41,063 nucleotides of DNA from Muribaculum sp. (GTDB lineage Bacteria > Bacteroidota > Bacteroidia > Bacteroidales > Muribaculaceae). The stretch is from positions 1-41,063 of the forward strand of contig JAMPAZ010000011.1 of the NCBI GenBank assembly GCA_023666965.1, written 5' to 3'. Both the position numbers and the translations under genes were made by a program. The notes under the pieces are model-generated. The model did no database searches. It had not been told where the DNA came from and saw nothing but the letters and a program-made list of their open reading frames with translations. This document shows positions 1-41,063 of this stretch, one piece after another. Position 1 is the stretch's first letter, and each line of letters starts with the position of its first letter.

Positions 1-3
1 AAG

Positions 4-77
4 CGCTTCAAGATGGACTCGAACCAACGACCCTCTGATTAACAGTCAGATGCTCTAACCGACTGAGCTATTGAAGC
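4..77 (-). tRNA. tRNA-Asn (anticodon GTT)
   Basis: On the minus strand a full 74-nt cloverleaf can be folded. It has a 7-bp acceptor stem (GCTTCAA with TTGAAGC), a D stem GCTC/GAGC, an anticodon stem TCTGA/TCAGA with loop CTGTTAA (anticodon GTT, asparagine), a 5-nt variable loop, a T stem GTTGG/CCATC (one G-T pair) with loop TTCGAGT, and a G discriminator base. The CCA end is not encoded. A promoter lies about 40 nt upstream (117-147). Confidence 0.96.
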
Positions 78-116
78 TCTTTTGCATTTATTTCGGCTCT
101 CCGAAAAATTGCGTTG

Positions 117-147
117 CAAAATTACGCGTTATTTTTTAATTATGCAA
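117..147 (-). promoter_or_regulatory. Promoter of tRNA-Asn
   Basis: Read on the minus strand, positions 124-117 are TAATTTTG, a perfect match to the Bacteroidetes -7 box TAnnTTTG. A TTG at 147-145 lies 20 nt further upstream, the usual distance for the -33 element. The tRNA 5' end is 39 nt downstream of the -7 box. The rest of the stretch up to tdk (148-344) shows only a weak plus-strand -7-like box at 253-260 (TACCTTTA). Confidence 0.7.
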
Positions 148-344
148 TACCCCCGGCTAAAAAATCTCAACTTGGGTGAAAAATATTTCGGGCATTACGC
201 TCGATTGCTAACTTTTCGGTCTTGCAAAACGACATAATCCAACTATTATCTCTACCTTTACAACTTTAAAACAAGCAATTTTAAAAACAGACGGTCCGAT
301 CTCGTGTGTCGGATCGGCTTCGGGTAATATCAAAGAACGCGATT

Positions 345-971
345 ATGAACAGAAAGGGTAAACTATATTTTCGCTATGGAACCATGGGCTCGGCTAAAAC
401 GGCTCTGTTGCTCACCACGGCATATAATTTTGAAGAGCGAGGCATGACGTATTCGTGTATGAAGCCTATTGTCGATACTCGCGAGAAGGACAATGTCATC
501 CGTTCGCGCATCGGCATCGAGCGCAAATGTACGTGGATTTACCACGATACGGACATTTATCTGATGGCGCAGGAGATGTTTGAGCGTACTATGACCGTGA
601 TTGACTGGTTTTTGGTCGACGAAGCGCAGTTCTTGACCGCTGAGCAGGTCGACCAGCTTGCCCGCATAGTCGATGATTACGGCAGCAACGTGATCTGCTA
701 CGGACTTCGCACCGACTTCCAGACGCATTTGTTTGAAGGCTCGCGACGACTGTTTGAGATTGCCGACACGATAGATGAAATAAAATCGACTTGCACGTGC
801 GGGCGCAAGACCATTGTCAATGCCCGCATAGATGCCAACGGTGACTTTATCACGGAAGGTGACCAGGTGGAAATCGGAGGCGACGACCGCTACATCGCCG
901 TGTGCCGCAAGTGTTGGCGAAACAACCGCATCGAGCAGTCGATCCGCCACTCGTTGCCCTTCCTTGAGTAG
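345..971 (+). CDS. tdk: Thymidine kinase
   Basis: This protein would phosphorylate thymidine to dTMP in the pyrimidine salvage pathway in the cytoplasm. I chose the ATG at 345 (208 aa) over an in-frame GTG at 306, because the protein then begins directly before the first beta strand, as in E. coli Tdk. The P-loop is GTMGSAKT (residues 12-19), with Ala where the classical Walker A has its last Gly. VDEAQF (91-96) is the Walker B/catalytic DE motif, and the ribose/lasso region follows. Four cysteines, C150/C152 and C187/C190, form the structural zinc site. Length fits the type II TK family. It lies alone between the tRNA gene and a DUF3108 gene. Confidence 0.95.
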   Translation: MNRKGKLYFRYGTMGSAKTALLLTTAYNFEERGMTYSCMKPIVDTREKDNVIRSRIGIERKCTWIYHDTDIYLMAQEMFERTMTVIDWFLVDEAQFLTAEQVDQLARIVDDYGSNVICYGLRTDFQTHLFEGSRRLFEIADTIDEIKSTCTCGRKTIVNARIDANGDFITEGDQVEIGGDDRYIAVCRKCWRNNRIEQSIRHSLPFLE

Positions 972-1019
972 GCTCGGCTCTGCTGTCGGGTCGGCAATTT
1001 TTGTTGTGACAGAACCTTT

Positions 1020-1034
1020 TGAGGCTGCGCCTCA
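1020..1034 (+). terminator. Possible weak hairpin after tdk
   Basis: A 6-bp perfect stem TGAGGC-TGC-GCCTCA lies 48 nt after the tdk stop and is followed by an AU-rich stretch rather than a clean T run. It could end the tdk transcript. The stem is short, so this is a weak call. Confidence 0.3.
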
Positions 1035-1063
1035 TTATATAAATTATAACATTGTCAATTTGT

Positions 1064-1828
1064 ATGAAACATTTTATATGCGCTCTTCTGCTGATATTCT
1101 GCTTTGCTCCGTCGGTTATGGGGGTTGTGCTTCCTAATGAAGATTTGGAATATATCGTGCTTTATAAATGGGGGCTTATAAATAAGGACGCGGCTTCGGC
1201 GGTGTTGTCGTTAAGAAGCGACAATGGCCGTTACTATGCCAAGATGTCGGCACGTACCCTTCCATGGGCCGACAAGGTGTTTAAAGTGCGCGATACATTG
1301 GTGTCGGAGATGTCTAAGCAGGATTGTCAGGCTTTGATGTACAACAAACGTACCCACGAGGGCGGTCGCTATGAAAATGATAAGGTGATTTATGAGCGCA
1401 ACGGCAACCGCGTCACCGGTTATGTCACGCGCATAAGGCAGAAAAACGACGGGCCGGTGAGCAAGATGGACACTGTCCTTCATGCCGTAGGGCCTACGGT
1501 CGATATGCTCTCGGTGTTTTACTATCTTCGTGCACTGGATTTCCCTAACATGAAGAAGGGGCAGTCGATCAGGCTCAATGTATTTTCCGGAAAGAATGTC
1601 GAGGAGCTGACCATTGTCTATCAAGGAAAGGCCACCATCACCTCAAACAGGAAGAAATGGCGGACGTGCTACCTGACTTTCAATTTTACACGCGACGGAG
1701 TGCCGGTGTCCGACGACATGTCGGCCTGGATAAGCGACGACGACAACCGCATACCGATAAAACTCGAAGGGAAATTGCCTTTAGGAAAGGTGCAGGCCTA
1801 TTATCAGGGGGTGGCAGGCTCTGATTAA
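1064..1828 (+). CDS. DUF3108 domain secreted protein
   Basis: This is a 254-aa protein from the ATG at 1064. An in-frame TTG at 1052 gives four more residues but splits the signal peptide awkwardly. The N-terminus (MKHFICALLLIFCFAPSVMG) is a signal peptide, so the protein is exported. The rest resembles the DUF3108 family: an opening YIVLYKWGLINKDAASA strand pair, a middle with short hydrophilic strands, and a C-terminal part ending in IPIKLEGKLPLGKVQAYYQG, typical of that beta-rich fold. No enzymatic motif is visible and the function is unknown. In other Bacteroidales such genes sit among housekeeping genes, as here between tdk and gltX. The family call rests on recognised sequence style and not on a search. 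Confidence 0.75.
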   Translation: MKHFICALLLIFCFAPSVMGVVLPNEDLEYIVLYKWGLINKDAASAVLSLRSDNGRYYAKMSARTLPWADKVFKVRDTLVSEMSKQDCQALMYNKRTHEGGRYENDKVIYERNGNRVTGYVTRIRQKNDGPVSKMDTVLHAVGPTVDMLSVFYYLRALDFPNMKKGQSIRLNVFSGKNVEELTIVYQGKATITSNRKKWRTCYLTFNFTRDGVPVSDDMSAWISDDDNRIPIKLEGKLPLGKVQAYYQGVAGSD

Positions 1829-1916
1829 AGAGCTAAAATACGGTATATTTAGGCCGGTAAAGACCGGAGCTAAGATATTGGTGTTAAAAAATGTGTAATT
1901 TTTGGATATTATTTGT

Positions 1917-1924
1917 TAACTTTG
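1917..1924 (+). promoter_or_regulatory. -7 box of the gltX-waaA promoter
   Basis: TAACTTTG matches the Bacteroidetes -7 consensus TAnnTTTG and lies 21 nt before the gltX ATG. No clear -33 TTTG is present at the usual distance. Confidence 0.6.
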
Positions 1925-1945
1925 TGGCAAAATTAAGACAGAGTG

Positions 1946-3475
1946 ATGAATCGCAAGGTAAGAGTTAGATTTGCCCCCTCGCCCACGGGGCCGTTACATA
2001 TAGGAGGAGTGCGCACTGCGCTGTATAATTATTTGTTCGCCCGCCAGAACGGAGGCGATATGATTTTGCGCATCGAGGACACCGATTCCAACCGTTTTGT
2101 GCCCGGGGCTGAGGATTATATCAACGAGGCTTTGGCATGGCTCGGAATCGGCATCGACGAAGGGGTGCGCGAAGGCGGTGCTTACGGCCCGTACAAGCAG
2201 AGCGAGCGGCGCGATATATATCGCGAGCATGTCAAGATGCTCCTTGATGCAGGAAAAGCTTACGTGGCATTCGATACCCCTACAGAACTCGAGGCCAAGC
2301 GCGCCGAAGTCCCTAACTTCCAATACGATGCATCGACAAGAATGTCGATGCGCAATTCGCTCAGTCTGCCCCAAGAAGAGGTGAAGCGTCTGATGGACAG
2401 TGGCGAAAAGTATGTTGTACGCTTTAAGATAGAACCCGGACGCGATGTCGAAGTCAACGACCTGCTTCGCGGAAAAGTGACGATAAACTCGAGCATTCTT
2501 GACGATAAAGTGCTATATAAAAGTGCCGACGACCTGCCAACCTACCACTTGGCAAACATCGTCGACGACCATCTGATGGAGGTGTCCCACGTGATACGTG
2601 GAGAAGAGTGGCTTCCGTCGGCTCCGCTCCACGTGTTGCTCTATGAGGCATTCGGATGGGCCGACACCGCACCTGCGTTTGTCCATCTGCCCCTGCTTCT
2701 TAAACCCGACGGAAAGGGTAAGCTCAGCAAGCGCGACGGCGACCGCCTCGGATTCCCCGTATTCCCGCTTGAATGGCATCCCGAAGGTGGCGAAGTTTCA
2801 TCGGGATACCGCGAATCGGGCTATCTTCCCGAAGCTGTCGTAAATTTCCTTGCGCTTCTCGGTTGGAATCCAGGTGATGACAGCGAGCTTATGTCGATGG
2901 ACGAGTTGATAGCGAAGTTCGACCTCAAGCATTGCTCGCGTTCCGGTGCGAAGTTCGACTACGAGAAAGGACGTTGGTTTAACCACGAATATCTGCAGCG
3001 CAAGCCCGACAAGGAGTTGGCCGAGCTGTTTCTGCCGGTGCTTCACCAACATGAAGTAAATCCCGAAGCCTTTGGCCTTGACTATATAGCAAAGGCGGTC
3101 GGCTTGGTAAAGGGGCGCATCTACTTCGTGCGCGACCTTTGGGATCAAGCGAAGTTCTTCTTTGTGGCTCCGGCCGAATACAGTCAGAAGGATATAAAGA
3201 AGCGCTGGTCCGAGGATATGCCTCGCATTATGGGAGAGCTTATTGAGGTACTCGACGGAATTGACGACTTCTCGAGCAAAAATGCGGAGACTATCGTGCT
3301 CGACTGGATTGCTTCTAAGGGCTATCACTTGGGCAATGTGATGAACGCTTTCCGCCTGACAGTGGTCGGCGAGTGTAAGGGACCCCACATGTTTGACATC
3401 ACTGAGCTTCTCGGCAAGGAAGAGACTATACGGCGGATTCGTGCCGGAATCGAAAATATAAAACCATTGTCATAA
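1946..3475 (+). CDS. gltX: Glutamate--tRNA ligase
   Basis: Class I aminoacyl-tRNA synthetase that charges tRNA-Glu with glutamate using ATP, in the cytoplasm. I chose the ATG at 1946 (509 aa), one codon after an in-frame GTG. The HIGH signature is [11 protein letters not shown] near the N-terminus (H18-G21). The KMSKS loop is KLSKR at residues 259-263. [11 protein letters not shown], before the loop, is the conserved stretch of the family. The C-terminal part is the helical anticodon-binding region, and the length is normal for a bacterial GltX. It is followed after only 13 nt by waaA, so the two genes are probably co-transcribed from the promoter at 1917. Confidence 0.97.
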
Positions 3476-3488
3476 GCCATAGAGAAGC

Positions 3489-4730
3489 ATGAATCCACTT
3501 TACAGCATCGGCATACGGATAATGAGCTTGGGCGCAAAAGTCGCATCGTTGCGCAGCCCAAAGGTGAAGAAGATAATCGAGGGCCACAAAAAGGTCATTC
3601 CTTATCTTCGCGAGCATGTCGACAGCCGAGCAGGTTATGTGTGGATTCACGCCGCGTCTTTGGGCGAATTTGAGCAAGGCCGTCCGCTTATTGAAATGAT
3701 TAAGCGTCGTATGCCCCAGAAGAAGATTCTGCTTACCTTCTTTTCGCCTTCCGGCTACGAGGTGCGCCACGCATATCCGATGGCAGATGCCGTATGCTAC
3801 TTGCCGTTTGATATTAAAGACCGCGTATGCGAATTTTTAGATGCAGTGCGTCCCTCGATGGCGATATTCGTAAAGTACGAGTTTTGGGGCAACTACTTAC
3901 AGGAACTATGCCGACGAGGTGTGCCGACCTATATAATCTCTGCGATATTCCGACCTTCACAGATCTTTTTCAAGCCGTGGGGAGGAATGTTCCGGTCGAT
4001 GTTGCGCTGTTATACGCGTATTTTTGTTCAGGACGAAAATTCCCGCCTTCTGTTAGCTGGAATAGGAGTGGATAAGGTGACCGTAGCCGGCGACACACGC
4101 TTTGACCGAGTTACCGACATTATGCGTGAGCGTAAGGAGATTCCGCAGATGGAGGCGTTCACCGCCGATGAAAAGTGTGTCACAATAGTTGCCGGAAGCA
4201 CTTGGCCGCCCGATGAAGAATATCTCGTGCCTTTCTTCAACAGCCACCCTGACGTCAAGCTCGTCATAGCTCCCCACGAAGTGCGTGCCGACAGGATTGA
4301 ATCGATAGAGAAGATGCTGACGCGTCCGTGCCGGCGCTTGTCGGCTTGTACACCGGAAGAAGCGACAAAAGTCGATTGCTTGATAGTGGACTGCTATGGT
4401 ATGCTTTCAAGCGCCTACCGTTATGGAAATATTGCTTACATTGGGGGAGGTTTCGGAACGGGAATACATAATGTAAACGAGGCTGCCGTGTATGATATAC
4501 CGGTGGTTTTCGGACCAAACTATCATAAATTTAAGGAAGCCCGCGACCTTATCGGTATTGGCGGGGCATTTACGTTCAGCGACAGTGCTACGTTCAGCGA
4601 AGTTATGTCGCCGCTTGTGGATGATCCGGAAGCTTTGCAACGTGCCGGCAAGAGTGCCGGAAACTACATAAAGGATCATTTAGGAGCCACAAAACGGATA
4701 TTTTCTGACATTTTCGGTCAGGAAGATTGA
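3489..4730 (+). CDS. waaA: 3-deoxy-D-manno-octulosonic acid (Kdo) transferase
   Basis: The enzyme transfers Kdo from CMP-Kdo to lipid A precursor at the inner face of the cytoplasmic membrane, the step that joins lipid A to the LPS core. It is 413 aa, close to the usual length. The N-terminal Rossmann-like half carries WIHAASLGEFEQG, in which E60 corresponds to the catalytic base of KdtA proteins. The C-terminal nucleotide-binding half has the glycosyltransferase stretch AYIGGGFGTGIHNVNEA followed by PVVFGPNYHKFKEA, both hallmark KdtA motifs. The short hydrophobic N-terminus could anchor it to the membrane. It starts 13 nt after gltX, so it is the second gene of that operon. Confidence 0.95.
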   Translation: MNPLYSIGIRIMSLGAKVASLRSPKVKKIIEGHKKVIPYLREHVDSRAGYVWIHAASLGEFEQGRPLIEMIKRRMPQKKILLTFFSPSGYEVRHAYPMADAVCYLPFDIKDRVCEFLDAVRPSMAIFVKYEFWGNYLQELCRRGVPTYIISAIFRPSQIFFKPWGGMFRSMLRCYTRIFVQDENSRLLLAGIGVDKVTVAGDTRFDRVTDIMRERKEIPQMEAFTADEKCVTIVAGSTWPPDEEYLVPFFNSHPDVKLVIAPHEVRADRIESIEKMLTRPCRRLSACTPEEATKVDCLIVDCYGMLSSAYRYGNIAYIGGGFGTGIHNVNEAAVYDIPVVFGPNYHKFKEARDLIGIGGAFTFSDSATFSEVMSPLVDDPEALQRAGKSAGNYIKDHLGATKRIFSDIFGQED

Positions 4731-4779
4731 TATATCCGCAAATGGCTATGCATATTTATTATTATTGACATAAATTTTG

Positions 4780-4787
4780 TATCTTTG
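4780..4787 (+). promoter_or_regulatory. -7 box of the glmS promoter
   Basis: TATCTTTG is a perfect Bacteroidetes -7 box, 44 nt before the glmS ATG. The upstream region is AT-rich, with only a TTTA at the -33 distance. The leader is too short for a glmS ribozyme and none of its features are seen. Confidence 0.7.
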
Positions 4788-4831
4788 CATCTCATTGAGC
4801 ATTATACAATAAATTAGGCTATTAAACAACT

Positions 4832-6676
4832 ATGTGTGGAATTGTTGGTTATATAGGCCATCAGGAGGCTTATCCAATATTGATAAAAGGTTTACATCGT
4901 CTGGAGTATAGAGGTTACGATAGTGCAGGAGTTGCGCTGATTAATCCTGACAATGTATTAAATGTGTATAAGACTCGCGGAAAAGTCGAGGATCTCGAGC
5001 GCTTCTGCGACACTAAGGACGTGTCCGGCACGGTGGGCATAGCCCATACCCGTTGGGCTACTCATGGCGAACCGAATGACATTAACGCCCACCCCCACTA
5101 CAGCACTAACGGTAAAATCGCAATCGTGCACAACGGCACGATTGAAAATTACGGAGTGTTGAAGCAGGCTCTTATAGAACATGGCTGTGAGTTTAGGAGC
5201 GAAACCGACACCGAAGTTGTGGTCAAACTCATTGAGTTTATTCAAAACACTAACGACTGCTCGCTTGTCGATGCAGTCAGAGGTGCGCTGAAGCAGGTAA
5301 TCGGGGCCTATGCCCTTGCAGTGGTCGACTGTGACGATCCGGATATGATCATTGCCGCACGTAAAAGTTCGCCTCTCGTCGTCGGAATCGGAGAGGGAGA
5401 GACATTCATCGGTTCGGACGCGTCGCCTATCATCGACTATACCAACCAAGTGGTATACCTTGGTGACGATGAGATAGCCATAATCCGCCGCAATGAACCG
5501 CTTCAAGTGGTCAACAACGACAATATACCTGCAAAAATTGATGTCCAGACGCTTGAACTTTCAGTGTCGCAACTTGAAAAGGGCGGCTATCCCCACTTCA
5601 TGCTGAAGGAGATTTTTGAGCAGCCCAACACCATCTTTGATTGTATTCGTGGTCGAATCGTGAATCGAGACACCGAAATAAAATTGTCGGGTGTCATAGA
5701 TCATCCCGACCGTTTCATTAATGCGACGCGAATAGTGATAGTCGCGTGCGGAACTTCGTGGCACGCCGGCCTTATCGGAGGGCGGCTCATTGAAAACTAT
5801 GCCCGTATACCTGCACGAGTGGAGTATGCAAGCGAATTTCGATACGCTAATCCTGTGATACAGCCGAGCGACGTAGTGATTGCCATATCGCAGTCAGGGG
5901 AGACGGCTGATACTCTTGCCGCCATAAAGCTTGCTAAGGAGAAGGGCGCGTTTGTCTACGGAATTTGCAACGTCGTGGGCTCGTCAATAGCCCGTGAGAC
6001 GGACTCAGGAACATATATACATGTGGGTCCGGAGATCGGCGTGGCTTCAACCAAGGCTTTTACCGGCCAGGTGACGGTTCTGACTATGCTGGCTTTGGCC
6101 ATAGGGCAATTGCGGGGTACTGTAAACCGCCGTCAGCTCCGTGAGGCTATCTCCGACATAAAGAAACTTCCCGAATTAATCCGCGAGACGCTTAAGCTTA
6201 ACGACCAGATAGAGAAATTGTCGCGTACATATACGTTTGCCCATAATTTCTTGTATTTAGGACGTGGTTATAACTATCCCAGTGCTCTTGAAGGTGCTCT
6301 TAAATTGAAGGAGATTAGTTATATACACGCAGAAGGCTATCCTGCGGCTGAAATGAAGCACGGCCCTATCGCTTTGATCGACAAGGAACTCCCGACTGTA
6401 GTGATTGCTCCGAATGACGACTTGCATGAAAAAGTCATATCAAATATACAGCAGGTAAAGGCTCGTGGAGGATCTGTGATAGCGATAGTCACTAAGGGCG
6501 ATACTGAAATTCCTAAAATCGCTGACTATGTGCTTGAAATACCGGCAGTGGCCGACAGTGTTTCACCGGTGGTGGTATCCGTGCCGTTGCAACTATTGGC
6601 TTATCATATTGCAATAATGAAAGGTTGCGATGTCGACATGCCCCGTAATTTGGCTAAATCCGTTACTGTAGAGTAA
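4832..6676 (+). CDS. glmS: Glutamine--fructose-6-phosphate aminotransferase (isomerizing)
   Basis: Makes glucosamine-6-phosphate from fructose-6-phosphate and glutamine, the first step towards UDP-GlcNAc for peptidoglycan and LPS. The protein is 614 aa, full length. It begins MCGIVGYIG, so Cys2 becomes the N-terminal nucleophile of the class II glutaminase domain (about residues 1-220, with TRWATHGEP and HNGTIENY). Two SIS sugar-isomerase domains follow. The first contains VACGTSWHAG and SQSGETADT. The second contains LGRGYNYPSALEGALKLKE and the AEGYPAAEMKHGP active-site stretch. The C-terminus DMPRNLAKSVTVE is the conserved family end. It has its own promoter at 4780 and a strong terminator right after, so it is a single-gene unit. 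Confidence 0.98.
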   Translation: MCGIVGYIGHQEAYPILIKGLHRLEYRGYDSAGVALINPDNVLNVYKTRGKVEDLERFCDTKDVSGTVGIAHTRWATHGEPNDINAHPHYSTNGKIAIVHNGTIENYGVLKQALIEHGCEFRSETDTEVVVKLIEFIQNTNDCSLVDAVRGALKQVIGAYALAVVDCDDPDMIIAARKSSPLVVGIGEGETFIGSDASPIIDYTNQVVYLGDDEIAIIRRNEPLQVVNNDNIPAKIDVQTLELSVSQLEKGGYPHFMLKEIFEQPNTIFDCIRGRIVNRDTEIKLSGVIDHPDRFINATRIVIVACGTSWHAGLIGGRLIENYARIPARVEYASEFRYANPVIQPSDVVIAISQSGETADTLAAIKLAKEKGAFVYGICNVVGSSIARETDSGTYIHVGPEIGVASTKAFTGQVTVLTMLALAIGQLRGTVNRRQLREAISDIKKLPELIRETLKLNDQIEKLSRTYTFAHNFLYLGRGYNYPSALEGALKLKEISYIHAEGYPAAEMKHGPIALIDKELPTVVIAPNDDLHEKVISNIQQVKARGGSVIAIVTKGDTEIPKIADYVLEIPAVADSVSPVVVSVPLQLLAYHIAIMKGCDVDMPRNLAKSVTVE

Positions 6677-6699
6677 CGAATTGCGGTAGAGATATATTT

Positions 6700-6741
6700 G
6701 GGGCGATGAGCATCGACAAAAAGTCGTTGGCTCGTTGCCCC
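6700..6741 (+). terminator. Terminator hairpin after glmS
   Basis: A long stem lies 23 nt after the glmS stop. GGGGC pairs with GCCCC, continues through GAGC/GCTC with G-T wobbles and then GAC/GTC, and closes on a loop of five A. The tail is AT-rich but is not a pure T run. It marks the boundary between the housekeeping genes and the polysaccharide utilisation locus. Confidence 0.7.
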
Positions 6742-6975
6742 ATAATTGTAATTTGATTTGAATGTAGATTGCTTTTTTACGTGTTAATTTTAAGCGGATT
6801 GAGGTGGAAGTTATTGTATTAATTGACGTATGCTTATTGTATAAAGCTCGATAACCTGCCGTTATGTTCTGATTATAAAAGTGTTAAAGATTTGCACGAT
6901 TGCCGGATATTCTATAATTTTACTAACGAAACATTAAAGTAACCCCGAATTTATACCTAAAAACCGGTGATATAG
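6742..6975 (+). other. AT-rich leader region of the HTCS gene, no clear element
   Basis: This stretch lies between the glmS terminator and the HTCS start. I see no ORF and no perfect TAnnTTTG box; the closest is TAATTTTA near 6915-6922. There is no TGTNACA array like those at the GH43 promoters, so there is no sign of autoregulation through that operator. Confidence 0.4.
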
Positions 6976-9900
6976 ATGAATCGAATTTGTGTGTGGTTAG
7001 CAATCTCGCTAATAAGCGGTCTGTCGACAGCAATGGCGAAGTCGCAATTTTTTACTACAGACCATGATATAACCAGCAGTCTTATAAATGTGTTATGCCA
7101 AGATAGTAATGGAATGGTGTGGGTCGGAACCGAGGACGGTCTCAATCGCTACGATGGATCAAAATTTTCACAATATAGAAATATTCCGGGCGATTCAACC
7201 TCACTGGCGCATAATTTTGTCAATATGGTTTTTGAGGACTCGCGGGGAAGGGTATTTGTGGGGACTCATAGAGGACTTCAATTATATAATCCGCAAACGG
7301 ATGTCTTTACTCCACTGGCACGTACGGAAGACGGCTCCATTTACAATGCGTCGATAGCATTTATGTTTGAATCGGAGCCTGATTCAATCTGGACTGTCAG
7401 AAACGCGCGAAGTAAAATCTTAAAGGCTGATTATGACGGTATAGTGTTGCGAAGAATGAGCGACGAAGGCTCTCCGTTGTATGATACGGATGGTGGCTTG
7501 ACGGACGCGGCCGGATTTATATGGTTTTACAATAGGAACGGATTGTTCCGGTTAAATAAACGGGGAGAGATAGTGAGTCGACATACCGAGATAAACGATC
7601 CCGTAAATTTAAAGGCCATACAGTCGCACGACGGGACGATATATGTAGCCGCGTTTACTAAAGGTCTATATCGCTACGATATAGTAGCTGATAAATTCAT
7701 ACTAGTGCCGGATCCCACGGGGCAGTCGCTGTTGGTAAGGTCTCTATATTCCAATGATTCCGATCCGTGCATCTACTTAGCTACTGACGGACATGGATTA
7801 AAGCGTTACGATCCTGATACGGGGGAATTCTCTACTGTGCCTTTTGGCGACGGGGTATTGGATGAAAGTAATCAAAAAGTTCACTCGATGCTTACAGACC
7901 GCGGTGGCAACATTTGGATTGCTATTTTCCAAAAAGGAATTGTAATGGTTCCTGCAATGCAGGAATCGTTTAAGTATATCGGACATAAGTCATTTTCCGA
8001 CAATCTCATTGGCGAAAAGTGTGTGGTGTCGCTGGCTCGAAATGCCGGAAACGGTAGTCTATGGGTCGGCCTTGATAACGGTGGACTATATGAAGTGAAC
8101 CTTAATGCAGGCACATCGCGAAGCTATCCGGGAACTGTGCCGGACGTGGTGTCGGGACTGTATGTCGATTCAAGAGATAATCTTTGGATAGGTTCCTTTT
8201 CGGAAGGATGCGGTATTTTTGACACTAACAAAAAGACTTATCGTAAGGTGCCTCTCTATGACTCAAACGGCAATGAAGTTAAATGTGTATATGACTTTAC
8301 CGAGGATGAACATGGCAATATTTGGATTGCGTCTCTGGGAGGCGGTTTGTTTTCCTATGACCATATTTCGGGAGTTGTTACGCCGGGTGATACATATACC
8401 GGTGACAAGTGGTTCACTTCCATACACTATTCAAGAAATAGCGACGCTCTATATTTGGGTTCATACGATGGAATGATAAAGGTAGACAGCATTTATCCCA
8501 ACGGGACTTCAAAAAAAATATTCGCCGGAAATATAATCCATGCCGTAAAAGGGACTTCTGATGGAAATATATGGTTTGCGTCTTCAGCCGGACTTGGATG
8601 TTACAATCCCGAAACAGATTCAGTTAAGGTGTATACTATTGAATACGGCTTGCCGGTTAATACCGTTTATGGTATTGAAGAAGACAATCAGGGTGTACTT
8701 TGGGTAAGTACAAGCCGTGGATTGGTTAAATTTAATCCTAAACTGAATTCGATTACAAACTTTTATGTCGACGATGGACTGCAAGGCAATGAATTTTATA
8801 AAAAGGCTTCATATAAAGACGCGTCGGGCATGTTGTATTTCGGAGGAACCGATGGAATCACCTATTTCAATCCATCGGAAGTCGTTAAGCCCGGACATAA
8901 GTGGACGGTACGACTGACTGACATATATCTGCATGGCCAACCCGTTAAAGGCGGAATGACTTCCGGCGGCCATCAGATTCTTGACGGTCCGGTATACAAT
9001 GCCGAGCAGATCCACTTGGGATATTCAGATAATTCGTTCTCTATTGAGTTTGCGACCGAGGAATTTGGCAATTCTGAATCGATGGTCTATCAGTATTCGC
9101 TTGACGATGATAAATGGGTTACTTTGGCACACGGACAGAATATGGTCAACTTCAGCGATTTGAATCCCGGAAAGCATAAACTGATGGTGCGTACCGAGGA
9201 TAGTGGCGTTATTTCAGACGCGAGGACTGTGGTTCTGAACATAGGAAGACCGTGGTATGCTACATGGTGGGCATATCTTATATATGCTTTGCTGTTGTCT
9301 GCAATAATATTCTATGTTTATTATGAGATTCTGCGACAGCAACGTCGTAAGCGTCAGGACTTGGAGCATCGGCAGGCTGAACAGATTAATGAAGCTAAAT
9401 TTCAGTTCTTTATCAATATCTCCCATGAGATACGCACACCAATGTCATTGGTGATGAGTCCGCTTCAAAAACTTATAGACACCGATACGGACGCCTCGCG
9501 TCGCAAGAACTATCTGCTGATACAGCGTAATGCCAAGAGAGTGCTTCGATTGATTAACGAGCTGATGGACATAAGAAAGATTGATAAGAATCGATTAAAA
9601 CTTTCGTTCGCCGAGACAATGATTACGCCATTTCTGGCCGATTTGTATGACACATTCAGCAATGCTGCCCAAGCTAAAAACATAGACTTTGAGTTTGTCC
9701 ACGATGGTTGTGACGATCTTAAGGTGTGGGTTGACCATGCAAATTTTGATAAAATTGTATTAAATCTACTGTCCAATGCAGTAAAATATACACCTGAGGG
9801 AGGAAAAGTGGTGATGAGTTTGACCACGGGATTTGACCACTCCATGTCGGCTCCGCTTGACCATTATGCCGAAATCGCTGTTACAGATACCGGAATAGGG

Positions 9901-11013
9901 GTTCCGGACGACGAAAAATCACATATTTTTGATCGTTTCTACCAAGTGGCAGGTAATACTGCCGGCGGTACTGGCGTAGGACTGCATCTGACTCAGTCGC
10001 TTGTCAAATTACATCACGGGGTGATAATGGTTGTCGACAATCCCGAAGGTAGCGGAACACGGTTCGTGGTAAGGATTCCCCTTGGAAGTTCACACTTAAA
10101 AAATGAAAGTGTGCTTGCCGAATCTTCGGTAACTCATTCCGAGGACGAAATCAGACAGTTGGTAAACAGTGGATTGACACCGGTATCCGACGAATGTGCG
10201 GATTCGGATGATTCGGTTGTGGCTTTACGCCGTCCAACTAATAGAGAAACGGTGCTTGTCGTAGAAGACGACGCGGATATTAGAAACTACCTTGTAAATG
10301 AATTGGGACAAGCGTATCGTGTGCTGACTTGTGAAAATGGGAAGGAGGCATTTTCACAGATTCAGCGTAAAGCTCCCGACATAGTTATCAGCGACGTGAT
10401 GATGCCGGAGATGGATGGTCTGGAATTGACGAGTAAAATTAAGGGCAATATAAATCTGAATCATATACCGATTGTGCTTTTAACGGCTAAGACTCGTGAC
10501 GAAGACAATATCAAAGGACTCGAGGCCGGTGCGGATGCATACATTCCTAAGCCTTTTAACATTGACATGCTTTCGTCAACTGTCGCGGCTCTTTTAAAGA
10601 AGCATCGCCAGCTTAAGGCCACTTTTAGCGGTCGGCAAGTGCAGGACGACAAAGTGTCGGACATACAGATAGAATCTTACGATGAGAAGCTTATGGCTAA
10701 AGTGATGAAGGTAATAGATAAGAACATATCGAATCCGGATATTACCGTCGAGATGCTTGCTTCGGAGGTCGGTCTTTCGCGTGTGCATCTTCATAGAAAA
10801 TTAAAGGAGTTGACCAACCAGGCTCCCCGCGAGTTCATCCGCAATACGCGTTTACGTATGGCGGCGAAAATGCTCGTGGAGAACCGGTTGTCAGTTGCCG
10901 ATGTGGCGATGGCCCTCGGATTTAAAAATGCTAACAATTTTGCTACGGCTTTCAAGACCCTCTACGGTGTCTCGCCTACGGAATATGTAGGTCAGAATCA
11001 GACTCAGGCTTAA
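6976..11013 (+). CDS. Hybrid two-component system regulator (HTCS) of the xylan locus
   Basis: A 1345-aa one-protein sensor and transcription factor of the Bacteroides HTCS type. After a signal peptide (about 1-22), a large periplasmic sensor has repeated Reg_prop blades (for example GMVWVGTEDGLNRYDG, GNIWIASLGGGLFSYD), then a Y_Y_Y domain to about residue 755. One membrane helix follows at about 764-784. The cytoplasmic part has a histidine kinase with H817 in SHEIRTP, an ATPase with the N box around N934 and GGTGVGLHL at 997-1005, a receiver with phospho-acceptor D1140 in SDVMMPEMDG, and a C-terminal AraC-type double HTH (about 1240-1345). HTCS proteins typically bind an oligosaccharide breakdown product and switch on the adjacent PUL. 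Here that is most likely a xylan-derived oligosaccharide (inference). Its last 38 bp overlap the convergent GH127/146 gene. The AraC-type output is the best candidate for binding the 21-bp operator arrays at 35850, 37774 and 40064. Confidence 0.95.
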   Translation: MNRICVWLAISLISGLSTAMAKSQFFTTDHDITSSLINVLCQDSNGMVWVGTEDGLNRYDGSKFSQYRNIPGDSTSLAHNFVNMVFEDSRGRVFVGTHRGLQLYNPQTDVFTPLARTEDGSIYNASIAFMFESEPDSIWTVRNARSKILKADYDGIVLRRMSDEGSPLYDTDGGLTDAAGFIWFYNRNGLFRLNKRGEIVSRHTEINDPVNLKAIQSHDGTIYVAAFTKGLYRYDIVADKFILVPDPTGQSLLVRSLYSNDSDPCIYLATDGHGLKRYDPDTGEFSTVPFGDGVLDESNQKVHSMLTDRGGNIWIAIFQKGIVMVPAMQESFKYIGHKSFSDNLIGEKCVVSLARNAGNGSLWVGLDNGGLYEVNLNAGTSRSYPGTVPDVVSGLYVDSRDNLWIGSFSEGCGIFDTNKKTYRKVPLYDSNGNEVKCVYDFTEDEHGNIWIASLGGGLFSYDHISGVVTPGDTYTGDKWFTSIHYSRNSDALYLGSYDGMIKVDSIYPNGTSKKIFAGNIIHAVKGTSDGNIWFASSAGLGCYNPETDSVKVYTIEYGLPVNTVYGIEEDNQGVLWVSTSRGLVKFNPKLNSITNFYVDDGLQGNEFYKKASYKDASGMLYFGGTDGITYFNPSEVVKPGHKWTVRLTDIYLHGQPVKGGMTSGGHQILDGPVYNAEQIHLGYSDNSFSIEFATEEFGNSESMVYQYSLDDDKWVTLAHGQNMVNFSDLNPGKHKLMVRTEDSGVISDARTVVLNIGRPWYATWWAYLIYALLLSAIIFYVYYEILRQQRRKRQDLEHRQAEQINEAKFQFFINISHEIRTPMSLVMSPLQKLIDTDTDASRRKNYLLIQRNAKRVLRLINELMDIRKIDKNRLKLSFAETMITPFLADLYDTFSNAAQAKNIDFEFVHDGCDDLKVWVDHANFDKIVLNLLSNAVKYTPEGGKVVMSLTTGFDHSMSAPLDHYAEIAVTDTGIGVPDDEKSHIFDRFYQVAGNTAGGTGVGLHLTQSLVKLHHGVIMVVDNPEGSGTRFVVRIPLGSSHLKNESVLAESSVTHSEDEIRQLVNSGLTPVSDECADSDDSVVALRRPTNRETVLVVEDDADIRNYLVNELGQAYRVLTCENGKEAFSQIQRKAPDIVISDVMMPEMDGLELTSKIKGNINLNHIPIVLLTAKTRDEDNIKGLEAGADAYIPKPFNIDMLSSTVAALLKKHRQLKATFSGRQVQDDKVSDIQIESYDEKLMAKVMKVIDKNISNPDITVEMLASEVGLSRVHLHRKLKELTNQAPREFIRNTRLRMAAKMLVENRLSVADVAMALGFKNANNFATAFKTLYGVSPTEYVGQNQTQA

Positions 11014-13378
11014 CCATTCTGACCATGAATATGCCTCCGGCTGTATTCCCGGGACGGCTTCGGAATGTCAGATTTACATAATTTTTGTCGGCCAGCAGAT
11101 GTGACGGAATATTATATTCAATATCTACGAATTTGTCTGCATTCCATTTACCGGCCACATTCTCGGACGCTATAACTTCGTCGTCGATCAAAATGTCGAA
11201 GTTGCGGTTGCCACTTTCGTTTCCCCAGTAACGCACCATTAACGACAGTTCGGGATGCGACTCTGTCTTCATCTTGTAGGTGAAGTAGCCTCCGTCGGAA
11301 GCGTCGCGCCATGCTTGACCCTGGTGGTTGCCTCGGGTCGATTTGTCGAAAACTATGAAGTGGTCGGCTTCAGGCTGTTGCTCACCTGTATTTACGGCAT
11401 CAACAGTCCGCCGGTCGAGCGCGAGTATGCGGGCTTCTTTTTCCGCTTCTTCCCGTCGGTGGGAATCATACGCTTCCGGTGTCATAGTCAGCCAATACAT
11501 CATATAACGGCAGTCATGCAGTCGATAGAACGGCTCCAGAACCAAATCTTTGTAGGGATCTTCAAAGAGTCCAGGCACTGTGTAGGTCGATTTCTTGCCG
11601 TTTGTGGGCACCATTGCTTCGAGCTTTGACTCGATCTCTTGTCGTGAACCTATAAGAAGAGGAGTGTCAAATACTGATACGAGCGGGCCGCCGGCAATGT
11701 GGGCCCAGCGGCTGTCGTCTCCAACCAAACCGGTCAAATCCTTGTCACTGTATTTAGCTCCAAGCACTATCGGACCTCGCATGATGGATACGTATTCTGC
11801 AACGTTAGGCATCTCTTCTAAGCTAACATGCATAGGCATCTTCAGTTTCACCACGTCGCCGTCTTTCCATTTACGGTTAAGTGATATGTAGTTGCTCGCT
11901 TGCGTGGTAATCGGTATGTCTGTCCCGTTTAACGTGATAGACATGTCATCGGTCCACCCCGGATTTCTGAGCAACAGAGTAAATTTCTTGTCTTTCTTTC
12001 CGGCTGTGTTGACGGTGATGGTGCTTTCGTCAGAGTCGGGGAACTGGGTGTTTTGTGTCAAGGTGACACCTTTTTCTTTCCATTCGAGCTTTGACGGTAT
12101 GAACAGATTGACGTTAAGATTGTCTCCGTCATGGGTATATATAAATTGTGCATATTTTCCGTGGTTCTCCATGCCGGTGCCGACACAGCACCACATGGCG
12201 CTGTTGGGTTGGGAATATACGCGGTAATGTCCCGGGCGTGCCGAGGTGAAGTATACGTAACCGCCATGCCCTGGATGCTGTGTGGACAGAATGTGGTTGT
12301 ATAGGGCGCGTTCATAAAAGTCGGCGTATTTAGAGTCGCCTGTCATTCTGAACAGCCCTTCTGTCAACTTCAGCATATTGTTGGTGTTGCACGATTCAGG
12401 CCCTTCGCGGTCTGTGGCATACGACATGCAGTCGTCGGCAGAGGCAAAGTGCTCGCGACGACTATTGCCGCCGATTGAAAGCGAGCGTGTATCGACCACG
12501 GTATGCCAGAAAAATTGTGCCGCGTCGCTATATGTTTTGTCTCCGGACAGCTCGGCTATGCGCTGGTATCCCACTACTTTAGGCACTTGTGTGTTGGCGT
12601 GCTTATTGTCGAGATTATCAACTCCCTCTGCCATGCTGTCGAGAAGCCAATGGTGGGAGAAGCGTTTTGCCGCATCAAGATACTTTTTGTCGGAAGTCAT
12701 AGCGTATGCATCGGCATAGACTTCGTCCATGCCGCCAAATTCATTGTCGAGCATGGCCTCCATCTGCTGATCGTCGAGCGGATTGATTATGCTGATTCCC
12801 CAATCGCACATTTCGAGGAACATACGACGGGCATTCTCATTTCCGGTATAAAGCCATGCATCTCGGAGACCCGCATATATTTTATGTACATTATACCAAG
12901 GAACCCAGTATTTCCAAATCTTGCTTACATTTCCTTTTTGAATCTCCGGCCAGAGTCCTGCGCTGTCGGGAACTCCGCCAACGTAGCCGTTGCCGTTGGC
13001 CTTTTGGCATCTGTCAAGCTCGGAGAGCATGTAGTCCATGCGTTTTTTCAATTCCGGATTTCCTGTGGCCGCGTAGTGGATGGCGAGAGCCGATAGGTAG
13101 TGTCCGCCGACATGTCCATCCAGACCGTCCCAACATGAGAAACTCTGTGCTTTTGCAGGAAGCCCGGCTTCTTTGAGATAGGGAGCCAAAAGCCTGTCGA
13201 CATCGTATTTTAACAAAACTTCGACGTTGAGATCCTGTGCGTGTTTAAATTCGCTGTCGAGCAACGTCACGTCAGAGAGTGGAAATGTGTTCGGATACAA
13301 GGCATTCTGCGCATCTGGGACATTGAATGCCGCCAGAAGTCCGACACTAAGTAATGACTTTTTTATTAATTGCTTCAT
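10976..13378 (-). CDS. GH127/GH146-type beta-L-arabinofuranosidase
   Basis: An 800-aa exported enzyme of the DUF1680 clan, expected to remove terminal beta-L-arabinofuranose. The N-terminus (MKQLIKKSLLSVGLLAAFNV) is a signal peptide. The alpha/alpha-barrel runs to about residue 500. The signature zinc and nucleophile residues are all present: E328 and C330 in PESCNTNN, and the pair C397-C398 in MWCCVGTG. This pattern equals E338, C340, C417 and C418 of bifidobacterial HypBA1, where C417 is the nucleophile. A C-terminal beta domain (about 690-795) follows, as in long Bacteroides GH146 proteins, so GH146 is as likely as GH127. It is the last gene of the operon, 3 nt after GH95. Its 3' end overlaps the HTCS gene tail to tail. 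This activity is better known from pectin and arabinan loci than from xylan loci. Confidence 0.88.
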   Translation of the reverse strand: MKQLIKKSLLSVGLLAAFNVPDAQNALYPNTFPLSDVTLLDSEFKHAQDLNVEVLLKYDVDRLLAPYLKEAGLPAKAQSFSCWDGLDGHVGGHYLSALAIHYAATGNPELKKRMDYMLSELDRCQKANGNGYVGGVPDSAGLWPEIQKGNVSKIWKYWVPWYNVHKIYAGLRDAWLYTGNENARRMFLEMCDWGISIINPLDDQQMEAMLDNEFGGMDEVYADAYAMTSDKKYLDAAKRFSHHWLLDSMAEGVDNLDNKHANTQVPKVVGYQRIAELSGDKTYSDAAQFFWHTVVDTRSLSIGGNSRREHFASADDCMSYATDREGPESCNTNNMLKLTEGLFRMTGDSKYADFYERALYNHILSTQHPGHGGYVYFTSARPGHYRVYSQPNSAMWCCVGTGMENHGKYAQFIYTHDGDNLNVNLFIPSKLEWKEKGVTLTQNTQFPDSDESTITVNTAGKKDKKFTLLLRNPGWTDDMSITLNGTDIPITTQASNYISLNRKWKDGDVVKLKMPMHVSLEEMPNVAEYVSIMRGPIVLGAKYSDKDLTGLVGDDSRWAHIAGGPLVSVFDTPLLIGSRQEIESKLEAMVPTNGKKSTYTVPGLFEDPYKDLVLEPFYRLHDCRYMMYWLTMTPEAYDSHRREEAEKEARILALDRRTVDAVNTGEQQPEADHFIVFDKSTRGNHQGQAWRDASDGGYFTYKMKTESHPELSLMVRYWGNESGNRNFDILIDDEVIASENVAGKWNADKFVDIEYNIPSHLLADKNYVNLTFRSRPGNTAGGIFMVRMVKPESDSDLHIP

Positions 13379-13381
13379 CGG

Positions 13382-15856
13382 TTATTTAGACGTGGTTAAT
13401 GTGTATGTTTTACCTGCTTCGGTATCAAGGTCATATTCATAGATCGGCTTCAAGTCGATAGTAGAGAAATTGGATAATTCATCGGACTTGAGCGGTGTCT
13501 TAATCTTTGCGGCGGTCATAAGAGGATTAGGACACTCGCCGGCTGCGGGTCGTAGCCCGGACCCTTTCAGCGGCCAATAAGAACGAAGTCGCAGAGTGCC
13601 ACCCAAGTTTGATTTTATTGTGGTCTTTGTCGGCTTATTGTCGCTCCACGTGATTCCCGTTTCGAAACCACCTCGCGCTAACAGGCCATCGACAGAGCCC
13701 TCTGTCCAAGAGTCGGGTAGTGCCGGCAGAATGTGCAACGCTCCGTCATGGCTCTGAATGAGCATCTCGCAGATACCTGCGGCGCATCCGAAATTGCCGT
13801 CGATTTGGAATGGAGGATGTGCGTCAAACAGATTTGGGTATGTTCGACCTTCGGGATATTCACGGGCCGACATGTCGTCGGGAAGCAGATGCAACATGTT
13901 TTTGATAATCTTAAAAGCATGGTTTCCGTCCAGCATTCGTGCCCAGAAGTTGATTTTCCATCCCAGACTCCATCCTGTAGCCATGTCGCCACGCTGATTA
14001 AGCGTATTATGCGCTGCAGTAAATAGCTCAGGTTGCGAATAAGGTGATATTTGGTTAGACGGATAAAGTCCATAGAGATGCGATATGTGGCGGTGTTCGT
14101 CGTTGGGGTCGTCTCCGTCGATAATCCACTCTTGGAGTTGTCCGTGCCGGCCTATCTGCATCGGAGGAAGTTTGGCGATGGCATCATGTAACTTGGATGT
14201 ATATGCCGGGTCGTTTTTTTCGAGAATATCCGTTGCGTTGATGGTCGCTGTCAGAATGTCAAAAACGATCTGATTGTCCATTGTGGATCCGGCCGTCAAA
14301 GTGGTAGCTTTCCCGATTGGGCCATGTTCAGGAGAGACGGTTGGTATGGTTACGAGCCAATCGTAGTCGGGGTGTGGTTGCATATAGTCGAGTAGAAAGT
14401 CGGAAGCGCCTTTCAGAACGTGATAGTTGTCGGCAAGCATCTGTTTGTCGCCGGTAAAGAGGTATTGTTGCCATATATGTGTGGCGAGCCAAGCACCTCC
14501 TGTAGGGAATATTCCCCATTCAGTTCCGTCGACAGGGGCCGCAATTCTCCAGAGGTCGGTGTTGTGGTGTGCCACCCATCCTTTGCATCCATACATTTTT
14601 TCAGCGGTGGTAGCTCCTGTCTGGCTTAAATCGTTTACCATCGAAATCAGTGGCTCTTGAGTTTCAACAAGATTGCCAACAAGTGCAGGCCAATAGTTCA
14701 TCTCGGTGTTGATGTTGATGGTATATTTTGAGTCCCATGGTGCATTTGTTTTATCATTCCAGACTCCTTGCAGATTGGCGGGCTGTCCTCCCGGTTGCGA
14801 CGACGAAATCAACAGATAGCGTCCGTATTGCATCATAAGTGCCACGAGCGACAGATCGTCGCTTGAAGATGGGAAGGCTTTGAGACGTTCGTCGGTGGGA
14901 AGAGATGATGCTTCGCTCGATGGCAGTCTGAGATTTACCCGGCCGAACTGATTTTGATACTTTTCGAGATGGCGTTCAAGCAATTTCTGATAGGGTATGC
15001 CCGAAATGCTTTTCAAAGTAGCAATGTTTTTGTCCCCCGGATTTGCACTTATGTCGTTGTAGTTTACGAAATTGGTCGCTGCAACTATATAGATGGTCGC
15101 AGACGTGGCATCGCTGACGGTCAGCATACCATCTTTGTCGCTCAATTTTCCGTCGCAGGTGACTTTTACGGAGCATTCTGCCGTCAGTCCGGGATTGACA
15201 CCTTCTTGAGCCACATTCTGTACGGTGGCAGTCAGAAGATCACGGGATACCGTTACGGTATGTTCAAACGGAGCATCGTATGAAAGCGAGAATGAAACTG
15301 CGCCTTTCTTGCTTGCCGAAATTTGGACAACGATGGCATTGTCGGCTTGTGATGCAAAAGTTGAACGCCTAAATTTGACCCCATTTGACTCATATTCTGT
15401 TGTCGATACAGCTGTGGTAAGGTCAAGCTCCCGACTATAATCGGTGTACTGTCCCGCATCGGCAAACGACAGCTTGACATCGCCTAACGGAAGATAACGC
15501 ATACCGTGTTTCCCTGAGAAGAAGTATTTATCGGTAAGCTCGCATGCCTCAAGTTCTTTCCCCTCAAAAATAAGTCTCCTCACCTCTTTTAAATGTGAGT
15601 TTGCCTCAGATGGATTGTTGTCGTGTGGCGAGCCTGACCAAAAAGTCTCTTCATTTAGTTGAATGGTCTCGGAACTTACACCTCCGAAAACCATTGCTCC
15701 CAAGTGAGAGTTCCCAATCGGGAGGGCTTCAAGCCATTTTGATGCCGGTCTGTCGTACCAAAGTTTCAAATCGTGCGACATTGCCGGGACGGCACCAAGA
15801 GCCATCGCTAACGCTAAAAGCGCAGATTTAAAATATAATGAATATCGTAAATTCAT
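13382..15856 (-). CDS. GH95 alpha-L-fucosidase or alpha-L-galactosidase
   Basis: An 824-aa exported inverting glycosidase. A signal peptide (about 1-27) is followed by the N-terminal GH95 beta domain (LWYDRPASKWLEALPIGNSH, then LNEETFWSG) and an alpha/alpha-barrel. Conserved residues are visible: the Asn pair N381/N383 in NINTEMNYWP that holds the catalytic water, E510 in VSPEHG as likely general acid, HRHISHLYGLYP (589-599) and D686 in FQIDGNFG. GH95 members cleave alpha-1,2-L-fucose, or alpha-L-galactose found as a cap on complex cereal xylans. In a xylan locus the L-galactosidase role is plausible, but sequence alone does not decide it. It starts 37 nt after GH97 and ends 3 nt before GH127/146, so the three are one transcript. 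Confidence 0.92.
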   Translation of the reverse strand: MNLRYSLYFKSALLALAMALGAVPAMSHDLKLWYDRPASKWLEALPIGNSHLGAMVFGGVSSETIQLNEETFWSGSPHDNNPSEANSHLKEVRRLIFEGKELEACELTDKYFFSGKHGMRYLPLGDVKLSFADAGQYTDYSRELDLTTAVSTTEYESNGVKFRRSTFASQADNAIVVQISASKKGAVSFSLSYDAPFEHTVTVSRDLLTATVQNVAQEGVNPGLTAECSVKVTCDGKLSDKDGMLTVSDATSATIYIVAATNFVNYNDISANPGDKNIATLKSISGIPYQKLLERHLEKYQNQFGRVNLRLPSSEASSLPTDERLKAFPSSSDDLSLVALMMQYGRYLLISSSQPGGQPANLQGVWNDKTNAPWDSKYTININTEMNYWPALVGNLVETQEPLISMVNDLSQTGATTAEKMYGCKGWVAHHNTDLWRIAAPVDGTEWGIFPTGGAWLATHIWQQYLFTGDKQMLADNYHVLKGASDFLLDYMQPHPDYDWLVTIPTVSPEHGPIGKATTLTAGSTMDNQIVFDILTATINATDILEKNDPAYTSKLHDAIAKLPPMQIGRHGQLQEWIIDGDDPNDEHRHISHLYGLYPSNQISPYSQPELFTAAHNTLNQRGDMATGWSLGWKINFWARMLDGNHAFKIIKNMLHLLPDDMSAREYPEGRTYPNLFDAHPPFQIDGNFGCAAGICEMLIQSHDGALHILPALPDSWTEGSVDGLLARGGFETGITWSDNKPTKTTIKSNLGGTLRLRSYWPLKGSGLRPAAGECPNPLMTAAKIKTPLKSDELSNFSTIDLKPIYEYDLDTEAGKTYTLTTSK

Positions 15857-15893
15857 ACCAATAAGATGATTGCGTAGAATACTTGTCTAATAT

Positions 15894-17864
15894 TTATTTC
15901 AGAGGAGCATATCCGACGATGAGGACTCCGCCACCTGTGGGAATGTTGACTTTAAGCTCTCCTTTTTTGTTGAGTTTCTCTACCGCTTTTTTGCCTTCGA
16001 GATTTTTGTTGTCGGAATATACCGTAACTTCTGCTTCGGGTGCGAGCATCGGCAACTGAATGTTGGCTGTTAATGGCTCGTCTTGTGCATTAACTCCGGT
16101 TATATACCACTTGTCGCCGTTTCGGCGAGCTAAAATCACGTATTTACCGGGATAGCCGTCGATGAATTTGGTGTCGGTCCATGTTGTCGGTACGTTACGC
16201 ATAAAATCCATTGCCCATTCAGGTGCATCTGTCAAGTTGTTCGGAGCAAGCGCGAAGTGCTGCACTGCAGATTGAAATAGCACTGCCGTAGCTAAGGCAA
16301 AAACGTCTGACGTCATTCTTTTCGAACCTTTAGGTTCGTTATTGGCATTATAATATTTGTTTAACGCGCTGCCACCAAAATCCATACTTCCTACGGTATT
16401 GCGTACTATGGGGTGGATTGTTGCATTGAAGGCCTCAGCATCACAACTTCCCTGGGAAAAATGAAGGTTCTCACTTGCAAGCACAGCTTCCGATGCCGCA
16501 TAGTTGGGGAACATGCGTTCCCATCCTCTCGGAAGTGTGCACCCGTGAAAGATTACTTGTAGACCGAAGTCGTTGGCATCGGTCAGTATATCTTCGTAGA
16601 TGCGCATCATCTCTTGTTTATCACCACCGAAAAAGTCTACTTTAATTCCTTTTATTCCGTTGTCTTGCATCCATTTCATCTCCTCACGTCGAGCCGGAGT
16701 ATTGTCCATTTTCCCTCTCGGTCCTTGGGGCGCATCGTTCCAGTAACCGTTTGAGTTATACCAAAGATAGAGGTCGACACCTTTTGATTTTCCGTAGCGT
16801 GCGAGCTCCTCCATCTTGTCGTAGCCGATTTGCGTGTCCCAAAGTGCGTCAACGAGAACCGTCTCATATCCCATCTCTGAAGAGAAGTCGATATAACGCT
16901 TTTGTTCGTCGAAGTTGCAGCTCGGATCCATCTTCATAATCCAGCTCCATGAACCCTTTGAGGGCTCAAATGCTTTTCCTGCCTCATATTTGGGAGAGAC
17001 AACATCAAAGGGTATAGTGGTTTCCACTATTGGTGCCAGAGAATTACCGATAGTGATGGTGCGCCAAGGGGTGTCGCCGGGTAGCGATATGCCAGGACTT
17101 ACGGAGCCGAGACCGTTCATTTCGCCCGGTTGTGGATATCCAATGATGTATCCTTTAACTGCATCGTCCCAAAGCAGTCGGCTTGCACAGTAAGAGCCGT
17201 CGACACCTGTCTCTGAAATCAAAATCCAGCCATTGTCGCCGTTACGGAAAAGACAGGGGAATGAGAAGCCTTCACCATATCCGTTTTTGCCCATCGTGTC
17301 GTCTACTGTATATGGGGTTTCATAGCTTGGAGTAGTTCGAGCGAATCCGCCCATCGGCTTGCTCTGAGGGCATAGGAATGTGGTGGTTCCTTCCGGCAGA
17401 TTAAAGGAAGTGGTTTCTTGTTCGACTACGTAGCATCGTGTTCCGCGGTCAGGAAATACAGTGTACCTAAAAGCCACGTCATTATCGGAAACGTGAAAAG
17501 TCACTGCCATGACGTCTTTCCCATCCTTGCTGAAGGTGTACACGGCCCGATTGGCATCAACACTTATATCTCGTTTCTTAATGTTAGGGAGCGAGTATGA
17601 TTCGTTGATTTTAGCGACGGGCGATGCTTCGGACAATTTCAGTCCTGTAGACAAGTCTGTTCCGTTGGTGACTATTCCTAAGCGAGACGGCAGGATGAAT
17701 GGCTTGCCATCGTAATCGATGGAGTAGGAGGGTGTTCCGCTCTTGTCGTCGATATTGACTACGAGCCGTCCGTCGGGACTTGCCAGGCTATGTTGTTCGG
17801 CAAAACACGAGGATGGATAGAGTGCAATTGCACCGATTGTGGCTAAAAGTACACTGTGGTTCAT
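15894..17864 (-). CDS. GH97 alpha-galactosidase-like glycosidase
   Basis: A 656-aa exported enzyme with a signal peptide (about 1-22). The N-terminal GH97 super-sandwich begins SLASPDGRLVVNID. The (beta/alpha)8 barrel starts near residue 300 (GSWSWIM) and includes VLVDALWD. A C-terminal beta domain follows. In the barrel, GIKVDFFGGD places D410 at the position of the nucleophile of retaining GH97 alpha-galactosidases. The inverting alpha-glucosidases such as SusB use glutamates instead, so alpha-galactosidase is the better guess. It would remove alpha-D-galactose from xylan side chains. It follows the CE6 gene after 134 nt that hold an 11-bp inverted repeat and a perfect -7 box, so it may start its own transcript with GH95 and GH127/146. 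Confidence 0.9.
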   Translation of the reverse strand: MNHSVLLATIGAIALYPSSCFAEQHSLASPDGRLVVNIDDKSGTPSYSIDYDGKPFILPSRLGIVTNGTDLSTGLKLSEASPVAKINESYSLPNIKKRDISVDANRAVYTFSKDGKDVMAVTFHVSDNDVAFRYTVFPDRGTRCYVVEQETTSFNLPEGTTTFLCPQSKPMGGFARTTPSYETPYTVDDTMGKNGYGEGFSFPCLFRNGDNGWILISETGVDGSYCASRLLWDDAVKGYIIGYPQPGEMNGLGSVSPGISLPGDTPWRTITIGNSLAPIVETTIPFDVVSPKYEAGKAFEPSKGSWSWIMKMDPSCNFDEQKRYIDFSSEMGYETVLVDALWDTQIGYDKMEELARYGKSKGVDLYLWYNSNGYWNDAPQGPRGKMDNTPARREEMKWMQDNGIKGIKVDFFGGDKQEMMRIYEDILTDANDFGLQVIFHGCTLPRGWERMFPNYAASEAVLASENLHFSQGSCDAEAFNATIHPIVRNTVGSMDFGGSALNKYYNANNEPKGSKRMTSDVFALATAVLFQSAVQHFALAPNNLTDAPEWAMDFMRNVPTTWTDTKFIDGYPGKYVILARRNGDKWYITGVNAQDEPLTANIQLPMLAPEAEVTVYSDNKNLEGKKAVEKLNKKGELKVNIPTGGGVLIVGYAPLK

Positions 17865-17898
17865 TCTTTTTGGGTATATTTTCGAAAGGTTGATAATA

Positions 17899-17945
17899 AA
17901 GCAATGTGGATAATCAATAATAAATTCTGATCAGCCACATTGCTT
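17899..17945 (-). promoter_or_regulatory. 11-bp inverted repeat between CE6 and GH97
   Basis: AAGCAATGTGG and its exact complement CCACATTGCTT flank a 25-nt AT-rich spacer containing the palindrome CTGATCAG. In the minus direction the hairpin is followed by TATTATC. It lies immediately downstream of a -7 box (17947-17954). It could be an intra-operon attenuator/terminator, a stabilising 5' stem-loop of an internal transcript, or an operator near its start. Confidence 0.65.
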
Positions 17946-17946
17946 A

Positions 17947-17954
17947 CAAAGTTA
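17947..17954 (-). promoter_or_regulatory. Possible internal promoter for GH97-GH95-GH127/146
   Basis: Read on the minus strand, 17954-17947 is TAACTTTG, a perfect TAnnTTTG box, 82 nt before the GH97 start. No clear -33 element is seen. Being inside the only long gap of this part of the operon makes a real promoter more likely. Confidence 0.5.
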
Positions 17955-17998
17955 GTGATTTAATATGTAAAGTCGTGGGAAATGGCGAATTATTTCCG

Positions 17999-19459
17999 CT
18001 ACTTCTGTGCGACAATCATTTTCCGTCCTTTTGATATATAAATGCCTGGAGTCAAGAGGGACATTTCCTGAGAAGTTCCTACACGACGGCCAGTGAGATC
18101 AAACACAGATGACTGTTTAATGTCGTCGATTACATTTGAAATGAGATTGTATGGATCTGTATTTGTCGCGTAGACATGTTTTATTTTTATTGGTTGGCCA
18201 CCGTATGCCCAAAATCCCACACGATATATTTGCTTGGTGTTGAGGGGTACGATACCGGTGTCGAGATTTTTCATCATACCGTCAAGTTCCGCTACAATGA
18301 TAGTGCCTCCGTTAAATTTGGCTGCGTATGGCATCTCCCAATAGCTCTGTGTGTCAAATACTTTGAACTCCGCGCCGTTGGTCTCGGGTTCGGATAGCAC
18401 GGCCACTATATATTTGTAGCCGGAAAGATCGATAGGCTTATCGTATTGCCAACCTCCGAAGCCATATTGACCTGCGACGAACGTACTGTCAGAGGAATTG
18501 AATGAGCCGCTTTCCCAAATCGATGGGTTAAAGGAGTTTAGATCGAATACGAAGTCTCCCTCAGTTGGATCCGGATTGTGGACGAAAGGCTCGTCTTCGG
18601 AATATTCAACTACCGGGTCCGTTATTCCCATTGTGGCGAGCATTTCAACTGCATAACGGCAACCGAGTACGCGATAGGCGTGTGCTGTGAAGTGTAGCCC
18701 GTCGCCCTTTTGCGGAAGACCTCCTGCCGACACGACGTGTGCTGTGGGTATGGTCTGGGGCAAAGCGTCAATAATGGCATTCATCGAGCCACATACGCCA
18801 CCCTCGGACGATGTGACAACTTCACCGGCCAAGAGGGGAACTTCTTCGGCATTCAGATTAAGATCTGAGAGAATATCTTCATAGACTTTCTTGACTTTAT
18901 CTGGCCATTGTCGGTCGTTGGTGTTGGATTCACCTTGGTGTAGAAGAATACCCTTAATCACTCCTTGCTTTTGGGCTTCTTTCGCGCATTGGATGAGACG
19001 GGAATAGGGATGATTGTCATAGTTAGACATGAACCCCTGAAACCATCCGGCCTCATTAACGATGGAGGCCGGATCGAAGTCTTTGTCAAGATGCTCTATT
19101 TTACACCCTCCGACAGCCACCGGGACAACCCCTACGGTCACATATTCGGGAAGATTGTCGACCATGGTTCTCCCGAAGTAGTCCATTGGCGTAAGACCTG
19201 TATTTTCGCGTACGAGCGGCGGGACTGCAGTGTACCATTCGGATAGATTTCGCGGAGGATTTTTGAAATTTACGGTTGACATCACCTTGAAGCGATCCGG
19301 GACACTAACTCTGTCCTGGGGCTCTATGGGAGCGTTGCCTTCCATGTTTGATTGGCCTATACAGAGGTAAATGTGGAAGTTCGGGTCCGTGGCACCGTAA
19401 CTTTGTGCGGCAATCGCGACGGCACAGGACATCAACGCATTTTGAAAGATTTTTTTCAT
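17999..19459 (-). CDS. CE6-type acetyl-xylan esterase (SASA family) with C-terminal modules
   Basis: A 486-aa exported esterase, expected to remove acetyl groups from xylan. After the signal peptide (about 1-22), an SGNH-like SASA/CE6 domain shows S37 in CIGQSNMEG, HQGESN (174-179), and D253 with H256 in DGLHFTAHAYR, which together form the catalytic machinery. A second beta domain (about 295-435) looks like a carbohydrate-binding sandwich but I cannot name its family. The last about 40 residues (VFDLTGRRVG, then LLTPGIYISKGRKMIV) resemble the short C-terminal sorting-type domain of type IX secretion cargo, which is odd for this kind of gene. It begins 9 nt after the GH43-CBM6 stop, so the two are co-transcribed. 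Confidence 0.88.
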   Translation of the reverse strand: MKKIFQNALMSCAVAIAAQSYGATDPNFHIYLCIGQSNMEGNAPIEPQDRVSVPDRFKVMSTVNFKNPPRNLSEWYTAVPPLVRENTGLTPMDYFGRTMVDNLPEYVTVGVVPVAVGGCKIEHLDKDFDPASIVNEAGWFQGFMSNYDNHPYSRLIQCAKEAQKQGVIKGILLHQGESNTNDRQWPDKVKKVYEDILSDLNLNAEEVPLLAGEVVTSSEGGVCGSMNAIIDALPQTIPTAHVVSAGGLPQKGDGLHFTAHAYRVLGCRYAVEMLATMGITDPVVEYSEDEPFVHNPDPTEGDFVFDLNSFNPSIWESGSFNSSDSTFVAGQYGFGGWQYDKPIDLSGYKYIVAVLSEPETNGAEFKVFDTQSYWEMPYAAKFNGGTIIVAELDGMMKNLDTGIVPLNTKQIYRVGFWAYGGQPIKIKHVYATNTDPYNLISNVIDDIKQSSVFDLTGRRVGTSQEMSLLTPGIYISKGRKMIVAQK

Positions 19460-19468
19460 ATTTAGGGG

Positions 19469-20848
19469 TTATTTGAAAGTCCAGTAATCAATGTTAAAGA
19501 GTTTCGGGCCTTTGCGGCCTTTAAATAAAAAATAAATGTCGTGAACTCCGGGAATTTCCGTTAGCGCGGATGTCTCAAAGTACTGCCAGTTTTCCCAACC
19601 TCCAGTCCCCGGAATATCTATGGAAGCCACTAAGGGTCCATCTATACTGTCCATACGCACTTCCACTGTCCCGCCTCTGAGAGCACTTGCCGCTGACATG
19701 CCGAATGACTTTGGTCCACCGCTAAGGAAGTTGACATTGGCTACTTTAATGTAGTCTCCATTATGGATGTCTGATACGTATATACCGGTTTTCTCGTTTT
19801 GCTCCGTGCGGACTCCTTCTGAATAAGCAATAGTTTCGGCTTCAACGCGTGTGTATGGATTTAGCATTCCGACAGGATCCACGCCTTTGACTGTAGCGCG
19901 GATTTCAGGGAATGTGCCATCAGGATTGTATTTAAACTCTTCTACGGCGACACTTCTAGCAAATCCTCCACCAAGGGGAAGTTTTCCGGTATGATAGAAG
20001 AAATATGACTTATCCTTATAGTCTACCACTCCGCAATGGTTTGTAAACGAGCCGGTATCCTGCAACGGCATTATCTCTCCCATGTAAGTCCACGGTCCGG
20101 TCGGGGAGTCACTCAAGGAGTAAGCGATATGTTCGGGAACTCCTCCTGCGGCATATAGCAGGTAGTATTTCCCGTTACGTTTATAGAACCATGGGCCTTC
20201 CGTATAGTTGTCGCGATAGGTGACGTATTCAACCCTTTTGTCCGGGGCAGGTGCTCCAAACGACTCCTCGGTCTGGATGATTTCTTTTACTTCGCCGTCT
20301 ATGGAAATCATGTCCGGATTTAGTTTTGCGCAATAAATGCGTGGATTACCCCAATAGATGTAGGCTTGTCCGTCGTCGTCGATGAATACTGTAGGATCGA
20401 TGTTGTCCCAACTTCCATTATCAAAAAGGGGCTTTCCAATGGCATCTTTAAAGGGTCCCGTAGGCGAGTCACCTACAGCAACTCCGATGGCCATTCCACC
20501 GGATAATTTGGAGTGGAGAGGTACGTAGAAGTAGAATTTTCCGTTACGTCCGATGCATTGTGGAGCCCAGGCTCGGTCGTCGCCCCAGGAAAAGTCTTCA
20601 ATTGCAAGCGGCGAGCCATGGTCGGTCCAGTTCGCCATATCGGTTGTGGAGTAGACTCTCCATTCTTGCATCCAAAAGAAGTCAGCACCGTCTTCGTCAT
20701 GCCCGGTGTAAATGTATAGGGTGTCGGCGTGTATCATCGGTGCAGGATCGGTAGTAAAGCACGTCTGCACTATCGGATTTTGTGCTTGTAGACACATCGA
20801 CATACAAAGGATTGCCGTGGTGGCAGATATAATTGATTTGATTGTCAT
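19469..20848 (-). CDS. GH43 glycosidase with C-terminal CBM6
   Basis: An exported 459-aa enzyme. I chose the ATG at 20848, which gives a good signal peptide (MTIKSIISATTAILCMSMC). The open frame runs on to 21067, but that part overlaps the GH10 gene and has no signal peptide. The five-bladed GH43 propeller has the expected triad: D34 (TTDPAPM), D151 (NIDPTVF) and E217 (TEGPWF). From about 330 a CBM6-like sandwich begins (TRVEAETIAYSEGV) and ends YFLFKGRKGPKLFNIDYWTF. The likely activity is arabinofuranosidase or xylosidase; the subfamily was not determined. It follows GH10 after 136 nt containing a perfect 15-bp hairpin, and precedes CE6 by 9 nt. Confidence 0.92.
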   Translation of the reverse strand: MTIKSIISATTAILCMSMCLQAQNPIVQTCFTTDPAPMIHADTLYIYTGHDEDGADFFWMQEWRVYSTTDMANWTDHGSPLAIEDFSWGDDRAWAPQCIGRNGKFYFYVPLHSKLSGGMAIGVAVGDSPTGPFKDAIGKPLFDNGSWDNIDPTVFIDDDGQAYIYWGNPRIYCAKLNPDMISIDGEVKEIIQTEESFGAPAPDKRVEYVTYRDNYTEGPWFYKRNGKYYLLYAAGGVPEHIAYSLSDSPTGPWTYMGEIMPLQDTGSFTNHCGVVDYKDKSYFFYHTGKLPLGGGFARSVAVEEFKYNPDGTFPEIRATVKGVDPVGMLNPYTRVEAETIAYSEGVRTEQNEKTGIYVSDIHNGDYIKVANVNFLSGGPKSFGMSAASALRGGTVEVRMDSIDGPLVASIDIPGTGGWENWQYFETSALTEIPGVHDIYFLFKGRKGPKLFNIDYWTFK

Positions 20849-20888
20849 ATATGAATCTTTGAGTTGAAGTGGAAAAAATGAAGTTGTA

Positions 20889-20922
20889 ATTATAAAGCCC
20901 ACTTCCCAGTGGGCTTTATAAT
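20889..20922 (-). terminator. Perfect 15-bp hairpin between GH10 and GH43-CBM6
   Basis: ATTATAAAGCCCACT, a 4-nt loop, and the exact complement AGTGGGCTTTATAAT. The GC-rich core sits above an AT-rich foot, so in either direction the core is followed by TTTATAAT, like a bidirectional intrinsic terminator. It lies 62 nt after the GH10 stop, inside what otherwise looks like one operon. It could lower expression of the downstream genes or set an mRNA 3' end. Confidence 0.8.
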
Positions 20923-20984
20923 ATAGATGCACAAATGTTAAATATTGGAGCTCATAAAACGAGCTTAATCGGATGCTAAGATAT

Positions 20985-23093
20985 TTATTTTCCGGCAAGA
21001 CCGTCGGCAAAGCCGGTATATGTCCACTTGCGGTTGTAGTCAATGTCCCACAATCCGACAGGCTCACCTCCGCGCCATCCTGACGATTCGGGTGAATCTG
21101 TAATGCACCAATGACAGATACCGTATTGCTGATTGACAGGAACTACTTCAAAGTATGTCTGAATAATCCATCGGTATAGTTCAGCCATAGCCTTGTGCTG
21201 GTCTTCCGTAAGTTCTGGAGTTTTGAGCGAGACTCCATTGGCGTCGACATATCCCATATCGAGTTCGGATACGCGCACCAGTTTACCGGTAGATGCCATA
21301 ATCTCAAACATCTGTTTAATATGGGCTTTTTTGCTTTCAAGAGTCTGTTCGTTTTCGTAATAGCTGATATGCATCTGTGATGAAATGCCGTCGATGACAA
21401 CACCCTCTTCTTCTTCCCAAATGGGAATCCAATGGGCATACGATTTAACCTTGGCATTGTTGTCCCAGTCGCTTTCAAGATTGTAGTCGTTGACAAACAA
21501 TTTCAGCTTGCTCAAGTCGCCACCGTGCTTCTCAAAGCATTCTCGCGCATACTTGACCGGTAGACGAACAACATCGAGTTCGCCCAAATAGTCGCGCCAA
21601 ATAAAGTTGTCGGCTTTGAACTGGTCGTCTGTGTTTGAGCTTGACCATGGTTCGTAGAATCCGTCACCGTTTTGATCGGAACCAGACATAACCTCGTTAG
21701 TCACGTCCCATGCTACTACTTGGCCTTCACAAGCTTCCATCATGCCGTCAATCCATCGATAAAGCTCTGCCGACAGAATATTGTATTTTTCTTCGTCGGT
21801 CTTCGGGATGGTGTTCATCGCTTCTTCGTGAGTGACAGTCAACCATTCCAATTCGAGGTCTCCGTCAAATGAACCGGGCTGGAAGATAACGAAACAACTG
21901 TTGACCGGAACATTATTCATTTTCACGGTCTGTACTTCCCATTCTGTGCTGACACGCAATGTGCCTGAGACGGCAGAGCTCCAGTCTCCCATGTTGACAT
22001 TGAATGAACCTGCTTTTGACGAACGGATTTTGACGTTGACTTTGTAATTGGTTCCGGCAACTGTCTTCACATTGTCTCCGGCGAAGTATTGATACCAACC
22101 TCCGGGATTAGAGGTGTACATCAGTCCGTCGCGGAATTCTGGTTCATAGCCCATGACATAGAACGGGAATTTGTCATAGTCGCCGTAATTGATGCGATAG
22201 TCTTCGATGTCGACAGACACGGCCGGGGTCTCGAGATGTGAGAGTTTGACCCATTCGATTTCGATGGTGCCGTCATACACGCCCGGTTGGAATACGGAGA
22301 ATCCGTTCTCGGTGGAGATGCCGTCGAATGTGGCGGATACTTCTGACCATTCTTCGGTGAACTTCATCTTTTGTTCGATTAAAGCTCCCCAATTACCGAG
22401 TTGCACGTTGACTTCGCCGGCTTTGGTACCGCGCATTTTTGCAGTAATTTTATATGTGTTTCCCGGAGTAAACGACAGTCCGTCTGCAACGAAATATTGG
22501 TGCCAATCTCCGGGACAGTGGCTTGTAAGAATTCCATTGATGATGTCGGGTTTGTAGCCCATTACGTAATATGGAAATTCCGACAGACCTTCGTATGAGA
22601 TAATCTGGTCGACCACCTCGTTTTTTTCGTTAGGGTCGATGTCTATCTCGTCGTCGGCAATCAATCCGTTAAGGTACTTGTTTTGTTGCTGTGCGTGCCA
22701 CATCAATGTATGGCCATATACCGACATTCCCGATGCCGATGCATTTTTGACGAATTTCTGTACATCGGTAAAGTTCATTGAGCCGTCGGCTCCGACACAG
22801 AAGCTATACTTCATGTGATTTCCGGCGGTCAGCTCATCGAAGTTCTCGTTAGCCAGACGCCATACGATTCCGATTTTGTTGTAGTCGGCGGCATCGAGCG
22901 CACCTCCGAGTTTAAAGTCAGGATGGGCCGAACGGTCGATGTAGGACTTTAAAGGGGCATACGCGTCAATCACCGGATTTGTCTCCATTGAGGCCGGCTT
23001 ATCTACGGTGATGTCGGTGATGTCCGTGTCGGCACATGCCGTCAAAAGTAATGACGACATGGCCGCTACAGATAATATATTCAATAATTTCAT
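20985..23093 (-). CDS. GH10 endo-1,4-beta-xylanase lipoprotein with two inserted CBMs
   Basis: A 702-aa lipoprotein (lipobox LLTAC, Cys20) that should sit on the outer surface and cut the xylan backbone. The GH10 barrel is split: the first part (about 45-160) has YGHTLMWHAQ, and the second resumes near 430. Between them lie two similar modules (about 164-287 and 298-421) of the CBM4/CBM22 type, both opening with FPYYVMGY or FPFYVMGY and both ending FQPG-x-x-DG followed by E-x-EW. After the insert come the acid/base E467 in WDVTNEV and the nucleophile E610 in VRVSELDMGY. This split architecture is known from Bacteroides and Prevotella xylan loci. It follows the DUF1735 lipoprotein by 12 nt. 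Confidence 0.95.
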   Translation of the reverse strand: MKLLNILSVAAMSSLLLTACADTDITDITVDKPASMETNPVIDAYAPLKSYIDRSAHPDFKLGGALDAADYNKIGIVWRLANENFDELTAGNHMKYSFCVGADGSMNFTDVQKFVKNASASGMSVYGHTLMWHAQQQNKYLNGLIADDEIDIDPNEKNEVVDQIISYEGLSEFPYYVMGYKPDIINGILTSHCPGDWHQYFVADGLSFTPGNTYKITAKMRGTKAGEVNVQLGNWGALIEQKMKFTEEWSEVSATFDGISTENGFSVFQPGVYDGTIEIEWVKLSHLETPAVSVDIEDYRINYGDYDKFPFYVMGYEPEFRDGLMYTSNPGGWYQYFAGDNVKTVAGTNYKVNVKIRSSKAGSFNVNMGDWSSAVSGTLRVSTEWEVQTVKMNNVPVNSCFVIFQPGSFDGDLELEWLTVTHEEAMNTIPKTDEEKYNILSAELYRWIDGMMEACEGQVVAWDVTNEVMSGSDQNGDGFYEPWSSSNTDDQFKADNFIWRDYLGELDVVRLPVKYARECFEKHGGDLSKLKLFVNDYNLESDWDNNAKVKSYAHWIPIWEEEEGVVIDGISSQMHISYYENEQTLESKKAHIKQMFEIMASTGKLVRVSELDMGYVDANGVSLKTPELTEDQHKAMAELYRWIIQTYFEVVPVNQQYGICHWCITDSPESSGWRGGEPVGLWDIDYNRKWTYTGFADGLAGK

Positions 23094-23105
23094 TTTGGAT
23101 CAAAT

Positions 23106-24185
23106 TTACTGATTATAGGTAAATGAGAAAGTCTCAAATTTGCTTTGACGGTCGCGCATGACCAGCGTCTCCTCACGTTTAACTTTGTAGTATGAGATGG
23201 CATTTGTAAGTTCATTTGCCACGTATGGTATTTCATATTCATAGTTTACAGTGATTTGATCGCGGTCTTTGTCGGCCCAGGCCTTTTTGGCTCCATGATA
23301 TGTCCATTTGCCCGAGCCGGAAGCTGAGCATCCGGTTGTAGGAGTTGAAACACTTACATCTCCGTTGTCGTTGATGGTGAAGTGTAGGGTGCAGTTTAAC
23401 CGCAGGTCGGTTTCCTCTCCGGCAGCGTTGATGACTTGCACTACGGGTGAGAATTGACGACGGCTTACGTTCAGCCCTACGGTCGACATCCAGCAAGTAT
23501 CGGCTTTTTCCCAATACTGTTGTTTACGTTCGGTAGTTGTAACTGTGCCATTGACTGTAACCTCGTCTTTTCCCTGTGAAAGCCATACGCCATGGTAGGG
23601 GTTCTTGTACTTTATCGCGAGCAACTGATAGTCCATGGGAGCTACTTCCCAATCAGACGAAACGTATCGGTTGGGATTGAGAATGCCCTCTCCTGGTTGT
23701 CCTTCAAGTATTGAGTCAGAGCCGTTGACGAGTATCATAGGCAAAACGTATGTGACTTCGGTTGAAGCAATGTCGGCAAAAAAGGCATCGGACAGTTGCA
23801 CTACGGTGCCGCCACGTACCTGTCCTTTAGCAATGGTTATGGTCTTTGACTCCATGGTGTAGTAGTTCTCAGGAAGCAACTTAATTGGTGAGCCTCCGGC
23901 AAAAGTCACGCCGTTAAGCAATTCAGGAGCTATTTTTACGTCAACGGTACGTGTCTTGTTGTTGCCGTTGATACCGCCAAGAGTGGCCATAACCTGAAAT
24001 TGATGTTTATTGTCAAGTTCAGTGTCGAAGTCACCGTCTTCTCCCAAGACAATCGTCCTTATCGGAGACTGCTGGGCGAAATAGATGGTCTGATATATGT
24101 AGTCGGGAAAATCAATGTCGGAATTTTTACAAGAAGAAATTCCCAACATGCCGACTGCAATCATTGCAAAAAGTGATTTTTTCAT
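23106..24185 (-). CDS. DUF1735-type surface glycan-binding lipoprotein (XusE-like)
   Basis: A 359-aa lipoprotein (lipobox ISSC, Cys19), so probably displayed on the outer membrane. The N-terminal part (about 25-165) looks like DUF1735, with YIYQTIYFAQQSPIRTIVLG and the VDVKIAPELLN strand. The C-terminal part (about 195-355, from NPYHGVWLSQG) is probably DUF5627. No catalytic motif is visible. Its position between the second SusD and the GH10 xylanase equals that of xusE in known xylan loci, where such proteins bind the polysaccharide and assist the SusCD pairs. Its binding role is inferred from position and family. Gaps to its neighbours are 28 and 12 nt. Confidence 0.82.
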   Translation of the reverse strand: MKKSLFAMIAVGMLGISSCKNSDIDFPDYIYQTIYFAQQSPIRTIVLGEDGDFDTELDNKHQFQVMATLGGINGNNKTRTVDVKIAPELLNGVTFAGGSPIKLLPENYYTMESKTITIAKGQVRGGTVVQLSDAFFADIASTEVTYVLPMILVNGSDSILEGQPGEGILNPNRYVSSDWEVAPMDYQLLAIKYKNPYHGVWLSQGKDEVTVNGTVTTTERKQQYWEKADTCWMSTVGLNVSRRQFSPVVQVINAAGEETDLRLNCTLHFTINDNGDVSVSTPTTGCSASGSGKWTYHGAKKAWADKDRDQITVNYEYEIPYVANELTNAISYYKVKREETLVMRDRQSKFETFSFTYNQ

Positions 24186-24213
24186 GAAATGTTTAGTTTA
24201 GAGTGTTAAAGAT

Positions 24214-25962
24214 TTACCATCCGGCATTTTGTTTAAGTTCGCTGAACTTCAAAACTTCGGAGTTGGGTATCGGGCCGTAAATCATGTAGTCTTTGAAATT
24301 TCGGGTATCAACGTCAACGACATTGAAGGTTGTCCCGGTTATCTGTACTCCCTTAGCCGTCTCATTGAGGTCTGCCTTCCATCGGCGAAGATCCCAGAAC
24401 CTGAATCCCTCGAAACAAAGCTCAATGCGGCGTTCGTTGCGGATAAGCTGTCGCATCATCTCCTTATCGCTCTTTATTGATTCGAGATACGGATCGCTGT
24501 TGCCTACGCCTATGCCTGCGCGCGAACGGATGGCCTTAATTACGTCGTAGGCCGAGTAGCTGTGAGTGCCGGCCCCCGTGGGACCCCATGCTTCATTGGC
24601 GGCTTCCGCGTAGTCGAGGAACAGTTCCGTGTAGCGGATGCGCGCAGTGTAGTGTTGCTGTGTGTTGGAGTTTGACGGATTGCAGTTAACGTCCTGACGG
24701 AGGTGCTTCTTGAGGTAATACCCCGTGCGAGTCGATGTGCTGATGACATTTATGCCGTCGTTAGTTCCACCGTCGGTAGAGGTGCGAATAACACTGTTGG
24801 CTGTGCCGGCAACATTGCCGTCGCAAAGGATATAGGTGGTCAAGCGCGGGTCGCGTCCGTTGTAAGGGTCTGACGGATCGAAGTGAGAGTTGGCATTATC
24901 GATTGGATAACCATTGGCCATCGGAAAGGCATCAACAAGATTTTGTGTTGGGTTAATTTCCCCGTTTCCGTATAGGGTCGGAGGGAAATTATTGGTTTCG
25001 AGACTGTTTGAATTATCCTTCTCGCTACGCCAAATCATTTCCGGCACGTTCAAGCCGTCAGTCAAGTTCTTGATGTCGTCAGCGTTGTTAAACCAGTGCC
25101 ATCCGGTAGGATCTATGCCCTGGACACCGTTGATTCGGTCAAGCACTTTAGCAGATGCATCTGCGGCCTCGGCCCACGTTACCCCGGAAGCTTGATATGC
25201 CGGCGACGCGGCCAGAAACTCTGCTTGAGCGAGTATGGCTTCGGCTATGCGGCCTGAAATACGTCCGGCAAATTTTTGTCCAAACACGCGGATGACGTGG
25301 CTGTTGTCGGCTCCTTCATATTTTGAAGCCATAGCGGCATTGTCAGTGTCGCTGTAGTCGATTGGAAGCAGTGACATCGCCCTTGCGACATCGTCGCGGA
25401 TGGCTTGTAGGCATTCGGTAAATGTATTGCGAGGAATGTTGAAGTTTGTCCCTGACCCTTCCGGCACCGTAACGATGGGCACCCCGAGAAGCTGGCCGTC
25501 GGCAGTGACTCCGGCATGTGCACGGAGAAGATAATACATGTATAGGGCGCGCAGAGCGTATGCCTCGCCTTTAAAGCGGTCGCGATACATTGCTGAGGCT
25601 ACTTCGTCGTCGGCCCAATTGACTTGGTCGGCATGGTCGAGCAGAAGATTGATGTATTGAATGGCCGAGCGGCTGTTGCTCCATGTGTCGAGAGGGTTAT
25701 TTGACGAAGTCCATGTGCCGGAGGCTATTTGGCGAAAGCTGTTAGAAGCATTATTTGTCACAGCATCGTCAGTCGCAGGGTCGTTCCAGGAGTAACCGGG
25801 AATGCGTGCGTAAGCATTTCCTAAAAGGCCTTCGGCATAGTTGGGATTTCGATGTATGGCATCAATGTCCTGGGTGTTTTCGATTGCCGGCTCGAAGAGG
25901 TCTTCGCAGGAGGTCAATGCGATTGCGCAGGAGCAAAGAGCTATGGAAATTATCTTTTTCAT
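24214..25962 (-). CDS. SusD/RagB-family glycan-binding lipoprotein (second pair)
   Basis: A 582-aa outer-membrane lipoprotein (lipobox LTSC, Cys19) that should act as the hinged lid over its SusC partner and bind xylo-oligosaccharides. TPR-rich SusD features are present: the N-terminal helices (NPNYAEGLLGNAYARIP), the middle GEAYALRALYMYYLLRAH, the conserved HFDPSDPYNGRDPRL and the C-terminal RNERRIELCFEGFRFWDLRRW. Full length. It follows its SusC by 18 nt and precedes the DUF1735 gene by 28 nt. It corresponds by position to xusD. Confidence 0.95.
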   Translation of the reverse strand: MKKIISIALCSCAIALTSCEDLFEPAIENTQDIDAIHRNPNYAEGLLGNAYARIPGYSWNDPATDDAVTNNASNSFRQIASGTWTSSNNPLDTWSNSRSAIQYINLLLDHADQVNWADDEVASAMYRDRFKGEAYALRALYMYYLLRAHAGVTADGQLLGVPIVTVPEGSGTNFNIPRNTFTECLQAIRDDVARAMSLLPIDYSDTDNAAMASKYEGADNSHVIRVFGQKFAGRISGRIAEAILAQAEFLAASPAYQASGVTWAEAADASAKVLDRINGVQGIDPTGWHWFNNADDIKNLTDGLNVPEMIWRSEKDNSNSLETNNFPPTLYGNGEINPTQNLVDAFPMANGYPIDNANSHFDPSDPYNGRDPRLTTYILCDGNVAGTANSVIRTSTDGGTNDGINVISTSTRTGYYLKKHLRQDVNCNPSNSNTQQHYTARIRYTELFLDYAEAANEAWGPTGAGTHSYSAYDVIKAIRSRAGIGVGNSDPYLESIKSDKEMMRQLIRNERRIELCFEGFRFWDLRRWKADLNETAKGVQITGTTFNVVDVDTRNFKDYMIYGPIPNSEVLKFSELKQNAGW

Positions 25963-25980
25963 TATGTGGTTCTGAAGTGA

Positions 25981-28815
25981 TTAGAAGTTAACTTTAACAC
26001 CGAGGTTATAGCTACGGCACTGAGGAGAGGAGCCAACGCTCGTCTCCATGTACTTCGCATGTTTTGAAATCGTTGCGAGGTCGTTGCCCGAAACGTACAC
26101 CTGAAGTCCCTTAACGAACTTGTCTTTAAACAGAGATGAAGGCAAATTGTAGGTGAGCTGTACGCAATTGAGATAGAATACATCGGTTTTGTATGTCCAG
26201 AAATCGGAGGTTACGAAGTTATTGTTGCCCCCTTGGGTAGTCAGGCGCGGGTAGGTCGCGGTTTCTGCTGTCTCGGGAGTCCAACGTCCGCGAACGACAT
26301 CTGAGTACTTGCGATCGCCATATACCCACATGTAAGAGTTGTTCATAACTCCGGTGGCTCCGAAGTTTCCGCTACCTGCGACGTATAGAGTCAGGCCTTT
26401 ATAGCCGAGAGTGATATTTGTACCCATGGCCCACGGAGCCCCCCATTTGCCGAGAACCACCTGGTCCTTTGAGTCGATGATTCCGTCGTCGTTCATGTCG
26501 CGGTATTTTAAGTCGCCGGGTTTGGTATTGGCGCGGTCGACACATGCAGAAGCGGCAATCTCCTCCTCAGAAGTGAAGAATCCGAGACATTCATATCCGC
26601 GAAGAGCATCAATAGCCTGGCCTTCTGATTTTTGCCATTCATAGTCGACGAGTTCGCTGACTTTTAGATTCTTTGAGGTGTGGTATGCCACATTAAGACC
26701 CAGTGCGGCTGTGAAGTCACCAAAGTGTTGGCTGAGGTTAAGCGATGCATCGAAGCCTGTGTGACGCTGTTTATTGTAGTTCACGTAGGGGATGAACGAT
26801 GTCTCAGGCCAGTAAGTATGGAAGTAATTTGGGTAAACGGTCGAGGCCATTACCGGCAGTCCGTCCATGGTGATGTTGTAATAGTTGGCGTTTAGTCTGA
26901 CACGGTCGTTGAAGAGCGCGAGGTTAAGGCCGACGTTAAATTCTTTACGTGTCACAAATGTCAAATCGGGGTTATCGCCACGAAGCGACTGGAACGTCTG
27001 CTTTGAGTTGGCTACCTCGTTCCATCCCCACCATGTGCCAGCTGCTGTGTAGTTGCCCATGTACATATAGTAGTTCGAGTCAACATTGTTGGAATCGATT
27101 ACAAGATCAATATCTTGTTTGATTTGACCGTAGGTCACATCTACTTTAAGCTCGTTGAGCCAGGAAGAGTCTTTCAAAAAGTCCTCTTGACTGATTCGCC
27201 ATCCGAGCGTGCCGACCGGAGAGAATCCTATGCGATGGCCTGGGGCAAGTTTTGAAGAGTGCACCATGGCTCCGTTAAATTCGGCATAGTAGCGATGGTC
27301 ATAATTATACGATACGTTAAGACCAAGATTGGCGTTACTGTCGCGGTGGTACTTGCCGGTGTAGGTAAGCTGGTAAGCATTTGCGACGAGCATTGCGTTC
27401 AAGTTGTGTGCTTCGCCGAATTTACGGTCGTAGTTGAACTGTCCGGCCCACATGATTGTCTGTTGTTCGTACGAGTCGCTGACATTCTGAGTGCCTGTAC
27501 GCTTGTCTTCACCGTATTTCGTCAGACCTCCGATATAGTCCTGCCCGTTGTATGTGTACCATTGAGCTTCGTAGACTGCGTAGGAGTTGTCGATATGAGT
27601 ATTGTAACTTGTAGCATAGTCTACTGCCACTTGCGTCTGGAACTTAAGTCCGGGCACCACTTTGCCGAGGTCAATCTTGATACCGGCATCGAAGTTTAGG
27701 TGACGGCTTGTGTATTTATTGTATCCTGCGGCATACATGGCGGCAAATGGGTTGGTCTGGTAGTTTTGTGTACCTCCAATCAGATATTTACCGTTGATCA
27801 AGTAGCGTGAGTTGTTTACATAGGTCATCGACGCTTCGTCAAGAGGATCGATGGCATCGATTGGAATCAGTGGCACGAACGCGGCCGTACCGGGGGTGGT
27901 CGGGCGCATTGAAGCTGATTCGGCCCAGAAGTTGGAATGGTCGCCGCGACCGTCGTAGAATGTGGCGCTTGTGTTCACCCAACCGCCAATCCAGTCGTTC
28001 ATCGTCAAGTCGATGTTACCGCGCACGTTCAACCGTGTAGTGTGGTTCTTTTTACCCTCTCCGAAATTCATAAGGTCGCTTGTGTTATACAGGCCGACAT
28101 TAGCGTAGAATTTCGCAAATCGTCCTCCACCGTAGAACTGGGCCGTACCTTCATAGCGTTCGTAGTGCTTCTTGATATATTCGTCGGAGAAAAAGTTGGT
28201 GTTTGGATAACGGTACTTATTCAAACCTGTCGAATATTTGTAGATGTCCTCTGCCGAAAATGCCTCGTCAAGGCCGTCGTTGCGACGCGCTTCATTATAG
28301 AGGGTCATGTATTCGGCTGATGCGAGATATTTAGGGTAGCGCTTAGGCACGTATAGCCCGGCATTTCCCTGTACCGTAATGTGGAGTCCGTCGCCGGTGC
28401 CCCGCTTAGTAGTGATGAGTATGGCTCCCTTGGATGCACGGCTACCGTAGAGAACTACAGCCTGCGCTCCTTTCAAATATGTGACTTGGCTGATTTCAGA
28501 TGGAGTTATGTCGTTGGCGGGGCGTTCCACTCCATCGACAAGCACGAGAGATCCACCCATATCCCAAAGGTCGCTCGTAGTCACTGACATCATGTCGGTA
28601 AGGGAATATGTGGAGTAGCGCTTTTCAAACAGACTCTCCATGTCGACGAATGACACACCTCCCAAGATGTCGCGTTGGTCCATTTCTCGGTAGGCCACGT
28701 GCACCAATTGGTTCAGCGAGTCGGTCGACGCGTCGAGCACGTCTTGGGCGGTCACGGAAGCCGGCAGTGCCGCCATGAACGCTCCGAGAATCATATAGTT
28801 ATATCTATTTTTCAT
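25981..28815 (-). CDS. SusC/RagA-family TonB-dependent transporter (second pair, short form)
   Basis: A 944-aa outer-membrane transporter with a signal peptide (about 1-23). The plug domain is clear (GGSLVLVDGVERPANDI, then LYGSRASKGAILITTKRG), followed by a long 22-strand barrel ending LGVKVNF. It lacks the N-terminal CarboxypepD_reg-like domain of the first SusC, and its putative TonB box region (LNQLVHVAYREMDQRDILGG) is divergent from the usual DEVVVVGYG. It presumably imports xylo-oligosaccharides with the SusD at 24214. By position it matches xusC. Gaps are 33 nt upstream and 18 nt downstream. Confidence 0.95.
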   Translation of the reverse strand: MKNRYNYMILGAFMAALPASVTAQDVLDASTDSLNQLVHVAYREMDQRDILGGVSFVDMESLFEKRYSTYSLTDMMSVTTSDLWDMGGSLVLVDGVERPANDITPSEISQVTYLKGAQAVVLYGSRASKGAILITTKRGTGDGLHITVQGNAGLYVPKRYPKYLASAEYMTLYNEARRNDGLDEAFSAEDIYKYSTGLNKYRYPNTNFFSDEYIKKHYERYEGTAQFYGGGRFAKFYANVGLYNTSDLMNFGEGKKNHTTRLNVRGNIDLTMNDWIGGWVNTSATFYDGRGDHSNFWAESASMRPTTPGTAAFVPLIPIDAIDPLDEASMTYVNNSRYLINGKYLIGGTQNYQTNPFAAMYAAGYNKYTSRHLNFDAGIKIDLGKVVPGLKFQTQVAVDYATSYNTHIDNSYAVYEAQWYTYNGQDYIGGLTKYGEDKRTGTQNVSDSYEQQTIMWAGQFNYDRKFGEAHNLNAMLVANAYQLTYTGKYHRDSNANLGLNVSYNYDHRYYAEFNGAMVHSSKLAPGHRIGFSPVGTLGWRISQEDFLKDSSWLNELKVDVTYGQIKQDIDLVIDSNNVDSNYYMYMGNYTAAGTWWGWNEVANSKQTFQSLRGDNPDLTFVTRKEFNVGLNLALFNDRVRLNANYYNITMDGLPVMASTVYPNYFHTYWPETSFIPYVNYNKQRHTGFDASLNLSQHFGDFTAALGLNVAYHTSKNLKVSELVDYEWQKSEGQAIDALRGYECLGFFTSEEEIAASACVDRANTKPGDLKYRDMNDDGIIDSKDQVVLGKWGAPWAMGTNITLGYKGLTLYVAGSGNFGATGVMNNSYMWVYGDRKYSDVVRGRWTPETAETATYPRLTTQGGNNNFVTSDFWTYKTDVFYLNCVQLTYNLPSSLFKDKFVKGLQVYVSGNDLATISKHAKYMETSVGSSPQCRSYNLGVKVNF

Positions 28816-28848
28816 TGTGTACTTATTTATAGTTTTTTACGACGTTAA

Positions 28849-30720
28849 TTACCATCCTGGATTTTGATGGAATTCGGGATAGATGGTGACGTCAGAAACC
28901 TTCAGAGGTAGCCAATAGTGCTTGGCGGTGAAATTGCGGGTAAGGATTTCCTTCTCGCTCCATCCGATGACACGAGCTTCCGAGGCATCGTCAGTGGCCG
29001 GATTGAATCCCGGGTCGCGGTTAAATTCCTGCGAAGTCTTGACGTTGTACGGATACTTATCGAGCAATTTCCAACGACGCAAGTCGTTGAAACGGTGGCC
29101 TTCAAACGAAAGTTCCACGGCACGCTCGCGGCGAAGCTCGCTCATGAATCCATCGAGACTGCCTGTATACTTCGCGTTGAGAGGGTCTACGCCTACGCGT
29201 TCACGCACGACATTGACAGCTTCAATGGCGGTTTTGGAGAAGTTTGACGACTTGGCAGTTGGAACTCCCTTCGCGTTTGCGACAGCCTCGGCATACATTA
29301 GATATACATCGGGAATACGCATCCAGGGCACTGCGAGATTGTATTGTGGCGACCAGCCTTGATCTTGATCGTAGTCATTGATACCCACGCCGGTAAATTT
29401 AAGAAGCAGATATCCGGTGCGGCTGTCGGTGGTCACTGAGCGCATTGTTCCGTCGGATGCGAGCGAAGCATAGCGGCAACCGTCGGCTTCTTTACTGTCG
29501 CTCCTTACGATGCGAACTCCGTCGTATGCTATATCCACATAGAAGCGAGGGTCGCGTCCTTTGAACGGATGGGTCGGATCAAATCCTGAGTCGGGATCGT
29601 CGAGAGGAAGTCCATTGGCCATACCGTAGTAGTTGACATAGTTGGCGGTGGGAAGGAAGAGGACTCCGGCATCACCGTTGATGGCGCGTGGAGAATAGCA
29701 TTTTGCTTGTCCCCAAACGGCGGCTCCCCATCCTGGGTCGGAAGGACAGCGGAATATGGCTTCTGTCAGACCCGGCATAAGTCCACTCTTTCCTTTGGTG
29801 TAGAATATCTCGGGCATTTCGCTGAATGTAACCATCGAATATTGAGTCTGCCCGCTCTCAAGCAACGTGAGTAGTTCACCGAATACTTCGGCTGCACGGT
29901 TGCAAAAGTCTTGATTGTAGGTGGCATTTCCGGTTGACTCTTCATTCATAAGCGGGCTGCCTGCCCAAAGAAGGCACTTCCCGAGATAGCCGAGAGCCAT
30001 GATCTTGTTGATGCGGAGATCGTTGTTGCCAAGAGTGGGATTTCCGGTAGTGGTTTTATCCCAGTTGATGGGCAGAAGATCCGCGGCTTTGCGAAGGTCG
30101 GCGGCCGCTTTTTCAGCGCATTCAGCGTATGAAAGGCGGGGTAGGCGGAAATCATTTTCGAGAACAACGTCGATGTATGGGAGGCCTCCGAAATATTGCA
30201 TCAGCTGGAAGTGGAACCAACCACGGAAGAAATAGAGCTGTCCTTCGACAAAGTTGCGCTGTTCGGTTGTAGCGTCTGTCAGCATGTCGAGGTTGTCCAG
30301 GCCCATGTTGGCTTTGCGTATTCCATACCAAGCTCCGGGCCATAGTCCTTTGGCGAAGCGGTCGCCGCGTGGATTGAAATCGCCCTTGTCGAGCCAACCG
30401 GCGTTCCATCCGTCATGTTCCGACTGCCAACCCCAGAAGTCTCCGTTGTCGACTTTGTAAGTCATGTGGTAGTCGATTCCGACGTTCATTATTTCGTCCT
30501 CGCCCCAGTTCCAGCTATTGGTCCAGTAGCGTTTGCAGAAGTCGGGAATACAGCTGTAGATTTCCTCGGTGTAGCCCTGAAAGCTGCGGAAGTCGGAGAA
30601 GGCATCTCTTTCCGATAGGTCAACTTCGGGAGCTTTGTCGAGATAGTCGGTACACGACACCGCTCCGATTGCGAGGATGGATGTCACAGCCGAGTATATA
30701 TATTTGCTAAAGTGTTTCAT
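28849..30720 (-). CDS. SusD/RagB-family glycan-binding lipoprotein (first pair)
   Basis: A 623-aa outer-membrane lipoprotein. I chose the ATG at 30720, which gives a compact signal peptide with lipobox GAVSC (Cys23). An ATG six codons upstream (30738) is possible. SusD landmarks are the N-terminal DYLDKAPEVDLSERDAF, the helix FVEGQLYFFRGWFHFQLMQY, the DPTHPFKGRDPRF stretch and the C-terminal RRERAVELSFEGHRFNDLRRW. It should capture oligosaccharides for the adjacent SusC. It follows that gene by 22 nt and precedes the second SusC by 33 nt. By position it corresponds to xusB. Confidence 0.95.
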   Translation of the reverse strand: MKHFSKYIYSAVTSILAIGAVSCTDYLDKAPEVDLSERDAFSDFRSFQGYTEEIYSCIPDFCKRYWTNSWNWGEDEIMNVGIDYHMTYKVDNGDFWGWQSEHDGWNAGWLDKGDFNPRGDRFAKGLWPGAWYGIRKANMGLDNLDMLTDATTEQRNFVEGQLYFFRGWFHFQLMQYFGGLPYIDVVLENDFRLPRLSYAECAEKAAADLRKAADLLPINWDKTTTGNPTLGNNDLRINKIMALGYLGKCLLWAGSPLMNEESTGNATYNQDFCNRAAEVFGELLTLLESGQTQYSMVTFSEMPEIFYTKGKSGLMPGLTEAIFRCPSDPGWGAAVWGQAKCYSPRAINGDAGVLFLPTANYVNYYGMANGLPLDDPDSGFDPTHPFKGRDPRFYVDIAYDGVRIVRSDSKEADGCRYASLASDGTMRSVTTDSRTGYLLLKFTGVGINDYDQDQGWSPQYNLAVPWMRIPDVYLMYAEAVANAKGVPTAKSSNFSKTAIEAVNVVRERVGVDPLNAKYTGSLDGFMSELRRERAVELSFEGHRFNDLRRWKLLDKYPYNVKTSQEFNRDPGFNPATDDASEARVIGWSEKEILTRNFTAKHYWLPLKVSDVTIYPEFHQNPGW

Positions 30721-30742
30721 TTGATAATGTATTGACATTTAA

Positions 30743-33700
30743 CTATAATTCAAACTTGAATCCGAAGTTGAAACGACGAACTGTCGGATAGGCTCCTTGC
30801 GAGGCGTTGCCGGTAGAGGCATAGTTTGATTCGCGGTCATCAGGCATCCTGCTCCATACCCAAAGGTTGTTTCCGTTGACATATAGTTTCAACGATGACA
30901 GTCCGAGCGAGCGAACCCAACCTTTAGTCCACGTATATGCTATTTCGGCATTCTTCAGACGGATATATGAGCCGTCGTAGTGGTTTGAGATGTTGTCCCA
31001 GCCGGTGTAATATGCCGGAGTCGAGTTCCAGCGCGGGAGAGGACGATCGGCGTTGGTGTTTGATGCGCTCCAGTAGGATCCCTCGTCGAAGACTGTGTTG
31101 AGGTTGCCGCTAAGCGAATTGAACACTACTGTGCGCTGGACGTTGGTGACACCGTAGAATTGGACATACACGCTCCATCCCTTATAGTCCCATCCTATGG
31201 TAGCGTTGTAGTTGTTCTGAGGAGTGCCGGTGTAGCCGTAAGGTGTCGAGTCGTTGGAGTCAATAACACCGTCTCCGTTGTAGTCCACGGTGAAGTATTG
31301 TCCGGGGAGCTTCTGATTGTCGTTGGTGTTATGCTTGGTCATGGCGATTACGTCGTCCCAAGTGTTTGCGAAACCATTGTCATAGATGACGTGGTCTTGG
31401 CCGATGGCAAAACCTGTCTGCTTCTGGTAGGCGGGTTTGAGTTCGGGATCGTCAAATGCCTTAATCTTATTTTCGGCATGGGTCATATTGAGATTAGCCC
31501 AAAAGTGCATTCCATTGGGAAGAGTCTTATTGAAGCGTAGCTCTATCTCATAACCTTTAGAGTTAACTTTACCCATGTTGAGATATGGGGCGTCAGCTCC
31601 GAAGAACGACGGTATGGCACGGCTTCCTCCGGCAACAAGAATGTCAGTACGCTTCTCATTAAATATTTCAACCGAGCCGGCGAACGTGTTGCTCAAGAAT
31701 GAGTAGTCAATACCGATGTTTTGTTTGGTAGCGGTCTCCCAGTGTACATTCGGATTGCCGAGAACCGTCATGTAGTACCATGTATATGGCGAGCGATTTT
31801 TTTCCGGGGTAGTTGAAAGATTCATTACATTAGAATATGCCCACTGGTTTTCATATAGCCAGCGCGAGCCGACATTGTCGTCACCGACTTTACCAAGAGA
31901 GTAGCGGACTTTGAGCAGGTCGAGCCATCCGTGTGAGAATCCCATGAACTTTTCTTGGCTGATCATCCATCCTACTGCTCCTGACGGGAAGAACTCAAAG
32001 CGGTTTTCGTTGGAGAACTTCTCAGAACCGTTATAAGCTCCGTTAAATTCGGCAAAATATTTGTCGGCAAAATTATATGTGGCGCGGAATGCCCAGTCTT
32101 CGCGATATGATGTGAAGTTTGAGCCGGTAGCACGTTCGGTACGGTTGAATACGGCCATTGCGGTCACGTCGTGAAGACCGAACTTGCGTCCGTAGTTAAT
32201 TTGAAACTGATAGAACATATTGCGCTGGGTGGCAGAATTGTCGACCGTACCGCCGTTGGTGGCCCATTTAAGTTCTTCGTAGAAGTCGAAATTGTTGGAG
32301 CTGTTACCTTTTTCCGCAACGGTGACTTCACCGGTGTCAGGATCGATCCATTTGTATTGAGCGGCATTGTTGTCGTCGGAGATGCCGCGACGGCGTTCAA
32401 CAAATACGTTGTCCCAAGAAATGAGGGCACTCGCCTTAAGTCCTTTGGTTATGAATGAAAGATCCTGTTCGAGAGTGAAGTCGGTATTTATACGTGTGGT
32501 TGTATGCTTCCCTGCTCCAGCAAGTCCGAGGTTAACGACAGAGTTCGGCGCTCCCTGGGTGTCTCGCGGATAATAACCCCACGAACCGTCGCTGTAGCGA
32601 GGGAGGAAGGCATCTGATGGAGCGGAATATGCGGCCTGCCAAAGTTGAGTTTCCGCCCAAGAATTGAATTCAATCGAAAAAGGTCCCTTTTTCTGTCCGT
32701 GAGACCCGGACAGATTAACCTTTAGTACTGTCGACGGAGTAATCTGGAAGTCCAGATTTGAGCGCACGTTTACACGGTCGTATCCGTAACCCGCTTGATA
32801 GCCGCGGTTGTTGTCCCACTCTTTGAAAAGGTCGCCTTCGTGGAGGAAGTCGACAGCCGCAAAGTATTTTACGTTCTTAGTACCGCCTGAGATATTGATG
32901 TTGGGATTGTAGCTCATGGCATGTTTTTTGAACAGCTCGTCTTGCCAGTCGACGTTGGGGTAGCGTTCGGCTTCTTCGAGATTGGCAGGATTGCGGTATT
33001 TGTCGAGAATCTCCATTGCGCGTATATCTGCCCAAGAATCTGGCGAAAGTCCGAGTTCGCGTTCGATTGCCTGGTTTCGGATGTACAGTGCTCCGTATGA
33101 GTCGTACTTTTTAGGGAGCTGTGACACTACCTTTGCCGTAACGTTCATTCCTACAGATATGTTTGCTCGTCCTTCCTGTCCACGCTTTGTCGTGATTAGG
33201 ATGACGCCGTTGGCACCCTTCACACCATATACAGCGGTAGCAGAAGCATCTTTAAGTACAGACACTGATTTAACAGAACCAATGTCGACCGAGCTAATCG
33301 GGCGTTCGATACCGTCGACGAGGATCAGAGGATCGCTTCCGTTCCATGAACTTACGCCACGGATTACGATTTGTGGGTCTTCGTCGCCCGGACGACCGGT
33401 GGATGCGATTGTTGTCACACCGGGTAGATTACCCGTGAGTGCGGCACCTACGCTGGAGACGCCTCCGGTGCGTTCGAGTACTTCACCGGTAGTCTGAGTG
33501 ATGGCACCCACGACTGAAGCTTTCTTTTGTTGTCCATAGCCGACAACAACGACTTCGTCGAGTTCTGCTGTGTTGCTTTCAAGTACAACGTCTACCGTGG
33601 TGCGTCCGTTGACTTTTTCTTCCCTCGGCAACATGCCGATATAGGAGAATACGAGAACTGCCTTTTTGGCATCGGGAACATTCAGTACGTACCTGCCGTC

Positions 33701-33883
33701 AAAGTCGGTGGCCGTTCCGATGGCTTTTTGCCCCTTTAGTGCTACGGTGGCTCCGATCAGCGGTTCCCCGGTGTCGTCGACTACCGTGCCTTTCACGGTA
33801 TCGGCCATAGCCGGAATAATTCCAAGCAGAAAGGCCGTAAATAGAAAGGCGATGCATCGATGTAAATTCTTTACACTCTTCAT
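30743..33883 (-). CDS. SusC/RagA-family TonB-dependent transporter (first pair)
   Basis: A 1046-aa outer-membrane transporter for large oligosaccharides. After the signal peptide (about 1-27) comes a CarboxypepD_reg-like domain (about 28-107: KGTVVDDTGEPLIGATVALKG). Next are the TonB box DEVVVVGYGQQKKAS, the plug with PLILVDGIERPISSVD and YGVKGANGVILITTKRGQ, and a 22-strand barrel ending RRFNFGFKFEL. It is standard length for the family. It is the first gene of the SusCD core (xusA by position). The 151 nt before it contain a leader hairpin (33923-33956) and no operator of the GH43 type, so it may depend partly on readthrough from the GH43 gene at 34035. Confidence 0.96.
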   Translation of the reverse strand: MKSVKNLHRCIAFLFTAFLLGIIPAMADTVKGTVVDDTGEPLIGATVALKGQKAIGTATDFDGRYVLNVPDAKKAVLVFSYIGMLPREEKVNGRTTVDVVLESNTAELDEVVVVGYGQQKKASVVGAITQTTGEVLERTGGVSSVGAALTGNLPGVTTIASTGRPGDEDPQIVIRGVSSWNGSDPLILVDGIERPISSVDIGSVKSVSVLKDASATAVYGVKGANGVILITTKRGQEGRANISVGMNVTAKVVSQLPKKYDSYGALYIRNQAIERELGLSPDSWADIRAMEILDKYRNPANLEEAERYPNVDWQDELFKKHAMSYNPNINISGGTKNVKYFAAVDFLHEGDLFKEWDNNRGYQAGYGYDRVNVRSNLDFQITPSTVLKVNLSGSHGQKKGPFSIEFNSWAETQLWQAAYSAPSDAFLPRYSDGSWGYYPRDTQGAPNSVVNLGLAGAGKHTTTRINTDFTLEQDLSFITKGLKASALISWDNVFVERRRGISDDNNAAQYKWIDPDTGEVTVAEKGNSSNNFDFYEELKWATNGGTVDNSATQRNMFYQFQINYGRKFGLHDVTAMAVFNRTERATGSNFTSYREDWAFRATYNFADKYFAEFNGAYNGSEKFSNENRFEFFPSGAVGWMISQEKFMGFSHGWLDLLKVRYSLGKVGDDNVGSRWLYENQWAYSNVMNLSTTPEKNRSPYTWYYMTVLGNPNVHWETATKQNIGIDYSFLSNTFAGSVEIFNEKRTDILVAGGSRAIPSFFGADAPYLNMGKVNSKGYEIELRFNKTLPNGMHFWANLNMTHAENKIKAFDDPELKPAYQKQTGFAIGQDHVIYDNGFANTWDDVIAMTKHNTNDNQKLPGQYFTVDYNGDGVIDSNDSTPYGYTGTPQNNYNATIGWDYKGWSVYVQFYGVTNVQRTVVFNSLSGNLNTVFDEGSYWSASNTNADRPLPRWNSTPAYYTGWDNISNHYDGSYIRLKNAEIAYTWTKGWVRSLGLSSLKLYVNGNNLWVWSRMPDDRESNYASTGNASQGAYPTVRRFNFGFKFEL

Positions 33884-33922
33884 TGTGATTGGTCTTTATA
33901 ATTACTGTTAATTTGATGTTTT

Positions 33923-33956
33923 TCGGCTTACATCCGGCTTGGCCGGATGGCGCCGA
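33923..33956 (-). promoter_or_regulatory. Two-step leader hairpin before the first SusC
   Basis: An inner perfect 8-bp stem (CATCCGGC, 3-nt loop, GCCGGATG) sits inside an outer 5-bp stem (TCGGC/GCCGA) with small internal loops. It lies 40 nt before the SusC start. In the direction of the gene it is followed by A residues, not T, so it is not a classic terminator. It may be an mRNA leader structure, a processing site or part of a small RNA. Confidence 0.6.
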
Positions 33957-33967
33957 TTTGGTTAAGG

Positions 33968-34014
33968 TTGTTTTTTAGTTTGTTTTTTAGGTTCTTAATC
34001 CGGTGATTTTTTAG
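33968..34014. repeat. Short T-tract repeats in the SusC upstream region
   Basis: TTGTTTTTTAG occurs twice at a 12-bp step (33968-33978, 33980-33990), and TTTTTTAG occurs again at 34007-34014. On the gene strand these are A-tracts, which could bend DNA or act as UP-like promoter elements. No TAnnTTTG box is visible in this gap. Confidence 0.45.
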
Positions 34015-34034
34015 TTTAAATGTATTATGGTTAA

Positions 34035-35756
34035 CTATCTCTTGTTCGAAGCATAAAGTCCGACGGTCGTTCCGGTAAATCCACCGGCCTCTGCGGTAGA
34101 GGTGAATCGGGCATCGACATCTGACTTGACGAGCGTCCAGTTGTTGCCGCCGTCGGTAGAGTAGTAGAAGTCGTAGGTTTTTCCCCTGGACACTACTTTT
34201 AGGTCTACCGAATCATTATTGTCGTCGAGTGGACTCTTGGCCAAATCTTCTGTTCCGGACTTCTGGATTCGTTGAAGGACGATATGTTTGCCTCCGGTTC
34301 CGCATCCTTTTGCAAGAATGTATTGGTGAGTCTCATCTTTCATGACTACTATGCCGGCCTGCTGTTCGGCATGTTCAGCATTGAATGTCAGATGTGTCGA
34401 GCACTCATATTTGTGGTTATGTACTCGACGGCAAATAAACGGCAGAACATTTTTGTCGGCGGTGGCAATGTCTGCGCATTTTATTGTCAGTCGACCGGGA
34501 TTTGTTTCGAGCGACAGCATCTCGGTCGCTGAGCCTCGGAGGGTCATCCATTCTTGTCCGAGTGTAGTTTCTGAAAAGTCGGTCATGGATTCGACATTTC
34601 CGAATGTCACGTCGTCTCCTCTGACAACACCATCTCTGCGCACTATCATCGGGACATTTTCGTTCGGACGAGTGATATAAGGCCATCCGTCGTCAGTCCA
34701 ATGTACAGGCATCATAAAGGTCTCACGTCCGAGGTTCTCAAATTCGCCGTCAATAGGACGACATGCCAAAAATACGGCCCACCAATCGCCTTCCTTTGCT
34801 TGAATCATGTCGGCATGTCCGGCGCATGTAACCGGATTTTTGCGTGCCGGGTCCAGACCTCGCTGAGTGAGTATGGGATTTTGTTCCCAAGGATGGAATG
34901 GGCCGAAAGGCGATTTACCTTTATATATCACCTCGCTGTGGTTCTCTGCGGTTCCGCCTTCGGCAGTCATCAGATAGTACGTGCCGTTGATGTTATATAT
35001 GTGCGGACCCTCGCACCAAATGGGTTTGTCCTCAGGCCGCCATCCCTTGTTGACGATAATTTTGCGCTCGCCGACGCACTTTTCAGATTCTGTGTCAAAC
35101 TCGACGATTCTTACCGTGCGGTGTCCGGAATATTCAGCTTTTCCGTCGGGGGCGTCGTCGTTGTTGACTATATAGGCTCTACCATCTTTGTCGAAGAAGA
35201 ACGACGGGTCGATACCTTGCACTTCGGGTAGATAAACCGGGTCGCTCCATTCTCCGGCAAATGGGTCTTGGGTTTTTACGAAGAAGTTGCCCGCTCCGAC
35301 ATTTGTTGTGATCATGTAGTATGTTTTGTTGGCCGGATTGTATTTTAAGTCCGGAGCGAAGATGCCTCCGCTGACATGTTGATGTTGGAAGTTGTTCAAC
35401 TGGGTTTCGCGGGTGAGGATATGTCCGATTTGTTTCCAGTTTACAAGGTCGCGGCTATGAAATAGCGGTATTCCGGGGACATAAGTGAATGTCGAGGTGG
35501 CTAAAAAATAGTCGCCTTCGCCGTTTGAGCATATTGTTGGGTCGGAGTACCACCCCGGGAGAATCGGATTAAAGAATGAACTTTGGTCGGGAAGGGGATT
35601 GTCGACATAGAAGTCGTCCATGCCCTTGTAGGAAAATGAGTCGAAAATGGCTACCGAACTCTGTGGATCGATGCCTCCATTTTTCGATGCGGAGCATCCC
35701 GACACTGAAAGAAGTATCGAGGCTGAAATGATGCAGGTTGATAGTTTTTTATCCAT
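34035..35756 (-). CDS. GH43 lipoprotein, beta-xylosidase/arabinofuranosidase type with C-terminal CBM91-like domain
   Basis: A 573-aa lipoprotein (lipobox SVSGC, Cys21), thus membrane-anchored. The GH43 propeller has its triad at D72 (GWYSDPTIC), D183 (GIDPSFF) and E249 (IWCEGPH). From about 385 a concanavalin-type beta-sandwich follows (FSETTLGQEWMTLRG, then YSTDGGNNWTLV), the C-terminal domain of two-domain GH43 enzymes such as subfamilies 10-12 (CBM91). The role is probably release of xylose or arabinose from xylo-oligosaccharides. Upstream lies a 21-bp-step operator array with a -7-like box. Downstream, SusC begins after 151 nt with no strong terminator, so readthrough into the SusCD operon is likely. 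Confidence 0.93.
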   Translation of the reverse strand: MDKKLSTCIISASILLSVSGCSASKNGGIDPQSSVAIFDSFSYKGMDDFYVDNPLPDQSSFFNPILPGWYSDPTICSNGEGDYFLATSTFTYVPGIPLFHSRDLVNWKQIGHILTRETQLNNFQHQHVSGGIFAPDLKYNPANKTYYMITTNVGAGNFFVKTQDPFAGEWSDPVYLPEVQGIDPSFFFDKDGRAYIVNNDDAPDGKAEYSGHRTVRIVEFDTESEKCVGERKIIVNKGWRPEDKPIWCEGPHIYNINGTYYLMTAEGGTAENHSEVIYKGKSPFGPFHPWEQNPILTQRGLDPARKNPVTCAGHADMIQAKEGDWWAVFLACRPIDGEFENLGRETFMMPVHWTDDGWPYITRPNENVPMIVRRDGVVRGDDVTFGNVESMTDFSETTLGQEWMTLRGSATEMLSLETNPGRLTIKCADIATADKNVLPFICRRVHNHKYECSTHLTFNAEHAEQQAGIVVMKDETHQYILAKGCGTGGKHIVLQRIQKSGTEDLAKSPLDDNNDSVDLKVVSRGKTYDFYYSTDGGNNWTLVKSDVDARFTSTAEAGGFTGTTVGLYASNKR

Positions 35757-35810
35757 TGATATGTGGTTGACCGGTATTATTTGGTTTCGTTAATAATTTT
35801 AAAAAACATG

Positions 35811-35818
35811 CGAATTTA
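35811..35818 (-). promoter_or_regulatory. -7-like box of the GH43 (34035-35756) promoter
   Basis: On the minus strand TAAATTCG, one mismatch from TAnnTTTG, 54 nt before the start codon. It lies exactly 31 nt from the operator array at 35850, the same spacing as at the two other GH43 promoters. Confidence 0.6.
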
Positions 35819-35849
35819 CATTTATACGCAATTAATGCGCCTATACGCG

Positions 35850-35920
35850 TGTAACAAGTTTCTTTGGGGACGTTACATTGTCGACGTAGAGTGTTACATG
35901 TTTCTTTAGATATGTAACAT
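35850..35920 (-). promoter_or_regulatory. Operator array 1: four half-sites at 21-bp steps
   Basis: Plus-strand half-sites are TGTAACAA (35850), CGTTACAT (35871), TGTTACAT (35892) and TGTAACAT (35913), each exactly 21 bp apart. TCTTT lies at offset 11 after half-sites 1 and 3 only. The array is thus two copies of TGTNACA-N4-TCTTT-N5-TGTNACA, 42 bp apart. It should sit at about -46 to -116 from the transcription start of the GH43 gene. A 21-bp direct-repeat step is typical of AraC-type dimers, which fits the HTCS output domain. Confidence 0.85.
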
Positions 35921-35961
35921 GGGTGTTGTAAGTCAGTGCGTTAATATGATGGATAATAAGA

Positions 35962-35995
35962 GAGCCGGATACCCGCGACATTCGGTTTCCGGCTC
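35962..35995 (-). terminator. Terminator after GH43 (36058-37698)
   Basis: A perfect 8-bp stem GAGCCGGA/TCCGGCTC encloses an 18-nt loop. In the minus direction it is followed by TCTTATTAT. It lies 62 nt after the GH43 stop and before operator array 1, so it likely separates the two GH43 transcripts. The rest of the gap (35996-36057) shows nothing recognisable. Confidence 0.65.
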
Positions 35996-36057
35996 GGTAA
36001 GTGAATCAAAGGGCCCTAAACTAAATATTATTCTAACCCAATCTTTTTTACTATAAC

Positions 36058-37698
36058 CTATTTTAGATTTAAAGAATATTCAGAATTGTCGGTTGGCTCC
36101 GGAAGAAGGAGATGATAGTCGAAATAGTCTACATCGACGTGGCCTCCGGGTGACTTGGTCGCATAGTTGTATATGGCAAATCTGCTCCCCATGAAGAGCC
36201 TTGTATAGTCGTAACGCATTTTATACTCATTGCCGATAGGAATCCAATTTTTACCGTCGGTTGAGTAGAAGCAATTTGCGGTGTCTTTGTTTAGCCGGAA
36301 GTCACCGTCGACGCGTAAGTATATCTTTTTGTTTTTGACTTCGATTGATGCTTCCTCTGCATCGTCGACTTTGTCGATGACTTTTGTTCCGTCCTTGAAA
36401 TTCACTGCGGTATTATGTTTGACGAGATACGTCTTTTTGCCTTGTTTTTTTACCGACATGAGTGTTGAGTGGCCGTTGAATGCGCCGAATCCCGCAACGT
36501 CGCCGTCGTTCATGTGAGAAATGTCCATGCATATTTCTGCACTGCAGGCAGGCCCTTCCATGCGCTGGCTAATGGTGTTGGATGCTTCATATATGTTTGA
36601 AACCACGCGGGAAGTCTTAAGTCGCAAGTAGCCTTTTCTGTCGGATAGTGACCAAAGCGAATTGTCGGGACAATGGTTCCACTGCCAATTTATATTGAGC
36701 GTGGGTTCATTGAAAGAGTCAGAGCAGACTATTGCTGTCGATTTTTCAGATTTTTTGTCATAGTCCATAGTCAATGGGATTTTGCCCTCGTCGTTGCCGA
36801 GCATTGGCCAACCGTCAGTCCAACGACATGGCATTAGGGTAAGTACGCGGCCTACAGCTCCTCGATCTTGAAATATGACTCCCCACCAGTTGCCGTCGGG
36901 AGCATCCACAATGGTGCCCTGTCCGGCGTAGGGGAATCCGGCAAAGTTGTCTTCAAGCACCACCTGGCGTTCGTATGGTCCGGTTATGTTGTCTGCCCTA
37001 TAGCATAATTGTCGACGAGGACGTCCTGATGGCCAGTTGATGACCATGACATAATATTTGCCGTTATATTTTATAGCTCGACTGCCTTCATGCAATCCGG
37101 CTGTCTCTTCGTCTTGCTCAATTACAACGCTGTCAATGCCACCCTTTTTTACATCACTGAGATCTGATTCCAATTCTGTGAGTCTGATTTGTCCGGAGCC
37201 TGAAAACACATAGACTTTACCGTCGTCGTCAAAGAGAAATGACGAATCGTGGAAATGTCGTGTGCGGCTCAGAACCTCCCATTTGCCGGCAGGGTCTGTG
37301 GTCGTGTAGATGTATGATTTATACGGTTGGTCATTTGGTGAAAATAACACATAGAAGCGTCCATCATGGTAGCGCAGCGATGTAGCCCACTGACCTTTGC
37401 CGTAAACCGTACCTCCTTCGAGATTGTAGTAAGGGGTATCGTCGAGAGTGTCGAATACATAGCTGACCACATCCCAGTTTACAAGGTCTTTGGAGTGCAT
37501 TACCGGACACCCCGGCATTAGGTGCATGGTGGTAGAGACCATATAGTAGTCGTCGCCTACGCGTATGACATCAGGATCCGGAACATCGGCCCAAAGTACG
37601 GGATTTTGCATTTTGGAAGTTTCGGCTTGTGTCTGTGGTGGACACAGAATGGTTCCTGCGAGGATGCCGATTGATAGTATCGATGTCTTTATATCCAT
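36058..37698 (-). CDS. GH43 glycosidase with C-terminal CBM91-like domain
   Basis: An exported 546-aa enzyme. I chose the ATG at 37698, which gives a signal peptide (MDIKTSILSIGILAGTILC). The open frame extends to 37815 through the promoter and operator, which is not credible. The GH43 triad is D41 (VPDPDVIR), D151 (FHDSSFLFDD) and E204 (LHEGSRAIK). A C-terminal beta-sandwich starts near 340 (CSDSFNEPTLNINWQWNH) as in GH43 subfamily 12-like arabinofuranosidases and xylosidases. The subfamily is my impression only. It has its own operator array and perfect -7 box upstream and a terminator downstream, so it is probably a single-gene transcript. Confidence 0.92.
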   Translation of the reverse strand: MDIKTSILSIGILAGTILCPPQTQAETSKMQNPVLWADVPDPDVIRVGDDYYMVSTTMHLMPGCPVMHSKDLVNWDVVSYVFDTLDDTPYYNLEGGTVYGKGQWATSLRYHDGRFYVLFSPNDQPYKSYIYTTTDPAGKWEVLSRTRHFHDSSFLFDDDGKVYVFSGSGQIRLTELESDLSDVKKGGIDSVVIEQDEETAGLHEGSRAIKYNGKYYVMVINWPSGRPRRQLCYRADNITGPYERQVVLEDNFAGFPYAGQGTIVDAPDGNWWGVIFQDRGAVGRVLTLMPCRWTDGWPMLGNDEGKIPLTMDYDKKSEKSTAIVCSDSFNEPTLNINWQWNHCPDNSLWSLSDRKGYLRLKTSRVVSNIYEASNTISQRMEGPACSAEICMDISHMNDGDVAGFGAFNGHSTLMSVKKQGKKTYLVKHNTAVNFKDGTKVIDKVDDAEEASIEVKNKKIYLRVDGDFRLNKDTANCFYSTDGKNWIPIGNEYKMRYDYTRLFMGSRFAIYNYATKSPGGHVDVDYFDYHLLLPEPTDNSEYSLNLK

Positions 37699-37734
37699 TC
37701 GGTGGAGTAGTTTTTGTGTTAATGATTGCGTGTG

Positions 37735-37742
37735 CAAAATTA
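37735..37742 (-). promoter_or_regulatory. -7 box of the GH43 (36058-37698) promoter
   Basis: On the minus strand TAATTTTG, a perfect TAnnTTTG match, 36 nt before the start codon and exactly 31 nt from operator array 2. A TTG 21 nt upstream (37766-37764) could serve as -33. Confidence 0.75.
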
Positions 37743-37773
37743 AAAAGTACGTGCCACATATCTCAAGTTTATA

Positions 37774-37844
37774 TGTGACACGTATCTTTGCTGATGTTAC
37801 ATCGATATTTTTCAATGTTACATATTTCTTTATGTATGTAACAC
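37774..37844 (-). promoter_or_regulatory. Operator array 2: four half-sites at 21-bp steps
   Basis: Plus-strand half-sites are TGTGACAC (37774), TGTTACAT (37795), TGTTACAT (37816) and TGTAACAC (37837). TCTTT again lies at offset 11 after half-sites 1 and 3. A fifth weaker match, TGCCACAT, is at 37752, at a 22-bp step and inside the promoter spacer. The layout is the same as arrays 1 and 3. The whole array lies in the gap after the stop of the GH43 gene at 37895. Confidence 0.88.
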
Positions 37845-37894
37845 CTGTTGGTTAATGGTTTGTGTACCAGGATGCTCTGTCGGAGAGCCACGAG

Positions 37895-39964
37895 TTATCT
37901 TTGACTTAACGATTTTGGTGCTTCAAGGTGGATGTTATACGTCTTTTTCTTGCCGAGGTAATCGAATACCACTTTTGCAGTTCCGTAACGAGTGTTGGAT
38001 TTGACAATGTCAATTTTTACTTCGGGCATGTCGGCTGTGGCGCTGATCTCTGCGATTTCACCTTGATTGTCCGAGACAGTATGATAAACCTCGTATTGGT
38101 TCAATTCAGTAAGTCCGTTGTCGGTTGTAGAGAATATCGGTTTTGAAGGCATGTCAATCTCTGTGCCGTCGACTTTAATTGATAGTTTTGGCGTTTGCGG
38201 ATAATCAATTTTTTTGTTGCGTGAACTGAATCCGATGCCGTTAAGACGGCAGAGTTGCTCCGTAGAGTTGCCTTCGGCCACAAGGAATATGGCGTGCTTC
38301 TTGTCGAGATGGTCAACGTAAGATGCTACGTTGGCAGTGAATTTGGTAACCTCACCGGCTGAGTTGGCGGGAATTGTGATTTCTCCGATTTTTTTCCCCT
38401 TCCACACGGCATTGTCCCATGGCCCGTCGAGCCAAACAGCGATTTTAAAAGATTTGTCGGTCGTAGGTGTCAGGAATATGTTGAATGCTGTGTCGTTTCC
38501 TTTCCGTGTGCCTTTGAATGGTTTGATTCCTTTGGCGGATGTATCGAGACCTCCGAAGCCGAAATATTTAAATCCGATTATGTCGCTGTCGCGCACGTCG
38601 ATTGGCATATTGTTGTTCCAGATGTCCCAAGAGTCTTGTTGGCTCCCTACATTTGACAAGTAGCAGGCATATCCTGCCGAATAGTATTGATAAGGATCAA
38701 GACCGAAGATGTTGAATCCCTCAGAAGTGACTTCCGCACCCTGATAGTGGTCGCCGTTGGTCGAGGATGCTGTCCACGTCTCATCTTCTGTATAAGGATC
38801 GTATCCGGTGATTAATACCCGGCCTCCGTCCTTGACAGGTGTTTCATCGCATACTATTTTGACCGGTGCAACCATCGGCTGGCGTGCAAAACCGAATCCT
38901 CTGGGTGGCCGGTGATAAAACACGTACCATTGTCCGTTGATCTCTTGAAGGCTACCGTGGGTATTGTGGGCAGCGTTGGTGCACTGCAATTTTACTCCGT
39001 CCTTGTCGGGGACGATGCCTCGTGAGTCGACCAGCACACCTCCGCTTCGCCATGGCCCCAGTGGAGAATCGCCGTAGGCATAGCGTAGGGTAGAGTTGGT
39101 GCTTCCAAGTCCGTAGTCGGGTCCTGAATAGCCGGAGAATATCATTATATACTTATTGCCGACCTTTCTGATTGAGGAGGCTTCGAAAAAGTTGAAGTCC
39201 TCTGGCTTCTGCTCGCTGTATAATGCGGGATAGGTTGTGCCTTGTGGATCCCGGATGCTTCCGTAGCTGTGGCTTGCCGGAATAAAGTACGGGATTATTT
39301 CTGTGCCGGGACGAACTGAGTACATAGTGCCGGGGTCGAGTTCTGCGGCGAGTGAGCGTTGGAATCCCCAGAATCCATACGCCCTGAAGCCTTGAGCGAA
39401 ATCGGGGTCGGATGGATCGGTTATCGGCTCAACATAAATTGACGGGTCGAATCCGAGAACGCTTCCTGTCACCGTCGCTGTACCATCCTCATTAAGATTA
39501 ATTGGTGTAAATGGACCGTCAGGACGTGAACTTTTGCAGACCATGGCTTCTCTGCGCGGGCCACGGCTGTGTGGGTAGAGATAATATTCTTTTGTGCCGT
39601 CCGGTCGATTGACTTCGACCAAGTCGGGAGCATACATGACATCCCACTTCCCGTCGACCTGATATGTGAATATCGGTCCTTCGTCGCGCCAGTCGTTCAG
39701 GTCGTCGGTGGGGGCCGACCACATGCGGATGTCTGCGCCGCAGTATTCGGTGGTGCGCATGTCATGCGACCCGATTATGTACACTCTGTATTTACCCGGT
39801 GCATCGGGATCTTCAAACACTCGCGGTTCGCCGTCAGGCAGATGCTCATATAGCGGTAGATAGGGGTTGGCTGAATAGATGGAAATTGTTGTCATGGCCG
39901 TGAGAAACATTGACGCGGCGATTCCGAATACTGATGTAAATTTCTGACATTTGAAGTGTGACAT
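37895..39964 (-). CDS. Divergent GH43-family protein with two C-terminal beta domains
   Basis: An exported 689-aa protein with a signal peptide (about 1-32). The first about 410 residues look like a five-bladed GH43 propeller: candidate triad D52 (VFEDPDAPG), D173 (LGFDPSIYV) and E261 (FNFFEASSI), with YAPDLVEV and WYVFYHRPPRGF as propeller strands. Residues about 415-600 look like a carbohydrate-binding sandwich (DIIGFKYFGFGG, FNIFLTPTTDKSFKIAVWLDGPW). The last about 85 residues form an Ig-like end domain. It is longer and less typical than the two other GH43s, so substrate is open: arabinofuranosidase, xylosidase or galactosidase. It has its own operator array and perfect -7 box upstream, shared in space with the divergent GH115 gene. 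Confidence 0.82.
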   Translation of the reverse strand: MSHFKCQKFTSVFGIAASMFLTAMTTISIYSANPYLPLYEHLPDGEPRVFEDPDAPGKYRVYIIGSHDMRTTEYCGADIRMWSAPTDDLNDWRDEGPIFTYQVDGKWDVMYAPDLVEVNRPDGTKEYYLYPHSRGPRREAMVCKSSRPDGPFTPINLNEDGTATVTGSVLGFDPSIYVEPITDPSDPDFAQGFRAYGFWGFQRSLAAELDPGTMYSVRPGTEIIPYFIPASHSYGSIRDPQGTTYPALYSEQKPEDFNFFEASSIRKVGNKYIMIFSGYSGPDYGLGSTNSTLRYAYGDSPLGPWRSGGVLVDSRGIVPDKDGVKLQCTNAAHNTHGSLQEINGQWYVFYHRPPRGFGFARQPMVAPVKIVCDETPVKDGGRVLITGYDPYTEDETWTASSTNGDHYQGAEVTSEGFNIFGLDPYQYYSAGYACYLSNVGSQQDSWDIWNNNMPIDVRDSDIIGFKYFGFGGLDTSAKGIKPFKGTRKGNDTAFNIFLTPTTDKSFKIAVWLDGPWDNAVWKGKKIGEITIPANSAGEVTKFTANVASYVDHLDKKHAIFLVAEGNSTEQLCRLNGIGFSSRNKKIDYPQTPKLSIKVDGTEIDMPSKPIFSTTDNGLTELNQYEVYHTVSDNQGEIAEISATADMPEVKIDIVKSNTRYGTAKVVFDYLGKKKTYNIHLEAPKSLSQR

Positions 39965-40024
39965 ATATTTCTATGATTGGTTAATTTCTGTCTTGGAGGT
40001 TGATGAACTTTTCTTGGTTCGATA

Positions 40025-40032
40025 CAAAGGTA
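40025..40032 (-). promoter_or_regulatory. -7 box of the GH43 (37895-39964) promoter
   Basis: On the minus strand TACCTTTG, a perfect TAnnTTTG match, 60 nt before the start codon and exactly 31 nt from operator array 3. No -33 box is visible, which suits an activator-dependent promoter. Confidence 0.75.
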
Positions 40033-40063
40033 CATTTGGGCTAATGCGTCACGGCACTTTTTG

Positions 40064-40134
40064 TGTATCATAAATCTTTGAACATATAACACCGGAGCTG
40101 CGTGAAGTAACAAAAATCTTTTCCTATGTAACAT
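40064..40134. promoter_or_regulatory. Operator array 3: four half-sites at 21-bp steps, in a divergent promoter region
   Basis: Plus-strand half-sites are TGTATCAT (40064), TATAACAC (40085), AGTAACAA (40106) and TGTAACAT (40127). TCTTT is at offset 11 after half-sites 1 and 3, as in arrays 1 and 2. The half-sites are more degenerate here but the phase is exact. The array lies between the minus-strand GH43 and the plus-strand GH115 and could serve both. Confidence 0.82.
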
Positions 40135-40193
40135 TTTGGATTTAAATCGGTGGGTGTTAGGCTTCTGTCCTGAGTTGTTTCCCCCCTTTTAAC

Positions 40194-40201
40194 TATCTTT
40201 G
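40194..40201 (+). promoter_or_regulatory. -7 box of the GH115 promoter
   Basis: TATCTTTG, a perfect -7 box on the plus strand, 33 nt before the GH115 ATG. It is 59 nt from operator array 3, not the 31 nt seen on the GH43 side, so control by that array is uncertain. Confidence 0.65.
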
Positions 40202-40234
40202 CTGTGGATATTTTTAATAATAATTTCAATACCA

Positions 40235-41063
40235 ATGAAGATTAAACCAATTATAGCAATTTCTGCAATCGCCATCAATGCGCTGTATGCAATGGCAATT
40301 GACCATCCTGGTATCACCTCCGTTGACCATGGTGATTTGTCGTTCCCTCTGATTTTTAATGGAGTACCCACCTCGATATTTGTGTCGGACGATGATGAGA
40401 AGGGCGTTTCCATCGCGGCGGAAAATCTTGCTTCTGACTTCCAACGAGTGTCTGGCAGTGAAGCCCCGATTGTGAATGGACTTTCCAATATTGATAGGTT
40501 GATTATTGTCGGAACAGAAAAAAATCCATTGATTTCTCAGTTGACGAAAGAAGGAAAGATTGATGAAAAACAACTTCGCGGTAAGAGGGAGAAATATATT
40601 ATCCAGACCATCGAGAAACCTTTCCCGGGTGTCGATGAGGCTCTTGTCGTAGCCGGAAGTGATCGGCGCGGAGCAATTTACGGAATTTATGAATTGTCGG
40701 AACAAATTGGTGTGTCGCCTTGGTATGATTGGGCAGATGTGCCGACCATACCTCGCGACAATCTTTCGATAGCCGACGGCTGCTATACGGCCGGAGAACC
40801 GGCGGTGGAATATCGGGGCATATTTCTCAACGATGAGGCTCCATGCTTGACTTCCTGGGTGAAAAATACCTACGGCACGAACTATGGCGACCATAGGTTT
40901 TATGCCCGTGTCTGCGAACTGATCTTGCGTCTGCGAGGCAATTTCCTCTGGCCGGCTATGTGGTCGTGGGCATTTTATGCAGATGATCCCGAAAACATCA
41001 AGACAGCGGATGAAATGGGCGTAGTAATAGGTACGTCCCACCATGAACCTATGGCCCGCAATC
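40235..41063 (+). CDS. GH115 xylan alpha-1,2-glucuronidase (5' part, cut by window end)
   Basis: The open frame starts at the ATG at 40235 and runs off the window after 276 codons with no stop. It encodes a signal peptide (MKIKPIIAISAIAINALYAMA), then an N-terminal alpha/beta domain (FVSDDDEKGVSIAAENLA, RLIIVGTEKNP, AGSDRRGAIYGIYELSEQIG). The start of the catalytic barrel follows with typical GH115 motifs: EYRGIFLNDEAP, LRLRGNFLWPAMW and MGVVIGTSHHEPMARN. GH115 enzymes remove (4-O-methyl)glucuronic acid from internal xylan positions; complete proteins have about 800-1000 residues. It is divergent from the GH43 genes, with its own -7 box at 40194. A long open frame on the opposite strand here is only a shadow. 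Confidence 0.93.
   Translation, partial: MKIKPIIAISAIAINALYAMAIDHPGITSVDHGDLSFPLIFNGVPTSIFVSDDDEKGVSIAAENLASDFQRVSGSEAPIVNGLSNIDRLIIVGTEKNPLISQLTKEGKIDEKQLRGKREKYIIQTIEKPFPGVDEALVVAGSDRRGAIYGIYELSEQIGVSPWYDWADVPTIPRDNLSIADGCYTAGEPAVEYRGIFLNDEAPCLTSWVKNTYGTNYGDHRFYARVCELILRLRGNFLWPAMWSWAFYADDPENIKTADEMGVVIGTSHHEPMARN

Follow-up and report, generated by a model that had tools for sequence, protein, structure and literature searches.

Three non-coding gaps within a 41,063-nt stretch of Muribaculum sp. DNA (GCA_023666965.1, contig JAMPAZ010000011.1, positions 1–41,063, forward strand; hereafter the window) each contain four TGTNACA-like sites at exact 21-bp steps, and these repeats most probably constitute the activator operator of the HTCS encoded at position 6976, to be occupied by two AraC-type dimers side by side. 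Judging from the sequence comparisons described below, we give this reading a probability of roughly 80%. A phased operator with the 21-bp geometry of AraC-type proteins had been proposed in the original prediction, and our computations support it. Specifically, the arrays in gap1, gap2 and gap3 score 23, 24 and 21 out of 24 against TGTNACA, and even the weakest exceeds the top score of 20 obtained when the window was simulated 200 times with a first-order Markov model. When spacings of 9–60 were compared in the real window, quadruples scoring at least 19 were observed at 21 bp only.

The arrays are best read on the minus (coding) strand, where each consists of two copies of TGTTACAT-N4-AAAGA-N4-TGTNACA at a 42-bp step. 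The plus-strand unit initially described, TGTNACA-N4-TCTTT-N5-TGTNACA, had captured the doubling at 42 bp but not this orientation. From distal to proximal, the minus-strand sites of gap1 are a (TGTTACA, 35913..35919), b (TGTAACA, 35892..35898), c (TGTAACG, 35871..35877) and d (TGTTACA, 35850..35856), with AAAGA boxes (TCTTT on the plus strand) at 35903..35907 in unit a–b and at 35861..35865 in unit c–d. The corresponding sites of gap2, also on the minus strand, are a (TGTTACA, 37837..37843), b (TGTAACA, 37816..37822), c (TGTAACA, 37795..37801) and d (TGTCACA, 37774..37780), with AAAGA at 37827..37831 and 37785..37789, and those of gap3, again on the minus strand, are a (TGTTACA, 40127..40133), b (TGTTACT, 40106..40112), c (TGTTATA, 40085..40091) and d (TGATACA, 40064..40070), with AAAGA at 40117..40121 and 40075..40079. 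With the sites numbered along the plus strand, all six instances of sites 1 and 3 are followed by TCTTT at offset 11, as against none of the six instances of sites 2 and 4 (site 2 of gap2 is followed by TATTT, one letter off), and an A precedes sites 2 and 4 in all six cases, exactly as had been claimed. This asymmetry extends to a set of 13 arrays (leaving out G012_h, G012_g, the order-level arrays and the L052 arrays), in which an A(A/G)AG box is present in 13/13 a–b spacers, 0/13 b–c spacers and 9/13 c–d spacers.

With respect to the promoters themselves, a TAnnTTTG box follows on the minus strand exactly 31 bp beyond the end of site d in gap1 (TAAATTCG, 35811..35818), gap2 (TAATTTTG, 37735..37742) and gap3 (TACCTTTG, 40025..40032). 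The original prediction had overlooked this fixed distance. The consensus is that of the sigma-ABfr -7 box (PMC7366714), which is matched in six of six letters in gap2, gap3 and an unlinked operon on contig C11 and in five of six in gap1. The sigma-ABfr TTTG at about -33 is absent from the 31-bp linkers of all four promoters, with TTG present in gap1 and gap2; at other loci, this box was found in 1 of 31 phased promoters versus 50 of 537 other promoters, counts that do not establish its loss. The distance to the -7 box in relatives is 30 or 31 bp, with exceptions in L052, G012_h and G012_g. The pair before the L052 HTCS gene has no -7 box at 30/31 bp, and in G012_h one site is displaced by one base and the -7 box lies 31 bp from the last site. 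G012_g, in which the second site is missing, was dropped as a chance match. The core pattern is thus two copies of TGTTACAT-N4-A(A/G)AG-N-N4-TGTNACA at a 42-bp step, the last of which stands 30 or 31 bp upstream of a sigma-ABfr -7 box.

In terms of mechanism, each TGTNACA would serve as the A box of one AraC-type protomer, contacted by its first HTH. AAAGA, located one turn downstream, could provide the B box for the upstream protomer of each dimer, contacted through its second HTH. The B contact of the downstream protomer would be degenerate, a situation that we liken to AraC I1/I2. An HTCS dimer is expected to cover approximately 28 bp, such that two dimers would share one DNA face. Sensing of xylo-oligosaccharides in the periplasm would lead to phosphorylation of the receiver and release of the DNA-binding domain, and dimers bound just upstream of the -33 region would then recruit RNA polymerase to promoters that lack a TTTG -33 box. 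As the HTCS is membrane-anchored, whole helical turns between the dimers would allow both to contact the DNA from one side. The doubling may confer higher occupancy or a steeper response at the main GH43/SusCD promoters, with many accessory genes keeping a single pair. Binding, activation and cooperativity are all predictions from sequence, and the in-phase doubling is the one feature that points to cooperativity.

The position of the sites also bears on whether the HTCS might instead bind the same operator as a repressor, sitting upstream in its unliganded form and leaving upon sensing arabinoxylan oligosaccharides. A model of this type has been published for an esterase-rich arabinoxylan PUL, the DNA site of its HTCS being described there as ‘yet to be determined’ (PMC7815789), and a repressing HTCS, BT2391, is cited elsewhere (PMC11253607). 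Moreover, the receiver of the window HTCS reads NHIP, the first place of which is Ser or Cys in 84% of HTCSs. Nonetheless, the sites lie wholly upstream of the -7 box, without overlap and at one fixed distance, which is where an activator in contact with polymerase would be located, and a 30/31-bp register maintained across families would hardly be needed by a repressor. We therefore consider repression unlikely and retain activation by the HTCS as the preferred reading.

The proposed binder (6976..11013, plus strand, 1345 aa) combines in a single chain a Reg_prop propeller sensor that is presumably periplasmic, a HisKA/HATPase histidine kinase, a receiver and an AraC-type HTH_18 domain, as assigned from Pfam and orthologs, and its HTH1 stretch is SRVHLHRKLKELTN. 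The arrays show what would be expected of a direct-repeat HTCS operator, namely two conserved sites at a step near 21 bp located upstream of genes of the HTCS's own PUL, at some 25–29 kb from the HTCS gene. Among 20 genomes tested, the module was present in 7/7 with an ortholog of this HTCS (G176 by targeted follow-up), and the 13 without an ortholog yielded no full-length covariance-model match below E 0.01 (co-occurrence p 1.3e-5, or 1.8e-4 without G176), with the proviso that these statistics ignore the relatedness of the genomes, that the model was trained on six of the seven positive genomes and that G032 had been chosen for the set because of its operator. When E was relaxed to 1, matches appeared in every one of the 20 genomes, most being partial and lying over the -7 box. 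The operator lies approximately 11 kb or less from the HTCS in G012, G002 and G009, and it adjoins HTCS homologs in Prevotella (L048) and Dysgonomonadaceae (L051). A relaxed scan of 397 family genomes, permitting three mismatches, returned 19 matches in 12 genomes versus 3 for the reversed control; 12 of the 19 fall in five genomes with this HTCS and 7 in others, of which G010, the one whose HTCS status was checked, is without it at E 1e-150.

These data also address a different AraC-type or unrelated regulator as the binder, such as the global regulator BT4338/Cur, which appears very unlikely. Direct repeats with a step of about 21 bp are common targets of AraC-family proteins, and a second regulator might be absent from an assembly that is only 83% complete. 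On the other hand, the remaining matches to the HTCS HTH domain in this genome number just five, all at ≤40% identity, the operator co-occurs with the window HTCS, and the module maps to a single HTCS clade. BT4338/Cur, a Crp-type protein with the consensus wwwTATGTTnTAnAACATAwww (PMC11501099), was rejected as the source of TGTNACA: its 22-bp palindrome around TATGTTnTAnAACATA was not found in the gaps, which scored 10, 8 and 10 of 14, no better than background (window best, 11). The HTCS at 6976 accordingly keeps the place of best candidate that it had been given at the outset.

The genes downstream of the arrays lie on the minus strand. Gap1 is followed by a gene with GH43 and GH43_C2 domains by Pfam (34035..35756), which probably heads a long SusCD/GH operon reaching 10976, as judged from strand and gaps. 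Gap2 precedes a second gene with the same Pfam domains (36058..37698, 546 aa from ATG). The gene after gap3 (37895..39964, 689 aa) has no Pfam match at 1e-5 and no NCBIfam match at 1e-3; its phmmer match to the arabinofuranosidase/xylosidase chain of PDB 9no3 (E 2.6e-29) makes ‘GH43-like’ a reasonable name. Gap3 additionally faces a divergent GH115 gene. No pair stands 30/31 bp from the -7 box of this gene (40195), the closest site ending 61 bp off, and gap3 is at best a possible operator for it. A scan of the window with a profile derived from the gap sites and related sites revealed no further phased operator, neither for the HTCS gene nor for the susC gene; the next matches were shifted overlaps within the gaps, followed by one at 2.9 bits, with shuffles reaching 13.7. 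Since neither gene has a phased operator of its own, the long operon would have to be transcribed from gap1.

Scanning the whole genome, as the original prediction had proposed, identified one unlinked site, on contig C11, and it heads a xylan operon (GH35/42-like, GH2/SASA, MFS_2 transporter, GH10, GH43), in line with what had been anticipated. This array is imperfect, in that site d is TGGTAAC and the c–d unit is without AAAGA, and TAnnTTTG lies at 31 bp when counted from the degenerate d position. The operon resembles the xyn operon of Prevotella bryantii, which likewise comprises a transporter, GH10 and GH43 and is controlled by the HTCS-type regulator XynR.

Comparison with orthologous loci provides an interspecies footprint of the operator. 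In the gap1 promoters of four genomes, defined by proteins at 68–81% identity, 131/144 site positions (91%) are identical, as compared with 25/84 in the middle spacer (30%) and 56/181 in the linker. A more distant example is the orthologous SusC/SusD/SusC/SusD locus of Bacteroides oleiciplenus (L052), which shares an adjacent HTCS (41% identity), paired susC/susD genes (43–53%), a four-site operator and the 31-bp register with the window. In the window, the operator lies before a GH43 gene, itself ahead of susC; in L052 it precedes susC, and its half-sites drift (TGTTACA, TGTTACA, TGCAACA and TGCAATA, followed by 31 bp and TACATTTG). Other relatives carry the unit before GH97, GH127, GH31, GH36, SASA and SusC genes, and a restriction to GH43 promoters does not hold. 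That the arrays are merely functionless copies left by recently duplicated promoter DNA is a negligible prospect: three arrays of the same pattern do lie within 4.3 kb, and two of the genes behind them belong to one family (GH43 with GH43_C2), but the spacers are unlike among the gaps, the orthologous promoters of other species have retained the sites while their spacers have changed, and the module also occurs at the unlinked operon and in other families, all of which bears out the earlier view that a pattern has been conserved.

A wider geometry, consisting of TGnnACA pairs at 21 bp with 30/31 bp to TAnnTTTG, is found in one HTCS clade, often before SusC/CAZyme genes. Across 80 HTCS loci, 25 pairs at spacing 21 were followed by a -7 box at 30/31 bp, versus 0–2 at each of eight other spacings; at spacing 21, there were 20 matches at distance 30, 5 at 31 and 0–1 at each of 11 others. 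A second set of 17 stretches around HTCS orthologs gave 12 at spacing 21 versus 0–2, and 12 at distances 30/31 versus 0–1 elsewhere, and a sequence-free repeat count likewise peaked at spacing 21. On an HTCS tree, the module occurs in 32/50 rows of one clade and 1/55 outside it. This separation was better than that of a first scan split by HTH1 helix, in which the split was not clear (matches at 2/8 vs 9/72 loci). A code linking the HTH1 helix to the third base of the half-site was also rejected; loci with SRVHLHRK have T, A, G and C at this base, and hence no simple recognition rule applies. The chances seem evenly balanced that one Bacteroidales HTCS clade activates through this fixed grammar, with xylan sub-lineages stacking two membrane-anchored dimers in phase to create a steep switch at the main PUL promoters.

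The closest classical parallel is AraC at E. coli araI1–I2, where two direct-repeat half-sites 21 bp apart, the second weaker, lie just upstream of the -35 region. AraC is a soluble ligand-bound activator working with sigma-70, whereas the window operator would serve a membrane-bound phosphorelay protein at a sigma-ABfr promoter and is doubled. Among HTCSs themselves, Ravcheev et al. had in 2013 predicted direct repeats with a mean step of 21 bp for 16 B. thetaiotaomicron proteins (PMC3878776), and the kind of operator seen here is therefore known, such that the suggestion of a possibly undescribed regulatory code was half right. Those predicted operators resemble ours in being two-site direct repeats that a single dimer would contact from one face of the DNA at an interval of two turns, and in lying upstream of PUL genes; the window operator differs in its tandem pairs at 42 bp, the AAAGA box within the upstream protomer and the 30/31-bp distance to the -7 box. 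The passages of that study consulted here contain no xylan-HTCS motif. As far as the literature searched is concerned, the doubling, the asymmetric AAAGA box, the fixed -7 register and the candidate xylan-HTCS site look new.

Few types of regulator are as common as HTCSs at the polysaccharide loci of gut Bacteroides (PMC11501099), and HTCS operators in the literature consulted are mostly predictions. With a rule that relates operator to -7 box to the exact base, HTCS regulons could be predicted across whole genomes, and, if true, the grammar would open the regulons of many HTCSs not yet characterised to direct reading from sequence. It also raises the question of why the main xylan promoters would have room for two membrane-tethered dimers and accessory genes for one.

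Each of three non-coding gaps in the window (gap1, 35850-35920; gap2, 37774-37844; gap3, 40064-40134), all upstream of minus-strand GH43 or GH43-like genes, contains TGTNACA-like sites at 0, 21, 42 and 63 bp that match 23, 24 and 21 of 24 letters, respectively. The exact 21-bp steps claimed in the original prediction are borne out. A score of 21 of 24 was never attained in 200 simulated windows. Among spacings of 9 to 60 bp, 21 bp alone yields quadruples scoring at least 19 in the window. Read in the direction of the genes, the layout is site a, AAAGA, site b, a plain spacer, site c, AAAGA and site d, and the end of d lies exactly 31 bp from a TAnnTTTG box in all three gaps. PMC7366714 gives TAnnTTTG as the -7 consensus that the Bacteroides primary sigma factor recognises.

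A genome-wide scan with the predicted gapped pattern, allowing up to two mismatches in the 2.4-Mb own genome (66 contigs, 83% complete), returned eight places, and the reversed pattern returned none. Seven lie in the three gaps; among them, the place at 37795 corresponds to the step from b to c in gap2, where TATTT replaces TCTTT. The eighth heads a xylan operon on C11, a contig unlinked to the window, that encodes a GH35/42-like protein, a GH2/SASA esterase, an MFS_2 sugar transporter, GH10 and GH43 (L013, 9959-16009). Sites a, b and c are kept in this array, d is degenerate (TGGTAAC), and the -7 box is 31 bp from that d. The operon resembles the xylan operon of Prevotella bryantii; its first ORF has 214 residues versus 565 in the counterpart from genome G012.

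The proposed binder is the HTCS at 6976..11013 (plus strand), which is made up of a propeller, a kinase, a receiver and an AraC-type domain. The minus strand between this gene and gap1 encodes, in one orientation, GH127, GH95, GH97, SASA, GH43-CBM6, GH10, BT_3987-like, SusD, SusC, SusD, SusC and GH43 proteins. Since a profile scan of the window found no phased operators outside the three gaps, this long operon is probably driven from gap1. The HTCS receiver reads NHIP at the inhibitory motif described in PMC11253607, whose first place is Ser or Cys in most HTCSs. A separate -7 box for the GH115 gene divergent from gap3, TATCTTTG, lies in the stretch 40195-40236. No TGTNACA pair precedes it in the usual register, and GH115 may use the gap3 operator from the opposite side or have other regulation.

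Comparison with orthologous loci, also suggested alongside the original prediction, showed that the sites are kept and the spacers are not. For gap1 counterparts in four genomes, 131/144 site positions are identical, whereas the middle spacer keeps 25/84 and the linker between d and the box 56/181. The corresponding values for sites and middle spacer are 62/72 versus 13/42 for gap2 (three genomes) and 49/72 versus 9/42 for gap3, to which G012 contributes a single pair. Doubled arrays are present at the counterparts of all three gaps in G007, of gap1 and gap2 in G012 and of gap1 in G009 (protein identity 64-84% for the named gap counterparts), as well as at a GH43_C2 gene of G032, at its G176 counterpart and at susC in G002. 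Single pairs were found before GH97 and the gap3 counterpart in G012, GH36 in G032, GH127 in G002, and GH31 and an unclassified gene in G009; the G012 GH31 gene has a strong pair plus weaker upstream sites scoring 5 and 4 of 6. Overall, targets in relatives comprise GH97, GH31, GH36, GH127, GH43 with GH43_C2, GH43-CBM6, GH2_N/SASA, GH35/42-like and SusC, and three further ones have no Pfam match or a single domain only. Of 13 doubled arrays, all have an A(A/G)AG box in the a-b spacer, none has one in the b-c spacer and 9 have one in the c-d spacer. The ORF downstream of the G032 doubled operator (L169, 9253-9873) encodes 207 residues with GH43_C2 only and lacks a catalytic domain. The arrays are real and conserved, and in all likelihood functional.

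Among 148 genomes, scans made without HTCS information recovered the exact unit in 4, counting the own genome (reversed control, 0). When the -7 box was added and as many as three mismatches were tolerated, 12 of 397 family genomes gave 19 matches (reversed control, 3). All five matches with 0 or 1 mismatch fall in G000, G007, G012 and G032. Co-occurrence with the HTCS was assessed in 20 genomes: 14 members of the window's genus, the own genome among them; G032, which entered on account of its operator; and five further members of the G032 genus. An HTCS match below 1e-150 was present in seven, the own and six at 43-71% identity; the match to the G007 ortholog (L034, C50:989-5011) has one TAA. 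A sequence-only model built from 13 promoters gave full-length matches at E < 0.01 in six of these seven, a test that was not blind as all six had supplied model promoters, and in none of the 13 genomes without the HTCS. The best matches in the latter were partial (6.0e-4 in G148, from model position 18, then 0.004 and 0.007), and once E was relaxed to 1 each of the 20 genomes had matches, chiefly over the -7 half. In G176, the exception, DNA similarity located the counterpart of one G032 promoter, with four sites and the 31-bp register; a counterpart of the other was not found there.

The four-site form extends past the window's genus. Bacteroides oleiciplenus (L052) shares the SusC/SusD/SusC/SusD order at 43-53% identity, with an HTCS at 41%, and before its susC has four sites, 31 bp and TACATTTG; two other genomes of the order (G559, G624) have weaker four-site arrays. 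A TGTNACA pair at 21 bp, out of -7 register, also precedes the L052 HTCS gene itself (9795-9822), and autoregulation is possible.

With respect to published knowledge, the arrays belong to the known HTCS operator type, as a new variant of it. For 16 HTCSs, Ravcheev et al. (PMC3878776) predicted directly repeated sites with a mean step of 21 bp, which they interpreted as dimers two turns apart. Within the open-licence papers searched on HTCS motifs and promoters, no doubled HTCS operator, fixed -7 distance or xylan-HTCS site is described, which does not prove that none has been published; in PMC7815789, the arabinoxylan HTCS site is "yet to be determined" and the HTCS is drawn as a repressor.

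As to mechanism, the DNA-binding domain of an HTCS contains two HTHs (PMC11253607). At three loci (L067, L065, L080) both repeats consist of an A box and a second block one turn on, which is CAAAG in both L067 repeats and one L080 repeat. This sequence pattern suggests the order A then B along the direction of transcription, and the AAAGA of the window would be the upstream protomer's B box. A TTTG at -33 is absent in 30 of 31 phased promoters, as it is in 487 of 537 other boxes, and the array sites stop short of the -33 region; site position and missing TTTG fit an activator role. HTCS binding, activation, ligand and cooperativity are what we infer from these features.

A generic grammar, two TGnnACA sites at 21 bp followed after 30 or 31 bp by TAnnTTTG, reaches beyond the family. 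In the best 80 HTCS loci among the matches listed, pairs with the box at 30/31 bp number 25 at spacing 21 but no more than 2 at any spacing of 17-20 or 22-25, and spacing-21 pairs number 20 at 30 bp, 5 at 31 bp and at most 1 at each of eleven other distances. Spacing 21 also leads when no half-site is assumed, with 122 direct 8-mer repeats ahead of TAnnTTTG versus 13-68 at the remaining spacings from 12 to 33. A second set of 17 stretches around HTCS orthologs, from 11 of the 12 further genomes, out of 295 in the order, that have a match below 1e-250, gave 12 at spacing 21 versus 0-2 and 12 at distances 30/31 versus 0-1, although matches in smaller loci of the same genomes were already known when the stretches were chosen. 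An exact scan of the 295 Bacteroidales genomes yielded 42 matches in 25 genomes versus 2 for the reversed grammar. An ORF lies within 450 bp downstream in 28 of the 29 matches whose locus was read. Pfam assigns 6 of the 28 to SusC-type receptors and 9 to CAZymes, 15 together; of the remainder, one is a beta-helix protein, two have other domains and 10 have no family. Many of the half-sites (L204-L232, for example) are TGCAACA or TGAAACA, which suggests that these mark regulons of other HTCSs. In a tree covering 105 of the 106 HTCSs, with hand-assigned, incomplete labels, unequal flank lengths and genus rows labelled per genome, the module is labelled in 32 of the 50 rows that make up one branch and in 1 of the other 55, and doubled arrays occur only in a 31-row part of the module-bearing branch. 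This distribution is therefore to be taken as indicative.
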